A stretch of 64,000 nucleotides of DNA from Frigoribacterium sp. Leaf8 (GTDB taxonomy: Bacteria; Actinomycetota; Actinomycetes; Actinomycetales; Microbacteriaceae), in the NCBI RefSeq assembly GCF_001421165.1, contig NZ_LMKB01000006.1, positions 233,936 to 297,935 of the forward strand, given 5' to 3'. Below are positions 1 to 64,000 of this stretch, in pieces. Numbering within the stretch: the first letter of the stretch is position 1; each line of letters opens with the position of its first letter. Below the pieces are notes generated by a model that searched no databases, was not told where the DNA came from, and worked only from the letters and a program-made list of their open reading frames with translations. The translations under genes were made by a program, and so were the position numbers.

Positions 1-8
1 ACACCCCG

Positions 9-32
9 CCTGCCGACCTCCGGGTCGGCAGG
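9..32. terminator. Perfect hairpin at the window edge, possible terminator
   Basis: Arms CCTGCCGACC and GGTCGGCAGG pair perfectly over 10 bp around a TCCG loop. No T-run follows, so it would be a GC-only terminator for a gene ending just outside the window. Confidence 0.4.
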
Positions 33-100
33 CCCCTGGGTCGTCTCCATGGCGACGCACCGGCCCTCACCTTGCGTCGAGGGCCGGTCATCCCGGTGGC

Positions 101-131
101 CCCCCTCGCGCTCCCCTGCGCGAGGGGGTTT
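101..131 (+). terminator. Intrinsic terminator-like hairpin with short T-tract
   Basis: The arms CCCCCTCGCG and CGCGAGGGGG form a perfect 10-bp stem around an 8-base loop, followed by TTT. It probably ends a transcript entering from the left and insulates the small gene that starts at 173. Confidence 0.55.
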
Positions 132-172
132 CCTCTGCCCTGGCCACGCGGCCGACCGACGAACGGAGCCCC

Positions 173-466
173 ATGGTCCCCACCGCCTCCCCCCTGACTC
201 CCCCGATGCTCCTCGGGCACCTCCCGACGCATCCCCACGCCGCGCCCGTCGAGGTGCACCTGCCCCGCTCGCGGTTCCCCGTGGCGATCAGCTTCGAGTC
301 GTCGGACACGTGGTCGATCGCCGAGCGCTTCGGCGAGCAGCTCGTCAGCCACGGGCGACTGGCCTACCGCGCCGGCGCGTTCGTCGTCCGCACCGCGGCC
401 GGCACCACCCGTTACGGCCACTCGTGGCAGGCCGCGGTCACCGCCCACCTGCTCCGCCGCGGCTGA
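173..466 (+). CDS. Small conserved-looking hypothetical protein (97 aa)
   Basis: I do not recognise a family. The protein is 97 residues with a Pro-rich first 30 residues, then a compact mixed segment (around residues 38-95) with alternating polar and hydrophobic residues, and no signal peptide or membrane span. The start is the ATG preceded by CGGAG four bases upstream. The gene stands alone, ending in a hairpin that separates it from the convergent epimerase-like gene. Third-position GC is high, as expected for a real gene here. The product may be a single small soluble domain. Function unknown. Confidence 0.5.
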   Translation: MVPTASPLTPPMLLGHLPTHPHAAPVEVHLPRSRFPVAISFESSDTWSIAERFGEQLVSHGRLAYRAGAFVVRTAAGTTRYGHSWQAAVTAHLLRRG

Positions 467-477
467 CCACGGCCGTC

Positions 478-511
478 GTGATGTTCCGCCCGGGCAGCCC
501 CGGCGGATCAC
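478..511. terminator. Hairpin between convergent genes
   Basis: CCGCC (486-490) pairs with GGCGG (502-506), and flanking GTGAT and ATCAC add a further 5 bp with a 3-base bulge. Its place between two convergent stop codons fits a bidirectional terminator. There is no T-run. Confidence 0.35.
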
Positions 512-571
512 CCGGGTGTTGGCGATCGGATCGGCCCCGTCCGCCCCGGCGGCCGACCATCACCACCCGGT

Positions 572-1531
572 TCAGCCCAACGTCAGCTGCCCGTCGGCCT
601 CGAGCCACTCGAGGCCCTCGACGACGGCCTGGACCGAGGTGTAGCGCGGCGCGTAGCCCAGCAGACGGCGCGCCTTGGCGATGGTCATCGAGTGGCTGCG
701 CGACGCGTGCTGCCAGGACGCGTCGGCGTTCTCGTCGGACGTCTGGTCTCGGAACTCGGCCCACGAGACGAACCGCAGCCGCGCCTCCTGACCGTGGTGC
801 CGAGCGATCGCCTCGGCGAGACCGCGCAGCGTGATCGCCCGCTCGCTGACGACGTGGAAGGCCTCACCGACCACCTGCGAGTGCCGCTCGGCCGCGAGCT
901 GGAACGCCTGCGCGACGTCGTCGGCGTGGACGTGGTGGACGGTCTCGAGCCCGAGGCCCGGCATCGCGATCTCGCGCCCGGCGGCGAGGGCCTCCCAGAC
1001 GGAGAGGTCGAGGTTGCCGACCGCGTTGATCATCGGCCACCCCGGGCCGGTGATGTGCCCGGGGTGCAGCACGATGCTCTGCACTCCGCCCGGGCGCCGT
1101 GACTCGCGGAGCAGCAACTCTTCGATGGCGGCCTTCTGCGTGCCGTACTCGCCGAACGGGGTGCGCTCGTCCTCTTCGGTGATCGGCACCTCACGCGACG
1201 GACCGTGCACCCAGACCGTGCCGCAGTGCACCAGCACGGTGCCCGTGCCCTGCAAGGCGTCGACCATCTGCCGCGCCGACGCGACCGTGAAGCAGATCAT
1301 GTCGATCACGACGTCGGCCCCGAGCCCGGCGATCTCGCCCGCGAACGTGCCGTCGGCGTCGCCCGCCTCGCGGTCGAGCAGGAGGCGCGTCACGCGTGAC
1401 CACGCCGCGTGCGACCGGTAGGGCTCGGACTCCCCCCGGCTGACGGCGACCACCTCGTGGCCGGCCTCGACGAGTCGCGGGACGAGGAATCCGCCCACGT
1501 GGCCGGTGGACCCGATGACGACGATCTTCAC
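572..1531 (-). CDS. NAD(P)-dependent epimerase/dehydratase family protein (extended/atypical SDR)
   Basis: A Rossmann-fold protein of 319 residues that starts almost at the nucleotide-binding motif GSTGHVGGFL (about residues 8-17), as usual for extended or atypical SDR enzymes. Later segments such as TVLVHCGTVWVHGPS and the QKAAIEELLL region (a YxxxK-like position with Tyr-Gly-Thr-Gln-Lys) fit the NAD-dependent epimerase/dehydratase group; the substrate cannot be told. I chose the GTG at 1531: it sits just before the first beta strand, has GGGGG about 7 bases upstream, and overlaps a putative leader-peptide stop as GTGA. A GTG at 1600 would add 23 unstructured residues. The gene is divergent from the subtilase gene and its promoter is probably the TAGCGT box at 1624-1629. 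Confidence 0.8.
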   Translation of the reverse strand: MKIVVIGSTGHVGGFLVPRLVEAGHEVVAVSRGESEPYRSHAAWSRVTRLLLDREAGDADGTFAGEIAGLGADVVIDMICFTVASARQMVDALQGTGTVLVHCGTVWVHGPSREVPITEEDERTPFGEYGTQKAAIEELLLRESRRPGGVQSIVLHPGHITGPGWPMINAVGNLDLSVWEALAAGREIAMPGLGLETVHHVHADDVAQAFQLAAERHSQVVGEAFHVVSERAITLRGLAEAIARHHGQEARLRFVSWAEFRDQTSDENADASWQHASRSHSMTIAKARRLLGYAPRYTSVQAVVEGLEWLEADGQLTLG

Positions 1532-1617
1532 GACGCGACCCCCGACACGATCGAGAGGGCCGGGAACGGACGGCGGGGACGAAGGGTGGCAGCTCTGCAC
1601 ACGGCATCGGAGGACAT
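1528..1617 (-). CDS. Putative leaderless leader peptide (29 aa) coupled to the epimerase gene
   Basis: A 29-codon ORF starts with ATG exactly 6 bases after a TAGCGT box and ends with TGA overlapping the GTG of the epimerase-like gene (GTGA). The peptide begins MSSDAVCRAATLRPRRPFPA, with a Cys at position 7 and an Arg/Pro-rich middle. Leaderless upstream ORFs that are translationally coupled to the next gene are known in actinobacteria. Here the evidence is only spacing and overlap, so it could be chance. Confidence 0.35.
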   Translation of the reverse strand: MSSDAVCRAATLRPRRPFPALSIVSGVAS

Positions 1618-1623
1618 GGCTCG

Positions 1624-1629
1624 ACGCTA
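1624..1629 (-). promoter_or_regulatory. -10 box TAGCGT, leaderless type
   Basis: On the minus strand TAGCGT is followed by exactly six bases and an ATG (1617). The same geometry recurs before many genes in this window, so transcription probably starts at the A of that ATG. Confidence 0.45.
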
Positions 1630-1652
1630 CCCGGCGCCCCCGACAGCGGTGT

Positions 1653-1667
1653 ACCCCGCATGGGGGT
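1653..1667. promoter_or_regulatory. ACCCC-N5-GGGGT palindrome, possible operator
   Basis: A 5-bp perfect inverted repeat around GCATG lies between the divergent epimerase-like and subtilase genes, about 25 bases upstream of the minus-strand -10 box. Actinobacterial LuxR-type regulators often bind C-rich/G-rich dyads of this form. No cognate regulator is adjacent. Confidence 0.25.
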
Positions 1668-1825
1668 CACGCGGCGTCCCCTCAAGTGCCCACTGCGCCG
1701 TGGCCCCGGATTCTTCAGACTTCCTCTGAGGAGCACGGCGGCTCGTCGGATCATCGGGCACGGCCCGCGACGAGCCATCCGCTCCGCGCGTCCCATCCGG
1801 CACGCGCGACCCGACGAGGAGAACC

Positions 1826-3412
<1,587 letters not shown>

Positions 3413-3456
3413 CCGACCCAGCAGGAGGAGCACCACAGAGCGAGCACCGCCCCGAC

Positions 3457-3495
3457 GGGGCGCCCGCCCGGCCCGTGCGGCCCGGCGGGCGCCCC
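3457..3495 (+). terminator. GC-rich hairpin after the subtilase gene
   Basis: GGGGCGCCCGCC (3457-3468) and GGCGGGCGCCCC (3484-3495) form a perfect 12-bp stem with a 15-base loop, 45 bases after the subtilase stop. A second GGGGCGCCCG copy follows. No T-run is present. Confidence 0.5.
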
Positions 3496-3527
3496 GTCCT
3501 CGCGCGGACGGGGCGCCCGTTCGCCCC

Positions 3528-3533
3528 TAGGCT
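3528..3533 (+). promoter_or_regulatory. -10 box TAGGCT for the trehalose operon
   Basis: TAGGCT lies 24 bases before the glgX ATG, which has its own GGAGG site (3549-3553). This would give a short ordinary leader of about 18 bases. No clear -35 box is seen. Confidence 0.35.
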
Positions 3534-3557
3534 GAGCGAGTCCCAATCGGAGGTTCG

Positions 3558-5756
3558 ATGCACACCTGGCCCGGCAACCCCTACCCCCTCGGCGCGACCT
3601 ACGACGGCAGCGGCACCAACTTCGCGATCTTCAGCGAAGCCGCCAGCAAGGTCGAGTTGTGCCTGTTCGACGACGACGGCACCGAGACGAGGGTCGAGTT
3701 CACCGAGGTCGACGCCTACGTCTGGCACGCCTACCTGCCCACCGTGCAACCCGGTCAGCGCTACGGCTACCGCGTGCACGGCGAGTACGACCCCGCGAAC
3801 GGCTCGCGTGCCAACCCGAACAAGCTCCTCCTCGACCCCTACGCCAAGGCCACCTGCGGCGAGATCGACTGGGACGAGGCGCTGTTCGCCTACACGTTCG
3901 GCGACCCCGACTCGCGCAACGACAAGGACAGCGGCCCGCACATGATGCTGGGCGTCGTCATCAACCCGTTCTTCGACTGGCAGGGCGACCGCGCCCCCAA
4001 GTACAGCTACGACGAGACCGTCATCTACGAGGCGCACGTCAAGGGCCTCACCGAGACGCACCCCGACATCCCCGAAGAAGAACGCGGCACGTACGCCGGC
4101 GTCGCGAACCCGGCGATCATCGACCACCTGAAGAAGCTCGGCATCACGACCCTCGAGCTGATGCCCGTGCACCAGTTCGTGCAGGACAACACCCTGCTCG
4201 AGAAGGGCCTCAGCAACTACTGGGGCTACAACACCATCGGGTTCTTCGCCCCGCACGCCGCCTACTCGGCCACCGGCGACATCGGCCAGCAGGTGCAGGA
4301 GTTCAAGACGATGGTGCGGGTGCTGCACGACGCCGGCATCGAGGTCATCATCGACGTCGTCTACAACCACACGGCCGAGGGCAACCACCTGGGTCCGACC
4401 CTCTCGTTCAAGGGCATCGACAACGCCGCCTACTACCGGCTGATGGACGGCGACCAGCAGCACTACATGGACTACACGGGCACCGGCAACAGCCTGAACG
4501 TCCGTCACCCGCACTCGCTGCAGCTCATCATGGACAGCCTGCGCTACTGGGTCACCGAGATGCACGTCGACGGCTTCCGCTTCGACCTCGCCGCGTCGCT
4601 CGCCCGCGAGTTCTACGAGGTCGACCGTCTCTCGACCTTCTTCGAGCTCGTGCAGCAGGACCCGATCGTCTCGCAGGTCAAGCTGATCGCCGAGCCCTGG
4701 GACGTCGGCCCCGGTGGTTACCAGGTCGGCAACTTCCCGCCCCAGTGGACCGAGTGGAACGGCAAGTACCGCGACACCGTCCGCGACTTCTGGCGCGGCG
4801 AGCCCTCGACGCTCGGCGAGTTCGCCAGCCGGATCACCGGCTCCGCCGACCTGTACGAACGCGACGGGCGACGCCCGGTCGCGAGCATCAACTTCGTCAC
4901 CGCTCACGACGGCTTCACGATGCGCGACCTCGTCAGCTACAACGACAAGCGCAACGACGCCAACGGCGAGAACGGCAACGACGGCGAGAGCCACAACCGT
5001 TCGTGGAACTCCGGGGTCGAGGGCGAGACCGACGACGGAGAGATCCGCGCCCTGCGCGAGCAGCGCCAGCGCAGCTTCCTCGCCACCTTGCTGCTCAGCC
5101 AGGGCGTGCCGATGCTGCTGCACGGCGACGAGCTCGGTCGCACGCAGGGCGGCAACAACAACACGTACGCACAGGACAACCAGATCAGCTGGATCGACTG
5201 GCCGAACGCCGACCGCGAGCTGATCGAGTTCGTCGCCGAGGTCATCAAGCTGCGCCACGACCACCCGACCTTCCGCCGCCAGCGGTACTTCAACGGCCGT
5301 CCCGTCACCCGTGGCGAGGGCGAGCCCCTGCCCGACATCGTCTGGTTGACGACCGAGGGCGACGCCATGCAAGAGGGCGAGTGGAACGAGTCCTACGCCA
5401 AGGCGATCGGCATGTTCCTCAACGGCAACGGCATCCGTGGCCGTGACGCCCGAGGCGGTCGCATCACCGACGTCAACTTCGTCCTGTACTTCAACGCCAG
5501 CGCCGAGACGGTCACCTTCGTCCTCCCGCCCGACGAGTACGCCCAGGGCTGGGAGGTCGTCGTCGACAGCACCGTGACGGCGCCTCCGCCGCCCGCCAGC
5601 GCCGCGCCCCGCACCCCGACGGCCACCCGCGCCGCCACCACCACCCAACCGCCCTCGACCCCGCAGGCCCCCGCGGCCCTGCGGGCCGGCGATCGACTCC
5701 CCGTGGCGGGTCGCTCGCTCGTCGTCCTGCGTGCCACGGCCGAGGAAGAACTGTGA
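3558..5756 (+). CDS. glgX: Glycogen debranching enzyme GlgX/TreX (GH13 isoamylase type)
   Basis: A 732-residue glycogen debranching enzyme that cleaves alpha-1,6 branches of glycogen or maltodextrin in the cytoplasm. An N-terminal CBM48-like domain (about 5-150) precedes the GH13 barrel. The four GH13 regions are visible: DVVYNH (266-271), GFRFDLAAS with nucleophile D343, LIAEPWD with acid/base E379, and TAHDGF with D451. The C-terminal beta domain ends in AGRSLVVLR-like sequence but carries a Pro/Ala/Thr-rich insertion of about 35 residues (around 672-708). The gene is followed directly by treY (GTGA overlap) and then treZ, so its role is probably the TreX step: making linear glucans for trehalose synthesis. 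GGAGG lies 4 bases before the ATG. Confidence 0.93.
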
Positions 5757-8149
5757 CCCGACACGAACCGACCATGCACCCGCGCTCGACGTACCGCCTG
5801 CAGGTGCGCGCCTCCTTCGATCTCGACGCGGCAGCCGAGCTGGTGCCCTACCTGCGCGACCTCGGTGCCGACTGGGTCTACCTGTCCCCGATCCTCGCCG
5901 CCGAACCGGGCAGCGACCACGGGTACGACGTCGTCGACCACAGCCAGGTCGACCCCGAGCGGGGCGGCGCCGAGGGGCTCGACGAGCTGTCGACCCGCGC
6001 CCACGCCGCAGGACTCGGCGTCCTGGTCGACATCGTGCCGAACCACGTCGGCGTCGCCACCCCGAAGGCGAGCGTCTGGTGGTGGGACCTCCTGACCCAC
6101 GGCCGCGGGTCCCGCTACGCCGACGCGTTCGACGTCGACTGGGCCGCCGGGGGCGACAAGGTGCTGCTGCCGGTGCTCGGCGAGCCCGCCGCGGCGGACG
6201 GCTCGATCGAGGGCCTCACGGTCGACGGCGACGAGCTGCAGTACTACGACAACGTGTACCCGATCGCCCCGGGCACGAGCTCGCCCGGCGACGACGCCGC
6301 CACCGTGCACTCGCGGCAGCACTACGAGCTCGTGCACTGGAAGCGCGCCGACACCGACCTGAACTACCGCCGCTTCTTCGCGGTCAACACCCTCGCGGGC
6401 ATCCGCGTCGAGGACGAGGGAGTCTTCGCCGAGTCCCACGCCGAGATCGGCCGCTGGTTCTCGGAGGGCCTGGTCGACGGCCTCCGCGTCGACCACCCGG
6501 ACGGACTGGCCGACCCGAAGGGCTACCTCGACCTGCTCGCGGCCCTGACGGGTGACGCCCACGTGCTCGTCGAGAAGATCCTCGAGGGGGACGAGCGCCT
6601 CCCCGAGGACTGGGCGACGGCCGGCACGACGGGCTACGACGCCCTCGCCGACCTCGACCGCCTCTTCGTCGACCCGAACGGCGCACCCGCCCTCGACGCC
6701 CTCGACGCGCGCCTGCGCCGGGCCCGCGGCGTGGACGCCGACGAGCACGCCGCCGGGGCGGACGAGACCACCGGCGACGAGCCCGTCGACTGGCACGAGA
6801 TGATCCTCGGCACGAAGCGCGGCATCGCCGACGGCATCCTCGGCAGCGAGATCAACCGTCTCGCCCGGCTGATCGCCGAGGGCGACACCGTCGACCCGTC
6901 CGTGGTCGACGCGCTGGCCGAGCTCGCCGCCGCCTTCCCGGTGTACCGCAGCTACCTGCCGCAGGGTGCCGAGTGGCTGACCGAGGCCGCCGAGGTCGCC
7001 ACGACCCACCGCCCCGACCTGGCCGACGCCGTCGGACGCGTCGTCGCCGTGCTGCGCGACGAGTCGCACCCCGCCTCCGTGCGCTTCCAGCAGACGAGCG
7101 GCATGGTCATGGCCAAGGGCGTGGAGGACACCGCCTTCTACCGCTACAGCCGCCTGGCGACGCTGACCGAGGTGGGCGCCGATCCGAGCGAGTTCTCCGT
7201 CACTCCTGACGAGTTCCACGCGCGTCAGCAGGTCCGCCTCGCCGAGCGTCCCTTCGGCATGACGACCCTCTCCACGCACGACACCAAGCGCAGCGCCGAC
7301 GTCCGCGCCCGGGTCTCGGTGCTGGCCGAGGTCGCCACCGAGTGGGCGGCGACCCTCGAACGCCTGCGCGAGCTGGCCCCGGTCGGCGACGGCCCGTTCG
7401 AGAACATCCTCTGGCAGACGATCGTCGGCTCGTGGCCCGCGTCGCGCGAGCGCCTGCACGCCTACGCCGAGAAGGCGTCCCGCGAGGCGAGCACGTCGAC
7501 CACGTGGACCGACCGCACCGCCGAGGCCGAGGCCTTCGAAGGGCGGATGCACGCCGCCGTCGACTCCGCGTTCGACGACGACGAGGTGCGTCACGAGGTC
7601 GAGCGCATCGTCGACGTGCTGCGTGCACCCGGTTACAGCAACTCCCTCGGCGTCGCGCTGATGCAGCTGACCGGCCCCGGCAGCCCCGACGTCTACCAGG
7701 GCGGCGAGCTGTGGGACTTCTCGCTCGTCGACCCCGACAACCGACGCGAGGTCGACTTCGCCCTGCGCCGGCGCCTCCTGGACGAGGTCCGCGGCGGCGC
7801 GACGCCGGCGATCGACGACACCGGTGCCGCCAAGCTCGTGGTGACGCACCACGCCCTGACGCTGCGCCGCGACCGCCCCGACCTGTTCACGCGCTACGCC
7901 GCGTTGCCGGTCTTCGGCGAGCAGGCCGCGTCGGCCGTCGCCGTGGACCGCGGCGGGGCGCTCGCGATCGCGACCCGTCTGCCCGTCGCCCTCGAGCAGG
8001 CCGGCGGCTGGGACGACACCGTGGTCCTGACCGCAGGAGGCGCGTACCGCGACGTGCTCACCGGCCGCCGGCACGAAGGCGGTCGCCTCCGACTGGCCGA
8101 CGTGCTCGACACGTACCCCGTCGCCCTGCTGATCCCCGCAGAGGACTGA
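5753..8149 (+). CDS. treY: Malto-oligosyltrehalose synthase TreY
   Basis: TreY converts the reducing-end alpha-1,4 linkage of maltodextrins into an alpha,alpha-1,1 linkage. The 798-residue protein begins with the family signature [12 protein letters not shown] (about 11-22), followed by DIVPNHVG (93-100), the [10 protein letters not shown] nucleophile region, and [12 protein letters not shown] with the acid/base Glu. [10 protein letters not shown] and [16 protein letters not shown] are also typical TreY blocks. I chose GTG at 5753 because it overlaps the glgX stop (GTGA) and has GAGGAAG just upstream; an internal ATG at 5774 has no ribosome site. Length matches the family. It is translationally coupled with glgX, and treZ follows after a 142-bp gap holding a long hairpin. 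Confidence 0.94.
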
Positions 8150-8204
8150 CCCCGTCGGGTCGCGCCCCGTCGCGCCCGACTACCGTCGCCCCCGGGCGAG
8201 ACGT

Positions 8205-8246
8205 CACGACATGCCGCTCACCTCTCGACGTGAGCGGCATGTCGTG
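8205..8246. repeat. 17-bp perfect inverted repeat between treY and treZ
   Basis: Arms CACGACATGCCGCTCAC (8205-8221) and GTGAGCGGCATGTCGTG (8230-8246) pair perfectly over 17 bp around an 8-base loop. It lies 55 bp after the treY stop and 46 bp before the treZ start. It could be a partial terminator, an RNA-stability element or a dispersed repeat unit. Its base composition is more AT-rich than the surroundings. Confidence 0.6.
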
Positions 8247-8291
8247 CCTTCTCGACCCCCTCCCCCGCCCCTTCCGAACCCGAGGAGACCG

Positions 8292-10064
8292 ATGAGCGTC
8301 TACGACGTCTGGGCCCCGAAAGCGACCACCGTCCACCTGCACCTCGACGGCGAGCTGCTGCCGCTGTCCGCCGAGCCCGACACCGGCTGGTGGCGCACCC
8401 CCGCCGACCTCGACCGGGGCCCGGGTCACCGCTACGGCTTCGTGCTCGACGGCGGCGACTCCCCCGAGGGCGAGACGCCGCTGCCCGACCCCCGCTCGCG
8501 TCGCCAGCCCGACGGCGTGCACGGCCTGAGCGAGACCTACGACCCGGGCGCCTTCGCGTGGACCGACGACGCGTGGACCGGCCGCCAGCTGGCGGGTTCG
8601 GTCGTCTACGAGCTGCACGTCGGCACCTTCACGCCCGGGGGCACGCTCGACTCGGCGATCGAGAAGCTGCCCCACCTGGTCGACCTCGGCGTCGACCTGG
8701 TCGAACTGCTGCCGGTGAACGGCGTCAACGGCCGCTGGAACTGGGGCTACGACGGCGTGGACTGGTTCACGGTGACCGACAACTACGGCGGTCCCGAGGC
8801 GTACCAGCGCTTCGTGGACGCCGCGCACGCGGCGGGTCTCGGCGTCGTGCAGGACGTCGTGTACAACCACCTCGGCCCGTCGGGCAACTACCTGCCGCTG
8901 TTCGGGCCGTACCTGTCGAGCAAGCACGCGAACACCTGGGGCGACAACGTCAACCTCGACGACGCCGGCGCCCACGAGGTGCGCGAGTTCATCCTCGACA
9001 ACACGGCGATGTGGCTCGACGACTACCACGTCGACGGCCTGCGCCTCGACGCCGTGCACGCCCTCAAGGACGACAGCGAGGTCCACCTGCTGCAGGAGCT
9101 CGCCGAGCGGACCGCCGCGCTCAGCAGCCACCTGCGCCGGCCGCTCTCGCTGATCGCCGAGAGCGACCTGAACGACCCGCGCCTCGTCACGCCGCGCGAC
9201 GGCGGCGGCTTCGGCCCCGACCACCGCCAGGGCTACGGCCTCGACGCGCAGTGGAGCGACGACTTCCACCACGCCGTGCACGTCGCGCTCACCGGCGAGA
9301 CGACCGGCTACTACGCCGACTTCGAGCCGCTCGGCGCCCTGGCCAAGGTGCTGACCAAGGGCTTCTTCCACGACGGCACCTGGTCGTCGTTCCGCGAGGC
9401 GACGCACGGGTACCCGGTCGACACCGAGCACATGCCGACCTGGCGCCTGGTCGTGGCCAACCAGAACCACGACCAGATCGGCAACCGGGCGATCGGCGAC
9501 CGCCTGGCCGCGACGCTCGACGACGGGCAGCTGATCATCGCCGCGGCGCTGACCCTGGCCGGTCCGTACACGCCGATGCTTTTCATGGGCGAGGAGTGGG
9601 GCGCCTCGACCCCGTGGCAGTTCTTCACCTCGCACCCCGAGCACGACCTCGGCGAGGCGACGGCGAAGGGCCGCATCGAGGAGTTCGCGAAGATGGGCTG
9701 GGACGAGTCGTCCGTGCCCGACCCGCAGGAGCCCTCGACGTTCGAGGACAGCAAGCTCGACTGGTCCGAGCTCGAGACCGGCCGCCACGCGGTGCTGCTC
9801 GACGCGTACCGCCGTCTGGGGGCGCTGCGCCGCAGCGAGCCCGCCCTGACCGACCCCCGCTTCGGCGAGACGGGCGTCGAGTACGACGGCGACGCCCGCT
9901 GGCTCGTGCTGACGCGCGGTGACCTGAAGATCGCGATCAACCTCGCCGACCAGGAGGCGCGGGTCGCGGTGAGCGCCGAGACCGTCCTGTTCGCCAGCGA
10001 CGCCTCGATCGCCGCGGGGTCGAGCCTGCTGCTCCCGGCGCACTCGGTCGCGATCGTCCGCTGA
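8292..10064 (+). CDS. treZ: Malto-oligosyltrehalose trehalohydrolase TreZ
   Basis: TreZ releases free trehalose from maltooligosyltrehalose made by TreY. The 590-residue protein starts [11 protein letters not shown] with the N-terminal E-set domain (about 1-95), followed by the GH13 barrel with [50 protein letters not shown] (nucleophile Asp) and [11 protein letters not shown] (acid/base Glu); [10 protein letters not shown] supplies the His-Asp pair. I chose the ATG at 8292 because GAGGAG precedes it and the homologous N-terminus begins here. An upstream ATG at 8211 lies inside the inverted repeat and would add 27 Pro/Arg-rich residues. It completes a TreX-TreY-TreZ route from storage glucan to trehalose. 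Confidence 0.94.
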
Positions 10065-10109
10065 CGCGGGCACGGCCGACGCGGGCCCGACCGGGGCCAG
10101 GACAGATGA

Positions 10110-10142
10110 CGCGCGCCCGGGGCTGACCACCCCGGGCGCGCG
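10110..10142. terminator. Bidirectional terminator between treZ and the glycan locus
   Basis: A perfect 13-bp GC stem (10110-10122 with 10130-10142) around a 7-base loop separates the convergent treZ and polyprenol-phosphomannose synthase genes. This is the strongest hairpin in the gap. Confidence 0.6.
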
Positions 10143-10157
10143 CGTGCCGCCTCCCTG

Positions 10158-10964
10158 CTAGCGCGTCGACACGCCGCCGCGCACGGGCCCGACCCGGTGC
10201 GAGGTCGCGCGGACGCTCGGCAGGCGACGGTGTCGCACGACCAACTCGACGACGGCGCGGGACCGTCGACGCAGACCCCACAAGGTCACCTTGGTCAGCG
10301 ACTCCCGGACGATCGAGCCGCTCATCTTCGAGGCGCCGTGGATGCGCTCGGTGAACGTGATCGGAGTCTCGACGACCCGCAGGCCCGCCTGCAGCGCGCG
10401 CCAGAGCAGGTCGACCTGGAAGCAGTACCCCCGCGACTCGACCCGGTCGAGGTCGATCCGGCGCAGCGCGGACGAGCGGAACACCCGGAACCCACCGGTC
10501 GTGTCGGCCACGCGGATGCCCAGGGCTCCCCGCGTGTACCAGCTGCCGCCACGGCTGAGCAGCTCCCGGCGGAGGGGCCAGTTCTCGACGGCGCCGCCGG
10601 GCACCCACCGCGAGCCGAGCACGAGGTCGTTCTCGCGGAGCAGCTCGAGCATGCCGGGCAGGTACTCGGGGTGGTGCGAGCCGTCGGCGTCCATCTCGAC
10701 GAGGGCGTCGTAGCCTCGCTCCAGCCCCCAGGCGAAGCCGGCGAGGTAGGCGGCGCCGAGGCCGGCCTTCTCGGTGCGGTGCATCACGTGCACGCGGGGA
10801 TCGCGGTCGGCGTAGGCGTCGGCCAGCTCTCCGGTGCCGTCGGGCGAGCCGTCGTCGACGACGAGCACGTCGACCGCGGCACCGGAGGCGAGGGTGCGCC
10901 CCACGATCCAGTCGAGGTTCTCGCGCTCGTTGAAGGTCGGGATGATGACGAGGGCGTCGTTCAT
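10158..10964 (-). CDS. Polyprenol monophosphomannose synthase (GT2, Ppm1/DPM1-like)
   Basis: A 268-residue soluble GT2 enzyme of the dolichyl-phosphate-mannose synthase type, expected to transfer mannose from GDP-mannose to polyprenyl phosphate on the inner membrane face. It opens [18 protein letters not shown], has [12 protein letters not shown], the metal-binding DAD in [14 protein letters not shown], and GSRWVPGG followed by SGGSWYTR-like sequence as in actinobacterial Ppm1. It lacks the C-terminal membrane domain of fused forms. It is the last gene of the minus-strand glycan run. Its product would feed the GT39 protein mannosyltransferase-like enzyme encoded upstream. The ATG has GGAAAGGA 6 bases before it. 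The leader carries five tandem heptamers. Confidence 0.88.
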
Positions 10965-10997
10965 GGTGGGGTCCTTTCCCGTCGGGTGGGAGTCGGA

Positions 10998-11032
10998 GGT
11001 GTCGGGTGTCGGGTGTCGGGTGTCGGGTGTCG
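10998..11032. repeat. Five perfect tandem copies of GGTGTCG
   Basis: Five uninterrupted copies of the heptamer GGTGTCG fill 35 of the 85 bases between the sortase stop and the polyprenol-phosphomannose synthase start. Copy-number change would alter leader length without touching a reading frame. Confidence 0.8.
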
Positions 11033-11049
11033 GAGGCGTCGGTCGGGCG

Positions 11050-11730
11050 TCAGGCCACGAGGTCGGCGAACACGATGAGGTTGTCGACGTAGTGCCCGGT
11101 CGACCGGTCGAAGGTGCCGTCGCAGGTGATCAGCCGGAGGCCGGGGGTCGGACTGGCCCCGTAGACGTCGCTCGTCGGGAACGTCGCCTTCGGGGTGCGC
11201 TCGCTGCCCGTGACGCGGAAGGTCTCGACCGAGCCGGTCGACAGCGTCACCTGCACCTCGTCGCCGGGCACGAGCTTCGCGAGGTCGACGAACACCGCGG
11301 GGGCGTCACCCGAGTCGACGTGTCCGGCGATCACGGCCGGTCCGACCGCGCCGGGCACGACGCCGTCCTGGTACCACCCGGCCGACAGCCACTCCTTCGG
11401 CGGGTCGAGCTCGCCCTGGGCGCCGAGGCCGAGGTCTTCGAGGCCGGAGTCGACCCCGATCGAGGGGATCTGCAGGCGGACCGGCGTCGCGTCGGCCGGG
11501 GGCGAGGTGTACGACGGGGCCGCCGGGTCCTGGAAGGCACCGGCCGCTCCGCTCGCCGCATCCGGCGTCGCATTTGTGGTGGCGGGGGCCGTGGCGACGG
11601 AGCCGGGTGCGTCCGCGTCGGGCCGGGCGGCGACGGCGGCCACCGTCACGCCACCGGCCACGAGGACGACGGCGGCGACCGCGGCGAGGACCGCCGCGCG
11701 GTGACCGGCGACGAACGTCGAGAGGCTCAT
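11050..11730 (-). CDS. Class E/F-type sortase (transpeptidase)
   Basis: A 226-residue membrane-anchored sortase that would attach secreted proteins to the cell wall. A hydrophobic segment (about residues 12-35) is followed by an Ala/Thr/Pro-rich stalk (36-80) and the catalytic domain. Visible active-site residues are H137 in [10 protein letters not shown]203 in LITCDGTFD and R209 in FDRSTG. In the related YRDN form the Arg lies near position 215, where this protein has Val (HYVDN), so the catalytic Arg is probably R209. Its ATG overlaps the stop of the GH8 gene (ATGA), which indicates coupling. No classical LPXTG substrate is encoded nearby. The best candidate substrate is the secreted DUF4397 protein two genes upstream. 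Confidence 0.85.
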
Positions 11731-12896
11731 CCGTTCACCACCAGGGGGGTGCAGGCGCCGAGGCTCGAACCCTCGAGTTGCAGGGCGGCGAGCGCCGCCC
11801 AGGCGCTGCCGTAGTAGGTCGGCGTCGACTGTGACAGGGAGTCGGCGGTCCGCAGGTCGGCCGTCGCCCGGTCGTGCTGGCCGTCGCTGGCCTCGGCGGC
11901 GGCACGGGCGGCGTAGGCGAGGGGGCTCTGGTCCGAACCGACCGACTGCCCGCCGAGGTCGAGCTGCATGGGCAGCTCGTCGTAGCGCTGCAGCACGGAG
12001 GCCATCGACGCCGAGAGCGCCACGTCCTCGGGCTGGCACGACTCGGCGTAGCGCAGGGCGAGCCGACCGGCGTCGTAGCTGTACTGCACGGTGCCCGACG
12101 ACCCGTCGGCGCTCGGCAGCGGGACCGTCGTGCCGTCCTGCTGCACCTGGGCCCAGTCGCTCGGGAGGGCCGTCGAGGCGAGGATGTTCGTGGTCACGGC
12201 TCGCGAGCCGGTCTCGAGCTCGGCCCATCGAGGGTCGCCGCTGGCCTCGCCGAGCTGCGCGAAGGTCGCGGGCGACGCGTACGAGGGGTTGTACGACCAC
12301 GGGCCGGAGCCCATCGCCCACGGTCCGGGCAGCAGGATGCGGCCGACGTCGGTCGAGACCGTCATCTTGTCGAGCACGTCGGTGCCGAGGTCGACGCCCT
12401 CGGTCGTGAGGTCGGAGCGGTCGAAGGTCGAGCCGGCGAGCACGAGGGCCCGCGCCGCGTCGACGTCGGCGTCGCTGGCCGGCATGTCGTCGACGACCTC
12501 GCCGTCCTTCCACTGCCAGGCCAGCAGGCCGTCCGGGCGCACCAGGTTGCTCTTCGTCCAGTCCCAGATCGCATCGAAACGGTCCTCGTCGCCCACTCCG
12601 ACGGCGACGAGCATCCCGTAGGCCTGCCCTTCGCTGACGGTGTCGTCGCCCTGGTCGCGACGCACGACGCGGCCGTCGTCGTCGACGTACCCGTCGAGGA
12701 AGTCCTTGCCGATCTCGGCGGCCGTCCGTGGCTGAGGAGTGGCCGTACCCGTCCCGGGGGTGCCGGTCGCGTCCGCGCCTGCCTGGTCCGTCGACGGGCC
12801 GCCAGCCCCTCCGACGACGAGGGAGGCGATGCCGGCGGTGATGGCGAGGGCCACCACGACGGCCGCTGCGAGCAGCGCCTTCGTCTTCTTCGTCAT
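11727..12896 (-). CDS. Secreted or membrane-anchored glycoside hydrolase family 8
   Basis: A 389-residue GH8-type enzyme, the family of BcsZ endoglucanases that trim beta-1,4-glucan during cellulose-type export. The N-terminus (about 5-30) is a single hydrophobic segment that is a signal anchor or signal peptide, followed by a Thr/Gly-rich linker. The GH8 signature region VSEGQAYGMLVAV holds the proposed general acid Glu, and ASDADVDAARALVLAG holds the catalytic-base Asp. AWQWKDG, NPSYASP and TVQYSYDAGRLALRYA also fit the family barrel. A GGAGA site precedes the ATG. It sits between the DUF4397 and sortase genes, downstream of a BcsA-like GT2, so a role in processing the same glycan is likely. 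The true substrate is not shown. Confidence 0.85.
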   Translation of the reverse strand: MTKKTKALLAAAVVVALAITAGIASLVVGGAGGPSTDQAGADATGTPGTGTATPQPRTAAEIGKDFLDGYVDDDGRVVRRDQGDDTVSEGQAYGMLVAVGVGDEDRFDAIWDWTKSNLVRPDGLLAWQWKDGEVVDDMPASDADVDAARALVLAGSTFDRSDLTTEGVDLGTDVLDKMTVSTDVGRILLPGPWAMGSGPWSYNPSYASPATFAQLGEASGDPRWAELETGSRAVTTNILASTALPSDWAQVQQDGTTVPLPSADGSSGTVQYSYDAGRLALRYAESCQPEDVALSASMASVLQRYDELPMQLDLGGQSVGSDQSPLAYAARAAAEASDGQHDRATADLRTADSLSQSTPTYYGSAWAALAALQLEGSSLGACTPLVVNG

Positions 12897-12967
12897 GTCG
12901 TTCTCTTCTCCTGCTCGGTGCTGCGGTCGGTCGACCCGGTCGACGCTCTGGACGCGATCGGTGCCGG

Positions 12968-13003
12968 GGAGGCGCGGTGCGACGGGTCGCTCACCGCGCC
13001 TCC
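12968..13003. repeat. Facing pair of the dispersed GGAGGCGCGG motif (11-bp inverted repeat)
   Basis: GGAGGCGCGGT (12968-12978) faces ACCGCGCCTCC (12993-13003) across 14 bases. The dyad lies between the DUF4397 stop and the GH8 start in the glycan locus. It could act as an attenuator or RNA-processing hairpin and contains two copies of a decamer found elsewhere in the window. Confidence 0.7.
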
Positions 13004-13028
13004 TCGTCCTGTCGGGTGGTGCCGGGCG

Positions 13029-13895
13029 TCAGGCCCCGAACCAGCCGAGCACGGTGGCCCAGAGGCCCTTGGTCTCGCTCTTCTGCGGGTGCTCGGCGAG
13101 GTAGCCGCCACCGGTCTGGACGCCACCGACGGGCGCCTGCGCCGTGGCCGCGCTGTCGACGACCGGGACGACGGTCAGACCGCCGGTCGAGTTGTCGAGC
13201 ACGAACAGCGTGTTGATGCTGCCCGCCGCGAGGTCGACGTCGCTCGTGCCGGTCACCTTCTTGCCGGTCAGGTCGAGGGTCCAGGGGCCGGCCGCGACCT
13301 GCGCGTAGCCGCTGGCGCTGCCGAAGGGCGCGTCCTCGGCGATGGTGGTGCCCGTGCTCGTCGCGACCGTCACGGTCTTGCTGACGTTCGCGGCCTGCAC
13401 GAGGCGGACCTTGGCCTGGCCGTCGGCCGGGGCCGTCAGGTCGTCCGTGAAGACCTGGGTCTTCAGGTCGTCGTTCGGGCCGTAGGCGACGGCGGTGATC
13501 GGCTGGCCGCTGTCGACCGTGATGTTCGACGTGATGACCGGCTTGGCACTGGTGGGTGCGTCCGCGGCCGTCATCGAGACCACGTAGGTGCCCGCGGCCA
13601 GCGCCTGGTAGGGGCTGACCTGGCCGTAGGTGACGTCGTCGAGGTCCATGACGACCTGCCCGCCCTTGAGCGAGGTCAGCGTGACGTCGACGGCCTTCGT
13701 GTCGGGCGAGAGGTGGCCGACGCGGACCCAGCCGTCCCCGTCGGCGGCGTGCGCGGGCGACGTGCCCACGAGGGCGCCGGCGAGGGCGACCCCGGTGGCG
13801 GCGGTGAGGGCGAGCACCGTCGCGAGACGGCGGCGTCGGGACGGGACGCCGGTGACGGCGGCGGGTGCGGTGGTGGTGCGTGAGAGGGAAGCCAC
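13029..13895 (-). CDS. Secreted DUF4397 domain protein
   Basis: A 288-residue secreted protein with two DUF4397-type beta-sandwich segments. The signal peptide comprises SRRRRLA, a hydrophobic stretch (about 22-40) and cleavage near AHAADG. The mature part begins WVRVGHLSPDTKAVDV, typical of DUF4397, with a repeat-like second half (KVRLVQAANVSKTVTVAT). The C-terminus has PVGGVQTGGG, then a short tail ending in LWATVLGWFGA. This is not LPXTG, but is the only plausible sorting-like signal near the sortase. I chose the GTG at 13895, with GGAAAGGA 9 bases upstream. It lies between the GT39 and GH8 genes. Role unknown; possibly a surface protein that is glycosylated or wall-linked. Confidence 0.82.
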   Translation of the reverse strand: MASLSRTTTAPAAVTGVPSRRRRLATVLALTAATGVALAGALVGTSPAHAADGDGWVRVGHLSPDTKAVDVTLTSLKGGQVVMDLDDVTYGQVSPYQALAAGTYVVSMTAADAPTSAKPVITSNITVDSGQPITAVAYGPNDDLKTQVFTDDLTAPADGQAKVRLVQAANVSKTVTVATSTGTTIAEDAPFGSASGYAQVAAGPWTLDLTGKKVTGTSDVDLAAGSINTLFVLDNSTGGLTVVPVVDSAATAQAPVGGVQTGGGYLAEHPQKSETKGLWATVLGWFGA

Positions 13896-13920
13896 GATGG
13901 CTGGTCCTTTCCGGTCGGGT

Positions 13921-13943
13921 GTCCCACCCGGGACGGGTGGGAC
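13921..13943 (-). terminator. Intra-operon hairpin upstream of the DUF4397 gene
   Basis: GTCCCACCC and GGGTGGGAC form a perfect 9-bp stem around a 5-base loop, just upstream of the DUF4397 ribosome site. Without a U-tract it may be a partial terminator or an RNA-processing site, setting a different level for the secreted protein than for the GT39 gene. Confidence 0.4.
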
Positions 13944-13993
13944 GCGGTGAGGAGGTGCCGGCGCCCGCGGGAGGACGGACGCCGGCGTGGCGA

Positions 13994-16000
13994 TCAGTTC
14001 GCGAGGACGCCCGTCGGTGCGACGGCCGAGAAGGTGACGCGCAGTCCGTCGCCCGAGGGGACGACCGACTCGGGGACGTAGACGCTGCCCAGGCCCTCGA
14101 GCGTGGTCCGCACCTCGTCGACCGACTGACCACCCTGCGGGGTGACGTCGAACTGCCGGAACAGGGCGTCCTGTTCGCCCGGCAGGGCCGCGGGGTCGGC
14201 GACCGAGATCGGCCCGAGGGCGGCGAGCTGACCGAGCACGATGATCGCGCGCGGGTCGAGGCGGCCGTCCGAGAGCGCCGTCGACAGGGTCGACGAGATC
14301 TGCAGGTTCGGGTTCTGGGCGAGTTCGGCACCGGCCTGCGAACGGGCCGACGCGGCGTCGTCCGCCTCGGTCTGCGCCTGCGCGGCCCCCTGGCTGTCGA
14401 TCTGCCGGACGTTGACCTGCTGGTCGCCGTCGCCGAACGAGGCGATCACGGTCGAGTTCGCGAGGGCCTCGCGGATCTCGGGCGAGGTCGGCCCCGAGGT
14501 GCGGACCGACTCGGTCTCGAAGAGGTAGTCCGAGTCGCGCCAGCCGTTCGGCGACTGCGCCTGGACGGCACCGTCGGTGTCGATCTTGTAGAACCAGATC
14601 ACGTTGTCGCGGGCGAAGCCGGCCTTGACGAGGTCGACCCAGACCGCGTCGTCGACCAGCAGGCGGCTGTCCTTCGGCACGTTCGTCTCGACCCAGCTCT
14701 CGGCGTTGCGCATGGGCGCGTCGAGGTCGCTGTCCAGGAAGCCGCGCAACTGCACGGCCCAGAGCGGGACGATCGCCACGACGGCCGCGAGGGTCAGGGC
14801 GAGCCAGGCCACCGAACCGGTGCGGGACGCCGCGGTCGAGAGCGCGCCGGCCCGACGGGCACGGAAAGCCCGGACCGCGTGGTCGGTGACGGCCGCGACG
14901 AGCAGCGCCGCGAACGGCAGCAGCATGATCACGTAGGGCACCGGCAGGTAGCCGCCGGGACGGAACATGAAGGCGATCAGGAACACCATCATCACGCCGA
15001 GCGGGCGCAGCCTCTTGACGAAGACCGCGACGACCGAGGCCAGCGTGCCGAGCACGATGAGCACCTGGTCGAGCTGCCACCACTGCGACACGGTCGCGAA
15101 GAAGAGGCTGCCGGTGTCGAACACCGAGCCGCTCGCCTCACGGGTCGCGAGCTGGAACTGGATGCCCTCGAGCAGGCTCACCCTGCCGGCACCGGGCAGC
15201 AGCTCGCCCTTCACCGCGGCGAGCGCGACGTAGCCGAGGCCGACGAGCACGAGCAGGCTGCCCGCGATCGACAACGTGTACCGACGGGTCGACTTGTCGG
15301 CCCCGCGCCACATGATCCAGGCCAGGAAGGGCAGCGCCAGCAGGTACGTCTCCTTCGAGAGCACCGCGATGCCGAACGAGAGGGACGCCGCCGCGAAGCC
15401 GGCGAGCTGGTAGCGCTTGCTCAGGGCGAAGACGAACGCGGCCAGCAGCCACGGGGTGGCGACGTTGTCGAGGTAGACCGTGCGGTGGAACTGCAGGGCC
15501 AGCGGCGACACGGCGAACACGAGACCGGCCACGGCGGCCGCGGGACGGCTGAGGCCGAGCTTGCGGCCGAGCAGCCAGACGAGGGCCACCGAGACGACCG
15601 TGAAGAACAGCATCGCCTCGCGAGCGGCGAGCACGGCGACGTCGTACCGCGAGAAGGCGCCGGTCAGGGCCGTGTAGGCCGAGATCTGCAGCCAACCGAC
15701 CGGCGGGTGGTCGTACCAGTAGGTGTAGTGGGTGATCTCGCCTAGGTTCTGGATGGCCCAGGCCTGGGCGGCGTAGGTGCCCTCGTCGTCGATGCGTTGC
15801 GGCGAGCCGTCCATGTTGAAGGCCATGACGACCGCGGCGATGGCGAGGACGGGCAGCAGCCAGGCGAGGCTCGCGCCGTGTCGACGCAACCACGACGCGG
15901 GCCGGGCGCCCCTCGGGTCCTTCGTGGGGACCACGGGGGTTCCCGGTCCGTTCGACACCGTGGTGCCGGCCGCGCGGGGGCGGTTCAGCGTGCTGGTCAT
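13994..16000 (-). CDS. GT39/ArnT-like integral membrane glycosyltransferase
   Basis: A 668-residue polytopic membrane protein of the GT-C fold (dolichyl-phosphate-mannose-protein mannosyltransferase/ArnT group), using a polyprenyl-phosphate sugar donor outside the membrane. After a 40-residue cytoplasmic head come about ten or more hydrophobic segments. The first loop contains the acidic motif IDDEGTYAAQAWAI (D71, D72, E73) typical of GT39, followed by THYTYWYDHPPVGWLQ. LQFHRTVYLDN is a second conserved loop. The last 150 residues form a soluble domain with IIVLGQLAALGP. The donor could be the polyprenol-phosphomannose made at the end of the same operon (inference). Its ATG overlaps the stop of the GT2 gene by ATGA. 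Confidence 0.85.
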   Translation of the reverse strand: MTSTLNRPRAAGTTVSNGPGTPVVPTKDPRGARPASWLRRHGASLAWLLPVLAIAAVVMAFNMDGSPQRIDDEGTYAAQAWAIQNLGEITHYTYWYDHPPVGWLQISAYTALTGAFSRYDVAVLAAREAMLFFTVVSVALVWLLGRKLGLSRPAAAVAGLVFAVSPLALQFHRTVYLDNVATPWLLAAFVFALSKRYQLAGFAAASLSFGIAVLSKETYLLALPFLAWIMWRGADKSTRRYTLSIAGSLLVLVGLGYVALAAVKGELLPGAGRVSLLEGIQFQLATREASGSVFDTGSLFFATVSQWWQLDQVLIVLGTLASVVAVFVKRLRPLGVMMVFLIAFMFRPGGYLPVPYVIMLLPFAALLVAAVTDHAVRAFRARRAGALSTAASRTGSVAWLALTLAAVVAIVPLWAVQLRGFLDSDLDAPMRNAESWVETNVPKDSRLLVDDAVWVDLVKAGFARDNVIWFYKIDTDGAVQAQSPNGWRDSDYLFETESVRTSGPTSPEIREALANSTVIASFGDGDQQVNVRQIDSQGAAQAQTEADDAASARSQAGAELAQNPNLQISSTLSTALSDGRLDPRAIIVLGQLAALGPISVADPAALPGEQDALFRQFDVTPQGGQSVDEVRTTLEGLGSVYVPESVVPSGDGLRVTFSAVAPTGVLAN

Positions 16001-17487
16001 CGGTCACCTCCGGTCATGGCCAGGGCGGGCTCCGTCGAGGAGGCGCGGGGCGCCTCCTGCGGTTCGGTCGCGACCTCGTCGCGGTGCGCGCCGGTGTGCT
16101 CGGTCTTCTCCCAGGCGTTGAGGCCGCGCAGCTGGCGGAAGACCGCCCGGACCGCGGCGAGCGCGAGGAAGATCTGGTACGGCAGCAGTCCCCAGACGAG
16201 GCGGAAGTAGTCCCGGGCCCGGACCTTCTGGCCGTAGACCCGCCCGAACTCGCGCAGGCCGGTGAACTCGACGGCCAACAGCACGAGCGTCGGCGCCAGG
16301 GGCACGAACGACACGAGTGCGATGGCGGTCGGCACCTTCGTGGTCAGGATCAGGACGATCGAGACGGGGATGAGCAGACCGGTGGCGGCCTGGATGAACG
16401 GCATGGTCAACAGGTAGCGGGCCATGAGGCGCTGGCGCAGGCGGGGCAGCTTCTTCCACTCGCCCTTGCCGTAGACCTGCATGAAGCCCTGGTTCCAGCG
16501 GGTGCGCTGCTTGAGCAGCGAGACGAAGGTGCCGGGGGTCTCCTCGCGGGTGACGACCTCGGGGCTGTAGGCCACGACGACCTTGGCCCCGGCGCTCGAG
16601 AGGCGGACGCCGAGCTCGCAGTCCTCGGCGAGGCACTCGGCGTCCCAGCCCTCGGACCAGTCGAGCCAGTCCTTGCGCACGAAGACGGTGTTGCCGCCGA
16701 GCGGGATGAACTTCTCCTTGGCGTGGAAGTGCAGGCGCGACCGGAACCAGAAGTAGTACTCGAGCACGTTCCGCAGGCTCCACCAGCTGCTCTGGAAGTT
16801 CATCAGCTGGACGCCGCCCTGCACCACGTCGGCATCGGTCTCGGTGAACCGGGAGTCGACGAGCGTCAGGAGGCGGGGGTGCACCTCGTCCTCGGCGTCG
16901 AACACGCCGACGATCTCGCCGCGCGACGACTGGAGGGCCAGGTTCAGCGCCTTGGGCTTGTTCTTCGGCACGCTCGAGTCGACCACCACGCGGATCAGCT
17001 CGGGGTGACGGGCGGCCGCCTCACGGGCGACCCGCTCGGTGCCGGGGTCGTCGTGGCCGACGATCGCGATGATCTCGAAGTCGGGGTGGTCCTGCTGGGC
17101 GAGGCGGTCGAGGGTCTGGCCCATGACCTCCTCCTCGTGCCGGCCGGGCACGAGCAGGGTGAACGAGTGGGCGGCGTCGAGGGGGTTCTCGCTGAACTGG
17201 CTGTCGTCGAGGTTGTCCTTCGACCGCCAGGCGTGCAGCATCCACCAGAGGGTCGACACGGCGACCGCGGTCAGCAGGATCGTCACGACGATCAGCGACG
17301 AGTAGCCGATCCACTCGAGGGGCGACCAGTCGGGTAGCTGGAAGCCGATCATCGAGTCGGCGGCACCGGTCGAGCCACGGTTCGGGACGAACTGCGACGG
17401 GTCGGCGGGGGCTTGCGGGGTGAGCAACGGGGCGGGTTCGCCCGCTGCGAGATGTGATGTCGGGATCTGGGTCGGGTCAGTCGACAC
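15997..17487 (-). CDS. Membrane GT2 glycosyltransferase, BcsA/hyaluronan-synthase-like
   Basis: A 496-residue processive-type GT2 enzyme. A membrane span (about 60-85) follows a FVPNRG motif (33-38). The GT-A domain has GHDDPG, KNKPKALN (near 175-182), the DxD-type DAED (197-200), VQGG (222-225), the base motif AEDCELG (287-293) and QRTRW (327-331). Three or four C-terminal hydrophobic segments follow. There is no PilZ domain, so cyclic-di-GMP control is not evident. It should polymerise a nucleotide sugar and extrude the chain. The neighbouring GH8 supports a beta-linked glucan-type product, but the sugar cannot be read from the sequence. GTG start with GGAGAG upstream. It is closely related to the degenerate GT2 encoded two genes upstream. 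Confidence 0.88.
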   Translation of the reverse strand: MSTDPTQIPTSHLAAGEPAPLLTPQAPADPSQFVPNRGSTGAADSMIGFQLPDWSPLEWIGYSSLIVVTILLTAVAVSTLWWMLHAWRSKDNLDDSQFSENPLDAAHSFTLLVPGRHEEEVMGQTLDRLAQQDHPDFEIIAIVGHDDPGTERVAREAAARHPELIRVVVDSSVPKNKPKALNLALQSSRGEIVGVFDAEDEVHPRLLTLVDSRFTETDADVVQGGVQLMNFQSSWWSLRNVLEYYFWFRSRLHFHAKEKFIPLGGNTVFVRKDWLDWSEGWDAECLAEDCELGVRLSSAGAKVVVAYSPEVVTREETPGTFVSLLKQRTRWNQGFMQVYGKGEWKKLPRLRQRLMARYLLTMPFIQAATGLLIPVSIVLILTTKVPTAIALVSFVPLAPTLVLLAVEFTGLREFGRVYGQKVRARDYFRLVWGLLPYQIFLALAAVRAVFRQLRGLNAWEKTEHTGAHRDEVATEPQEAPRASSTEPALAMTGGDR

Positions 17488-17502
17488 AGGATCACTCTCC
17501 AG

Positions 17503-18114
17503 TCAGGGGGTCGGGTGCAGGTGGGCCTGCGAGGTGGTCTGCGGGATGGGGTCGTCGGTCGACCGGGGGTCGATGACGGTGGCGAGCGCGGCCGACGGGT
17601 CGGGGGTGTCGGCCGTGGTGGTGACCGCGGGCGAGCCGCGGAAGACGAGGTGGCGGTAGGCCAGGTAGCGGAATGCGGTCCCGAGGACGAGACCGATCCC
17701 GTTGGCCGCGACGTTGTCGGCGAGCTGGCTCGTGAAGCCCAGCAGGTAGTGCGAGACGAAGAGGCAGGCCGAGGCGATCAACAGGCCGCCCACGTTGACG
17801 AGGCCGAAGGTGACGGCCTCACGGACGACGGCCTGGTTGCGTCCTTCCCGGAAGGTCAGGTACCGGTTGCCGAGCCAGGCGACGGCCGTCGCGACGATCA
17901 CCGAGACGACCTTGGCCCCGATGGGCTTGTCGTCGAGCAGGGTGGCGCGCAGCAGGTTGTACACGCCGACGTCGACGACGAAGGCGATCCCGCCCACGGC
18001 GCCGAACGTCGCGAGCTCCTTCACCCGTGCGACGAGGCGCAGGGGTGGCGTCGGGTTCGTCGTGGCGGCACGGTCGGGACGTGCCCCCTGGACGGGGGAC
18101 TCTGGTTCGGGCAT
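17503..18114 (-). CDS. GtrA family membrane protein
   Basis: A 203-residue protein with the four-helix GtrA core (about residues 30-165), containing FGAVGGIAFVVDVGVYNLLR, AVAWLGNRYLTFR and FRYLAYRHLVFR, the usual GtrA end blocks. GtrA proteins are thought to help move lipid-linked sugars across the membrane or to assist glycosyltransferases. The last 35 residues are a polar, disordered tail. It lies 15 bases upstream of the active GT2 gene and is probably part of the same transcript. The ATG at 18114 has no strong ribosome site. A later start inside the polar head is possible but would keep the core. Confidence 0.85.
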   Translation of the reverse strand: MPEPESPVQGARPDRAATTNPTPPLRLVARVKELATFGAVGGIAFVVDVGVYNLLRATLLDDKPIGAKVVSVIVATAVAWLGNRYLTFREGRNQAVVREAVTFGLVNVGGLLIASACLFVSHYLLGFTSQLADNVAANGIGLVLGTAFRYLAYRHLVFRGSPAVTTTADTPDPSAALATVIDPRSTDDPIPQTTSQAHLHPTP

Positions 18115-18199
18115 GACACCGGTTCGGGGGACGTCGCCGGATCGGTTTGGTCGGGGTACGCAGATCTGGGCCAACTGCCAGACAGGCGACATCTGCCGG

Positions 18200-19639
18200 T
18201 CATCCGACGGCGGATTCGTCGAGCCCGACGGGTCGCCCGGCGAGGACCGGGGCGCTCGTCGAGGGGCCGACGACCCGCGGGCGGACGATCGCGAGTTCCG
18301 CCGCGACCGCCGTGACGACCGCGCAGAGGGTGACCAGCCGGTCCGGCACCGAACCGACGACGACCAGGAGGCGCTCCCGGCTCGTCGCGCGCCGCCCCTG
18401 TTCCGCAGCCGCCTCCGTCGTGGCCCCGACGTCGAGGAGCTGCGAGAGCATCCAGGGCAGCACCGGGAGCGCCGCGAGCGCGACGACGAGGACGGGTGCA
18501 CCGACCAGGACCGTCGAGGCGACCGTCACGGCCATCACGATCGTCACGGCGGCGTCGACCAGCGGCTCGGTGAGGACGCCGAGGGCACGGCGCCGCGCGC
18601 CCGGCCGGAGCCGACGCCAGTCGCCCTGCCCCAGAACCTGCAGGCAGCCGCGGACCCACGTCGCCCGGGCACGGGCCAGGTCGCGGAGCCCACCCGGCGA
18701 CCGCTCGACCGTGGTCGCCTCGGCCGAGGTCGCGATGACGATCCGGGCACCGGCCGCCGTCATGCGCACGCCGAGGGCCAGGCCCGCCTCGACGCGGGAG
18801 GCGTCCCAGCCCCCCGCCCAGGCGAGCCACGCGTGACGCACGAAGAGCGTGCTGTCCGACAGCGGCACGAAGCCGGCGCGACCGTGGGAGCGGACCACCG
18901 ACCGGGACCACCACCAGCGGTCGACGGTCGACCGGGGCGTCCACCAGGGGGTCGCCGCGAGCGCCGGGCGGCTGGCGTGCTGGACCGCGTCGGCGTCCGT
19001 GCGGGTCAGGACCGAGTCGACCAGGGCGAAGAGGCGGGGGTGCGGCCGGTCGCCCGCGGAGAAGACGCCGACGATGCTGTCACCGTCGGGGGCGAGTTCG
19101 TCCGCGAGGGAGGAGGCGGCCACGGGCGTCCGCCCGGCGAGCGGGCCGGTCCTGACGATCCGGACCCGCTCCGGGTGACGCCGGACGGCGGAGGCGGCGA
19201 CGTCGAGGGTCAGGGCGTCGTCCACGTCGACGGCCACGAGGACGCGCACGTCGGGGTGCCGCTGCCGGGCCAGCAGGTCGAGCGTCACGGCCAGGCCGGC
19301 CGGCCCGTGCGCGGGCACCAGGGCCGTGAACGCGTGCGCCGGGGGCAGCACCGGGCCGTCGAGGTCGCCGTGGCCGAGCTCCTCCAGCTCGCGGACGAGG
19401 TAGAGCCTGCGCACGATGCGACCGATGGTGACGGTCAGGACCAGCGCGACGAGCACGGCCAGCAGCGCCGTGCCGGCCCACTGCAGGCTCGACCAGTCGG
19501 CCCACGGCAGGGCGGCCGAGACGTCCTCCCCCGGGACGGAGGGCAGGCCGCCCCGGTTCGGCACGAACGGTGTCGGCGTCGCGGGCAGCGTCGGCGTCAG
19601 GACGGGGCCGGGCGCCGCGAAGGCGGGTGCGGAGGTCAC
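18200..19639 (-). CDS. Degenerate GT2 glycosyltransferase-like membrane protein (predicted inactive)
   Basis: This 479-residue protein is a clear paralogue of the GT2 enzyme two genes downstream. Both share a PFVPNRG/FVPNRG head, one membrane span (about 53-75), the VGVF-HPRL block, TDAD-VQ, the WAGGWDA/WSEGWDA turn and the QVLGQGDWRRL/QVYGKGEWKKL helix. Yet every catalytic motif is lost. DAED is SAGD (194-197), AEDCELG is VEAGLALG (283-290), QRTRW is RARATW (323-328), and the KNKPKALN donor loop is GRTPVAAS. The reading frame is intact and C-terminal membrane segments remain, so it looks selected as a non-catalytic partner rather than a decaying pseudogene. GTG start with weak ribosome site. 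It is the first gene of the glycan run. Confidence 0.8.
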   Translation of the reverse strand: MTSAPAFAAPGPVLTPTLPATPTPFVPNRGGLPSVPGEDVSAALPWADWSSLQWAGTALLAVLVALVLTVTIGRIVRRLYLVRELEELGHGDLDGPVLPPAHAFTALVPAHGPAGLAVTLDLLARQRHPDVRVLVAVDVDDALTLDVAASAVRRHPERVRIVRTGPLAGRTPVAASSLADELAPDGDSIVGVFSAGDRPHPRLFALVDSVLTRTDADAVQHASRPALAATPWWTPRSTVDRWWWSRSVVRSHGRAGFVPLSDSTLFVRHAWLAWAGGWDASRVEAGLALGVRMTAAGARIVIATSAEATTVERSPGGLRDLARARATWVRGCLQVLGQGDWRRLRPGARRRALGVLTEPLVDAAVTIVMAVTVASTVLVGAPVLVVALAALPVLPWMLSQLLDVGATTEAAAEQGRRATSRERLLVVVGSVPDRLVTLCAVVTAVAAELAIVRPRVVGPSTSAPVLAGRPVGLDESAVG

Positions 19640-19675
19640 GGTGGTGATCCAGTCGGGTCGGGGCAGTGGGAGCCT

Positions 19676-19710
19676 CGGACGTCCGGTCCCGCAGGGGACC
19701 GCGACGTCCG
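19676..19710 (-). promoter_or_regulatory. Leader hairpin upstream of the glycan locus
   Basis: A 15-bp stem with a single-base bulge (19676-19690 pairing with 19695-19710) lies 37 bases upstream of the degenerate-GT2 GTG start. In the predicted transcript it would sit in the 5' leader and could act as an attenuator or protein-binding RNA. Confidence 0.45.
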
Positions 19711-19713
19711 ACG

Positions 19714-19743
19714 GATCGTGTCCCCCAGCCGGGGGACATGATC
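19714..19743. promoter_or_regulatory. Near-perfect 13-bp dyad around TGTCCCCC-AGCC-GGGGGACA
   Basis: TGTCCCCC and GGGGGACA form a perfect 8-bp inverted repeat around AGCC. GATC on each side extends it, with a single G-T position between. It lies between the divergent glycan locus and aldo/keto reductase gene and could be an operator or a second leader hairpin. Confidence 0.45.
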
Positions 19744-19755
19744 TGATGAATCGTC

Positions 19756-19761
19756 ACTGTA
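19756..19761 (-). promoter_or_regulatory. Possible -10 box TACAGT for the glycan locus
   Basis: TACAGT on the minus strand would start a transcript near 19749, giving a leader of about 110 bases that includes both dyads. No convincing -35 box is seen. Confidence 0.3.
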
Positions 19762-19810
19762 CGCCTCCTCAGTCGACCGCACGGGCCTTCGCCGCGTCCC
19801 CTGCGACGCG

Positions 19811-19816
19811 TAGCGT
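19811..19816 (+). promoter_or_regulatory. -10 box TAGCGT, leaderless aldo/keto reductase
   Basis: TAGCGT, six bases (GGGGTC), then the ATG. This geometry predicts a transcript starting at the start codon. Confidence 0.5.
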
Positions 19817-19822
19817 GGGGTC

Positions 19823-20827
19823 ATGGAATTCAGACACCTCGGCGACAGCGGACTCAAGATCTCGGAGATCACCTACGGCAACTGGCTGACGCACGCGTCC
19901 CAGGTCGAGAACGACGTGGCGACGCAGTGCGTCCGTGCGGCCCTCGACGCCGGCATCTCGACCTTCGACACCGCCGACGCCTACGCGAACACCGCGGCCG
20001 AGCAGGTCCTCGGCGACGCCCTCAAGGGTGAGCGTCGCGAGGGACTCGAGATCTTCACGAAGGTCTACTGGCCCACCGGCCCTCGCGGACACAACGACGT
20101 CGGCCTCAGCCGCAAGCACGTGCTCGAGTCGATCGACGGGTCGCTCCGCCGCCTCGGCACGGACTACGTCGACCTCTACCAGGCCCACCGCTACGACCAC
20201 GAGACCCCGCTCGAAGAGACCATGCAGGCGTTCGCCGACGTGGTCCGCGCCGGCAAGGCGCTCTACATCGGCGTCAGCGAGTGGACCGCCGAGCAGATCC
20301 GGGCGGGCCACGAGCTCGCCGTGAAGCACGGCGTGCAGCTGATCTCGAACCAGCCCCAGTACTCGATGCTCTGGCGCGTCATCGAGTCCGACGTCGTGCC
20401 GGCGAGCAAGCAGCACGGCCTCGGCCAGATCGTCTGGTCGCCCGTCGCCCAGGGCGTCCTGACCGGCAAGTACAAGCCCGGAGCCGAGCTGCCCGCGGGC
20501 AGCCGCGCGACGGACGACAAGGGAGGCGCGGACACGATCAAGCGCTTCCTCACCGACGAGGTGCTCACCGGCGTCGCGAAGCTCGAGCCGATCGCCGCCG
20601 ACCTCGGCCTCTCGATGGCCCAGCTGGCCATCGCATGGGTGCTGCAGAACGACAACGTCGCCTCCGCGATCATCGGGGCCTCGCGCCCCGAGCAGGTGGC
20701 CGACAACGTCAAGGCGGCGGGCGTCACGGTGCCCGCCGACGTCATGGCCCGCATCGACGAGGCGCTCGGCGACCTCGCCGAGAAGGACCCCGGCAAGACG
20801 GTCTCCCCCGAGCGCCGCCCGGCCTGA
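19823..20827 (+). CDS. Aldo/keto reductase family oxidoreductase
   Basis: A 334-residue NADPH-dependent aldo/keto reductase of the potassium-channel-beta-like (AKR6/YghZ) type. The barrel starts MEFRHLGDSGLKISEITYG, and the catalytic tetrad is visible as Asp and Tyr in FDTADAYANT, Lys in EIFTKVYWP and His in YQAHRYD. The cofactor-binding end block is SAIIGASRPEQVADNVKA. Length is normal. It is cytoplasmic and probably monocistronic, with a leaderless start and a good hairpin 8 bases after the stop. The physiological carbonyl substrate is unknown. The gene is divergent from the glycan locus across a 183-bp gap that holds two dyads. Confidence 0.9.
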   Translation: MEFRHLGDSGLKISEITYGNWLTHASQVENDVATQCVRAALDAGISTFDTADAYANTAAEQVLGDALKGERREGLEIFTKVYWPTGPRGHNDVGLSRKHVLESIDGSLRRLGTDYVDLYQAHRYDHETPLEETMQAFADVVRAGKALYIGVSEWTAEQIRAGHELAVKHGVQLISNQPQYSMLWRVIESDVVPASKQHGLGQIVWSPVAQGVLTGKYKPGAELPAGSRATDDKGGADTIKRFLTDEVLTGVAKLEPIAADLGLSMAQLAIAWVLQNDNVASAIIGASRPEQVADNVKAAGVTVPADVMARIDEALGDLAEKDPGKTVSPERRPA

Positions 20828-20834
20828 CGCCCGT

Positions 20835-20853
20835 CCGGCCCGACCCGGGCCGG
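20835..20853 (+). terminator. Terminator hairpin after the aldo/keto reductase gene
   Basis: CCGGCCC and GGGCCGG form a perfect 7-bp stem around GACCC, 8 bases after the stop codon. Confidence 0.5.
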
Positions 20854-20897
20854 TCCGCAGGACATCCCCTCGACATCGTCCGGACACCCCGGGAATG

Positions 20898-20926
20898 TTG
20901 TCCCGCTGGATGCGCTTGCATATACT
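20898..20926 (+). promoter_or_regulatory. Sigma-70-type promoter for the YceI gene
   Basis: TTGTCC (20898-20903) and TATACT (20921-20926) are spaced by exactly 17 bases. This is the best canonical promoter in the window, within a locally AT-rich stretch, and predicts a leader of about 50 bases. Confidence 0.65.
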
Positions 20927-20983
20927 CGTACCAGCTTCGATGACACGTCATCGACCTCGACCTCACAGATTCAGGAGAACACC

Positions 20984-21535
20984 ATGACCATCACCGCAGA
21001 GAAGATCCCCGCCGGCACCTGGAACCTCGACCCCACCCACAGCGAGGTCTCGTTCAGCGTCCGCCACCTGGCCATCAGCAAGGTCAAGGGCTCGTTCGAG
21101 TCCTTCGACGCCTCGCTGGTCACGGCCGAGGACCACACCGCCTCGAAGGTCACCGCCTCGATCGACGTGGCCTCGGTCAACACCAACCAGAAGGACCGCG
21201 ACGGCCACCTGCAGACCGGTGACTTCTTCCTCGCCGAAGAGCACCCCAAGATGACCTTCGTGTCGACCAGCATCGAGGAGAAGGGCGACGACGCGTTCCT
21301 CGTGCACGGCGACCTGACCCTCCGCGGCGTCACCAAGCCCGTCACCCTGAAGAGCGAGTTCGGCGGCCTCGTCGTCGACGGCTACGGCCAGACCAAGCTC
21401 GGCTTCTCGGCGACCACCAAGATCGACCGCACCGAGTTCGGCGTCACCTGGAACGCGGCCCTCGAGGCCGGCGGCTTCACGCTGGGCAACGACGTCACCG
21501 TCACGCTCGAGATCCAGTTCACGCTCGCCGCGTAG
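20984..21535 (+). CDS. YceI family lipocalin-like protein
   Basis: A 183-residue YceI-family protein, an extended lipocalin-like beta barrel that binds polyisoprenoid-type lipids. It starts with AGTWNLDPTHSEVSFSVRHL, followed by SVNTNQKDRDGHLQTGDFFLAEEHPKM split over the next 60 residues, all hallmarks of the family. There is no signal peptide, as usual for actinobacterial members, so the protein is probably cytoplasmic. The ATG has AGGAG 6 bases upstream. A strong promoter and a terminator show it is its own unit. The ligand is unknown; stress response is often suggested for the family. Confidence 0.92.
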   Translation: MTITAEKIPAGTWNLDPTHSEVSFSVRHLAISKVKGSFESFDASLVTAEDHTASKVTASIDVASVNTNQKDRDGHLQTGDFFLAEEHPKMTFVSTSIEEKGDDAFLVHGDLTLRGVTKPVTLKSEFGGLVVDGYGQTKLGFSATTKIDRTEFGVTWNAALEAGGFTLGNDVTVTLEIQFTLAA

Positions 21536-21549
21536 ACACCGGCACCACG

Positions 21550-21584
21550 AAGGGCCCGCTCTCGCTCGGCGAGGGCGGGCCCTT
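21550..21584. terminator. Bidirectional terminator between yceI-type gene and yidC paralogue
   Basis: AAGGGCCCGC and GCGGGCCCTT form a perfect 10-bp stem; the loop itself contains CTCGC/GCGAG. The stem ends in TT. It lies between two convergent stop codons. Confidence 0.65.
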
Positions 21585-21589
21585 CCGCG

Positions 21590-22333
21590 TCATCGCGCGA
21601 GGACGCGCCGCAGCACGGCGCGCTCCCCCTGCGTCCAGGCCGCGCTCGTCACGAGGTAGAGGGCGGCCGCGAGCGGGGCGAACGCCGCGAACAGCACGCT
21701 GACGAAGGGCAGCCAGCGCACCATGCCCGCCATGCCCGGGAGCGCCTCCTGCCCCGGTGCGGCCGTCGTGACGGTGACCGCGCCGGTGAAGCGCAGCGTG
21801 GCACGCCGGCTCGTCTCGACCACGACGGCGAGCAGCGCGAGCAGCACCAGGTAAGGCCAGACCGCCGGGAGTCCCACCGCGAGAGACGCGAACAGGTTGG
21901 CGCCGAGGGCGGCTCCGCCGAGGGTGTGCGTCAACAGGGCGTTGGCGTGCCCGGCGATCTCGGAGTGCGCGAACAGCGAGTAGACCGCCGTGAGCACGGG
22001 TGCCTGCGCGAGCGTCGGCAGGCAGCCGGCCAGCGGGGACGCCTTCTCGGAGGCGTACAGCGCCATCAGCGCCGTGCTCCGGGCCGTGGGGTCGGTGATC
22101 CGGCGGTTCAGGTCGGCGATCGCGGGGGCCAGGCGGCGGCGGGCGACCTCGGCGCGCACCTGCGAGATGCCCACGGGCACGAGCACGAGCCGGACGAGCA
22201 GGGTGAGCAGCACGACGCCGAGGGCGGCGGCGGACGACCCGGCCACCGGTTCGACGAGCACGCCGAGGGTGGTGACGAGCGACTGCAGACCGCCGAGGAC
22301 GACGGCGATCGGGGGGAAGGTGGACAGGTCCAT
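21590..22333 (-). CDS. YidC/Oxa1-type membrane protein insertase paralogue
   Basis: A 247-residue protein of the YidC/Oxa1/Alb3 family. Hydrophobic segments lie near residues 32-55, 100-125, 145-170 and 200-235, with a charged cytoplasmic hairpin (VRAEVARRRLAPAIADLNRR) between the first and second. LAGCLPTLAQAPVLTAVYSLF is the typical second-helix block. It lacks the basic C-terminal tail of the main YidC near the origin and is shorter, so it is probably an accessory insertase or a derived relative. GAGGAG lies 5 bases before the ATG. A DUF6412-type small membrane protein is encoded just upstream, a pairing I recall from related genomes. Confidence 0.82.
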   Translation of the reverse strand: MDLSTFPPIAVVLGGLQSLVTTLGVLVEPVAGSSAAALGVVLLTLLVRLVLVPVGISQVRAEVARRRLAPAIADLNRRITDPTARSTALMALYASEKASPLAGCLPTLAQAPVLTAVYSLFAHSEIAGHANALLTHTLGGAALGANLFASLAVGLPAVWPYLVLLALLAVVVETSRRATLRFTGAVTVTTAAPGQEALPGMAGMVRWLPFVSVLFAAFAPLAAALYLVTSAAWTQGERAVLRRVLAR

Positions 22334-22411
22334 GCGGACTCCTCGGTCAGAGAGACGGTGGGTGTCTTCTGGCCGCCGAGGGGCGTCGGGTCGACGCGGG
22401 CGCGGGTGCGC

Positions 22412-22708
22412 TCAGGCGGCCGGGACGGCCCGCCCGGGAGCCCGGGACCGCACGTGCCCGCGGGCGTCCGGGTCGCGTCGCCAGACGAGGAGGCGCGTGC
22501 CGGCTTCTTCACGGAGCGTCACCTCGGGCACCGCCCCGGCCAGCCCGCAGAGCGTGAGCACGACCCGGGCCACGCCGAGCGCGGCCACCGCGGTGGCCGC
22601 ACCGAGCAGGCCGACGAGCACGACCGCGGACAGCGGCGCTCCGCCGGACGAGAGCACGGCCTCGACGAACGCCGCGAGGGGCGCCAGCATCGAGAGGCCG
22701 AGGGTCAT
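22412..22708 (-). CDS. Small membrane protein, DUF6412-like
   Basis: A 98-residue protein with two hydrophobic segments (about 5-25 and 33-60) and an Arg-rich C-terminus. I recognise it as similar to DUF6412-type proteins often encoded beside a YidC paralogue; function unknown. The ATG at 22708 is chosen because TAGGGT lies 7 bases upstream with no ribosome site, predicting a leaderless transcript. The gene ends 78 bases before the yidC-paralogue start, so the two may be co-transcribed. Confidence 0.65.
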   Translation of the reverse strand: MTLGLSMLAPLAAFVEAVLSSGGAPLSAVVLVGLLGAATAVAALGVARVVLTLCGLAGAVPEVTLREEAGTRLLVWRRDPDARGHVRSRAPGRAVPAA

Positions 22709-22715
22709 GCCGACG

Positions 22716-22721
22716 ACCCTA
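22716..22721 (-). promoter_or_regulatory. -10 box TAGGGT, leaderless DUF6412-like gene
   Basis: On the minus strand TAGGGT is followed by seven bases and the ATG at 22708; no ribosome site is present. Confidence 0.5.
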
Positions 22722-22819
22722 GCCGACGGTCCTACCATCGGGGCAGTGCCCTCGGGAACACCGTGCCGTCCCACGCGGTTGACGCCGAGAGCCACCGCCC
22801 CGCCCCGAGAGGACTCCCG

Positions 22820-23377
22820 ATGACCGTCGACTGGATCACCCTGCAGAAGACCGCCCACGACGAGTTCGCCCGTCGCGTCGAGGCCGTGGCCGACTGGGAC
22901 GCCCCGACGCCGGACACCGAGTGGAAGGTCCGCGACCTCGTGCGTCACGTCACGCGCGAGCAGCAGTGGGTGCCGCTGCTGCTCGAGGGCGGCGACCCCT
23001 CCGAGGCGGAGAACTCCATCGAGCCGCTCGGCGACGACCTCGTCGAGGCCTGGCACCGGTGGTCCGGTGCCGCCACCGCCGCCTGGAGCGCGGCCGACCC
23101 CCACGCCGAGGTGCGCTTGAGCGCCGACGTCGTGCCCGTCCACGAGTACCTCGCCGAGCAGGTCGCCGACGTGACGATCCACACCTGGGACCTCGCCCGT
23201 GCCGTGGGGACCGACGAAGAGCTGGACGACGCGCTCGTCGAGGCCGTCTGGGGCGTGTTCGCGCCGCAGAAGGACGCTCTCGAGGCCTCGGGCCTCTTCG
23301 CGTCCCCCGTCCCGGTCGACGACGACGCGCCGCTGCGCATCCGCCTGCTCGCCCTCACCGGGCGCGACGCCCGCTGA
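22820..23377 (+). CDS. TIGR03086-type metal-binding protein (DinB/MDMPI fold)
   Basis: A 185-residue protein with the four-helix DinB/mycothiol-dependent maleylpyruvate isomerase fold. Metal-binding positions typical of this group are seen as the His in LVRHVTREQQWVP and the His in VADVTIHTWDLARA. The segment ending TPDTEWKVRDLVRHV is characteristic of the TIGR03086 subgroup. Length is normal. GAGAGGA precedes the ATG. The substrate is unknown; relatives use mycothiol or act in detoxification. The gene is followed by an 18-bp palindrome and then an acyl-CoA ligase gene. Confidence 0.82.
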   Translation: MTVDWITLQKTAHDEFARRVEAVADWDAPTPDTEWKVRDLVRHVTREQQWVPLLLEGGDPSEAENSIEPLGDDLVEAWHRWSGAATAAWSAADPHAEVRLSADVVPVHEYLAEQVADVTIHTWDLARAVGTDEELDDALVEAVWGVFAPQKDALEASGLFASPVPVDDDAPLRIRLLALTGRDAR

Positions 23378-23383
23378 GCCGTC

Positions 23384-23401
23384 CGCCCACCCGGGTGGGC
23401 G
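23384..23401 (+). terminator. 18-bp perfect palindrome, terminator-like
   Basis: CGCCCACCC directly abuts GGGTGGGCG and is followed by TTCT, 6 bases after the stop codon. As RNA the innermost pairs would open to form the loop. Confidence 0.5.
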
Positions 23402-23417
23402 TTCTGCGCGACCCGAC

Positions 23418-23427
23418 CCGCGCCTCC
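23418..23427. repeat. Single copy of dispersed decamer CCGCGCCTCC
   Basis: An exact intergenic copy of the decamer that recurs 20 times in the window, located 36 bases before the first fadD-like gene. Confidence 0.6.
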
Positions 23428-23463
23428 CGGGGGTTCATCACCCGGCCCTGCCAAGGTGGTGGC

Positions 23464-25158
23464 ATGACCGCCCCGATCGATCGCCCGTGGCTGCACAGCT
23501 ACGCCCCCGACGTCCCCGCCGACATCGAGCCCGTGACGGGCAGCCTCGTCGACCTCATCGACGACGCCGTGTCGACGTACCGGCAGAAGCCGGCCCTCGA
23601 GTTCTTCGGCCGCGAGACGAGCTACCGCGACCTGGGCGACCAGGTCGCCCGCGCGGCCGAGGGCCTCAGGAGGCTCGGCGTGGGTCGCGGCGACCGGGTC
23701 GCCTTGATCCTGCCGAACAGCCCGCAGCACGTGGTGGCGTTCTACGCGGTGCTGCGCCTGGGCGCGGTCGTGGTCGAGCACAACCCGCTCTACACCGACC
23801 GTGAGCTGCGCCACCTCTTCGAGGACCACGGCGCCACGATCGCCATCGCCTGGGACAAGTTGGTCGACCGACTGCGCTCCCTGCCCGCCGACATCGGCTT
23901 TTCGACCGTGGTCTCGGTCGACGTGACGAAGGGCATGCCCCTCGGCACGCGCCTCGCCCTCAAGCTGCCGGTGCCCGCCGCGAAGAAGAGCCGCGCGGCC
24001 CTCACCGACGGAGCCGAGGGCGACGTCACCTGGCAAGGGCTGCTCGCGAACCGTCCGCTGCGCAAGAAGCACCCCCGACCCGACGTCGACGACATCGCCC
24101 TGCTGCAGTACACCAGCGGCACCACGGGCTCGCCCAAGGGCGCGATCCTCACCCACCGCAACCTCCGCAGCAACGCCGCGCAGGGTCGCGCCTGGGTGCC
24201 GGGACTCGTCGACGGCGACGAGACGGTCTACGGCGTGCTGCCGTTCTTCCACGCCTACGGCCTCACGCTCTGCCTGACGTTCGCGATGAGCATCGGGGCG
24301 CGCCTCGTCCTCTTCCCCAAGTTCGACGTCGACCTCGTGCTGAAGGCCGCGAAGAAGCACCCGCCGACCTTCCTGCCGGCCGTGCCGCCGATCTACCAGC
24401 GCCTCGCCGACGCGGCCCGCGAGCGCGGCGTCGACCTGTCGTCGGCACGGTTCGCGATCTCGGGCGCGATGAACCTGCCGACCGCCGTCGTCCAGGCCTG
24501 GGAGGGCGTCACGGGCGGCATGCTGGTCGAGGGGTTCGGACTGACCGAGACCTCGCCCGTCGCCCTCGGCAACCCGATCGGTCCGACCCGTCGCGTCGGC
24601 ACCGTGGGCGTGCCGTTCCCGTCGACCGAGGCCCTGGTCGTCGACCGCGACGACCCCGATCCGAGCCGCCCGGTCGTCGCCGGGGCCGCCGGAGAACTGC
24701 TGCTGCGGGGCCCGCAGGTGTTCCGCGGCTACTGGAACCGACCCGACGAGACCGCCGAGGCCTTCCTCGAGGGCGGCTGGTTCCGCACCGGCGACATCGT
24801 CACGATGAGCACCGACGGGTACGTCACGATCGTCGACCGCATCAAGGAGCTCATCGTCACGGGTGGCTTCAACGTCGCCCCCTCCGAGGTCGAGGAGGCG
24901 GTCCGCAACGCCCCCGGCGTGGCCGAGGTGGCCGTGGTCGGCCTGCCCCGGTCGGGCGGCGGCGAGGACGTGGTGGCGGCCGTCGTGCTCGAGCCGGGTG
25001 CCGCGTTCGACGCCGAGGCCATCCGCGAAGCCTCACGCGGCCAGCTGGCGGCCTACAAGGTGCCGCGGCGGGTCGTCCGGCTCGACGAGTTGCCCAAGTC
25101 GCTGATCGGCAAGGTGCTGCGGCGCGAGGTGCGCGACCGGCTCATCGCTGCGGGCTGA
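23464..25158 (+). CDS. Long-chain fatty acid-CoA ligase-like AMP-dependent enzyme (FadD type, copy 1)
   Basis: A 564-residue ANL-superfamily enzyme that would activate a carboxylic acid to acyl-AMP and then acyl-CoA. Motifs: the P-loop LLQYTSGTTGSPKGA, VEGFGLTETSPV, GWFRTGDIV, VDRIKELIVTGGFNVAPSEVE and the C-terminal lysine in SLIGKVLRREVRD. Long-chain specificity is inferred from overall similarity only. A close paralogue is encoded 2.7 kb downstream on the same strand, with matching N-terminus (RPWLHSYAPDVP versus RPWLDSYAPGVP). The ATG has AAGGTGG upstream. Confidence 0.9.
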   Translation: MTAPIDRPWLHSYAPDVPADIEPVTGSLVDLIDDAVSTYRQKPALEFFGRETSYRDLGDQVARAAEGLRRLGVGRGDRVALILPNSPQHVVAFYAVLRLGAVVVEHNPLYTDRELRHLFEDHGATIAIAWDKLVDRLRSLPADIGFSTVVSVDVTKGMPLGTRLALKLPVPAAKKSRAALTDGAEGDVTWQGLLANRPLRKKHPRPDVDDIALLQYTSGTTGSPKGAILTHRNLRSNAAQGRAWVPGLVDGDETVYGVLPFFHAYGLTLCLTFAMSIGARLVLFPKFDVDLVLKAAKKHPPTFLPAVPPIYQRLADAARERGVDLSSARFAISGAMNLPTAVVQAWEGVTGGMLVEGFGLTETSPVALGNPIGPTRRVGTVGVPFPSTEALVVDRDDPDPSRPVVAGAAGELLLRGPQVFRGYWNRPDETAEAFLEGGWFRTGDIVTMSTDGYVTIVDRIKELIVTGGFNVAPSEVEEAVRNAPGVAEVAVVGLPRSGGGEDVVAAVVLEPGAAFDAEAIREASRGQLAAYKVPRRVVRLDELPKSLIGKVLRREVRDRLIAAG

Positions 25159-25172
25159 CCCTTCGGGCGGGT

Positions 25173-25197
25173 CCTGCCAACGGGCCCCGTCGGCAGG
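25173..25197. terminator. Hairpin between convergent fadD-like and lepB genes
   Basis: CCTGCCAACGGG faces CCCGTCGGCAGG with one mismatch and a minimal loop; the outer part can pair as a 6-bp stem. It is placed as a bidirectional terminator. Confidence 0.4.
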
Positions 25198-25224
25198 CCC
25201 CGTCGGCGTGTCCGGTCGGCGTGG

Positions 25225-25866
25225 TCAGAGGCCCTGCCACCGGTCGACCGGCCAGCTGATCACGAACGCCCGCCCGATCACGTCGTCGACGGGAACGAAG
25301 CCCGCGTAGGGCCCGGTCTGGTGTGCGCGCGAGTCCGCCGACCGGTCGCGGTTGTCGCCGAGCACCCAGAGCGCCCCCTCGGGCACGGTCACGTCGAAGT
25401 CGGTCGCCGAGGCGCGGGGTCCGCCGTCGGCGAGCGTGAGGTACGGCTCGTCGAGGGCCCGGCCGTTGACGAGCACGTGGCCGTCCGCGTCGCAGCAGCT
25501 GACGTGGTCGCCCGGCAGGCCGACGACGCGCTTGACGAGGTCCTGACCGGCGTCGTCGCCGTAGCCGAGCCACCCGCCCGGGTCCTCGAAGACGACGATG
25601 TCGCCGCGGTGCAACGGCAGGAGTCCGGGTGCCAGTTCGTTGACGATGATCCGGTCGCCGATCATCAGCGTCCGTTCCATCGATCCCGACGGGATGGAGA
25701 AGCTGCGCACGAGGAAGGTCCGCACGCCCCACGACAGCAACAGCCCCACCAGGACGATCGCGAGCAACTCGAGCAGCCACCGGCCCGTGGGGTTCCGGCG
25801 GATCCCGGAGGCGCGGGTCCCCTCGCCCTCGTCGGTCGCGTCCGCGAGGGGGCTGCTGTCGGTCAC
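25225..25866 (-). CDS. lepB: Signal peptidase I
   Basis: A 213-residue type I signal peptidase, which cleaves Sec and Tat signal peptides outside the membrane. One N-terminal membrane span (about 30-50) is followed by box B with the nucleophile Ser in PSGSMERTL, box D with the general-base Lys in LVKRVVGLPGD, and box E GDNRDRSADSR. An internal CC pair (SCCDADG) is notable but seen in some relatives. GTG start with AGGA upstream. It is monocistronic or first in a unit. In many actinobacteria lepB sits beside rplS or rnhB; here it stands alone, so this may be an additional paralogue. Confidence 0.92.
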   Translation of the reverse strand: MTDSSPLADATDEGEGTRASGIRRNPTGRWLLELLAIVLVGLLLSWGVRTFLVRSFSIPSGSMERTLMIGDRIIVNELAPGLLPLHRGDIVVFEDPGGWLGYGDDAGQDLVKRVVGLPGDHVSCCDADGHVLVNGRALDEPYLTLADGGPRASATDFDVTVPEGALWVLGDNRDRSADSRAHQTGPYAGFVPVDDVIGRAFVISWPVDRWQGL

Positions 25867-25952
25867 CGGCTCATCCTGTCAGCGCGTGCCCGCGCCCGCC
25901 CTCCCCGGTCAGGGGGCCGTGGGGCCACGGTCCCGGTGCCCCGGGTCGTCCG

Positions 25953-26870
25953 TCAGGCGGCCGTCCATCCGATGCGGTCGAGCCGGGCGAGGGCGTGCTC
26001 CTCGGCGACGGGTCGCTTGCCGAGGACTCCCCCGACGCCCGCGAGCATGGCCTGCGCCGGCGCCCGGGTCGGGATGCCGATCGGGCCGACGTGCGGCGCG
26101 CGCAGCCCGAGCAACTCGCGGAAGCGCGGCTGCAGGGTGCCCACCGCGCCGTTGAAGAGCACGGGATAGCCGACCTTCAGGGCGGGGAAGAGCGGGGGCC
26201 GCTTGATGAACTTCACGACGTCGTCGGTGCGCGCGGTGCGCTCGAGCACGCCCCGGCGGTCGAAGTCCATCAGCTGTGACTGCATCTCGGCGACGCTGCG
26301 CGGCGGGTTCGGCACGCCCATCAGCTCGCCGGCCGTCGCCCACTCGCGGACGTAGGCGTCGGGCCCCCCGGGGATCGGCTCTCGGCCCCACTCGAGGTAG
26401 GCGGCGAGGAACGAGTCGGCGAAGGCCATGTGCACCCAGCTGAGCAGCTCCGGGTCGTTGGCGGCGTAGTCGTGGGTCACGCCGTTCCGGTCGTCGTACG
26501 TGCCGACGACCTTCGTGTGCAGGCGTGACACCCAGTTCGACGCGTGGGTGGCGGCCTCGCGGCTGCCGTACGAGACGGTGTAGATCCAGCGGATGGTGCC
26601 GGCGAGACGGCCGAGCGGGTCCTCGCGGAAGCGCGAGTGGTCGTGGACGCCGGCGAGCGCCCCCGGGTGCAGCGCCTGGACGAGCAGTGCCCGTACGCCG
26701 GCGGGGATGGTCGACATGGCGCCGTGCACGGCCCACACCGCCGAGCCGGGCAGGAAGAACCCCTCGTCGTCGCCCTTCTCGAGGTCGGTGACCCACTCGG
26801 GCGTGCCCGTGTACTGCCCGTTGAAGGTGTACTGCAGGCGGGCGCGGAGCGGTTCGGTCAGTGCGGGCAT
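25953..26870 (-). CDS. Oxygenase MpaB/latex-clearing-like family protein (DUF2236)
   Basis: A 305-residue helical protein of the DUF2236/MpaB family, heme-binding enzymes related to latex-clearing protein. The signature region runs AMSTIPAGVRALLVQALHPGAL, then the acidic/His stretch HDHSRFREDPLGRLAGT and THASNWVSRLHTKVVG. His residues in ALHPG and VHMAFADSF are candidate metal or heme ligands. No signal peptide is seen. The ATG at 26870 is supported by the family N-terminus beginning near here; its ribosome site is weak. Upstream, across a long inverted repeat, lies an SDR gene on the same strand. Substrate unknown. Confidence 0.8.
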   Translation of the reverse strand: MPALTEPLRARLQYTFNGQYTGTPEWVTDLEKGDDEGFFLPGSAVWAVHGAMSTIPAGVRALLVQALHPGALAGVHDHSRFREDPLGRLAGTIRWIYTVSYGSREAATHASNWVSRLHTKVVGTYDDRNGVTHDYAANDPELLSWVHMAFADSFLAAYLEWGREPIPGGPDAYVREWATAGELMGVPNPPRSVAEMQSQLMDFDRRGVLERTARTDDVVKFIKRPPLFPALKVGYPVLFNGAVGTLQPRFRELLGLRAPHVGPIGIPTRAPAQAMLAGVGGVLGKRPVAEEHALARLDRIGWTAA

Positions 26871-26911
26871 GCCTCGATCATGCGCCGCGGTGGCTGGACG
26901 CTCGCACCGGA

Positions 26912-26962
26912 CGCACGCCGCGCCTCCTGCGTCCCGGGGAGGGGCAGGAGGCGCGGCGTGCG
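26912..26962. repeat. 19-bp perfect inverted repeat carrying two facing decamers
   Basis: CGCACGCCGCGCCTCCTGC (26912-26930) pairs perfectly with 26944-26962 across a 13-base loop. Each arm contains one copy of the dispersed decamer. It lies between the SDR stop and the DUF2236 start, both minus strand, so it may be a terminator for the SDR transcript. There is no T-run. Confidence 0.8.
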
Positions 26963-26976
26963 ACTCGGGGTGGGTC

Positions 26977-27795
26977 TCAGTTCCCGTGAGCCTCGATCGA
27001 GACGGGCTGCCACTCGTTCCAGGTCGCCAGACGCGACTCGTAGTCCTTCGTGGCGATCTCGAGCGGCGCCTTGCCGAAGAAGACGCGCAGCGGCGGCTCG
27101 TCGGCGTCGACGACCGTGAGGATCGCGGAACGGGTGGCCGTGGGGTCGCCGGGGTCGGCGGCCGAGGGACGCTTCGACGCGGCCTCACGGACGTCGGCGT
27201 AGGCCTCGAGTTCGTCGCTGCGCGAGGCGGAGGGGCCCGACCAGTCGGTCGAGTAGCCGCCGGGCTCGACGAGGGTCACCTTGATGCCGAAGCCCGCGAC
27301 CTCCTGGGCCAGCGACTGGCTGAAGCCCTCGAGCCCCCATTTCGAGGCGTGGTAGATGCCGACCGTCGGGAAGGCGCTGATGCCGCCGATGCTCGACACC
27401 TGGACGATGTGACCCGAGCCCTGCTCGCGCATGATCGGGAGGGCCGCCTGTGACACCCAGAGGGCGCCGAACAGGTTCGTCTCGAGCTGGGCACGGGCCT
27501 CGTCCTCGGTGATCTCCTCGATCATGCCGAAGTGGCCGAAGCCGGCGTTGTTCACGACGACGTCCAGTCGTCCGAAGTGCTCGGCGGCCTTCTGCACCGC
27601 GGCGACGTCGGCCGCACGGTCGTTGACGTCGAGCTGGAGGGGCAGGAAGGAGTCGCCGTACGCGTCCACGAGGGGCGTGACGTCGTCGATCTTCCGTGCG
27701 GTGCCCGCGACCTTGTCGCCGCGTTCGAGGGCCGCCTCGGCCCACTCGCGGCCGAAGCCCTTGGATGCACCGGTGATGAACCAGACCTTGCTCAC
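26977..27795 (-). CDS. Short-chain dehydrogenase/reductase
   Basis: A 272-residue classical SDR. It has the cofactor motif TGASKGFGREW (about residues 8-18), DVNDR, NNAGFGHFG, the catalytic Ser in QVSSIGG, and Tyr-Lys in YHASKWGLEGF. The acidic/basic pattern after the second strand (GTARKIDD) suggests NADP preference. The C-terminal part (PPLRVFFGKAPLEIATKDYESRL split) matches a common actinobacterial SDR group of unknown substrate. The GTG start has GAGAGGAA about 11 bases upstream. It is divergent from the second fadD-like gene. Confidence 0.9.
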   Translation of the reverse strand: MSKVWFITGASKGFGREWAEAALERGDKVAGTARKIDDVTPLVDAYGDSFLPLQLDVNDRAADVAAVQKAAEHFGRLDVVVNNAGFGHFGMIEEITEDEARAQLETNLFGALWVSQAALPIMREQGSGHIVQVSSIGGISAFPTVGIYHASKWGLEGFSQSLAQEVAGFGIKVTLVEPGGYSTDWSGPSASRSDELEAYADVREAASKRPSAADPGDPTATRSAILTVVDADEPPLRVFFGKAPLEIATKDYESRLATWNEWQPVSIEAHGN

Positions 27796-27838
27796 GATGT
27801 GTCGTTCCTCTCTTCGTGATGTCGAGGACCATGCTGCG

Positions 27839-27848
27839 CCGCGCCTCC
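27839..27848. repeat. Single copy of dispersed decamer CCGCGCCTCC
   Basis: An exact copy in the divergent gap between the SDR and the second fadD-like gene, followed by TC as in other intergenic copies. Confidence 0.6.
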
Positions 27849-27906
27849 TCGTCCACGGTCAGGTTGCCAGTCGGCACCGAGCCCACGGGGTACGCCCGGC
27901 GGTCGA

Positions 27907-27912
27907 TAGAGT
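27907..27912 (+). promoter_or_regulatory. -10 box TAGAGT, leaderless fadD paralogue
   Basis: TAGAGT, six bases (GGCCCG), then the GTG start at 27919; no ribosome site is present. Confidence 0.55.
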
Positions 27913-27918
27913 GGCCCG

Positions 27919-29601
27919 GTGACCACCGACAGCGCTCGTCCCTGGCTCGACTCCTACGCACCCGGCGTGCCGCACGACCTCGAACCGGTCGACGGCTCGC
28001 TGCTCGACCTGGTCGAGGCCTCCGCGGCGCGGTACCCCAGGGCGGTGGCGCTCGAGTTCTTCGGGGCGACGACCACCTATTCCGAGCTCGTCGACCAGAT
28101 CGCGCGGGCGGCCGAGGGGCTGCGCAAGCTCGGGGTCGGCCACGGCGACACCGTCGCGATCGTGTTGCCGAACGGTCCGCAGCACGTCGTCGCGTTCTAC
28201 GCGGTGCTGCGCCTCGGCGCGATCGTCGTCGAGCACAACCCGCTCTACACGCCGCGCGAGCTGCGTCACCAGTTCGAGGACCACGGCGCCAAGGTGGCCA
28301 TCGCCTGGAACAAGGTGGTCGAGACCATCCAGGCCTTCCCCGACGACGTGGCCGTCGAACACCTCGTCTCGGTCGACGTCACCCGGGCGATGCCGTTCAC
28401 CACGCGGGCGGCCCTGGCCCTGCCGATCAAGAAGGCCCGCCAGTCCCGTGAACGCCTCACGACGACCGTGACGGGCACCACGCCGTGGGAGAAGGTCGTC
28501 GGCTCGTCGCGCATCAAGGCGAGGCACCCCCGACCGACCACCGACGACCTGGCGGTCATCCAGTACACGAGCGGCACCACGGGCGCGCCCAAGGGTGCCC
28601 AGCTGACGCACCACAACCTCCTGTCGAACGCCGCGCAGGCCCAGGCCTGGGTGCCGACGATCGAGCGCGGCACCTGCGTCGTCTACGCGGTGCTGCCGAT
28701 GTTCCACGCGTACGGCCTGACGCTCTGCCTCACCTTCGCGATGAGCATGGGCGCCCGACTCGTGCTCTTCCCGGCCTTCGACCCGGCGCTGGTGCTCAAG
28801 GTCATGAAGAAGCACCCGCCGACCTTCCTGCCCGCGGTCCCCCCGATCTACGCCCGTCTGCAGAAGGCCGCCGACGACGCCGGCGTCTCGCTGAAGGGCG
28901 TCGACGTCGCGATCTCGGGGGCCATGCCGCTCTCGGCCGACGTCGTCGAGCCGTGGGAGGCCGAGTCCGGCGGCTGGTTGGTCGAGGGCTACGGGCTCTC
29001 CGAGTGCTCGCCCGTCCTCATGGCCAACCCCGTCGGTCCGACGCGCCGCGCGGGCACGGTCGGTCTGCCCCTGCCGGGCACCGAGGTGCGCGTCGTCGAC
29101 CCCGAGAACCCCACGGTCGACGTGGCGGCCGGAGAACGCGGCGAGCTGATCGTCCGTGGCCCGCAGGTCTTCAGCGGGTACTACCGCAAGCCGAAAGAAT
29201 CGGGCGAGGTCTTCGTCGACGGCGACTGGTTCCGCACCGGCGACATCGTCACCATCGACGACGACGGGTTCGTCCGCATCGTCGACCGCATTAAGGAGCT
29301 CATCATCACCGGCGGCTTCAACGTCTCGCCGTCCGAGGTCGAAGAGGTCCTGACCCGGTTCGAGGGCGTCGCCGAAGCCGCGGTCGTGGGTCTGCCCACC
29401 CCCGGCGGCGAACAGGTGGCCGCCGCGATCGTCGTGAAGCCGGGCGCCCACGTCGACGTCGCGGCCCTGCGCTCGTTCGCGCGCAAGCACCTCACGCCGT
29501 ACAAGGTGCCGCGGCGCATCGTCGTCGTCGACGACCTCCCCCGGTCGCTCATCGGCAAGGTGTTGCGCCGCAAGGTACGCGACTCGCTGGCCGAGCGCTG
29601 A
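27919..29601 (+). CDS. Long-chain fatty acid-CoA ligase-like AMP-dependent enzyme (FadD type, copy 2)
   Basis: A 560-residue ANL-superfamily acyl-CoA ligase, strongly similar to the enzyme encoded from 23464. Motifs: VIQYTSGTTGAPKGA, VEGYGLSECSPVLM, DWFRTGDIV, VDRIKELIITGGFNVSPSEVE and the catalytic Lys in SLIGKVLRRKVRD. By eye the two proteins agree at well over half of positions, so they arose by duplication. Differences cluster in the N-terminal acyl-binding half, so substrate ranges may differ. GTG leaderless start. It is convergent with an SRPBCC gene across a facing pair of decamer repeats. Confidence 0.9.
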   Translation: MTTDSARPWLDSYAPGVPHDLEPVDGSLLDLVEASAARYPRAVALEFFGATTTYSELVDQIARAAEGLRKLGVGHGDTVAIVLPNGPQHVVAFYAVLRLGAIVVEHNPLYTPRELRHQFEDHGAKVAIAWNKVVETIQAFPDDVAVEHLVSVDVTRAMPFTTRAALALPIKKARQSRERLTTTVTGTTPWEKVVGSSRIKARHPRPTTDDLAVIQYTSGTTGAPKGAQLTHHNLLSNAAQAQAWVPTIERGTCVVYAVLPMFHAYGLTLCLTFAMSMGARLVLFPAFDPALVLKVMKKHPPTFLPAVPPIYARLQKAADDAGVSLKGVDVAISGAMPLSADVVEPWEAESGGWLVEGYGLSECSPVLMANPVGPTRRAGTVGLPLPGTEVRVVDPENPTVDVAAGERGELIVRGPQVFSGYYRKPKESGEVFVDGDWFRTGDIVTIDDDGFVRIVDRIKELIITGGFNVSPSEVEEVLTRFEGVAEAAVVGLPTPGGEQVAAAIVVKPGAHVDVAALRSFARKHLTPYKVPRRIVVVDDLPRSLIGKVLRRKVRDSLAER

Positions 29602-29609
29602 GACCGGAC

Positions 29610-29683
29610 CCGCGCCTCCTCGACCGGACGACGGTCGGCAGGTGCGGGTCGGTCCACCCGCGGCCGCGGTTCAGGAGGCGCGG
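29610..29683. repeat. Facing pair of decamer repeats between convergent genes
   Basis: CCGCGCCTCCT (29610-29620) faces AGGAGGCGCGG (29673-29683) across 52 bases. The pair exactly fills the gap between two convergent stop codons and could form a long-loop bidirectional terminator. Confidence 0.65.
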
Positions 29684-29684
29684 C

Positions 29685-30140
29685 TCAGCTGGGCGAGACG
29701 CGATCCGTCATGCGACCCTCGGCCAACCAGGCCAGTCGCTGCAGCGCTTCTCTGTTGCGCCAGTGCAGCGGCGGGTCCATCAGGGCCTTCGGCACCAGCC
29801 GACCGGGGCCCGCGACGGCGTACTCGGTCATCGTGACGAAGCAGCCGCCCATGCGGTTGCGCACGTCGATCTCGACCCGGGCCTCGCCCATCGGCCAGCC
29901 CCTGGCGTGGAACACGGCCCGGACCGGAGGGTCCCACTCGAGGATGGTCGTCACGTCGTCGATGACCAACGGCCAGACTCCGAACGAGTGGTGGACCCTG
30001 GCCTCGACGCTCGGCCAGGTCAGTTCGACCTCGCGGATGCGCGCCGACCCGACGACCCAGCTCGTGAAGAGCCACCCGTCGCTCAGCACGTCGAAGACGT
30101 CGTGGGGTGAGGCCTCGATGAAGCGGTGCGTGGTGCTCAT
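29685..30140 (-). CDS. SRPBCC (START-like) family protein
   Basis: A 151-residue protein with the START/SRPBCC helix-grip fold, which makes a hydrophobic ligand pocket. It starts THRFIEASPHDVFDVLSDGW, the usual beta1-alpha1 pattern, and has a WPMGEARVEIDVRN middle strand block. No signal peptide is present. It ends with an RxxRLAWLAEGR-type helix. AGGA lies 8 bases before the ATG. It is encoded downstream of the FAD oxidoreductase and SDR genes on the same strand, with a 108-base gap, so co-transcription is uncertain. Ligand unknown. Confidence 0.82.
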   Translation of the reverse strand: MSTTHRFIEASPHDVFDVLSDGWLFTSWVVGSARIREVELTWPSVEARVHHSFGVWPLVIDDVTTILEWDPPVRAVFHARGWPMGEARVEIDVRNRMGGCFVTMTEYAVAGPGRLVPKALMDPPLHWRNREALQRLAWLAEGRMTDRVSPS

Positions 30141-30248
30141 CCGTCGATCCTGGCACGGTCCCCGCGCGCGGCGCACCCCGTTGACGCGCCCCTGCCGCCG
30201 TGGATCAGATCGGGCGTCGGGCGCCTCCCCCGTCGGGAGTCGACGCGA

Positions 30249-31712
30249 TCAGGAGTCGACTCCGAGGTACGGCAGCCGGTCGATGCCGAACTCGTGCTTC
30301 AGGGCGCTGCGCGCGGCGTAGGCGCCACCCAGCCCGTGCACCGAGGGGCCCGGCGGGGTCGAGGACGAACACAGGTAGAGGCCAGGCGTCGGCGTGCGCC
30401 ACGGTTCGGTCGACAGCGTCGGCCGTGCCGCCAGCTGCCAGACGCTCGGGGCCCCGGCGGCGATGTCGCCGCCGATGTAGTTGGGGTCGTGCGCTTCGAG
30501 GTCGACCGCCGTGCGGCTGTTCGTGGCCAGGATCGTGTCACGGAACCCCGGCGCGAAGCGCTCGATGCCGGCGATGACGGTCTCGGTCTGGTCGACCGTG
30601 GACCCGCGCGGCACGTGCGTGTACGCCCACAGGGCCTGCTCACCGTCGGGGGCGCGCGTGCCGTCGACCACGCCCGCCTGGGCCACCAGGACGTACGGCG
30701 TGCGGGCGTGTCGACCCGAGGCGACGTCGTGCTCGCCCGAGGCGATCTCGGCCCGCGTCCCCCCGAGGTGCAGCGTGGGGCTGCGCCGGGCCTCGTCGTT
30801 CGCCCAGGGCACCGGCCCCGACAGCGCGAAGTCGACCTTGGCCGCCGCGTTCCCGTACCGGAAGCGCCGCAGGGCGCGCTCGTACCGGTCGGGCAGACGA
30901 CTGCCCGCGATGTCGGCCAGGGCACGGGCGCTCGTGTCGAAGATCGTGGCCTTCGCCCTCGGCAGCTCGTCGATCGACGTGACGTCCACGCCCGTCGTGA
31001 TGGTGCCTCCGTGGGCCAGGACGTCGTCGGCCATGGCGTCGACGATCGACTGGCTGCCACCGGTCGGCACCGGCCAGCCCCGGGCGTGCGCGTGGACGGC
31101 CAGGACGAGCCCGGCGGCCGAGGTCGACAGGCTCGGCATCGGGCGGATCGCGTGGGCCATCACCCCGGCGAGCATGGCAGGGGCCTCGTCACCCGAGAAC
31201 CCGGCGTTCCACCAGGGGCCGCTCTGTGACAGGGCGGCCAGACCGAAGCGCGCGAGGGTCACCGGGTCGTCCGGCACCCGGACGAGCTCGCGCATCGTGA
31301 ACTTCGCCATGCGGGGCTCGGTCTCGACCAGACCCCGGAGGAGGCGCGCCCAGGCGGCCCCGTCGGCACCGAGCCCGTCCGCCGTCCGGTCGAGGTCACG
31401 GTAGGCGATGCCGGCACGTCCGCCGTCGAGCGGGTGGGCGTACGAGATGTCGGGGACCGTCAGCTCGATCCGGCGGTCGAGTTGAAACCGCTGGAAGAAC
31501 CCCGAGGCGAGGGCCATGGGGTGCACGGCCGAACAGATGTCGTGGCGGAAGCCCGGCAGGGTCGCCTCCTGCGTGCGCGCTCCCCCACCGATCGTGTCGG
31601 CCCGTTCGACGACCTCGACGCGGAGACCGGCCCGAGCGAGCACCACGGCCGCCGCGAGACCGTTGGGCCCCGCACCGACGACGACCGCGTCCACCTCGGG
31701 CGCGGCGCTCAT
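30249..31712 (-). CDS. Phytoene-dehydrogenase-like FAD-dependent oxidoreductase
   Basis: A 487-residue FAD-dependent amine-oxidase/phytoene-desaturase-type enzyme. It opens with the dinucleotide fold [20 protein letters not shown] (about 11-30), [14 protein letters not shown] and ends with the FAD-closing block [20 protein letters not shown]. This COG1233 branch is common in actinobacteria and has no proven carotenoid role. Its ATG overlaps the stop of the upstream SDR gene as ATGA, so the two are translationally coupled and may act on the same substrate. No other carotenoid genes (crtB, crtE) are nearby, which argues against simply calling it crtI. Confidence 0.85.
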
Positions 31713-32719
31713 GCCCGACGCCCGCGGGTCACCCGACCCACCACGGCGGCGGTGGCGGCCGCGGACGCCCCCACCACGGCCCCCACGGTCAGGGCGCGGT
31801 TGCGGGTGTACCAGACCTGCGGACTCGTGGTGCGCGCGCGGTCGCTGAAGATGCCGCGAGCCCCGTGGTCACCGGCCGTGGGCTCGTACAGGTTGTCGGG
31901 CAGCATGGGCTCGCTCTTGTCGGGAGCCTGCTGGCCGGAGTACCCGCTCTTGGCGAGGTAGACGTCGAGGAAGTTCGCGACGAACCGGTTGCCGAGCACC
32001 GTCATGACGGTGGGCTCGCCGAGCCAGGTCCGGCGACGCGGCTTGTCGGCGACGTCGGCGATCGCCCGGGCCCCGACCTCGGGTTCGAAGATGGGCGGCA
32101 CGGGCTGGGGGTGCTCGGGCAGGGTCGAGCGCACCCAGTTGAACTGGATGGTGTTGAGGGCCGGCATGTCGACCGTGCTGATCCGCACCGCACTCTTGTT
32201 GTGGATCAACTCGGTCGTCACCGACTCGGTGAAGCCCTGGACGGCGTGCTTCGCGCCGCAGTACGAGGCCTGGAGCGGGATGCCTCGGTGGGCGAGCGCC
32301 GATCCCACCTGGATGACCTGCCCGCGGTCGCGGGGGACCATGCGCGACAGGGCCGCACGAGTGCCGTTGACGAAGCCGAAGTAGTTGACGGCCGTGGCCC
32401 GCTCGAAGTCGTCGGGGTCCGTCTCGAGGAACTCGCCGAAGACACCGACCATCGCGTCGTTGACCCAGAGGTCGATCGGCCCGAGTTCGGCCTCGACGCG
32501 ATCGGCGGCCGACTCGACCTGGGCGCGATCGGCCACGTCGGTCGAGATGCCCAGCGCACGGCGACCGGCGGCCTCGACGTCGCGGACGGCCCCGTCGAGG
32601 CCGTCCTGTCCCCGAGCGAGGATCGCGACGTCCCATCCGCGCGCGGCGAGCTCTCGGACGGTGGCCCGGCCGAGTCCCGCGGACCCTCCGGTGACGACGG
32701 CGGTTCTCGTGCTGGTCAT
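31709..32719 (-). CDS. SDR family oxidoreductase with C-terminal membrane segment
   Basis: A 336-residue SDR. The cofactor motif is [11 protein letters not shown] (about 10-20), with DVADR next. The usual NNAG is replaced by WVNDAMVG, typical of a subgroup of actinobacterial SDRs. Catalytic residues are Ser in [10 protein letters not shown] and Tyr-Lys in [11 protein letters not shown]. After about residue 255 there is an extension with a hydrophobic Ala/Val segment near the C-terminus and an RGRR end, suggesting a membrane-tethered enzyme. GAGGGAG precedes the ATG. It is coupled to the FAD oxidoreductase gene by ATGA overlap. Confidence 0.86.
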
Positions 32720-32809
32720 GGTGCTCCCTCGGGCCTCTCGGCGGATCGTGGACGGACCCCCGACGCTAGTCCGCGACCGGAGGTCCGTCCCGGGGGTGAT
32801 GCCCAGGTG

Positions 32810-33643
32810 TCAGATGTCGAAGCCTCCGCCGAAGTCGCCTCCCCCGAAGTCCCCGAAGCCCCCGCCGGAGTCGCCGGCCCCGTCGGCACCGAAGTCGCCG
32901 CCGCCGTCGCTCGCCGTCTCGGTGCCGGCGTCGGCACCGCCGTCCGCGCCGCCCTCGCCCTCGGAGCCCTGGTCGCCGCCGGCGTCGTCACCCGCGCCTC
33001 CGTCCGCCGTCGCCCCGGCGTCGGGCAGGAACGCGCTCATCAAGGTCGACCCGATGACGTAACCGGCCACCGTGCCCAGGATCGACCCGCCGATGATCGA
33101 ACCCATGCCGGGGCCCTGACGGAGGGGCTGGCCGTTCGGCCCGACCTGCTGCCGTCCGTCCGGGCCGCCGCCGAGGGTGCGCTCGAGGGTCCCGGGTCGT
33201 CGGAGCTCGGACCGGGTGGCGGCCTGGGCGAGCGAGCCGGCGTCGTCGCCGCGCGGTGCCTCGCCGGGGCTCGACTCGGCCGTCAGCTGGTCGAAGACGA
33301 GACGGCGTTGTTCGGGGCTGAGCTTCGCGAACGCCTCGGCGTGCACCTGCTCGATGGTCTCGGGCGGGGCGGTCTTCAGCAGGTAGCGGTACCGCTCGAC
33401 GGCGATCTCGTCGTCGCTGCGGGCCGGGCCGGTGCCGGCCGACGAGGCCGGGACCGACGACTGCTGGCCGTAGCCCTGCTGGCCGTACCCCTGCTGGCCG
33501 TACCCCTGCTGGCCGTACCCCTGCTGCGGGGCGGCGGGCTGCTCGTAGCTCTGCTGCCCGTACCGGTAGCCCTGCGGAGCGGAGGGCTGCTGCGGCTGGC
33601 CCTGCTGCGGCTCGCGGCCGAGGAGGCGGTCGAGGAATCCCAT
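32810..33643 (-). CDS. Repeat-rich protein with Gln/Gly/Tyr head, glycine-zipper segment and acidic Gly tail
   Basis: A 277-residue protein of unknown function. Residues 1-65 are Gln/Gly/Tyr-rich with four QQGYG repeats (prion-like composition). Residues 75-130 form a helical segment with [21 protein letters not shown] glycine-zipper hydrophobic stretch [20 protein letters not shown] lies near 180-200. The C-terminal 70 residues are Asp/Gly-rich, ending [11 protein letters not shown]. The layout recalls DUF2076-like proteins of proteobacteria, but I cannot assert homology. The N-terminus [11 protein letters not shown] is amphipathic. Low-complexity ends and one membrane helix suggest an envelope-associated or condensate-forming protein. 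Repeats may make its length variable between strains. Confidence 0.7.
33461..33520. repeat. Four tandem 15-bp units encoding QQGYG
   Basis: Four consecutive 15-bp units CTGCTGGCCGTANCC (minus-strand sense encodes Gly-Tyr-Gly-Gln-Gln register) differ at one base only in the first unit. A partial fifth follows. The near identity at DNA level suggests recent slippage or recombination. Confidence 0.8.
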
Positions 33644-33752
33644 GGTGGTGTCCTGTCGGATCGTGTGCTCGGTGCCGCGCGCGGGGCGCGACGTCGGTCT
33701 GCCCACCACGGTACGGATCGTCCCGGCCCGCCGCCTGGACGGCGACGGAACG

Positions 33753-34469
33753 TCAGCCGCGAACGTCCTGATCGACGGCGTCACGCGACGCGTCGTCGAC
33801 GCCGGCTCCACGGCGGCCCACCGACCGGACGACGAGGAACACCACGACGCCCGCGATGGCGGCGTACACGACGTAGTCCAGGTACTTCGCGTACCGGTCG
33901 ATGAGCTCGTACTGGGTGCCGAGGGCGGCGCCCAACCCGATCAACAGCCCGTTCCAGAGGCCGCTGCCCACGATCGTGAAGACCGAGAAGACCAGCAGGG
34001 GCATGCGCTCGGCACCGGCGGGAAGCGAGATGAGGCTGCGCACGCCCGGGATGAACCGGCCGAAGAACACCGCGGACCGCCCGTGGCGCTCGAACCAGCC
34101 GGCCGCCTTCTCGAAGTCGTGGCGGTCGACCAGCGGCAGCTTGGCCAGCCACCGGATGCTGCGGTCGAGGCCGAGACCGGCCCCGAGCCCGTAGAGGACC
34201 AGGGCGCCCAGGTAGGCGCCGAAGGTGCTCAGCGCGATCAACAGCACGATGTTCATCGACCCGGCGCCGGCCAGGAACCCGGCCAGCGGCAGGATGACCT
34301 CGCTGGGGATCGGCGGGAACACGGTCTCGACGAAGGTCAGCAGGGCGACGCCCCACTCGCCGAGGGCGTCGATGACGCGGGCGGCGAACCCGACGAGGCC
34401 GTCGAGGTCGGCGACGACGTCCTGGCTCGAGGACGAGGAGGCGCGGAGGACGAGGGCTGTCGAGGTCAT
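33753..34469 (-). CDS. DedA family membrane protein (copy 1)
   Basis: A 238-residue DedA (SNARE-associated/VTT domain) integral membrane protein, proposed to act as a phospholipid-carrier flippase such as undecaprenyl-phosphate recycling. It has the [20 protein letters not shown] block, then [17 protein letters not shown] and the signature [22 protein letters not shown] with the conserved Arg residues. The basic C-terminal tail is cytoplasmic. The N-terminus is a short Ser-rich stretch. The ATG has only a weak GGGA site. A second DedA gene lies at 49930. The gene is divergent from the DUF7882-type gene. Confidence 0.9.
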
Positions 34470-34600
34470 GGGTCCCAGGTGGTCGGTCGGGCGCTCGGGG
34501 GCGCAACGGATCGGCAGCCCCGAGTATGGCGGGGCAGCCTGCGCGTCCGCCCACAACGCCCGGGTGGGCTGCGCCTGACGGGGAACACCGCATCGCTTGC

Positions 34601-34606
34601 TACATT
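34601..34606 (+). promoter_or_regulatory. Possible -10 box TACATT
   Basis: TACATT in a locally AT-richer stretch lies 55 bases before the DUF7882-type ATG. No good -35 box is seen. The spacer 34470-34660 holds otherwise only weak GC dyads. Confidence 0.35.
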
Positions 34607-34660
34607 GACCTGTGTCGGCTTGGTTTCCGACGCCGGACACACTCACGAAACAGGACCCCA

Positions 34661-34987
34661 ATGGGATCGCTCATCTACGGAACCTCGGGCATCGAGGTCG
34701 AGTTCGAGGACCGCGTGCTCGAACACCTCCAGATCGTCATCGCCACCAAGCTGCGTCGCCGCGAGTCGTTCTTCTTCTCGTGGCGCGACACGCAGAAGGT
34801 CGGTGACGGTCGCAGCAGCATCTGGCTGGACGCCGGCATCCCGCTCTACTTCAAGTACTCCGGCGGCCGGGTGCCGTCGATCAACCGTGACTGGCTCACC
34901 GAGCTGACGGCCTCGTCGAACAGCTCGTCCGGCCTCGTCCTCACCGACGAGCCCAGTCTCGACAACAGCGCCAAACGACGCGGCTGA
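34661..34987 (+). CDS. Small conserved actinobacterial protein, DUF7882-like
   Basis: A 108-residue soluble protein beginning MGSLIYGTSGIEVEFEDRVL with the conserved core LRRRESFFFSWRD, SSIWLDAGIPLYFKYSG and INRDWLTEL. I recognise this as a small protein common in Microbacteriaceae (sometimes mis-annotated as a DNA ligase fragment); its function is unknown. The C-terminal 20 residues are Ser/Asp-rich and probably disordered. AGGA precedes the ATG at good spacing. It stands alone between two divergent or unrelated units. Confidence 0.78.
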   Translation: MGSLIYGTSGIEVEFEDRVLEHLQIVIATKLRRRESFFFSWRDTQKVGDGRSSIWLDAGIPLYFKYSGGRVPSINRDWLTELTASSNSSSGLVLTDEPSLDNSAKRRG

Positions 34988-35012
34988 CCCGCACCTCCCC
35001 CCTTTCGAGGCG

Positions 35013-35042
35013 TTGACCCGGTTCGGGTCCGTTCCGTACCGT
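35013..35042 (+). promoter_or_regulatory. Promoter TTGACC-18-TACCGT for the secreted glycosidase
   Basis: TTGACC (35013-35018) and TACCGT (35037-35042) are 18 bases apart. The transcript would start near 35049, which rules out the in-frame GTG at 35041 and supports the ATG at 35071 with GGAGGGGG upstream. Confidence 0.55.
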
Positions 35043-35070
35043 GGGCCCGACGGCGACGGAGGGGGCGGTC

Positions 35071-36771
35071 ATGCAGGGTGCCAGGCGCGCGAGCGCGGGC
35101 CGTCTCACGATCGCCACGATGATGACGGTCGCCCTGGTCGCGACCCTCGTGACGGCCCAGGCCCCCGTCGCGGCCCGGGCCTCGGACGCCGTCCTCTCGC
35201 AGGGACGCAGTGCGGGGGCCTCGTCGGTCTCTTCGCGGTCCACCCCGGCAGCGGCCGCGGTGGACGGCGACGGGCGGACGGGCTGGAGGAGCGCGCGGGC
35301 GGGCTCGCAGTGGTTGCAGGTCAGCATCGGGCCGCAGGTCGACGTGTCGCAGGTCTTGCTGCAATGGGGTGACGCCCCGGCGACGGCCTACGAGGTCCAG
35401 ATCTCGTCGAACGGCAAGACCTGGCGCACGCTGGCGTCGACGACCCGGGGTGACGGCGGCACGGACACGTACGACGTGGCCGGGACGGGGAGGCACGTCC
35501 GGGTGCTCGCGACGGTCTCGGCCACGGGCACGGGGTACTCGCTGTCGGAGCTGACGGTGCGTGGGTCCCGGACCGGGTCGCCGTCCGCCACCCCGGGCGT
35601 CCGGCTCGCCGGCGGTGCCGGCTCGTGGCGCCTCGAGGTCGACGGGCGGCCCTTCATGGTCGAGGGGGTCACCTACGGCGCCCCGGTCGCCGAGGCGGCC
35701 ACCCACTTCCCCGACATCGCCTCGATGGGCGCCAACACGGTCCGCACCTGGGGCACCGACACGGGCTCGGGGCGCCTCTTCGACGCCGCGTCGGCGTCCG
35801 GTCTCCACGTCGTCGCCGGCCTGTGGCTCGACCACGGCGTCGACTACGTCGGCGACACCGCGTACAAGACGGCCACCCTGGCGAGCATCCGCTCGACCGT
35901 GGCCGCCTACCGGGATCGGCCGAGCCTCCTGGCCTGGGACGTGGGCAACGAGGTGATGCTGGGGCAGGGCGAGACCCAACGGGTCGCCTACGCCCGCTTC
36001 GTCGACGAGGTCGCCCGGACGATCCACTCGATCGACCCGGGCCACCCCGTCACCTCGACCGACGCCTGGATCGGCGCCCTCTCGTACTACGAGGAGCACG
36101 CTCCGTCGCTCGACTTCTACTCGGTCAACTCGTACGGCGGTGTCGGGTACCTCGAGGACGGGTGGACCTCCGGCGGCTACACCAAGCCCTACCTGGTGAC
36201 CGAGACCGGTCCGGCCGGCTCGTGGGAGGTCCCCGACGACGCGAACGGCATCCCGCTCGAACCCGGCGACGAGGCCAAGGCCCGGGCCTACACCGCCGCG
36301 TGGCAGGCCGTCCTGTCCCATCCCGGCGTCGCCCTCGGGGCCACCGTCTTCAACTACGGCCTCGAGAACGACGAGCCCGGCGTCTGGTTGAACCTGCGGA
36401 CCGACGGTCTCCGTCGGCTGTCGTACTTCGCGGTCCAACGCGCTTACGGCGGGGAGGCGCCCACCAACACGTCGCCCGTCGTGCGCTCCATGACGCTGTC
36501 CCCGGCCTCGGGAGTGCGCCCGGGCACACCCGTCACGCTGACGACCTCGGTGACCGACCCCGACGGCGACCCCGTGACCTACCGGGTCTACGCCACGAGC
36601 CGGTACGTCGACGGGGACGAGTCCCTCCGGCCGATGCCGGCGACCACCACGGGGCCGGGGACCATGACGGTGCAGGCCCCGTCCCGCCCCGGGGTGTGGA
36701 AGATCTACGTCTACGCGCTCGACGGCCGGGGCAACGTGGGCATCGAGGCCCGCTCGGTCCGCGTCGTCTGA
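35071..36771 (+). CDS. Secreted discoidin (CBM32-like) glycoside hydrolase with TIM-barrel domain
   Basis: A 566-residue secreted protein. A signal peptide (residues 1-36, cleavage near ARASDA) is followed by an F5/8 type C/CBM32-like sugar-binding domain (about 38-165; AVDGDGRTGWRSA and QWLQVSIGPQ are typical). The TIM-barrel glycosidase domain (about 180-455) has SWRLEVDGRPFMVEGVTYG at its start, acid/base Glu in AWDVGNEVM and nucleophile Glu in YLVTETGPAG, as in GH2/GH5 clan A enzymes. The C-terminal 90 residues form an Ig-like domain with DPDGDPVTYRV. Substrate unknown; a beta-linked surface or plant glycan is plausible. It stands alone, with its own promoter. Confidence 0.82.
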   Translation: MQGARRASAGRLTIATMMTVALVATLVTAQAPVAARASDAVLSQGRSAGASSVSSRSTPAAAAVDGDGRTGWRSARAGSQWLQVSIGPQVDVSQVLLQWGDAPATAYEVQISSNGKTWRTLASTTRGDGGTDTYDVAGTGRHVRVLATVSATGTGYSLSELTVRGSRTGSPSATPGVRLAGGAGSWRLEVDGRPFMVEGVTYGAPVAEAATHFPDIASMGANTVRTWGTDTGSGRLFDAASASGLHVVAGLWLDHGVDYVGDTAYKTATLASIRSTVAAYRDRPSLLAWDVGNEVMLGQGETQRVAYARFVDEVARTIHSIDPGHPVTSTDAWIGALSYYEEHAPSLDFYSVNSYGGVGYLEDGWTSGGYTKPYLVTETGPAGSWEVPDDANGIPLEPGDEAKARAYTAAWQAVLSHPGVALGATVFNYGLENDEPGVWLNLRTDGLRRLSYFAVQRAYGGEAPTNTSPVVRSMTLSPASGVRPGTPVTLTTSVTDPDGDPVTYRVYATSRYVDGDESLRPMPATTTGPGTMTVQAPSRPGVWKIYVYALDGRGNVGIEARSVRVV

Positions 36772-36781
36772 GGTCCCCGCG

Positions 36782-37180
36782 TCAGCGGCGGACGAGGGCG
36801 GCGACCGCTCGCCACCCCACGACGAACACGCCGAGCACGACGACCGTCACGACGACGAAGCTGACCTGCACACCCTGACCGCTCACCACACGGAGCAGCA
36901 CGCCGATCACGGCGGTGGAGACCCAGACGACCGCTCCCGAGCGGACGGCCGACAGCGGCCAGCGGACGCCGGTCACGCTCGCCCAGCCGACGACCGAGCC
37001 GACCACGAACGGCCACAGCGTGCCGAGCAGGCCGGGCAGGTCGAGACCTTCGGCGTGGCTGCGACGGCCGATGACGACGAAGGCCAGGACCGCGACGAGG
37101 TCGACGACGATCGGCCACCAGGCCGGGCCGACCTCCCGCCGCCGGGTCGTCGGGGACGAGGTCGGGCTGGGGCGGGTCAT
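36782..37180 (-). CDS. DUF3054 family membrane protein
   Basis: A 132-residue integral membrane protein with four hydrophobic segments (about 22-42, 52-70, 80-98, 103-125). The first helix ends in VIGRRSHAEG, the signature I associate with DUF3054. Function unknown. GAGAGGA lies 8 bases before the ATG. It is convergent with the glycosidase gene with only 10 bases between stop codons, leaving no room for a separate terminator. Confidence 0.82.
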   Translation of the reverse strand: MTRPSPTSSPTTRRREVGPAWWPIVVDLVAVLAFVVIGRRSHAEGLDLPGLLGTLWPFVVGSVVGWASVTGVRWPLSAVRSGAVVWVSTAVIGVLLRVVSGQGVQVSFVVVTVVVLGVFVVGWRAVAALVRR

Positions 37181-37232
37181 CTCGGTGTCCTCTCGTGACG
37201 TCGGCTCCAGCCGCGGACCGGGTCGCTCGGGT

Positions 37233-38072
37233 TCAGCGCGACCGCGGCTGCTCGAGTGCGCGCGACAACTCTGCCAGCAGTTCGTCGACCTGGGGGGCCA
37301 CGAGGCGGTCGAGGGCCTCGGCGATGCGCGGACGGTGCTGCACCAGGGCCAGGCACAGGCTCGTGCCGACGGACTCGGCGTGGTCGCCCGCCAGGGTGAT
37401 CTCGTGTCGCAGTGCGGCCTTGGCCTCGTCCGAGTACTCGGGCTCGGGCTCGGGTCGCGGGGCAGGACCCGGTCGGTGTTCCGATCCGGCGGCCGGACGA
37501 GGATCGTCGAGCAAGGGCGCGTCGGTCGGCATCGCCGAATCGGGCGGCAGCAGCCAGCCGTCGAGGTCGTCGGGGTCGAACGGCGCGGCAGCGACGTCGG
37601 CCTCGGACGTGGAGTCCGTGGACCCGCCCACGACGGTCGGGTCGGGCGGGATGATGCCGGCGTCCGCCGGCATCCCCGCGAGCCCGGCGAGCGTGAAGAG
37701 GAACGGCTGGCCCGGTTCGGGTTCGGGGTCGAGATCGAGACCCTGGAACTCGGGGTCGAGACCCTGCTCGGGTCGGTACCCCCGCGCCTCCTGGGCCTCG
37801 GCGAGTCGCAGCTCGCGCGTGACGAGCGGGAGGTTGCGGGCCGTGTACTCGTCGACGTCGTCGTCGACGATCTGCCGCATCCGGTTCAGCAGCGCGTGCT
37901 GCACGGCGTGCGGCACGTCGTGGTCGAACCCGGCGGCGGTGGCGACGGGCGAGCCGAGGCACACCCGACACGGTCGCGTGCGACCGCGGGCGGTGCCGAT
38001 GTGCCACCGGGGCAGCCAGCGCAGCCAGGCGTCGACGGCAGAGCTCACGCGTCCCTCGATCTGCTCGGCCAT
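37233..38072 (-). CDS. Hypothetical protein with CxxC motif and acidic Pro-rich centre
   Basis: I do not recognise a family with confidence. The 279-residue protein has an N-terminal part (1-110) with WLRWLPRWHIG, CRVCLGSP (possible metal-binding pair) and HAVQHALLNRMRQIVDDDVDEY, a disordered acidic/Pro-rich centre (about 105-215), and a helical C-terminal part with VQHRPRIAEALDRLVAPQVDELL. No membrane span is present. A leaderless start is predicted from TAGATT 6 bases before the ATG. It ends 52 bases before the DUF3054 gene, so the two may be one unit. Confidence 0.7.
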   Translation of the reverse strand: MAEQIEGRVSSAVDAWLRWLPRWHIGTARGRTRPCRVCLGSPVATAAGFDHDVPHAVQHALLNRMRQIVDDDVDEYTARNLPLVTRELRLAEAQEARGYRPEQGLDPEFQGLDLDPEPEPGQPFLFTLAGLAGMPADAGIIPPDPTVVGGSTDSTSEADVAAAPFDPDDLDGWLLPPDSAMPTDAPLLDDPRPAAGSEHRPGPAPRPEPEPEYSDEAKAALRHEITLAGDHAESVGTSLCLALVQHRPRIAEALDRLVAPQVDELLAELSRALEQPRSR

Positions 38073-38078
38073 GCCTCG

Positions 38079-38084
38079 AATCTA
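38079..38084 (-). promoter_or_regulatory. -10 box TAGATT, leaderless hypothetical gene
   Basis: Minus-strand TAGATT, six bases, then ATG at 38072; no ribosome site. Confidence 0.55.
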
Positions 38085-38208
38085 GGGCGAAAAGCGGCCG
38101 GGACGCCGACACGCCCGGGCGATTCCCGGGGATCGAGGTGTCCGAGCAGCCCGCGGAGCCGACGGCGGTGCACGACTCGGGCCGCGTCACCCTCGTCGAC
38201 GCCGGGAC

Positions 38209-39045
38209 TCAGCCCGACGTGACGAAGTCGATGAGTTCCTCGACCCGGCCGAGCACCGACGGCTCGAGGTCGGCATAGCTCCGCACGCGCGACAGGATGT
38301 GCTGCCAGGCCCGCGCGATGTCCGCCTGGTCCTCGTGCGGCCAGCCCATGGCCGCGCACACGCCGTGCTTCCACTCGACGGATCGGGGCACGACCGGCCA
38401 GGCCTCGACACCGAGCCGCCCGGGCTTGACGGCCTGCCAGACGTCGACGAACGGGTGCCCGACCACCAACACGTGGCGGCCGAGCGGACTTCGGGCGATG
38501 CCCTCGGCGACCCGGCTCTCTTTCGAGCCCGGCACCAGGTGGTCGACGAGCACGCCGACGCGTCGCTCGGGCCCCGGCCGGAAGTCGCGGAGCACGTCGG
38601 CCAGGTGGTCGACGCCCTCGAGGTACTCGACGACGACGCCCTCGACCCGCAGGTCGGAGCCCCAGACCTTCTCGACCAGCTCGGCGTCGTGCCGCCCCTC
38701 GACGAAGATGCGGCTCTGACGGGCGACCCGGGCCTTGGCCCCCTCGACGGCGAACGAGCCGGACGCCGTGCGCGCCCGACCCTGAGGCGCCGCCCGCGGC
38801 ACCCGCAGCGCGACGGGGGCGCCGTCGATCGAGAACGAGCCCGACATCGGGAAGGCCCGCACCCGGCCCTTCCAGTCCTCGAGCTCGACGGTGCCGGCCT
38901 CGACGCGGACGATCGCGCCCGTGAAGCCCGACCGGACCTCTTCCACCACGAGGTCGCGGACCGCGTCGGTCGGCGTCGGCGCCGGCTTCGTCGAGCGCTT
39001 CCAGTCGCCGGCGAGCACGTCGGCACCGTACCGGTCGTCATCCAC
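38209..39045 (-). CDS. DUF3097 family protein
   Basis: A 278-residue soluble protein of the actinobacterial DUF3097 family. Recognisable blocks are RYGADVLAGDWK near the start, then RIFVEGRHDAELVEKVWGSDLR, VEYLEGVDHLADVL, GPERRVGVLVDHLVPGSKES and HVLVVGHPFVDVWQAVKP. The EGRHDAEL and GVLVDHL blocks look TOPRIM-like (Glu, then an Asp strand), so nucleic-acid handling is possible, but no function is established. GTG start with GGAGG upstream; it overlaps the preceding membrane-protein stop by 8 bases, indicating coupling. Confidence 0.85.
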   Translation of the reverse strand: MDDDRYGADVLAGDWKRSTKPAPTPTDAVRDLVVEEVRSGFTGAIVRVEAGTVELEDWKGRVRAFPMSGSFSIDGAPVALRVPRAAPQGRARTASGSFAVEGAKARVARQSRIFVEGRHDAELVEKVWGSDLRVEGVVVEYLEGVDHLADVLRDFRPGPERRVGVLVDHLVPGSKESRVAEGIARSPLGRHVLVVGHPFVDVWQAVKPGRLGVEAWPVVPRSVEWKHGVCAAMGWPHEDQADIARAWQHILSRVRSYADLEPSVLGRVEELIDFVTSG

Positions 39046-39835
39046 GGGGGCCTCCGGAGCGTGGTCGGGGTTGGTAGGGGCGGGGTGGGCCCTTTCGCGG
39101 GCCGTCGGCGGGTGCGGTCTCGGGACGCCCGGACGTGCGGCCCGGCCGGGGGGACGGAGCAGGAGGCGCGGTGCCGCTCCGTGGAGTCGCCTCGGTCGGG
39201 CGCTGGCTCACCTTCGGCGGACGCGCCGCCGACGCGTCGGGCTTCGGGAGCGCGACGCGGGTGGAGGACGGTGACGACGCGACCCGCGCCTCCCGGTCGG
39301 ATGCGGCCGTGCGGACCGCGACGCCCGCCGGGGTCGGCGTGAAGCCGACCGTGAACACCCAGATCAGACCACCCAGGACGAAGAGCACGAACGCGGCCGA
39401 CACGGCCGCGGGCAGCCACCAGGCCGCGAGGGGCCCACCCTGCGAGACGAGGGCCAGGACGAACAGCGCCGCGACGAACCACAGGGAGGCGCTGGTCGCC
39501 ACCGCGAGGTAGCGCTGGTACCGGCGCCTCATCTCGGCCCGGTTGGCCGGGTTCTTCCAGAAGGCGGCGCGCGGGACGAGCACGTGGCGGGCGGGCGTGA
39601 CCGCGAGGAACAGAGCCGACACCGACCAGGTCACGACGATGCCGACCACGAGCACTGCGCCCAGGAGGACGAGGTCGTCACGGCTCGCCGCGAACGCCGA
39701 CCCACCCGTCTCGCTGAGGTGGACCATCACGACCCGGCCGGGCAGGACGCGCGAGGCCACCGCGAGCGTCACGAGCACGCCGACGAGGGCGACGGCCACG
39801 GGCACGGCGGGGCGCAGACGCGCGACGAGGTTCAT
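39038..39835 (-). CDS. Membrane protein with disordered Pro/Arg tail, DUF1648-like
   Basis: A 265-residue protein with four hydrophobic segments (about 10-28, 55-80, 110-128, 140-162) followed by an 85-residue Pro/Arg/Ser-rich cytoplasmic tail. The first loop MVHLSETGGSAFAASRDDL resembles DUF1648-type proteins. Function unknown. AGGGAG precedes the ATG. It lies 37 bases after gatB and overlaps the DUF3097 start, so it is probably in the tail of the gatCAB transcript. Confidence 0.7.
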   Translation of the reverse strand: MNLVARLRPAVPVAVALVGVLVTLAVASRVLPGRVVMVHLSETGGSAFAASRDDLVLLGAVLVVGIVVTWSVSALFLAVTPARHVLVPRAAFWKNPANRAEMRRRYQRYLAVATSASLWFVAALFVLALVSQGGPLAAWWLPAAVSAAFVLFVLGGLIWVFTVGFTPTPAGVAVRTAASDREARVASSPSSTRVALPKPDASAARPPKVSQRPTEATPRSGTAPPAPSPRPGRTSGRPETAPADGPRKGPPRPYQPRPRSGGPRG

Positions 39836-39872
39836 CGTGCGCCGCTCCCTGCCGCGGCCGTGGTCACGTCGA

Positions 39873-41372
39873 TCAGGCCTGCGCCCGCTCGAGCACCAGC
39901 TCGCGGACGCGCGCGGCGTCCGCCTGCCCCTTCATGGCCTTCATGACGGCGCCGATGACGGCACCGGCGGCCTGGACCTTGCCGTCGCGGATCTTCGCCA
40001 GCACGTCGGGCTGACCGGCCAGGGCCTCGTCGATGGCGGCGATGAGCGCGCCGTCGTCCGAGACGACCTTCAGCCCGCGGGCCTCGACGACCTCGGACGG
40101 GCTGCCCTCGCCGGCGACGACGCCCTCGAGCACCTGACGGGCCAGTCGGTCGGTCAGCTCGCCGCTCTCGACGAGCGCGATGAGTTCGCTGACGTGCAGG
40201 GGCGACACGAGGCTCGAGGCCTCGACGCCCTGCGCGTTGGCGAGGCGGGCGATCTCGCCGGTCCACCACTTGCGTGCGGCCTGGGGTGAGGCACCCGCGG
40301 CGACGGTCTCGACGAGCTCGGTGAGCAGGCCGGAGTTCACGACGTCCTGGAACTCGAGGTCGGCGAACCCCCACTCGGACTTGAGCCGGCGACGCTGGGC
40401 GACCGGCGCCTCGGGGAGGGCCAGACGCAGTTCTTCGACGAGCTCGCGAGGAGGGACGACGGGCAGCAGGTCGGGCTCGGGGAAGTACCGGTAGTCGTCG
40501 GCGTCGCTCTTGGGGCGGCCCGCCGAGGTGCGACCGGTGTCTTCGTGCCAGTGGCGCGTCTCTTGCGTGATGGTGCCGCCCGCGGCGAGGATCGCGGCCT
40601 GACGCTGGATCTCGTAGCGGACCGCGCGCTCGACCGAACGGAACGAGTTGACGTTCTTGGTCTCGGTGCGGGTGCCGAGCTTCTCCTGCCCGTGCGGACG
40701 CAGGGAGACGTTCGCGTCGCAGCGCAGGTTGCCGCGCTCCATGCGGGCCTCGCTGACGCCGAGGGCCCGCACGATGTCACGGATGGTCGACACGTAGGCC
40801 GCGCCCAGCTCGGGGCCCTTGGCGCCCGCGCCGATGATCGGCTTGGTGACGATCTCGACGAGCGGGATGCCCGCGCGGTTGTAGTCGACGAGGGAGTACT
40901 CGGCGCCCTGGATGCGACCGGTCGACCCGCCGACGTGCGTCAGCTTGCCGGCGTCCTCTTCCATGTGGGCGCGCTCGATCGGGATCGCGAAGACGGTCCC
41001 GTCCGGCAGCTCGACCTCGACCTCGCCCTCGAACGCGATGGGTTCGTCGAACTGGCTGACCTGGTAGTTCTTGGGGTTGTCGGGGTAGAAGTAGTTCTTG
41101 CGGGCGAAGCGCGAGCTCTCGGCGATCGAGCAGCCCAGGGCCAAGCCGAGGCTGATCGAGTAGCGCACGGCCTGCTCGTTGACCACCGGCAGCGACCCGG
41201 GCAGGCCCAGGTCGACCGGGGTGACGTTGGTGTTGGGCTCGCCACCGAAGAAGTTCGGGGCGTCCGAGAACATCTTGGTCTTGGTCGCCAGCTCGACGTG
41301 GACCTCGAAGCCGAGGACGACCTCGAACTGCTCGAGGGCCTTCTCGTAGTCCATCAGGTCTGCCTTGGCCAT
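39873..41372 (-). CDS. gatB: Aspartyl/glutamyl-tRNA(Asn/Gln) amidotransferase subunit B
   Basis: A 499-residue GatB, the kinase subunit that activates the misacylated tRNA side chain for amidation by ammonia from GatA. Typical blocks: [71 protein letters not shown] and [15 protein letters not shown]-like sequence; the C-terminal YqeY-like tail domain is complete. The ATG shares one base with the gatA stop (TGATG). Presence of gatCAB implies indirect synthesis of Gln-tRNA and/or Asn-tRNA, as in most actinobacteria. Confidence 0.97.
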
Positions 41373-42922
41373 CAGATGACTCCCTCGGTGGCGGCGGTCT
41401 GCTCGGTCGCGCTCAGGTCGGGCGCGCGCGAGATGAGCGTGTGGCCCCAGCCCTGCTCGAGCAGCTGCTCGAGGGCGGCACCGTAGGTGTAGAGGCGGGC
41501 GTCGCCGCGCGCGGGGGCCATGAACTGCAACCCCGTCGGCAGCCCGTCCTCGGCGGCCAGGCCCATCGGCACCGTCATGCCGGGGATGCCGGCCAGGTTG
41601 GCCGGGATCGTCGTGATGTCGTTGAGGTACATGGCCAGCGGATCGTCGATCTTCTCGCCGAGCCGGAACGCCGTGGTGGGCGCGGACGGCGAGACGAGGA
41701 CGTCGACCTGGTCGAACGCCGCCGCGAAGTCGCGCTGCACGAGGGTGCGCACCTTCTGCGCGCTGCCGTAGTAGGCGTCGTAGTAGCCCGCGCTCAGCGC
41801 GTAGGTGCCGAGGATGATGCGGCGCTTGACCTCGGGGCCGAAGCCGGCCTCGCGGGTGGCGGCCATGACGTCCTCGACGGTGCCGCCTCCCTCGGGGACG
41901 ACCCGCAGGCCGAAGCGCACCGAGTCGAACTTGGCGAGGTTGCTCGACGCCTCGGCCGGCAGGATCAGGTAGTAGGCGCTGATCGCGTGCTCGAAGCTGG
42001 GGGCCGAGATCTCGACGATCTCAGCACCGGCCGCGCTCATGAGCTCGAGGGCCTCGGCGAAGCGGGCCTTGACGCCGGCCTGGAAGCCCTCGCCGTTCAG
42101 CTCGCGGACGACTCCGATGCGGACGCCCTGCAGGGCACCGCCGGCGAGACCGGTGCGGGCCGCCTCGGTGAACGAGGGCCAGGCGTCGCGCAGCGAGGTG
42201 GAGTCGCGGGGGTCGTGCCCGGTGATGACGTCGTGCAGCATGGCGCTGTCGAGCACCGTGCGGCTGACCGGGCCGACCTGGTCGAGCGAGCTGGCCAGGG
42301 CGATCGCGCCGTAGCGGCTGACCGACCCGTAGGTCGGCTTGACCCCGACGGTGCCGGTGACGGCACCGGGCTGGCGGATGGACCCGCCGGTGTCGCTGCC
42401 GAGGGCGAGGGGCGCCTCGAAGGCGGCGACGGCGGCCGCGGAGCCGCCTCCCGAGCCACCGGGGATGCGGTCGAGCGACCAGGGGTTGTGCGTGGGTCCG
42501 TAGGCCGAGAACTCGGTCGACGAGCCCATCGCGAACTCGTCCATGTTGGTCTTGCCGAGGGGGACGAGGTCGGCCGCGCGCAGCTTGGCGACGACGGTGG
42601 CGTCGTACGGCGGCACCCAACCCTCGAGGATCTTGCTGCCGGAGGTCGACGGCATGTCGATCGTGCAGAGGACGTCCTTGATGGCGATCGGGACGCCGGC
42701 GAGCGGGCCGAGGGCCTCGCCCGCGGCGCGGCGGCGGTCGACGTCGGCCGCCGTGTCGAGTGCGGCCGTGCTGACGTGCAGGAAGGCGTGGACGTCCCCG
42801 TCGACCGCCTCGATGCGGTCGAGGTGGGCGCGCGTGACGTCGACCGACGACACGTCGCCGGCGGCGAGGCGTGTCGACAGCTCGGCGGCGGACAGGTGGA
42901 CGAGCGAGGTGGTGTCGGTCAT
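41372..42922 (-). CDS. gatA: Aspartyl/glutamyl-tRNA(Asn/Gln) amidotransferase subunit A
   Basis: A 516-residue amidase-signature enzyme that hydrolyses glutamine to give ammonia to GatB. The Ser-cisSer-Lys triad is visible as Lys in VPIAIKDVL, cis-Ser in [15 protein letters not shown] and nucleophile Ser in [12 protein letters not shown]. The length is typical. The ATG at 42922 lies 2 bases from the gatC stop region and its stop overlaps gatB by one base. An upstream in-frame extension in Arg-rich sequence is not supported. Confidence 0.97.
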
Positions 42923-42924
42923 GG

Positions 42925-43224
42925 CTACTGCTCTTCTCCCAGGATCGCGCTCACCCGGAAGCGCGAGCCGTCGTGGTCGGGGGCGCCGGACAGGGCCTGC
43001 TCGGCCGTGAGCGTCTCGCCCACGACGTCGGGCCGGAACACGTTCTCGAGCGGGATCGGGTGGCTGGTCGCCGGGACGTCGTCGGTCGCGACCTCTCGGA
43101 CCCTGGCGACGCTGTCGACGATGTGGCCGAGTTCGGCGGTCATCGTGTCGATCTCGGCCTCGGTGAGGGCGATGCGGGCGAGACCGGCGAGGTGCTGCAC
43201 CTGCTCGCGCGTGATTTCGGACAT
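42925..43224 (-). CDS. gatC: Aspartyl/glutamyl-tRNA(Asn/Gln) amidotransferase subunit C
   Basis: A 99-residue GatC, the belt subunit that stabilises the GatA-GatB complex. It begins [20 protein letters not shown], the standard helical start, and has the [11 protein letters not shown] segment that wraps GatA. It is the first gene of gatCAB. AGAGAGAA lies 3-10 bases before the ATG as the ribosome site. Confidence 0.96.
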
Positions 43225-43250
43225 GCTTCTCTCTCACGTGGTCGTGCGGG

Positions 43251-43281
43251 GGTACCGCGGCGGCGGTACCGCACGATTCTA
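43251..43281 (-). promoter_or_regulatory. gatCAB promoter with palindrome at the predicted transcription start
   Basis: Minus-strand TAGAAT (43276-43281) is a good -10 box. Immediately downstream GGTACCGC and GCGGTACC (43251-43258 and 43263-43270) form a perfect 8-bp dyad that spans the expected start site. It could be an operator or a 5' hairpin. No clear -35 box is seen. Confidence 0.5.
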
Positions 43282-43330
43282 CGGGGCGGCACCGACGCGC
43301 GGGGTCGTGGGGGGTCGCGGCGTCGGACCC

Positions 43331-44788
43331 TCAGTCGCGGAAGTAGACGTCCTGCGGCCGCACGAGCGTGAGGGCGGGCGCCTCCGGACCGCCCTCGCCC
43401 GGTTGGCCGGTGCGACCGTCGACGAGTGCGCCGTGCCCGAGCCCGATGAGGGCCAGGCTACGCATCGACTCGGTGCCGGCCCGGAAGTAGTCGTTGTGAC
43501 CGAGCGCGGAGGCCAGGGCGTGTCCCGTCACCGCGTCGGCTCCACCGCTCAGGTGCAGCACGACGGCGCCGAAGGCGCCCGTCGCCGGGTCGGCCCCGAA
43601 GAAGCCGCTCCCGGCCACGGGGTCGAAGCTGCCCGCGGCGGCGTACACGTCGTGACCGCGGACCGCGAGCTCCCCGGCGTCGGACACGACGCTGCCGGGC
43701 GATCCCAGCAGCACCAGCGAGTCGACCGACACGCGTCCGGACGACAGGGCGATCGTCGCCGTCGTCGAGCCGTACGAGTGCGCCATGACCGACACCCGCG
43801 GCTCGTCGTCCGCCCGGGCCGCGTCGAGCCCGTCGAGCGCGTCCACGAGGTGGGACGCACCCTGCCGAGCGAGGCCGAGGTCGTAGAAGTTGGTCAGGTC
43901 GGGCGTCTGGTAGCCCATCCAGGCCACGACGGCGACGGTCGGCACGGGGCCGGGGCCGCCGCGGCCCAGCAACGTCGCCCAGGTGGCCTGCTCGTCGTGG
44001 AGGGCGCCGGCGGTGTTGGTCCAGTCCACGAGCTGGTCCGACACCGTGAACAGCATGCCGGGGACGAGCACGCTGACGTCGTCGGCGGTGTCGAGGTCGC
44101 CGACGGTGACGGCCGCGCGTCCGGGCAGGACCGTGTCGAGCGCCACGAGGTGTCGGTCGGCCGCCCCGGCGAAGGGGACGTCGTTCGTCGCCCCGTCGAG
44201 CGTCGCCCGCACCTGCTGGAGCATGGCCAGACGACGGGCGTCACCCGGCTCCTCGTCGTCCGAACCGATCCGCTGCGAGACGGCGACCGTCGCGTACCGC
44301 AGGAGCTGCCGGTTGGCGGTGTCGCGCACCGAGTACGGAACGCCCTCGAGGTTGCCGACGACGCCCGGCACGCTGCGCGCGAGGACCGCCTGCCGACCGT
44401 CGCCCAGCCCGGACCACCAGGCGGCCGTGACCTCGGGTGCGACCTGCTCACCGAGCGCCGCCGTCAGCGCGGTCGCGTCGTCACCGTCGGCGTCGAGGGT
44501 GTCGGCGAAGCGCTCGACCCCGGCCGAGGAGGCGCGGGCCAGCTGGTCGAGGCAGGCCTCGGCCGAGAAGGCGGTCGCCTCGACCTCCCGGCAGCCGTCG
44601 AGCTCGGGCACGGCACGACCGTCCCGTACCGGTGCGACCCCCGGGACGTTGCCCGGCGACGCCCCGACGAGTGGCCCAGTGGCCGGGCGGTCGAGCGTCA
44701 CGGCGGTCGCCGACGGCACGGTCGGAGCATCGGCCACCCCGGCGAGGTGCACCGAGGCAGAAAGCATTGCTGCAGCGAGGAACAGCAC
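43331..44788 (-). CDS. Secreted alpha/beta hydrolase (DUF1023-type)
   Basis: A 485-residue secreted protein with an N-terminal signal peptide (LFLAAAMLSASVHLAG), a helical region (about 75-215) and a C-terminal alpha/beta-hydrolase domain of the DUF1023 group. The nucleophile elbow is VMAHSYGSTTA (Ser near residue 333), with VVAWMGYQTPD before it and a late GHNDYFRAG that supplies a likely His. Two or three Cys in the N-terminal part could be paired. The GTG start has GGGGGAAGA upstream. It lies alone between ligA and gatC on the minus strand. Substrate unknown; lipase or esterase activity is possible. Confidence 0.8.
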   Translation of the reverse strand: MLFLAAAMLSASVHLAGVADAPTVPSATAVTLDRPATGPLVGASPGNVPGVAPVRDGRAVPELDGCREVEATAFSAEACLDQLARASSAGVERFADTLDADGDDATALTAALGEQVAPEVTAAWWSGLGDGRQAVLARSVPGVVGNLEGVPYSVRDTANRQLLRYATVAVSQRIGSDDEEPGDARRLAMLQQVRATLDGATNDVPFAGAADRHLVALDTVLPGRAAVTVGDLDTADDVSVLVPGMLFTVSDQLVDWTNTAGALHDEQATWATLLGRGGPGPVPTVAVVAWMGYQTPDLTNFYDLGLARQGASHLVDALDGLDAARADDEPRVSVMAHSYGSTTATIALSSGRVSVDSLVLLGSPGSVVSDAGELAVRGHDVYAAAGSFDPVAGSGFFGADPATGAFGAVVLHLSGGADAVTGHALASALGHNDYFRAGTESMRSLALIGLGHGALVDGRTGQPGEGGPEAPALTLVRPQDVYFRD

Positions 44789-44892
44789 GTCGGGTCTTCC
44801 CCCTAGTCACGTGCCTGTACCCCGGCTCCCTACTGCTGGAGAACGACACGTCCTCACATCCTAGGAAACCAAAGTGCCCCTGACCAGGGAAA

Positions 44893-48391
<3,499 letters not shown>

Positions 48392-48397
48392 CCGACA

Positions 48398-48403
48398 AGT
48401 GTA
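48398..48403 (-). promoter_or_regulatory. -10 box TACACT, leaderless mnmA-ligA operon
   Basis: Minus-strand TACACT, six bases (TGTCGG), then the mnmA ATG. It lies only 11 bases from the divergent -10 box at 48415. Confidence 0.55.
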
Positions 48404-48414
48404 CGCAGCGGGCC

Positions 48415-48420
48415 TAGGGT
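48415..48420 (+). promoter_or_regulatory. -10 box TAGGGT for the MFS gene
   Basis: TAGGGT lies ten bases before the MFS ATG at 48431, giving a leader of at most a few bases. The two divergent promoters must share or overlap their -35 zones. Confidence 0.45.
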
Positions 48421-48430
48421 GGCGAGCGAC

Positions 48431-49681
48431 ATGTCTTCCTCCTCCCCCGCCTTCAGCATGCGGTCGGTGGCCCTCGCGGCGTTCCTGCCCGCGGCGCTCT
48501 TCGCCATCGGCGAGGGGGCCATCATCCCGATCATCCCCGTCGTGGCGAGCGAGCTCGGTGCCTCGCTCCCCTTCGCCGGCTTCGTCGCCGCGCTCATCCT
48601 CGTGGGCGAGCTGATCGGCGACATCCCGAGCGGATGGCTCGTCAGCCGCATCGGCGAGCGCACCGCGATGATCGGTGCCTCGCTCGTGAGCATCGGCGGA
48701 CTCGTCACCTGTCTGCTGGCGCCGAACGAGATCGTCCTCGCCGTCGGCGTGCTGGTGATCGGCCTCGCGACCGCGGTCTTCGCCCTCGCACGGCACGCCT
48801 TCATGACCAGCTTCGTGCCCGTCGAGATCCGCGCCAGGGCGCTGTCGAGCCTCGGCGGAGTCTTCCGACTCGGCTACTTCGTCGGCCCGTTCCTCTCGGC
48901 CGGGGTCATCGAGTTGACCGGGTCCGTGCAATCGGCGTTCGTCGTCCACATCGTCGGCTGCCTCGGCGCGGCGATCGCGCTGCTCGTCCTGCGCGACCCG
49001 TCGGCTGCCTTCGGCGTCCGGCCGGGCAGCGGCACGGAGGACGGCGCCGACCTCGTCGCCCGGGAGGCACACGGCCTCTTCGCGACCCTCTGGCGTCATC
49101 GAGGCGTGCTGCTGAAGCTCGGCAGCGGGGCGGCCCTGATCGGCGCCATGCGTTCCGGTCGCCAGGTCATGCTGCCCCTCTGGGCCGTCAGCATCGGCCT
49201 CGGGGCGTCCGAGACCGCGATCATCATCGGCATCGCCGGCGCCGTGGACTTCGCGCTCTTCTACACGAGCGGACAGATCATGGACCGCTTCGGGCGCCTC
49301 TGGAGCGCCGTCCCCTGCATGGTGGGCCTCGGGCTCTCGTACCTCGCCCTGTCGGTCACGCACGACCTCGACGCCAGGGTCGGATGGTTCGTCGCCGTCG
49401 CGATCCTGATGTCCCTGGCCAACGGCGTCGGCAGCGGCATCCTCATGACGCTCGGTGCCGACCTGGCCGACAAAGGCGACCCCGCCCCCTTCCTCGGCGC
49501 CTGGCGCTTCACCGGCGACGCGGGCAGCGCTGCGGCGCCCCTGCTCATCTCCGGGGTGACCGCGGTCGTGTCGATCTCGCTCGCCAGCGGGGTGATGGGC
49601 GTCCTCGGCCTCGTGGGTGCGGCGATCCTCCTGCGCTACGTGCCCCGCTACTCACCGCACGTGCCCCGCTCTCAGCGCTAG
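48431..49681 (+). CDS. MFS transporter
   Basis: A 416-residue major facilitator superfamily protein with about twelve hydrophobic segments. The first half has [20 protein letters not shown] and the loop [20 protein letters not shown] (MFS motif A-like, DxxxGxxxxRxGxR), and [18 protein letters not shown] precedes helix 5. The second half repeats the pattern at [16 protein letters not shown]. It probably exports a small molecule; the substrate is unknown. It stands alone, divergent from mnmA and 55 bases before tRNA-Leu. Confidence 0.88.
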
Positions 49682-49720
49682 CGCCTCCTCGTCCCCGTTC
49701 CCGCCGAGGGTCGCCGTCGG

Positions 49721-49726
49721 TACACT
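49721..49726 (+). promoter_or_regulatory. -10 box TACACT for tRNA-Leu
   Basis: TACACT lies 10 bases upstream of the mature tRNA 5' end. No clear -35 box is visible in the GC-rich spacer. Confidence 0.45.
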
Positions 49727-49736
49727 CGGTGCTGCC

Positions 49737-49818
49737 GCGGGAGTGGTGGAATTGGCAGACACGCAGGATTTAGGTTCCTGTGCTTTCGAGCGTGAGGGTT
49801 CAAGTCCCTTCTCCCGCA
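49737..49818 (+). tRNA. tRNA-Leu (anticodon UAG)
   Basis: The acceptor stem GCGGGAG (49737-49743) pairs with CTCCCGC (49811-49817), discriminator A at 49818. The anticodon stem CAGGA/TCCTG encloses the loop TTTAGGT, giving anticodon UAG, which reads CUN Leu codons. A long variable arm (TGCTTTCGAGCG region) confirms the class II Leu type, and the T loop is TTCAAGT. CCA is not encoded (ACAC follows). Confidence 0.95.
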
Positions 49819-49851
49819 CACAGAGCGCCGTAACGACGTGCCCCCTCCCGC

Positions 49852-49878
49852 CAGGGTTCACGTCCCTCCACCCGCACG
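49852..49878 (+). repeat. Partial duplicate of the tRNA-Leu 3' end
   Basis: This 27-base stretch matches the tRNA T arm and acceptor end (49794-49820) at 22 of 27 positions, 58 bases downstream, including AGGGTTCA and CCCGCAC. It could be a decayed attachment-site repeat, a tRNA gene remnant, or a weak terminator. Confidence 0.55.
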
Positions 49879-49929
49879 GGTACCCTGAGCGAGACCGGCA
49901 GGCCGGCCACCACGACCGGAGAACACCCG

Positions 49930-50637
49930 ATGCTGCCCCTCGTCTCCATCCCCTGGTTGAACCCCGAGTACCTGCTCACGTCCTTCGGACCGTGGGCCGT
50001 GCTCGGCGTCTGCCTGCTCGTCTTCGCCGAGACGGGCCTGCTGATCGGCTTCCTGTTCCCGGGTGACACGCTGTTGATCATCACGGGCATCCTCGCCGCG
50101 ACGAACCCCGGCGCCCTCGGCCTGCCGATCTGGCTGATCGCGATCTTCATCAGCATCGCCGCGTTCGCCGGCGGCGAGCTCGGCTACCTCATCGGCCACA
50201 AGGTCGGCCCCCGCATCTTCGAGCGGAAGGAGAGCGGGCTGTTCAGCGTCGCGAACGTCAACCGCACGAACGCCTTCTTCGAGCGGTTCGGCCCGATGGC
50301 CGTCATCATCGCCCGGTTCGTCCCGGTGATCCGCACCTTCGCGCCGATCATGGCCGGAGTCGGCCACATGAGCTACCGGCGGTACTCGCTGTTCAACGCC
50401 GTCGGCGCCGTCGTCTGGGGCATGGGCATCACGTTGGCGGGCTTCGGCATCGGACACATCCCTCCCGTCGCGGACTTCGTCAGCTCGTACATCGACCTCA
50501 TCCTGCTCGGGGCCGTGCTGGCGACGGTGATCCCCATCGCGATCCACTACTTCCACGGGGTGCACCAGGCCAAGAAGGCCGAGGCCTCGGGCGAGGTCGA
50601 GACGCCGCAGGTGTCGTCCGCGCCGCACGACGCCTGA
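49930..50637 (+). CDS. DedA family membrane protein (copy 2)
   Basis: A 235-residue DedA/VTT-domain membrane protein with four or five hydrophobic segments. The key blocks are VFAETGLLIGFLFPGDTLLI, GGELGYLIGHKVGP and the signature ARFVPVIRTFAPIMAGVGHMSYR with conserved Arg. It is closer to the classical DedA/YohD form than the copy at 33753. A role in lipid-carrier flipping is inferred from the family. CGGAGAA precedes the ATG and TACCCT (49881-49886) is a possible -10 box. The polar C-terminus is cytoplasmic. Confidence 0.9.
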   Translation: MLPLVSIPWLNPEYLLTSFGPWAVLGVCLLVFAETGLLIGFLFPGDTLLIITGILAATNPGALGLPIWLIAIFISIAAFAGGELGYLIGHKVGPRIFERKESGLFSVANVNRTNAFFERFGPMAVIIARFVPVIRTFAPIMAGVGHMSYRRYSLFNAVGAVVWGMGITLAGFGIGHIPPVADFVSSYIDLILLGAVLATVIPIAIHYFHGVHQAKKAEASGEVETPQVSSAPHDA

Positions 50638-50661
50638 CCACCGCGGGCACCCAGGCGCCCG

Positions 50662-50676
50662 TCGGCCGATGGCCGA
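50662..50676. terminator. Short hairpin between convergent dedA-type and rdgB genes
   Basis: TCGGCC and GGCCGA form a 6-bp stem around GAT in the 63-bp gap between convergent stop codons. A GGAGGCGCG variant follows. Confidence 0.35.
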
Positions 50677-50700
50677 GGGCCCCGAGGAGGCGCGCGCGGC

Positions 50701-51327
50701 TCAGTCCGCGAGCGCGGCCACCCGGGGCGCGATCGCCCGGAACGCCCGGGAGCGATGGCTGACGGCGTTCTTCTCGTCCGCGGTGAGCTCGGCCGCGCTG
50801 CGGCTCTCGCCCTCGGGGCGGAACACGGGGTCGTAACCGTGCCCGTTCGAGCCGACCCGCGCCTCCAGCACCTCGCCGTGCCATTCGCCGTACTCGACGT
50901 GCTCGACCCACGCGCTCGCCTCGGGCGGCCCGTCGGGGCCTTCGGCACCGACGGGCGGCGGCACGACGAGGGCGGCGGCGCACGAGAACCACGCCGAGCG
51001 GTCGTCGGCCCCGTCGAGCTCGGCCAGCAGCTTGTCGATGTTGTCGTCCGCGTCGCGGGTGCCGGCGTAGCGCGCCGAGTGGATGCCGGGAGCCCCGCCG
51101 AGGGCCGCCGCCGAGATCCCGCTGTCGTCGGCGAGGGCGGGCAGCCCGGTGTGACGTGCTGCCGCACGCGCCTTGATCAGGGCGTTGGCCGCGAACGACT
51201 CACCGTCCTCGACCGGCTCGGGGCCGTCGTAGGCGACCAGCTCGACGCCCGGCGCCGTCTCGGCGAGCAGCAGTCGGAGCTCCGCCACCTTGCCCTGGTT
51301 GTGCGTGGCGATGACGACGCGGGTCAT
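50701..51327 (-). CDS. rdgB: Non-canonical purine NTP pyrophosphatase (Ham1/RdgB)
   Basis: A 208-residue enzyme that hydrolyses ITP, dITP and XTP to monophosphates and keeps damaged purines out of nucleic acids. It begins [15 protein letters not shown] (substrate and metal loop), has [25 protein letters not shown] with the catalytic Asp, and ends with [12 protein letters not shown] and [12 protein letters not shown]. The ATG overlaps the rph stop by ATGA, so it is the last gene of a murI-rph-rdgB unit. Confidence 0.96.
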
Positions 51328-52070
51328 CGGCCGAGTGCCTCGCGCTGGAAGCGGCTCAGGTCGACGGCGCCGGCGACGGCGAGGTCGAGCAACGAGTCGA
51401 GCTCGCGACGGTCGAACGGCGCGCCCTCGGCCGTGCCCTGCACCTCGACGAACGATCCGCTGCCCGTGACGACGACGTTCATGTCGGTCTCGGCCCGGAC
51501 GTCCTCGACGTAGGCGAGGTCGAGCATCGGCTCGCCGTCGATGATGCCCACCGAGACGGCGGAGACGCTGTCGGTCAGGGGCGTGGCCTTCTGCCCGACG
51601 AACTTCTTCTCGCGCCCCCACTCGATCGCCTGGGCGAGGGCGACGTAGGCACCCGTGATCGCGGCGGTGCGGGTGCCGCCGTCCGCCTGCAGGACGTCGC
51701 AGTCGAGGACGATCGTGTTCTCTCCGAGGGCCTTGGTGTCGACCACGGCGCGGAGGCTGCGGCCGATCAGGCGCGAGATCTCGTGCGTGCGACCGCCGAT
51801 CTTGCCCTTGACGCTCTCGCGGTCGTTGCGCGAGTTGGTGGCCCGGGGCAGCATCGCGTACTCGGCCGTGACCCAGCCCTTGCCCTTGCCGGTCAGCCAG
51901 CGGGGCACGCCGTTCGTGAAGGACGCCGTGCAGAGCACCTTCGTGCCGCCGAAGGTGATGAGGGCGCTGCCCTCGGCGTGGGCGCTCCACCCGGTCTCGA
52001 TCGTGACGGGGCGCAGGTCGGTCGTGCTGCGCCCGTCGGCGCGGACGGTCGTGCTCGTGGTGTCGGTCAT
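51324..52070 (-). CDS. rph: Ribonuclease PH
   Basis: A 248-residue phosphorolytic 3'-exoribonuclease that trims tRNA 3' ends. Signature blocks: [62 protein letters not shown] and [26 protein letters not shown] precedes the ATG at 52070. It is coupled to rdgB by ATGA overlap; murI is 72 bases upstream, with one decamer repeat in the gap. Confidence 0.96.
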
Positions 52071-52131
52071 GGTGCCTTCTCTCGGCTGGGGATGGACGGT
52101 GGCGGGCGGGGTCGTCGACCCCACGGGCGCA

Positions 52132-52141
52132 GGAGGCGCGG
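52132..52141. repeat. Single copy of dispersed decamer GGAGGCGCGG
   Basis: An exact copy in the murI-rph spacer, ending just before the murI stop codon region, in the longer CAGGAGGCGCGG form. Confidence 0.6.
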
Positions 52142-52142
52142 G

Positions 52143-52997
52143 TCAGGTCCGCTCGACGGTGCGGCGGCCCGGGGGCAACTCGATCGCCCCCGTCTCGAGG
52201 TGCCCGACGCGCGAGACCTCGGGACCCAGGAACCGGCGGGCCAGGCGCAGGAACGACTTCTCGTCGGGCCCGGTCGCCTCGAACTCGTGGTGCGGCTCGC
52301 CCCGGTCGGTGCGCTCGAGCCCGTGCTGGACGAGGGTGCGGTAGACGTCGGCTGCCGTCTCTTCCGCGCTGGACACGAGACGGACGTCGGGGCCCACGAC
52401 GTACTGGACGGCCGCCGACATGAGGGGGTAGTGGGTGCAGCCCAGGACGAGGGTGTCGATGCCGGCGTCGCGCAGCGGGGCGAGGTACCCCTCGGCGACT
52501 GCCCGCAGCTCGGGGCTCGACGTGTCGCCCGCCTCGACGAACTCGACGAAGCGGGGACAGGCCTGCGTGATCAGCTCGAGACCCGCGGCCGCCGCGAACG
52601 CGTCCTCGTAGGCACGCGAGTTGATCGTGCCCTCGGTGCCGATGACGCCGATGCGGCCGTTGCGCGTCTGCTGCACCGCCGCGCGCACGGCGGGCTGGAT
52701 CACCTCGACGACGGGGATGCCCGCGCCGATCGTGTACCGCTCCCGGGCGTCGCGCAGCACCGCGGACGAGGCGGTGTTGCAGGCGATGACCAGCAACTTG
52801 ACGCCCTGGGCGACGAGGTCGTCCATCACGGCGAGGGCGTAGCCGCGCACCTGGGCGATCGGCTTCGGCCCGTACGGCGAATGGGCCGTGTCGCCGACGT
52901 ACCGGATCGACTCGTGGGGCAGCTGGTCGATGATCGCCCTCGACACGGTCAGCCCGCCGACGCCGCTGTCGAAGACTCCGATGGGTGCGTCCGTCAC
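52143..52997 (-). CDS. murI: Glutamate racemase
   Basis: A 284-residue glutamate racemase that supplies D-glutamate for peptidoglycan. It has [17 protein letters not shown] at the start, [11 protein letters not shown], the first catalytic Cys in [13 protein letters not shown] and the second in LGCTHYPLM. The C-terminal 25 residues are an extension beyond the usual core. I chose the GTG at 52997, 8 bases after TAGGCT; an earlier in-frame GTG at 53003 would be only 2 bases from that box. Confidence 0.95.
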
Positions 52998-53005
52998 GAC
53001 CACGA

Positions 53006-53011
53006 AGCCTA
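53006..53011 (-). promoter_or_regulatory. -10 box TAGGCT, murI
   Basis: Minus-strand TAGGCT with eight bases to the GTG start; near-leaderless. It is divergent from an identical box at 53052. Confidence 0.45.
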
Positions 53012-53051
53012 CCCGGCGCGAGCCGCGACCCCCTCGACGACCGGGCGAGCC

Positions 53052-53057
53052 TAGGCT
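53052..53057 (+). promoter_or_regulatory. -10 box TAGGCT, leaderless pncB
   Basis: TAGGCT, six bases (GGCGGA), then the GTG start at 53064. Confidence 0.55.
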
Positions 53058-53063
53058 GGCGGA

Positions 53064-54353
53064 GTGACCAGCGCGCTGTTGACCGACCGGTACGAACTCA
53101 CCATGGTGGAGGCCGCCCTCAAGGCGGGCACGGCCCACCGCGACAGCGTGTTCGAGGTGTTCGCGCGACGCCTGCCCGAGGGGCGGCGCTACGGCATCGT
53201 CGCGGGCACCGGTCGGTTCCTCGAGCTGCTCGCCGACTTCCGTTTCGGCGACGACGAGGTGGCCTGGCTGCGCGAGGCGGGGGTTGTGGACGCGACGACC
53301 GCCGACTGGCTGGCCGACTACCGGTTCTCGGGCGACATCTGGGGTTACGCCGAGGGCGAGGTCTACCTGCCGGGGTCGCCGCTGCTGGTCATCCAGTCGA
53401 CGTTCGCCGAGGCCGTGCTGCTCGAGACCCTGGCGCTGAGCGTCTTCAACTACGACTCGGCCGTGGCCAGCGCGGCGGCGCGCATGGTCTCGGCCGCCGA
53501 CGGTCGCCCGCTCGCCGAGATGGGCTCACGGCGGACGGGCGAACGCAGCGCCGTGGCCGCGGCCCGGGCCGCCTACATCGCGGGCTTCGGTGCCACGAGC
53601 AACCTCGAGGCCGGCCGGTCGTGGGGCGTCCCGACGATGGGCACCGCCGCCCACGCGTTCACCCTGTTGCACGACACCGAGGAGGACGCCTTCCGCGCCC
53701 AGGTCGACACCTTGGGGCCGGGCACCACCCTGCTCGTCGACACCTACGACATCCCCGAAGCCGTGGCCACGGCCGTCCGGGTCGCCGGACCGTCGCTCGG
53801 GGCGGTGCGCATCGACAGCGGCGACCTGCCGTCGCTGGTGGGGCAGGTCCGCGCTCAGCTCGACGAGCTCGGCGCGACGGCGGCGAAGATCACCGTCACG
53901 AACGACCTGGACGAGTACACGATCGCCGCCCTGCGCGCGGCCCCGGTCGACTCGTTCGGCGTCGGCACCTCGGTCGTCTCGGGATCGGGCCACCCGGCCG
54001 CCGGCATGGTCTTCAAACTGGTCGCCCGTCGCGGCGACGACGGCGACTGGGTCTCCGTGGCGAAGAAGTCGGCCGACAAGGCCTCCGTGGGAGGACGGAA
54101 GTCCCCCGTGCGCGTCATCGTGGACGGGGTCGCCACCCGCGAGCTCATCCGCATCGGGTCGTCGGAGACGGCGGCCGGGGAGCGATCGCTGCACGTCCCG
54201 CTCGTCACGGCCGGCGAGATCGATGCCCGGCACACCGGGCCGGAAGGTGTCGCCCGCGCGCGCCTCCACCGGGCCGCGGCCGTGGCAGAGCTACCCGACC
54301 AGGCGCTACGGCTGGGTCGTGGCGAGCCGGTCGTGCCGACCGTCTACGCCTGA
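53064..54353 (+). CDS. pncB: Nicotinate phosphoribosyltransferase
   Basis: A 429-residue enzyme that joins nicotinate to PRPP to make NaMN in NAD salvage. It starts [18 protein letters not shown], has [18 protein letters not shown], the [19 protein letters not shown] block, GTAAHAF with the phosphorylatable His, DTYDIPEAV and [13 protein letters not shown]-terminal [15 protein letters not shown] closes the active site. GTG leaderless start. It ends in a CGCCTGATCAGGCG palindrome overlapping the stop. It is convergent with the DUF3039 gene. Confidence 0.96.
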
Positions 54354-54366
54354 TCAGGCGCCCACA

Positions 54367-54627
54367 TCACTCGGACGTCATCTTCTCGTAGATCTCCCTG
54401 CAGGTCGGGCACACCGGGAACTTCTCGGGGTCGCGACCAGGCGTCCATTTCTTGCCACAGAGCGCCTTGACGGGCTTGCCGCTCAGCGCGGACTCCATGA
54501 TCTTGTCCTTCTTCACGTAGTGCGAGAAGCGCTCGTGGTCGCCCGGGTCGATCGCCTCGTCGTTCAGGAGCTTCTCGAGCTCGCGGTCCATGACGTCGAG
54601 GCCGCCGCCCGTCTGCGTGTCAGTCAT
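54367..54627 (-). CDS. DUF3039 family zinc-ribbon-like protein
   Basis: An 86-residue soluble protein of the actinobacterial DUF3039 family. A helical N-terminal part (DVMDRELEKLLNDEAIDPGD) is followed by FSHYVKKDKIMESALSGKPV and a Cys cluster ALCGKKWTP and PVCPTCREIYEKM that probably binds zinc. Function unknown. The start at 54627 has TACGAT six bases upstream and no ribosome site, predicting a leaderless transcript. A longer upstream reading is not supported. Confidence 0.85.
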   Translation of the reverse strand: MTDTQTGGGLDVMDRELEKLLNDEAIDPGDHERFSHYVKKDKIMESALSGKPVKALCGKKWTPGRDPEKFPVCPTCREIYEKMTSE

Positions 54628-54633
54628 GCAGAC

Positions 54634-54639
54634 ATCGTA
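54634..54639 (-). promoter_or_regulatory. -10 box TACGAT, leaderless DUF3039 gene
   Basis: Minus-strand TACGAT, six bases, then ATG at 54627. It lies between this start and the stop of the upstream ABC permease gene (54653). Confidence 0.5.
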
Positions 54640-54652
54640 CGTCGACCTCGTC

Positions 54653-56218
54653 TCAGCTGCGGAGGGCGAACGCCAGCAGCTCGGGAGCCCGCCGCGAGAA
54701 GACCCGGGCGCCCAGGGCGACACCCGCGACCAGCACGACGAGTCCGATGCCGACGCCGAGGACCAGCGCCCACGTGCCGCCCGCGGCGTAGCCCGTGATG
54801 AGCCCGCGACCGGCGAACCAGAGGGCGGGTGCCGTGACGAGGACGGCTCCCCCGATCATGACGGTCTGCGCCCAGGCCGCGGTCGCGCCGTTCGACTGCG
54901 GCTGCTGGAACGGGTCGTCGTGCGGTCGGACCGTGGCGTACGGCAGGAGGGCCGACACCAGGCTCGAGAGACCGAGGCCGCTGAGGAGGAAGCCGGCGCT
55001 GACCCCCAGCTCGGACGGCAGGGCCTGCCAGTCGCCGAACAGCCAGGTGGCGACGACCGACCCGAGCACCACGAGCGGGACGCCGATCAGCAGAGGAGGC
55101 GCGAGTCGCCCCACCCGGTCCGCCAGACCCCGCGTGTCGGACGCCACGTGCATCCAGAGCGCCGTGCTGTCGTAGGCGACGTCGTTGTGTGGCAGGAACC
55201 CCAGGATCAGGCACATGATCGGCACCGGGACGAGGGCCAGCCAGTTCCAGCTGACACCCGCGATGCCGAGGGGGACGACGAGCAGCGGGAGGAACGGGAT
55301 GATGACGAGCGACATGCGGTAGCGGGCGTCGCGCATCCAGTAGGTGAGGCTGCGGCCCGCGACGGCTCCGGTCGGCGAGGCCCTGACGTACTCGAACCAC
55401 CCGAGTCCGTCGCCGTCGTCGACCTCCTCGGGCTCGGGTCGGTCGACGAACGCACGCGCGACGAGTGCCCGCCAGGCGAGCCAGAGCGCCACGAGCGTGA
55501 CGGCGGCGATGACGACGTCGGCCACGACGCGACCGGTCTGACCTGCGGCGACGTGACCGGGGAGCGCCAGCGCGGCTCCGAAGGGAGTCCAGGCGAGGGC
55601 GTCCGCGACGACGCCGCTGCCCGAACGGCCGGGCAACGAGAGACGGACGAGGTCGACGATCACGGGCACGGCGAGCAACACGACGAGCACGGCACCGACG
55701 AGTGCGAGCTCGCGACCGCGTCGGGAGGTCAGGACGACGCTGTTCAGCGTCGAGGCCACGAGGGCCAGCAACAGCGCGGTGACGCCGGCGACGAGTGCCC
55801 CCACGACCGCGACGGCGGCGACGCCGGTGCCCTCGCCCCAGGCCCGGACGTATCCGGTCGAGAGGACCAGCAGGGCCAGCGTGGGGAGTCCGACCGCGGC
55901 ACCGAGCGCGAGTCCGATCGCCGCCCGCCCCTCGGGCACGCCGAGGACGGCGAGGCGGCGGGGGTCGCTCCAGGCAGGACGGACGGTCGCGAAGGGGACG
56001 ACGGCGAATCCGACCAGCAAGAGGGCTCCCCCGCCGACCGCGAGGGCGCGCACGTCGTCGAGGGGCGCATCACGCAGGCCGCTCACGAGGCTCGCGACCG
56101 CGATGGTCGCGATCAACACGGCCAGCACGGACGCGACGGCGACGGTCAGTCGGCGGGGCCCGAAGCGGACCGTGTTGCCGATCGTCTGGAGCCTCAGTCG
56201 GAGAAGTTCTGCAACCAT
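54653..56218 (-). CDS. ABC-2-type transporter permease
   Basis: A 521-residue integral membrane protein with about twelve hydrophobic segments and short loops, co-encoded with an ABC ATPase. A pair of six-helix halves seems likely; the link between them (near residues 250-285) is acidic (DRPEPEEVDDGDG) and is followed by FEYVRASPTGAVAGRSLTYW, then RDARYRMSLVIIPFLPLL. FLPHNDVAYDSTALWMHVAS is a block I associate with actinobacterial ABC-2-like permeases. The ATG lies within the end of the ATPase gene (25-base overlap), so they are tightly coupled. Substrate unknown. Confidence 0.82.
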   Translation of the reverse strand: MVAELLRLRLQTIGNTVRFGPRRLTVAVASVLAVLIATIAVASLVSGLRDAPLDDVRALAVGGGALLLVGFAVVPFATVRPAWSDPRRLAVLGVPEGRAAIGLALGAAVGLPTLALLVLSTGYVRAWGEGTGVAAVAVVGALVAGVTALLLALVASTLNSVVLTSRRGRELALVGAVLVVLLAVPVIVDLVRLSLPGRSGSGVVADALAWTPFGAALALPGHVAAGQTGRVVADVVIAAVTLVALWLAWRALVARAFVDRPEPEEVDDGDGLGWFEYVRASPTGAVAGRSLTYWMRDARYRMSLVIIPFLPLLVVPLGIAGVSWNWLALVPVPIMCLILGFLPHNDVAYDSTALWMHVASDTRGLADRVGRLAPPLLIGVPLVVLGSVVATWLFGDWQALPSELGVSAGFLLSGLGLSSLVSALLPYATVRPHDDPFQQPQSNGATAAWAQTVMIGGAVLVTAPALWFAGRGLITGYAAGGTWALVLGVGIGLVVLVAGVALGARVFSRRAPELLAFALRS

Positions 56219-57606
56219 TCCATGCCCTCCGTGACCGCGCGCCCGCCGGCGAGCTCGACGAACCGCTGCTCGAGGGAGCGTCCGGCCCGCACCTCGTCGA
56301 CCGTGCCGCTGGCGAGCACGTGGCCGTCGACGATCACCGCGACGCTGTCGCAGATGCGCTCGACGAGGTCCATGCTGTGGCTCGAGAGCAGCACCGTCCC
56401 ACCCCCGGCCACGTAGCGCTGCAGGACGTCCGTCACGGTCGCGGCCGAGACGGGGTCGACCGATTCGAAGGGCTCGTCGAGGACGAGGACCCGGGGCGAG
56501 TGGATGATCGCGGCGGCCAGGGCGATCTTCTTCGTCATGCCCACGGAGTAGTCGCTGACGAGACGACCGAGCGCGTCGTGGAGCCCGAACGCGGTGGCGA
56601 GGTCGGAGGAGCGCTTGCGCGCCGTCACGCCGTCGAGCCCCCGCAGGGTCGCGGAATAATAGAGGAGCTGGGCACCCGTCAGCCGGTCGAAGAGCCGCAG
56701 GCGGTCGGGGAGGACGCCGAGGCTTCGCTTCGCCGCGGCCGGGTCGCGCCAGACGTCGGCCCCGAGGACGGTCACGGTGCCGGCGTCGGGACGCAGGAGA
56801 CCGGTCACGATCGACAGGGTCGTCGTCTTGCCGGCCCCGTTCGGACCGACGATGCCGTAGAACGACCCGGCCCGCACCTCGAGATCGACGTTCTCGACGG
56901 CGACCGTGCCGCCGTAGCGCTTCATGAGCCCCGAGATCGACAGCACGACGGGCGCCTCGACGTCGACCTGACGGGTCGGTCGGACGTCGCCCTCGCTGTC
57001 GAGGGCCTCGGCGGCCTCGACGTCGTCGGCCTCGGTCTCGGCCTCGGGGACCTCGACGGTGGCCTCGTCGTCCGGGGCGGTCGCGCCGGCGGTCGTCGGT
57101 GCGTCGGCGGCGAGCGCGTCGTCCGGGGCGACCGCCGATTCCTCCTCGGCCGTCAGGGCGTCGCCGAAGTAGTCGTCGGCCGAGACGGGCACGACGACCG
57201 TACCGTCCGTCGTGGCACCCGCATCGGCGAGTTCGGCGACGACCTCTTCTTCCGCGGCCTTCGCCGCCGCCTCGGCCCGGGCGCGCGCGTTCGCGGCACG
57301 GGTCGCCGCTGCCTTCTTGGCCGCCGCCGACCGGTCGGCGGCGGTGCGCTGCGAGGGTTTGCGGGGCGACGCGGGCTTCCGGGGTGCCGGGGGCTTGCGC
57401 GCGGTCGACGACTTCGTCACCGGGACGCGGGGCGTCGCGGCCCCCGTCGACTCAGCCGTCCCCTCGGCCACGTCCCCCGCGGTCGTCGAGTCGTCGTCCA
57501 CTGTGTTCTCCCCCTGGTCGGACGCGCCCACCGCTCCGACCGTGTCGTCACCCGGTGTCGAGTCGGGGGCGATGTCACCCACTTCGTCCTCGCGCCGTCC
57601 AGCCAT
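56194..57606 (-). CDS. ABC transporter ATP-binding protein with long low-complexity N-terminus
   Basis: A 470-residue ABC ATPase. The nucleotide-binding domain starts only near residue 221: Walker A GPNGAGKT (254-261), Q-loop region, a degenerate signature DYSVGMTKK in place of LSGGQ, Walker B RVLVLDEPFESVD, and the switch His in LLSSHSMDL. The first 220 residues are low-complexity: acidic (1-60), Lys/Pro/Ala-rich with histone-H1-like KPPAPRKPASPRKPS and AAAKKAAATRAANARAR (66-120), then acidic again. No membrane span is present. It is coupled to the permease gene. TACGGT six bases before the ATG predicts a leaderless transcript. Confidence 0.85.
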   Translation of the reverse strand: MAGRREDEVGDIAPDSTPGDDTVGAVGASDQGENTVDDDSTTAGDVAEGTAESTGAATPRVPVTKSSTARKPPAPRKPASPRKPSQRTAADRSAAAKKAAATRAANARARAEAAAKAAEEEVVAELADAGATTDGTVVVPVSADDYFGDALTAEEESAVAPDDALAADAPTTAGATAPDDEATVEVPEAETEADDVEAAEALDSEGDVRPTRQVDVEAPVVLSISGLMKRYGGTVAVENVDLEVRAGSFYGIVGPNGAGKTTTLSIVTGLLRPDAGTVTVLGADVWRDPAAAKRSLGVLPDRLRLFDRLTGAQLLYYSATLRGLDGVTARKRSSDLATAFGLHDALGRLVSDYSVGMTKKIALAAAIIHSPRVLVLDEPFESVDPVSAATVTDVLQRYVAGGGTVLLSSHSMDLVERICDSVAVIVDGHVLASGTVDEVRAGRSLEQRFVELAGGRAVTEGMEWLQNFSD

Positions 57607-57612
57607 CGCCCC

Positions 57613-57618
57613 ACCGTA
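57613..57618 (-). promoter_or_regulatory. -10 box TACGGT, leaderless ABC transporter operon
   Basis: Minus-strand TACGGT, six bases (GGGGCG), then ATG at 57606. Confidence 0.55.
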
Positions 57619-57712
57619 CCAAGGCCGCGACGCCGACCGGTCGACGGGTGACTCATATCACGAAACGGACACGCTTCGGGCACGGTCCCTGGCCGCTCCT
57701 GGCCCCATCGGG

Positions 57713-57718
57713 TAGTCT
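57713..57718 (+). promoter_or_regulatory. Possible -10 box TAGTCT in the 264-bp divergent gap
   Basis: The divergent gap 57607-57870 holds no ORF I can support. TAGTCT could start a leader of about 150 bases for the nucleotidyltransferase gene. No -35 box or riboswitch-like fold was recognised in that leader. Confidence 0.35.
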
Positions 57719-57870
57719 GCAACAGCACGACGACGTGTCCAGATCGATGCTCCGCGGTGAACACCGCTCGAACACGAGGCGAATCGCACCCAGAGACGGG
57801 TCCGGTCCGCACCGCCGGGGCCACCGCAGAGCCCGTCCCGCATGGGCTCGCCCCTTGTGAGGAGACCAGC

Positions 57871-58584
57871 GTGAGCAAGAACGACACGAACCACCGCCAG
57901 CAGATCGTCATCCTGGCCGCCGGGCTCGGCAGCCGCCTCGGCCGCTCGTTGCCCAAGGCACTGACCGAGCTCAGCGACGGCCGCACCATCATGCAGCAGC
58001 AGTTCGACAACATCCGGGACGCCTTCGGGCCCGACGCCCGGGTGACCGTCGTCGTGGGCTACAAGTTCGAGCACATCGTCGAGGCGTTCCCGTCGGCCTC
58101 GTTCGTCTACAACGAGATGTACGACCAGACCAACACGTCGAAGAGCCTGCTCCGCGCCCTGCGGGCCAGCGCCTCCGGTGGCGTCCTGTGGATGAACGGC
58201 GACGTCGTCTTCGACCCCACGGCCCTGACTCGCGCGGCCCGCCTGGTCCGCGACGACCAGTCGTTCGTCACCGTCAACACCTCGAAGGTGTCCGACGAAG
58301 AGGTCAAGTACACGACCGACGCCGAGGGCTACATCGCCGAGTTGTCGAAGCAGGTCAAGGGTGGTCTGGGCGAGGCCGTCGGCATCAACTTCGTGTCGAA
58401 GGCCGACAAGGCGACGCTCATGCACCAGCTCTCGAAGGTCGACAACCAGGACTACTTCGAGCGTGGCATCGAATTGGCCATCGGCCAGGACGGGCTACGC
58501 TTTGAGCCCGTGGACATCTCCGACCTCTACGCCGTCGAGGTCGACTTCGCCGAAGACCTCGAGCGCGCGAACCTGTTCGTCTGA
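57871..58584 (+). CDS. Sugar/choline-phosphate-type nucleotidyltransferase (LicC-like)
   Basis: A 237-residue cytoplasmic nucleotidyltransferase. The N-terminal motif IVILAAGLGSRLGRSLPKAL (about 12-31) binds the NTP. VYNEMYDQTNTSKSLLRAL and LWMNGDVVFD with metal-binding Asp resemble LicC-type phosphocholine cytidylyltransferases and related sugar-1-phosphate enzymes. It would activate a building block for a cell-wall polymer, consistent with the ABC polymer exporter encoded next and the glycerophosphotransferase further on. GTG start with TGAGGAG 6 bases upstream. A hairpin 5 bases after the stop precedes the exporter genes. Confidence 0.82.
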   Translation: MSKNDTNHRQQIVILAAGLGSRLGRSLPKALTELSDGRTIMQQQFDNIRDAFGPDARVTVVVGYKFEHIVEAFPSASFVYNEMYDQTNTSKSLLRALRASASGGVLWMNGDVVFDPTALTRAARLVRDDQSFVTVNTSKVSDEEVKYTTDAEGYIAELSKQVKGGLGEAVGINFVSKADKATLMHQLSKVDNQDYFERGIELAIGQDGLRFEPVDISDLYAVEVDFAEDLERANLFV

Positions 58585-58588
58585 ACCG

Positions 58589-58606
58589 AGCCGTCTCCCG
58601 ACGGCT
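58589..58606 (+). terminator. Hairpin between nucleotidyltransferase and exporter genes
   Basis: AGCCGTC and GACGGCT form a perfect 7-bp stem around TCCC, 4 bases after the stop. It may partly terminate transcription inside the operon. Confidence 0.4.
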
Positions 58607-58645
58607 GCGCGCCGGTGCCTGGTGTCCTGAACGAGAAGGACGTCC

Positions 58646-59443
58646 GTGAGCACTGACCTGGCCGAACGGCCCCGTCGTAGCGGCTTCGCGCGGTACCGAC
58701 AGACGCTGTGGCTGCTGACGAGCCGCGACCTCAAGGTCCGGTACTCGACGTCGAAGCTCGGCTACTTCTGGTCGATCCTCGACCCGCTCGTCATGTCGGG
58801 CATCTACTTCTTCGTCTTCTCGGTCGTCTTCAAGCGGTCGGTCGGCGACGAGCCGTACATCGTCTTCCTGCTCTCGGGCCTCCTGCCCTGGATGTGGTTC
58901 AACGGGGCGGTGTCCGACAGCACCCGGGCGTTCATCCGCGAGGCGAAGCTCGTCCGGTCGACCAAGATCCCCCGGACGATCTGGGTGTTCCGGCTCGTCG
59001 GCTCGAAGGGCATCGAGTTCACCCTCAGCCTTCCCGTCCTGGCCTTGTTCGCCGTCGTGGGCGGCGCGCACCTGCAGTGGCAGGTGGTGTTCTTCCCCCT
59101 GGCCATGGTCATGCAGACCGTGCTCGTCGCCGGGGTGGGGCTGATCGTCGCGCCGCTCGTCGTGTTCTTCCGCGACCTGGAGCGCGCCACGAAGCTCGCC
59201 CTCCGGTTCGCCTTCTACGCCTCGCCCATCATCTACGGCACCCAGGACCTCCCCGAGAGCCTCCACCTGCTGGCGGCGTTCAACCCGTTGAGCGGCATCT
59301 TCGGCCTCTACCGGTCGGCGTTCTTCCCGGAACAGTTCGACCTCACCGAGGTGCTGGTCGGCGGAGGCGTGTGCGTCGTGGTCCTGGCGGTCGGGCTGCT
59401 CGTCTTCCGAGCCAGCGAACGTGCCGTCCTGAAGGAGATCTGA
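58646..59443 (+). CDS. Polysaccharide/teichoic acid ABC exporter permease (Wzm/TagG-like)
   Basis: A 265-residue ABC-2 permease that exports an undecaprenyl-linked polymer. The amphipathic start LLTSRDLKVRYSTSKLGYFW is typical of Wzm/TagG proteins, and six hydrophobic segments follow, with SGLLPWMWFNGAV and FRDLERATKLALRFAFYASPIIYG as the conserved blocks. The last segment is followed by FRASERAVLKEI. GTG start with GAGAAGGA upstream. The stop and the next ATG share one base (TGATG). Confidence 0.92.
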   Translation: MSTDLAERPRRSGFARYRQTLWLLTSRDLKVRYSTSKLGYFWSILDPLVMSGIYFFVFSVVFKRSVGDEPYIVFLLSGLLPWMWFNGAVSDSTRAFIREAKLVRSTKIPRTIWVFRLVGSKGIEFTLSLPVLALFAVVGGAHLQWQVVFFPLAMVMQTVLVAGVGLIVAPLVVFFRDLERATKLALRFAFYASPIIYGTQDLPESLHLLAAFNPLSGIFGLYRSAFFPEQFDLTEVLVGGGVCVVVLAVGLLVFRASERAVLKEI

Positions 59444-60204
59444 TGACCATCGCCGGACCTCGCCCCGTGATCCGCGTCGACGGGGTCGGCATCCGCTTCC
59501 GCCGCAACCGACGTGGCCGACGGTCGTTCAAGGACCTCTTCGCCGACAGCGGCAGGCGGTCCCGGCCGGGCGAGTTCTGGGCCCTGCGCGACATCAGCTT
59601 CGAGGTGCAGCCGGGCGAGGCCATCGGCGTCGTGGGACGCAACGGCCAGGGCAAGTCGACGTTGCTGAAGCTGGTGGCCGAGGTGATCCTGCCCGACACC
59701 GGCACCGTCGAGGTGACGGGCGGCGTCGCGCCGCTCATCGAGATCACCGGTGGCTTCGTCGCCGACCTCACCGTCCGGGAGAACGTGTACCTGACCGCCG
59801 GCCTGCACGGCATGTCCCGCCCCGAGATCGACCGGCGCTTCGACGAGATCATCGAGTTCGCCGAGATCGGCGACTTCGTCGACACGCCCTACAAACACCT
59901 CTCGAGCGGAATGAAGGTCCGCATCGCGTTCGCCGTCATCTCGCGGCTCGAGGAGCCCGTCGTGCTGGTCGACGAGGTGCTCGCCGTGGGCGACAAGGCG
60001 TTCCGTGAGAAGTGCTACGCCCGGATCGGCGAGATGCTCGCCGACGGTCGCACGCTCTTCCTCGTGTCGCACAACGAACGCGACCTCAAACGATTCTGCC
60101 GACGGGGCCTCTACCTCGACAAGGGCGCCCTGGTGTTCGACGGCCCACTCGACGACGCCCTGGCCCGGTACGCCACCGATCACCCTCCCCGCCCCTCGGC
60201 GTAG
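59443..60204 (+). CDS. Polysaccharide/teichoic acid ABC exporter ATPase (Wzt/TagH-like)
   Basis: A 253-residue ABC ATPase paired with the preceding permease. It shows Walker A GRNGQGKS (65-72), KHLSSGMKVRIAFA as the signature, Walker B PVVLVDEVLAVGD and the switch region LVSHNERDLKRFC. The SSGMK variant and VDEVLAVGD are typical of Wzt/TagH ATPases. There is no C-terminal carbohydrate-binding domain, so the exporter should not recognise chain-end modifications as long Wzt proteins do. Its stop codon TAG forms part of the TAGGGT box for the next gene. Confidence 0.93.
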   Translation: MTIAGPRPVIRVDGVGIRFRRNRRGRRSFKDLFADSGRRSRPGEFWALRDISFEVQPGEAIGVVGRNGQGKSTLLKLVAEVILPDTGTVEVTGGVAPLIEITGGFVADLTVRENVYLTAGLHGMSRPEIDRRFDEIIEFAEIGDFVDTPYKHLSSGMKVRIAFAVISRLEEPVVLVDEVLAVGDKAFREKCYARIGEMLADGRTLFLVSHNERDLKRFCRRGLYLDKGALVFDGPLDDALARYATDHPPRPSA

Positions 60205-60207
60205 GGT
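60202..60207 (+). promoter_or_regulatory. -10 box TAGGGT overlapping the exporter ATPase stop codon
   Basis: TAGGGT, six bases (CGAGGG), then GTG at 60214. The first three bases are the stop codon of the exporter ATPase gene. Confidence 0.5.
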
Positions 60208-60213
60208 CGAGGG

Positions 60214-61017
60214 GTGCCCGAACGCAGTCAGCCCCACAGCCCCGACCACGACGCCTCGACGGCGGACGGACGACTCGTCGCCCGTGACGCCGGGAACTCG
60301 ACCGAGTACCACTACCAGACGTCCGCGCCCGACAGGTCCGAGGACACCGCCTGGGTGCGCCGTCTCGACAAGCTGCTGGCCGTCCAGCGTCCGGTGGTCG
60401 TCAAGCACGTCGCCACGCTGCGCCGTCGGCACAAGAAGGCGACACCACAGAAGCTGATCACCATCCTCGAACGCGAGTACCTCGCCGCGGTGACGACCGG
60501 CGGGGCCGCCGTCGGGGCCAGCGCCGTGATCCCCGGTGTCGGCTGGGGCGTGTCGTTGGCCCTCTCGGGTGTCGAGACCGCGGGCTTCCTCGAGGCGAGC
60601 GCCCTCTTCGCGCAGTCCGTGACCGAGGTCCACGGCATCGCCGTCTCGGACCCCGACCGCGCCCGGGCCCTCGTCATGGCGATGCTGCTCGGCGGCCCGG
60701 GTGCCAGCCTCGTCCGACAGTTCGCGGGCGAGGCCATGGGGACGGCCCCGGCCAGGACCGCGTTCTGGGGTGAGCTCGTGACCTCCAAGCTGCCCAAGGC
60801 GGCGATGAGTGGCCTGACCGACACGATCCGCAAGCAGTTCATCCGACGGTTCGCCGCGTCGCAGGGGGCTTCCGTCCTCGGCAGGGCCCTCCCGTTCGGC
60901 ATCGGTGCCGTCGTCGGAGGGACGGGCAACCACCTCCTCGGACGCAAGGTCGTCACGACGGCCCGCACGGCGTTCGGTGCGGCCCCTGCCGAATTCCCCC
61001 TCGACCTGTCGCTCTGA
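60214..61017 (+). CDS. Conserved-looking hypothetical protein with hydrophobic middle
   Basis: A 267-residue protein I do not recognise. Residues 1-45 are polar and disordered. KLLAVQRPVVVKHVATLRRRH (split) leads into a hydrophobic Gly/Ala segment (about 92-120, VIPGVGWGVSLALSGVETAG) and a second one near 145-165. A third, GIGAVVGGTGNHLLGRKVV, is near 230. The pattern suggests a membrane-associated helical protein; EcsC-like proteins have similar spacing but I cannot confirm it. GTG leaderless start nine bases after the exporter genes. It may belong with the cell-wall locus or be independent. Confidence 0.65.
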   Translation: MPERSQPHSPDHDASTADGRLVARDAGNSTEYHYQTSAPDRSEDTAWVRRLDKLLAVQRPVVVKHVATLRRRHKKATPQKLITILEREYLAAVTTGGAAVGASAVIPGVGWGVSLALSGVETAGFLEASALFAQSVTEVHGIAVSDPDRARALVMAMLLGGPGASLVRQFAGEAMGTAPARTAFWGELVTSKLPKAAMSGLTDTIRKQFIRRFAASQGASVLGRALPFGIGAVVGGTGNHLLGRKVVTTARTAFGAAPAEFPLDLSL

Positions 61018-61082
61018 CCGTTCCCCTCGCCAGGGCGACCCGGCGTCCGCGAGGCGGCCACGCGGGCCTCGCGCGAGGCGGC

Positions 61083-61102
61083 GACCCGTCCCGCGACGGG
61101 TC
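61083..61102 (+). terminator. Hairpin after the hypothetical gene
   Basis: GACCCGTC and GACGGGTC form a perfect 8-bp stem around CCGC, 65 bases after the stop codon, followed by CTCCCC. Confidence 0.5.
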
Positions 61103-61157
61103 CTCCCCAGTCAGCCGTCGTCCACAAGAACGCGCGTCGACCCGCGTCGGTCGCTCC

Positions 61158-61163
61158 TAGGGT
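61158..61163 (+). promoter_or_regulatory. -10 box TAGGGT, leaderless small gene
   Basis: TAGGGT, seven bases (CGACGAC), then ATG at 61171. Confidence 0.55.
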
Positions 61164-61170
61164 CGACGAC

Positions 61171-61452
61171 ATGACGACGTCGACCCTTGCCTACACCGTT
61201 CCCTTCAGCCTCGACCGCTCCCGCGCCCCCCGCGTCTACCGGCTGGTCAACGACTCCCCCGAGACCGTGACCGGCGTCAGGGTCACCCTGGTGGGCACCG
61301 GGCTCCTCGTCCCCGTCGCGACCACCCGTCTCGACCCCGACCACTCCGTCGACCTCTGCGTGCTGGGCGTCGAACTGAGCCGGAGTGCGATCGCCGTCGT
61401 GCGATGGTTCCGGCCCGGCGGCGACGAGTACCTCTGGCGGTTCAGTTTCTGA
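61171..61452 (+). CDS. Small hypothetical protein (93 aa)
   Basis: A 93-residue soluble protein with no family I recognise. It has a beta-rich look: YTVPFSLDRSRAPRVYRLVN, SPETVTGVRVTLVGTGLLVP and the C-terminal VVRWFRPGGDEYLWRFSF. A single Cys lies near 69. It could be a small immunoglobulin-like or beta-sandwich domain. The leaderless promoter and flanking hairpins on both sides support a real, single-gene unit. Confidence 0.6.
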   Translation: MTTSTLAYTVPFSLDRSRAPRVYRLVNDSPETVTGVRVTLVGTGLLVPVATTRLDPDHSVDLCVLGVELSRSAIAVVRWFRPGGDEYLWRFSF

Positions 61453-61458
61453 GCCTGG

Positions 61459-61480
61459 TCGTCGGAACCCTGGCCGACGA
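61459..61480. terminator. Bidirectional hairpin between convergent small genes
   Basis: TCGTCGG and CCGACGA form a perfect 7-bp stem around an 8-base loop, 6 bases after the preceding stop and 22 bases before the XRE-regulator stop. Confidence 0.5.
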
Positions 61481-61502
61481 GCCCTTCCCGTGAGGTGGCG
61501 GG

Positions 61503-61808
61503 TCAGCTGCTGAGCCGAGCGCGTCTCTCGGCGACGTAGTCCGCAGCCGTGAAGGCCTCGAGGACGGGCGGCAGGTGATCGGCCCCGAGGTCGGTGACCA
61601 GCACGCCCGGGTCGACCCCGAGCACGACGGCGAGACGGACGATCGTGTGCAACACGGGGTTGCCGATGCCGCGCTCGATCTTTCCGTAGTTGGACACGTT
61701 CATGCCCGCGAGGTGCGCCACCTCGTCCTGGCTCAGCCCGAGGCGCAGACGCTCGTCACGGATGCGTTCTCCGAAGAGGCGGGCGGCGGCGGACGTCGGT
61801 TCAGGCAT
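61503..61808 (-). CDS. XRE family helix-turn-helix regulator
   Basis: A 101-residue DNA-binding protein with one Cro/C1-type HTH domain (about residues 14-70): LSQDEVAHLAGMNVSNYGKIERGIGNP is split across the recognition helix region, and YGKIERG is the usual end of helix 3. A short C-terminal segment (EAFTAADYVAERRARL) may dimerise. There is no effector domain. The ATG at 61808 has GAGG close upstream. Target unknown; it lies beside the glycerophosphotransferase-like gene. Confidence 0.9.
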   Translation of the reverse strand: MPEPTSAAARLFGERIRDERLRLGLSQDEVAHLAGMNVSNYGKIERGIGNPVLHTIVRLAVVLGVDPGVLVTDLGADHLPPVLEAFTAADYVAERRARLSS

Positions 61809-61877
61809 GCCTCATGGATACGCTGCTCAGCGTCTGACATCCAGAGTCCACGGCACCGAGACATGAAAGCCCTGGTG

Positions 61878-61914
61878 CCTCAGACCCCTCGAGTGCGGTG
61901 CCGGGGGTCAGAGG
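61878..61914 (-). terminator. Hairpin overlapping the glycerophosphotransferase stop
   Basis: CCTCAGACCCC (61878-61888) pairs with GGGGTCAGAGG (61904-61914) over 11 positions with one mismatch. It includes the stop codon of the minus-strand gene, so it would terminate that transcript. Confidence 0.45.
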
Positions 61915-63212
61915 TCGGACGCCTCCGCGTCGCCGGCCTCCTGGTCGGCGTCGCCCGCCGAACCGGTCGAACGCGGGTCGTCGGTCGACGGCCGGCGCGC
62001 CGCGTAGTCGTCACGCAGCTGCACGAGGCGCGCCACCGCGCTCTCGAACCGATGCGTGGCCGCTCCGGGCGACGTGTCACCGAAGTGACGACGGACCCAG
62101 TGCTCGAGGCGACCCCGCGCCTCCGGATCGTCGACGACCCGATCGACGAGGGCGACGATGTCGCCCGCACCGTCGGCCGTCAACCACTCGGCGTCACCGA
62201 GGTAGCCCGATTCGTCGACGTCGGCCTCGACGGCGACCGGACGGGTCACGACGAGGGGACGGCCCGTGGCGAGGCGGTCGTAGACCATCGCCGAGATGTC
62301 GGTCACGGCGACGTCGGCCGCGGCCAGTTGCCAGCCGAGCTCGGGCCCCACGTCGTGGACGTGGTGGGCGTCGGGATCACGCGCGTTCGCCTCGCCGAGG
62401 GCCCGGATGATCGCCTCGTGCGCCCGCCGGTACTCGGGGTCGAGCACGCCGCTTCGCGGATGCGCCCGGTAGACGACCCGGTGACGCCCCGACGCCAGCA
62501 GGGCCCTGACGAGGGCGAGGCCGTGCGTCGCGATCGACCCGTACGCGGCCGCGGGACGGTCACCCTCCCAGGTCGGGGCGTAGAGCACGACGAGGCGGTC
62601 GTCGTCGGGGTAGGGCACCTCGCCCGAGAAGTGGTCGGCCTGCGGGCGTCCGATGGGCACGGCGCGCTTCTCGAGGTCGTAGTCCCAGAGCTTGGCGGCG
62701 AGGCGGTCCTTGGCGGCGTCGCCCGCGACGAAGGCGTAGTCGTAGGCCTTGAACTGGTTCGTCGTCATGTACATCTTGTCGCTCTCGCCGTGGTTGACGA
62801 AGACGTGCCACATGCGGCCGTACCGCATCATCTGGAAGTTCTTGGCGTTCTGGTTGACGTACAGGGTCAGGGCCAGCGGCTGAGCGGCGACGAAGTCCTC
62901 GAGGTCGGCCACCTTGCGGGCGTAGACCAGCGGTACCGGGCTCTCGTCGAGCATGGTCACCATGGTGCCCGGCGAACGGACGACGATGGCGACGGGGAAG
63001 GTCTCGGCCAGGTGGGCGAGAGGCGCGTACCACTGGCGGATCTGGTACATGTTGACGGCCGTGTCGGCGAAGTACACGGCGACGCGCACGGTGCCCGGAG
63101 CCGGCGTCACCGCGACCCGCGGGTCGCGCTCCAGCCGACGTCGACTGCTGCGGGAACGGACGGCCCGGCGGGCGAGGCTCCAGGCGAGCCCCAGGTCTCG
63201 GGTCAGCGGCAC
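61908..63212 (-). CDS. CDP-glycerol glycerophosphotransferase-like protein (TagF/TagB family)
   Basis: A 434-residue enzyme of the CDP-glycerol:poly(glycerophosphate) glycerophosphotransferase family, which builds teichoic-acid-type polymers at the inner membrane face. Typical blocks: AVYFADTAVNMYQIRQWYAP, MWHVFVNHGESDKMY, FVAGDAAKDRL, VVLYAPTWEGDRP, VVYRAHPRSG with the conserved His, and AAADVAVTDISAMVYDRL with the Asp/Ser donor-binding motif. There is no signal peptide. The C-terminal 35 residues are disordered. GTG start with GAGGAGG 4 bases upstream. It is expected to work with the nucleotidyltransferase and ABC exporter encoded 1.7 kb away on the other strand. Confidence 0.88.
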   Translation of the reverse strand: MPLTRDLGLAWSLARRAVRSRSSRRRLERDPRVAVTPAPGTVRVAVYFADTAVNMYQIRQWYAPLAHLAETFPVAIVVRSPGTMVTMLDESPVPLVYARKVADLEDFVAAQPLALTLYVNQNAKNFQMMRYGRMWHVFVNHGESDKMYMTTNQFKAYDYAFVAGDAAKDRLAAKLWDYDLEKRAVPIGRPQADHFSGEVPYPDDDRLVVLYAPTWEGDRPAAAYGSIATHGLALVRALLASGRHRVVYRAHPRSGVLDPEYRRAHEAIIRALGEANARDPDAHHVHDVGPELGWQLAAADVAVTDISAMVYDRLATGRPLVVTRPVAVEADVDESGYLGDAEWLTADGAGDIVALVDRVVDDPEARGRLEHWVRRHFGDTSPGAATHRFESAVARLVQLRDDYAARRPSTDDPRSTGSAGDADQEAGDAEASDL

Positions 63213-63264
63213 ATGCCCTCCTCGGGTCGGTCCGTCACCCGATCGGCGCCGGACCCCGGAAAGC

Positions 63265-64000
63265 CTAGAGGACCGGAGGTCGACCGGCCCTGGACATGCG
63301 GAGGACCGTTACCCAACCGATGGAGCGTCGACCGCCCGGCGCCTCTCGCCACCCCTCCACCCAGCCCGCGAACCAGGGCCGCAGGCGCTGCGGGGTGCGT
63401 GCCCAGCGCAGCAGCTGGACCCCCGTCCAGGAGGCGACGTAGACGGGGACCAACGGCCAGGGCAGGTTGCGCTTGGCGAGCCAGACCCGGTTCCGGGCGT
63501 TCAGACGGTAGTAGTCCGCGTGGCGCGCCGGGTCGATGGCCGGGTGGTTCGCCACGAGCGAGCCCTCGTACCAGGTGCGCCTGCCCTGGGCCCAGACCCG
63601 CCACGCCAGCTCGATGCCCTCGTGCGCGTAGAAGTACGGCTCCCCCCAGCCGGTGCAGGCGTCGAAGACGTCGCGGGGCAGCAGGGTGGCCCCCTCCCAG
63701 ACGGAGAACACGTCGCTCGAGCGGCGAGGGTCGCCCTTGCGCAGTCGAGGCGTCCAGCGGCGGGGGTTCGCGGCGCCGTCGGGGTCCACGACCCGCGGCT
63801 GCAGGAGCCCGATCTCGGGTCGGGCCCGCATCAACGCGACGGCGTCGGCGAGGAACCGCTCGGAGGGCAGGCTCGCGTCGTCGTCGAGGAAGAAGATCCA
63901 CTCGCCCGAGACCGCTTCGGCTCCTCGGTTGCGGCCGGCGGGGATGCCCACGTTCTCGGCGAGTTCGAGCAGACGGACCCCGGTCGGGACCTCGACCTCG
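63265..64000 (-). CDS. GT2 family glycosyltransferase, 5' end beyond the window
   Basis: The reading frame runs off the right edge, so the true start is not seen. The visible part opens in-frame with VRLLELAENVGIPAGRNRG, the usual second block of GT2 rhamnosyl- or galactosyltransferase-like enzymes, then the DxD motif FFLDDDASL, GLLQPRVVDPDGA and an EGIELAWRVWAQG block with the catalytic-base Glu. C-terminal WLAKRNLPWPLVPVYVASW is hydrophobic or amphipathic. It probably adds a sugar to the cell-wall polymer or its linkage unit. It lies 52 bases upstream of the glycerophosphotransferase gene on the same strand. Confidence 0.88.
   Translation of the reverse strand, partial: EVEVPTGVRLLELAENVGIPAGRNRGAEAVSGEWIFFLDDDASLPSERFLADAVALMRARPEIGLLQPRVVDPDGAANPRRWTPRLRKGDPRRSSDVFSVWEGATLLPRDVFDACTGWGEPYFYAHEGIELAWRVWAQGRRTWYEGSLVANHPAIDPARHADYYRLNARNRVWLAKRNLPWPLVPVYVASWTGVQLLRWARTPQRLRPWFAGWVEGWREAPGGRRSIGWVTVLRMSRAGRPPVL

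Follow-up and report, generated by a model that had tools for sequence, protein, structure and literature searches.

The window, i.e., the whole stretch of 64,000 nucleotides of Frigoribacterium sp. Leaf8 that was analysed (from a genome of 3.33 Mb in 12 contigs), carries on its minus strand a run of eight genes that starts with two GT2 glycosyltransferase genes separated by a GtrA gene and continues with genes for a GT-C protein, a DUF4397 protein, a GH8 hydrolase, a class F sortase and a small GT2 (Table 1). Throughout, "active" refers to the presence of the GT2 motif residues in the sequence, and the first gene of the run, whose product lacks them, is referred to as the predicted inactive copy. 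The order GT2, GT-C, DUF4397, GH8 and class F sortase found within 8211-20827 is common to several Microbacteriaceae genera, often also together with the small GT2, GtrA and the reductase. As for GtrA, no match was found at the locus in 3 of the 16 Frigoribacterium genomes (L069, L074, L082), in which the other locus genes are present.

Table 1. Genes and other features at the locus, with coordinates in the window.
Feature	Position	Strand	Basis or remark
Aldo/keto reductase (AKR), flanking the locus	19823-20827	+	
Palindrome TGTCCCCC-N4-GGGGGACA, upstream of the inactive copy	19719..19738	.	Sole exact match in the genome
Inactive GT2 paralogue (predicted pseudoenzyme), 479 aa, GTG start	18200..19639	-	ORF list, PF13641, alignment
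N-terminal tail motif PVLTP...PNRG (codons 12-30 of the inactive copy), common to the active family	19550..19606	-	Alignment, pattern count
Leader between the inactive copy and GtrA	18115..18199	-	Resembles the intergenic region before GtrA/GT2 in non-carriers
GtrA-family membrane protein, 203 aa from the ATG at 18114, between both GT2 genes	17503..18114	-	PF04138
Active-type GT2, 496 aa, with DAED, AED and QRTRW	15997..17487	-	PF13641; 16/16 Frigoribacterium genomes
GT-C (PMT-like) membrane protein, 668 aa	13994..16000	-	PF02366 19.8 bits, under the curated cut-off of 22.7
DUF4397 protein, start uncertain	13029..about 13967	-	Domain match
GH8 glycoside hydrolase, BcsZ-like	11727..12896	-	NCBIfam BcsZ 127 bits, under the equivalog cut-off of 299
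Class F sortase	11050..11736	-	NF033748 173.7 bits, cut-off 166
Small GT2, closest models being polyprenyl-phosphate-sugar synthases	10158..10964	-	NF058614 53 bits, far under the cut-off of 370
TreZ, flanking the locus on the other side	8211-10064	+	

Motif loss in a full-length GT2 paralogue

The two GT2 proteins align from end to end with about 35% identity, and the pairwise alignment shows FVPNRG, VGVF..HPRL, GWDA and Q.xG.G.W to be shared by both. PF13641 is matched with 54 bits by the inactive copy and with 139.7 bits by the active-type GT2 (cut-off 27), and in the former the match covers residues 104-331 and positions 3-230 of the 230 of the profile, i.e., a full-length GT2 domain. This bears out the first-pass annotation, which had described a full-length GT2 paralogue with an intact frame. 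No NCBIfam model reached E 0.001 for the inactive copy.

In BcsA-type enzymes, the motif residues of the GT2 domain serve in donor and metal binding, as the base and in holding the acceptor. In the inactive copy, DAED is replaced by SAGD, AED by EAG (aligned columns) and QRTRW by ARATW, and the KNKPKALN loop is missing, leaving no DxD-type motif, no (T/A)ED base motif and no QxxRW. This state is shared by its orthologues. The metal-binding D197 and E199 of DAED, E288 and D289 of AED, Q327 of QxxRW and K177/N182 of the KNKPKALN loop are gone in 7/7 orthologues, and R330 of QxxRW in 6/7, being retained by that of G007 alone, which reads RTRW. D147, D200, R328 and W331 are retained in all seven. 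The earlier claim that every catalytic motif was lost therefore holds motif by motif, and fails residue by residue. Orthologues with DxD, ED or QxxRW, which would have pointed to recent decay, were looked for and none was found among the seven. As the loss is common to all of them, it is old and fixed, and recent decay in this one genome is ruled out.

By comparison, the motifs are intact in the active-type GT2 of 16/16 Frigoribacterium genomes, and 34 of the 36 rows of the main alignment that are not inactive copies retain every motif residue, the exceptions being G210, from another genus, and the frame-broken G327. The motifs were also found in further relatives (28/28 in one set and 16/17 in another, several rows of which duplicate genes of the main alignment or the window's own gene), the one exception being a fragment that ends before QxxRW. 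In G327 (L101:6468-7966), an active-type GT2 is split over two frames, which reflects either a broken gene or an assembly error.

The hydropathy profile of the inactive copy peaks at 58-76, 376-394 and 424-457, with a borderline peak at 285-303, placing membrane segments both before and after the GT domain. Structure models of both GT2 proteins, weak ones built from 10 sequences each (mean pLDDT 54 and 49), contain nearly the same helices. With Foldseek, the weak model of the inactive copy matched Pyrobaculum ManGT (PcManGT), Chlorella virus HAS and E. coli BcsA (E < 0.001) with TM-scores of 0.41-0.44 on the query, a result that supports the fold class only; sequence searches against solved structures gave zero matches. 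Hence, PF13641, hydrophobic segments on either side of it and the matches of the weak model are features that the inactive copy has in common with BcsA, hyaluronan synthase and PgaC/IcaA, from which it differs by the absence of the DxD-type, E-D and QxxRW residues.

Distribution, origin and constraint

The active GT2 was found in 16/16 Frigoribacterium genomes and the inactive copy in 7/16, two of the seven carriers being of one species. In all seven (the window and six other stretches), the gene sits beside the active GT2 locus genes at one insertion site, between the reductase and GtrA and upstream of GtrA-GT2. The same gene is present in records of Frigoribacterium sp. PhB24, VKM Ac-2836, Leaf186 and MEB024. 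A tree built from six locus proteins in concatenation separated the 7 carriers from the 9 non-carriers with a support of 100; the carriers' GT2s formed one clade with the same support when other genera were included, and the gene tree of the inactive copy shows the same pairs as the carrier tree (G327 was left out of all trees, G160b, G086, G150 and G348 also out of one, and G210, G305b and G323 out of another). No inactive copy was found in the 388 genomes sampled from the other genera of this family. Orthologue-level matches came from 2 of the 398 family genomes surveyed (10 of them Frigoribacterium), both Frigoribacterium, in a survey whose first pass scored at most four candidates per genome, so that misses are possible; all remaining matches with E < 1e-30 were inspected and proved to be active-type GT2s, apart from the broken G327 and G210. 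No remnant was found in the 9 non-carrier genomes, where the space is too short for the gene (133-240 bases between AKR and GtrA in six, and 265-285 between AKR and GT2 in the three without GtrA). A plasmid search with the inactive copy and a viral contig search with the active GT2 both gave zero matches.

The branch of the inactive copy is longer than 5 changes per column. Joining it to the Frigoribacterium GT2s was disfavored by the AU test with p 0.018, and 0.031 without G210, and joining it to the carriers' GT2s alone with p 0.042; p was 0.24 once six rows of one neighbouring genus were added. Its grouping with G210 may result from long-branch attraction. The tail of the inactive copy (MTSDPT..LAAPGPVLTP in two orthologues) resembles that of the Frigoribacterium GT2 (MSTDPT..LAAGEPAPLLTP), which favors a local duplication. 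Besides, the leader preceding GtrA in non-carriers resembles the one found in carriers after the stop codon of the inactive copy, indicating that the latter was inserted upstream of the leader of the operon. As this leader lies between the inactive copy and GtrA-GT2, the former is probably transcribed separately and, judging from the layout of the sequence, probably has its own promoter; a scan for consensus promoters and terminators found none. The palindrome upstream of the gene has three more sites in the genome with one mismatch. A one-mismatch second copy lies at 44913-44932 of the window.

The frame is intact in 7/7 orthologues. Frameshifts in many strains, named by the first-pass annotation as a possible refutation, were looked for and none was seen in the seven carriers, a sample (two of one species) in which the strain level is barely represented. 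According to the NG86 estimates, dN/dS of the inactive copy ranges from 0.247 to 0.406 (median 0.31) and is below 1 in 21/21 pairs, the closest included, vs 0-0.116 (median 0.07) for the active GT2. GtrA, with 0.191-0.482 (median 0.27), is much like the inactive copy, and the medians of the remaining locus genes lie between 0.04 and 0.17. Thus, the expectation that dN/dS would stay low was borne out in absolute terms (0.25-0.41), with values roughly fourfold those of the active copy. With YN00, which gave values for 11 of the 21 pairs, the median was 0.083. To allow for the GC bias of third positions, the change at codon positions 1 and 2 was set against that expected from fourfold sites. It amounted to 18-35% of the neutral expectation in 9/9 pairs tested of 21 possible, as illustrated by the closest pair, with 18 changes vs 61 expected. 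Variable columns make up 30%, 21% and 60% at codon positions 1, 2 and 3, respectively. Third positions vary about twice as much in the inactive copy as in the active GT2 (0.597 vs 0.272 of columns), and hence its silent sites also evolve faster. In neutral simulations (three comparisons, 1000 runs each), 18-42% of the runs remained without any stop codon, so that open frames alone are weak proof. Taken with the values at positions 1 and 2, the inactive copy is a constrained and retained protein-coding gene, on which constraint is weaker than on the active GT2. This is in line with the earlier description of a retained pseudoenzyme, which the motif loss and open frames in 7/7 orthologues and the dN/dS below 1 in every pair support.

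Constraint is unevenly distributed along the protein. Among the 7 copies, 61% of residues are invariant overall. This proportion reaches 90% in the first strand and helix (102-130), 84% in the former DxD region (189-226), 88% at 401-432 and 67% in the QxxRW and interface-helix region (301-345), vs 48% in the first membrane segment (46-76), 53% in the membrane part at 346-400, and 19% both in the lost donor loop (163-188) and in the C-terminal end with the last membrane segment (433-479). The GT core is thus best conserved and the membrane parts fall under the protein's average. As a consequence, the claim that frame and membrane parts were intact stands for the frame and for the membrane segments as judged by hydropathy, and has to be tempered for the membrane sequence. 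A block peculiar to the inactive copies, RWWWxRSVVRSHGRAGFVPLSD, is conserved at 241-262, and RSVVRSHGRAGF and PLSDSTLFVR (one residue variable) form a clade-conserved set that is likewise their own. The N-terminal tail is instead common to the family. Its pattern, P-[LIVM]-[LIVMP]-x-P plus PNR, which was composed after the sequences were seen, is complete in 48 of 61 distinct proteins, among them 7/7 inactive copies and 41/53 other GT2 relatives; six proteins, among them G210, have one part and seven more distant proteins neither, and shuffled tails carry both patterns in 0.03% of draws.

A targeted loss at catalytic positions was considered and found unsupported. In 44 active relatives (10 from the set of 28, the rest being the active rows of the main alignment other than G210 and G327), 126 positions are at least 95% conserved, of which 49 are kept by all 7 inactive copies, i.e., 4/15 motif positions vs 45/111 others (Fisher p 0.40). 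The loss is broad and extends beyond the active site. This argues against an otherwise finely preserved enzyme deprived of nothing but its catalysis, and the lack of preference for catalytic positions is equally compatible with a broadly relaxed constraint and with a new role.

Possible roles of the inactive copy

With middling confidence, we consider the inactive copy to be a GT2 paralogue kept by selection and serving the glycan machinery of the locus as a non-catalytic partner or regulator. The protein would be made, would fold as a membrane GT2 without transferase activity, and would serve the same machinery as its neighbors, namely GT2, GtrA, GT-C, GH8 and the class F sortase. Its place, the shared tail and the kept core make a subunit or regulator the most likely role; such a subunit would stabilise, position or tune the active GT2 or a neighbouring membrane component, with the kept N-terminal tail and the kept core of the GT domain as putative contact surfaces. 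In favor of a partner are the motif loss in 7/7 orthologues, purifying selection, uneven conservation, the tail motif, the location, the restriction to one clade and the fold matches. The leader in between, the broad loss, membrane parts and a C-terminal end conserved below average, and the faster third positions speak against it, as does the lack of the copy in 9/16 genomes of the genus. In a crude test, private changes of the carriers' active GT2 were found at 8 positions vs 8 and 10 in two control clades, which gives no sign of mutual adaptation. Hence, the proposed partnership with the active synthase, which we infer from the adjacency in 7/7 carriers, is weakened by the separate upstream region, the absence of extra private substitutions and the non-carriers.

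Two other readings are each unlikely. In one of them, the inactive copy would bind a nucleotide, sugar or lipid like a sensor or lectin and report on, or buffer, the substrate without transfer and without a stable complex with the active GT2. The retention of D147 (the first Asp), D200, R328 and W331, together with the block at 241-262, is consistent with such binding, which is difficult to reconcile with the loss of the metal ligands and with a donor loop that is among the least conserved parts of the protein. In the other, to which we give a comparably small share of credence, a redundant duplicate decays slowly under weak residual selection, e.g., against misfolding in the membrane, and has no important role. 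A fourfold higher dN/dS than in the active copy would agree with this, as would the lack of preferential loss at catalytic sites, and the absence of stop codons is weak evidence to the contrary given the stop-free neutral simulations. Yet positions 1 and 2 fall 65-82% short of the expected change, in the closest pairs as well, the gene is kept in 7/7 genomes of the clade without a frameshift, invariant blocks are strong, and the adjacent GtrA has a similar dN/dS.

A role as negative regulator, overlapping with that of a partner, is improbable; the inactive copy would lower the output as a competitor of the active GT2 for GtrA, lipid or a dimer slot. The tail and membrane segments shared with the active GT2 could support such competition and the distinct upstream region with its conserved palindrome would allow separate control, but the data are silent on the sign of any effect. 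A new enzyme with another catalytic arrangement, performing a different transfer or a hydrolysis, is very improbable, since the donor loop is free to vary and we know of no GT2 chemistry without a DxD-type ligand and base, even if the clade-conserved set RSVVRSHGRAGF and PLSDSTLFVR could be read in its favor.

For the preferred role as non-catalytic partner or regulator, a parallel comes from animals, in which inactive partners of glycan polymerases are reported: CHPF and CHPF2 are reported to be inactive paralogues that are essential for complex formation with the chondroitin synthases CHSY1/CHSY3 (PMC12748766). Like them, the Frigoribacterium gene codes, as far as its sequence tells, for an activity-less paralogue beside an active polymerase, and the two are encoded next to each other in 7/7 carriers. 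In contrast, CHPF and CHPF2 are human Golgi proteins with other domains, for which both the complex and the need for it are reported (PMC12748766), while the partnership proposed here is deduced. In bacteria, a glucan of Lactobacillus johnsonii requires GtrA- and GtrB-like genes (PMC7117936). As in GtrA-GtrB-GtrX systems, one locus combines a GtrA-family protein, a small GT2 and a further membrane transferase (PMC7117936); the Frigoribacterium locus differs by the addition of a QxxRW GT2, GH8, a class F sortase and DUF4397, and no inactive GT2 appears in the sections of PMC7117936 drawn on. Among the papers found, the term "pseudoglycosyltransferase" mostly designates ValL/VldE-type enzymes, a matter distinct from an inactive GT2 copy. 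In the open-licence literature, no paper was found on any bacterium that retains an inactive membrane GT2 next to an active one, nor one describing DUF4397 with a sortase or the gene order of this locus. If the inactive copy is a subunit, the occurrence of the locus with and without it in one genus constitutes a natural experiment on what a non-catalytic partner contributes to a membrane synthase.

Motif loss at the same locus in another genus

The genome of G210 (97% complete) offers a second case of lost motifs. Its locus GT2, the sole match to the active GT2 in that genome, reads FGQSS, ESTDGGIG and RDRLVF in place of the motifs, Asp289 being kept, and has PNR without the full tail pattern. 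Its GT-C protein is devoid of the DDEGTY Asp and of the YTYWYDHPP segment, both conserved in nearly all relatives inspected and presumably catalytic, as in GT-C enzymes. Both frames are open (L095:5554-9503). GH8 was not found in the G210 genome, and the DUF4397 protein (47%) and the sortase (59%) are retained. This single genome may reflect either a retained function or a decaying locus. A quite unlikely, broader proposal is that the GT2s of this locus have a second, non-catalytic job, e.g., as a membrane platform serving both the surface glycan and, beside the sortase, the DUF4397 protein. Such a job would outlive catalysis; it would have been assigned to a separate, dead duplicate in one clade of Frigoribacterium and, in G210, would have stayed after GT2 and GT-C lost key residues while the frames, DUF4397 and the sortase remained. 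In the window, the DUF4397 protein (13029-13967) ends in APVGGVQTGGG and a short tail, and that of G210 is similar; judging from its sequence, this C-terminal end may serve the class F sortase as a sorting signal.
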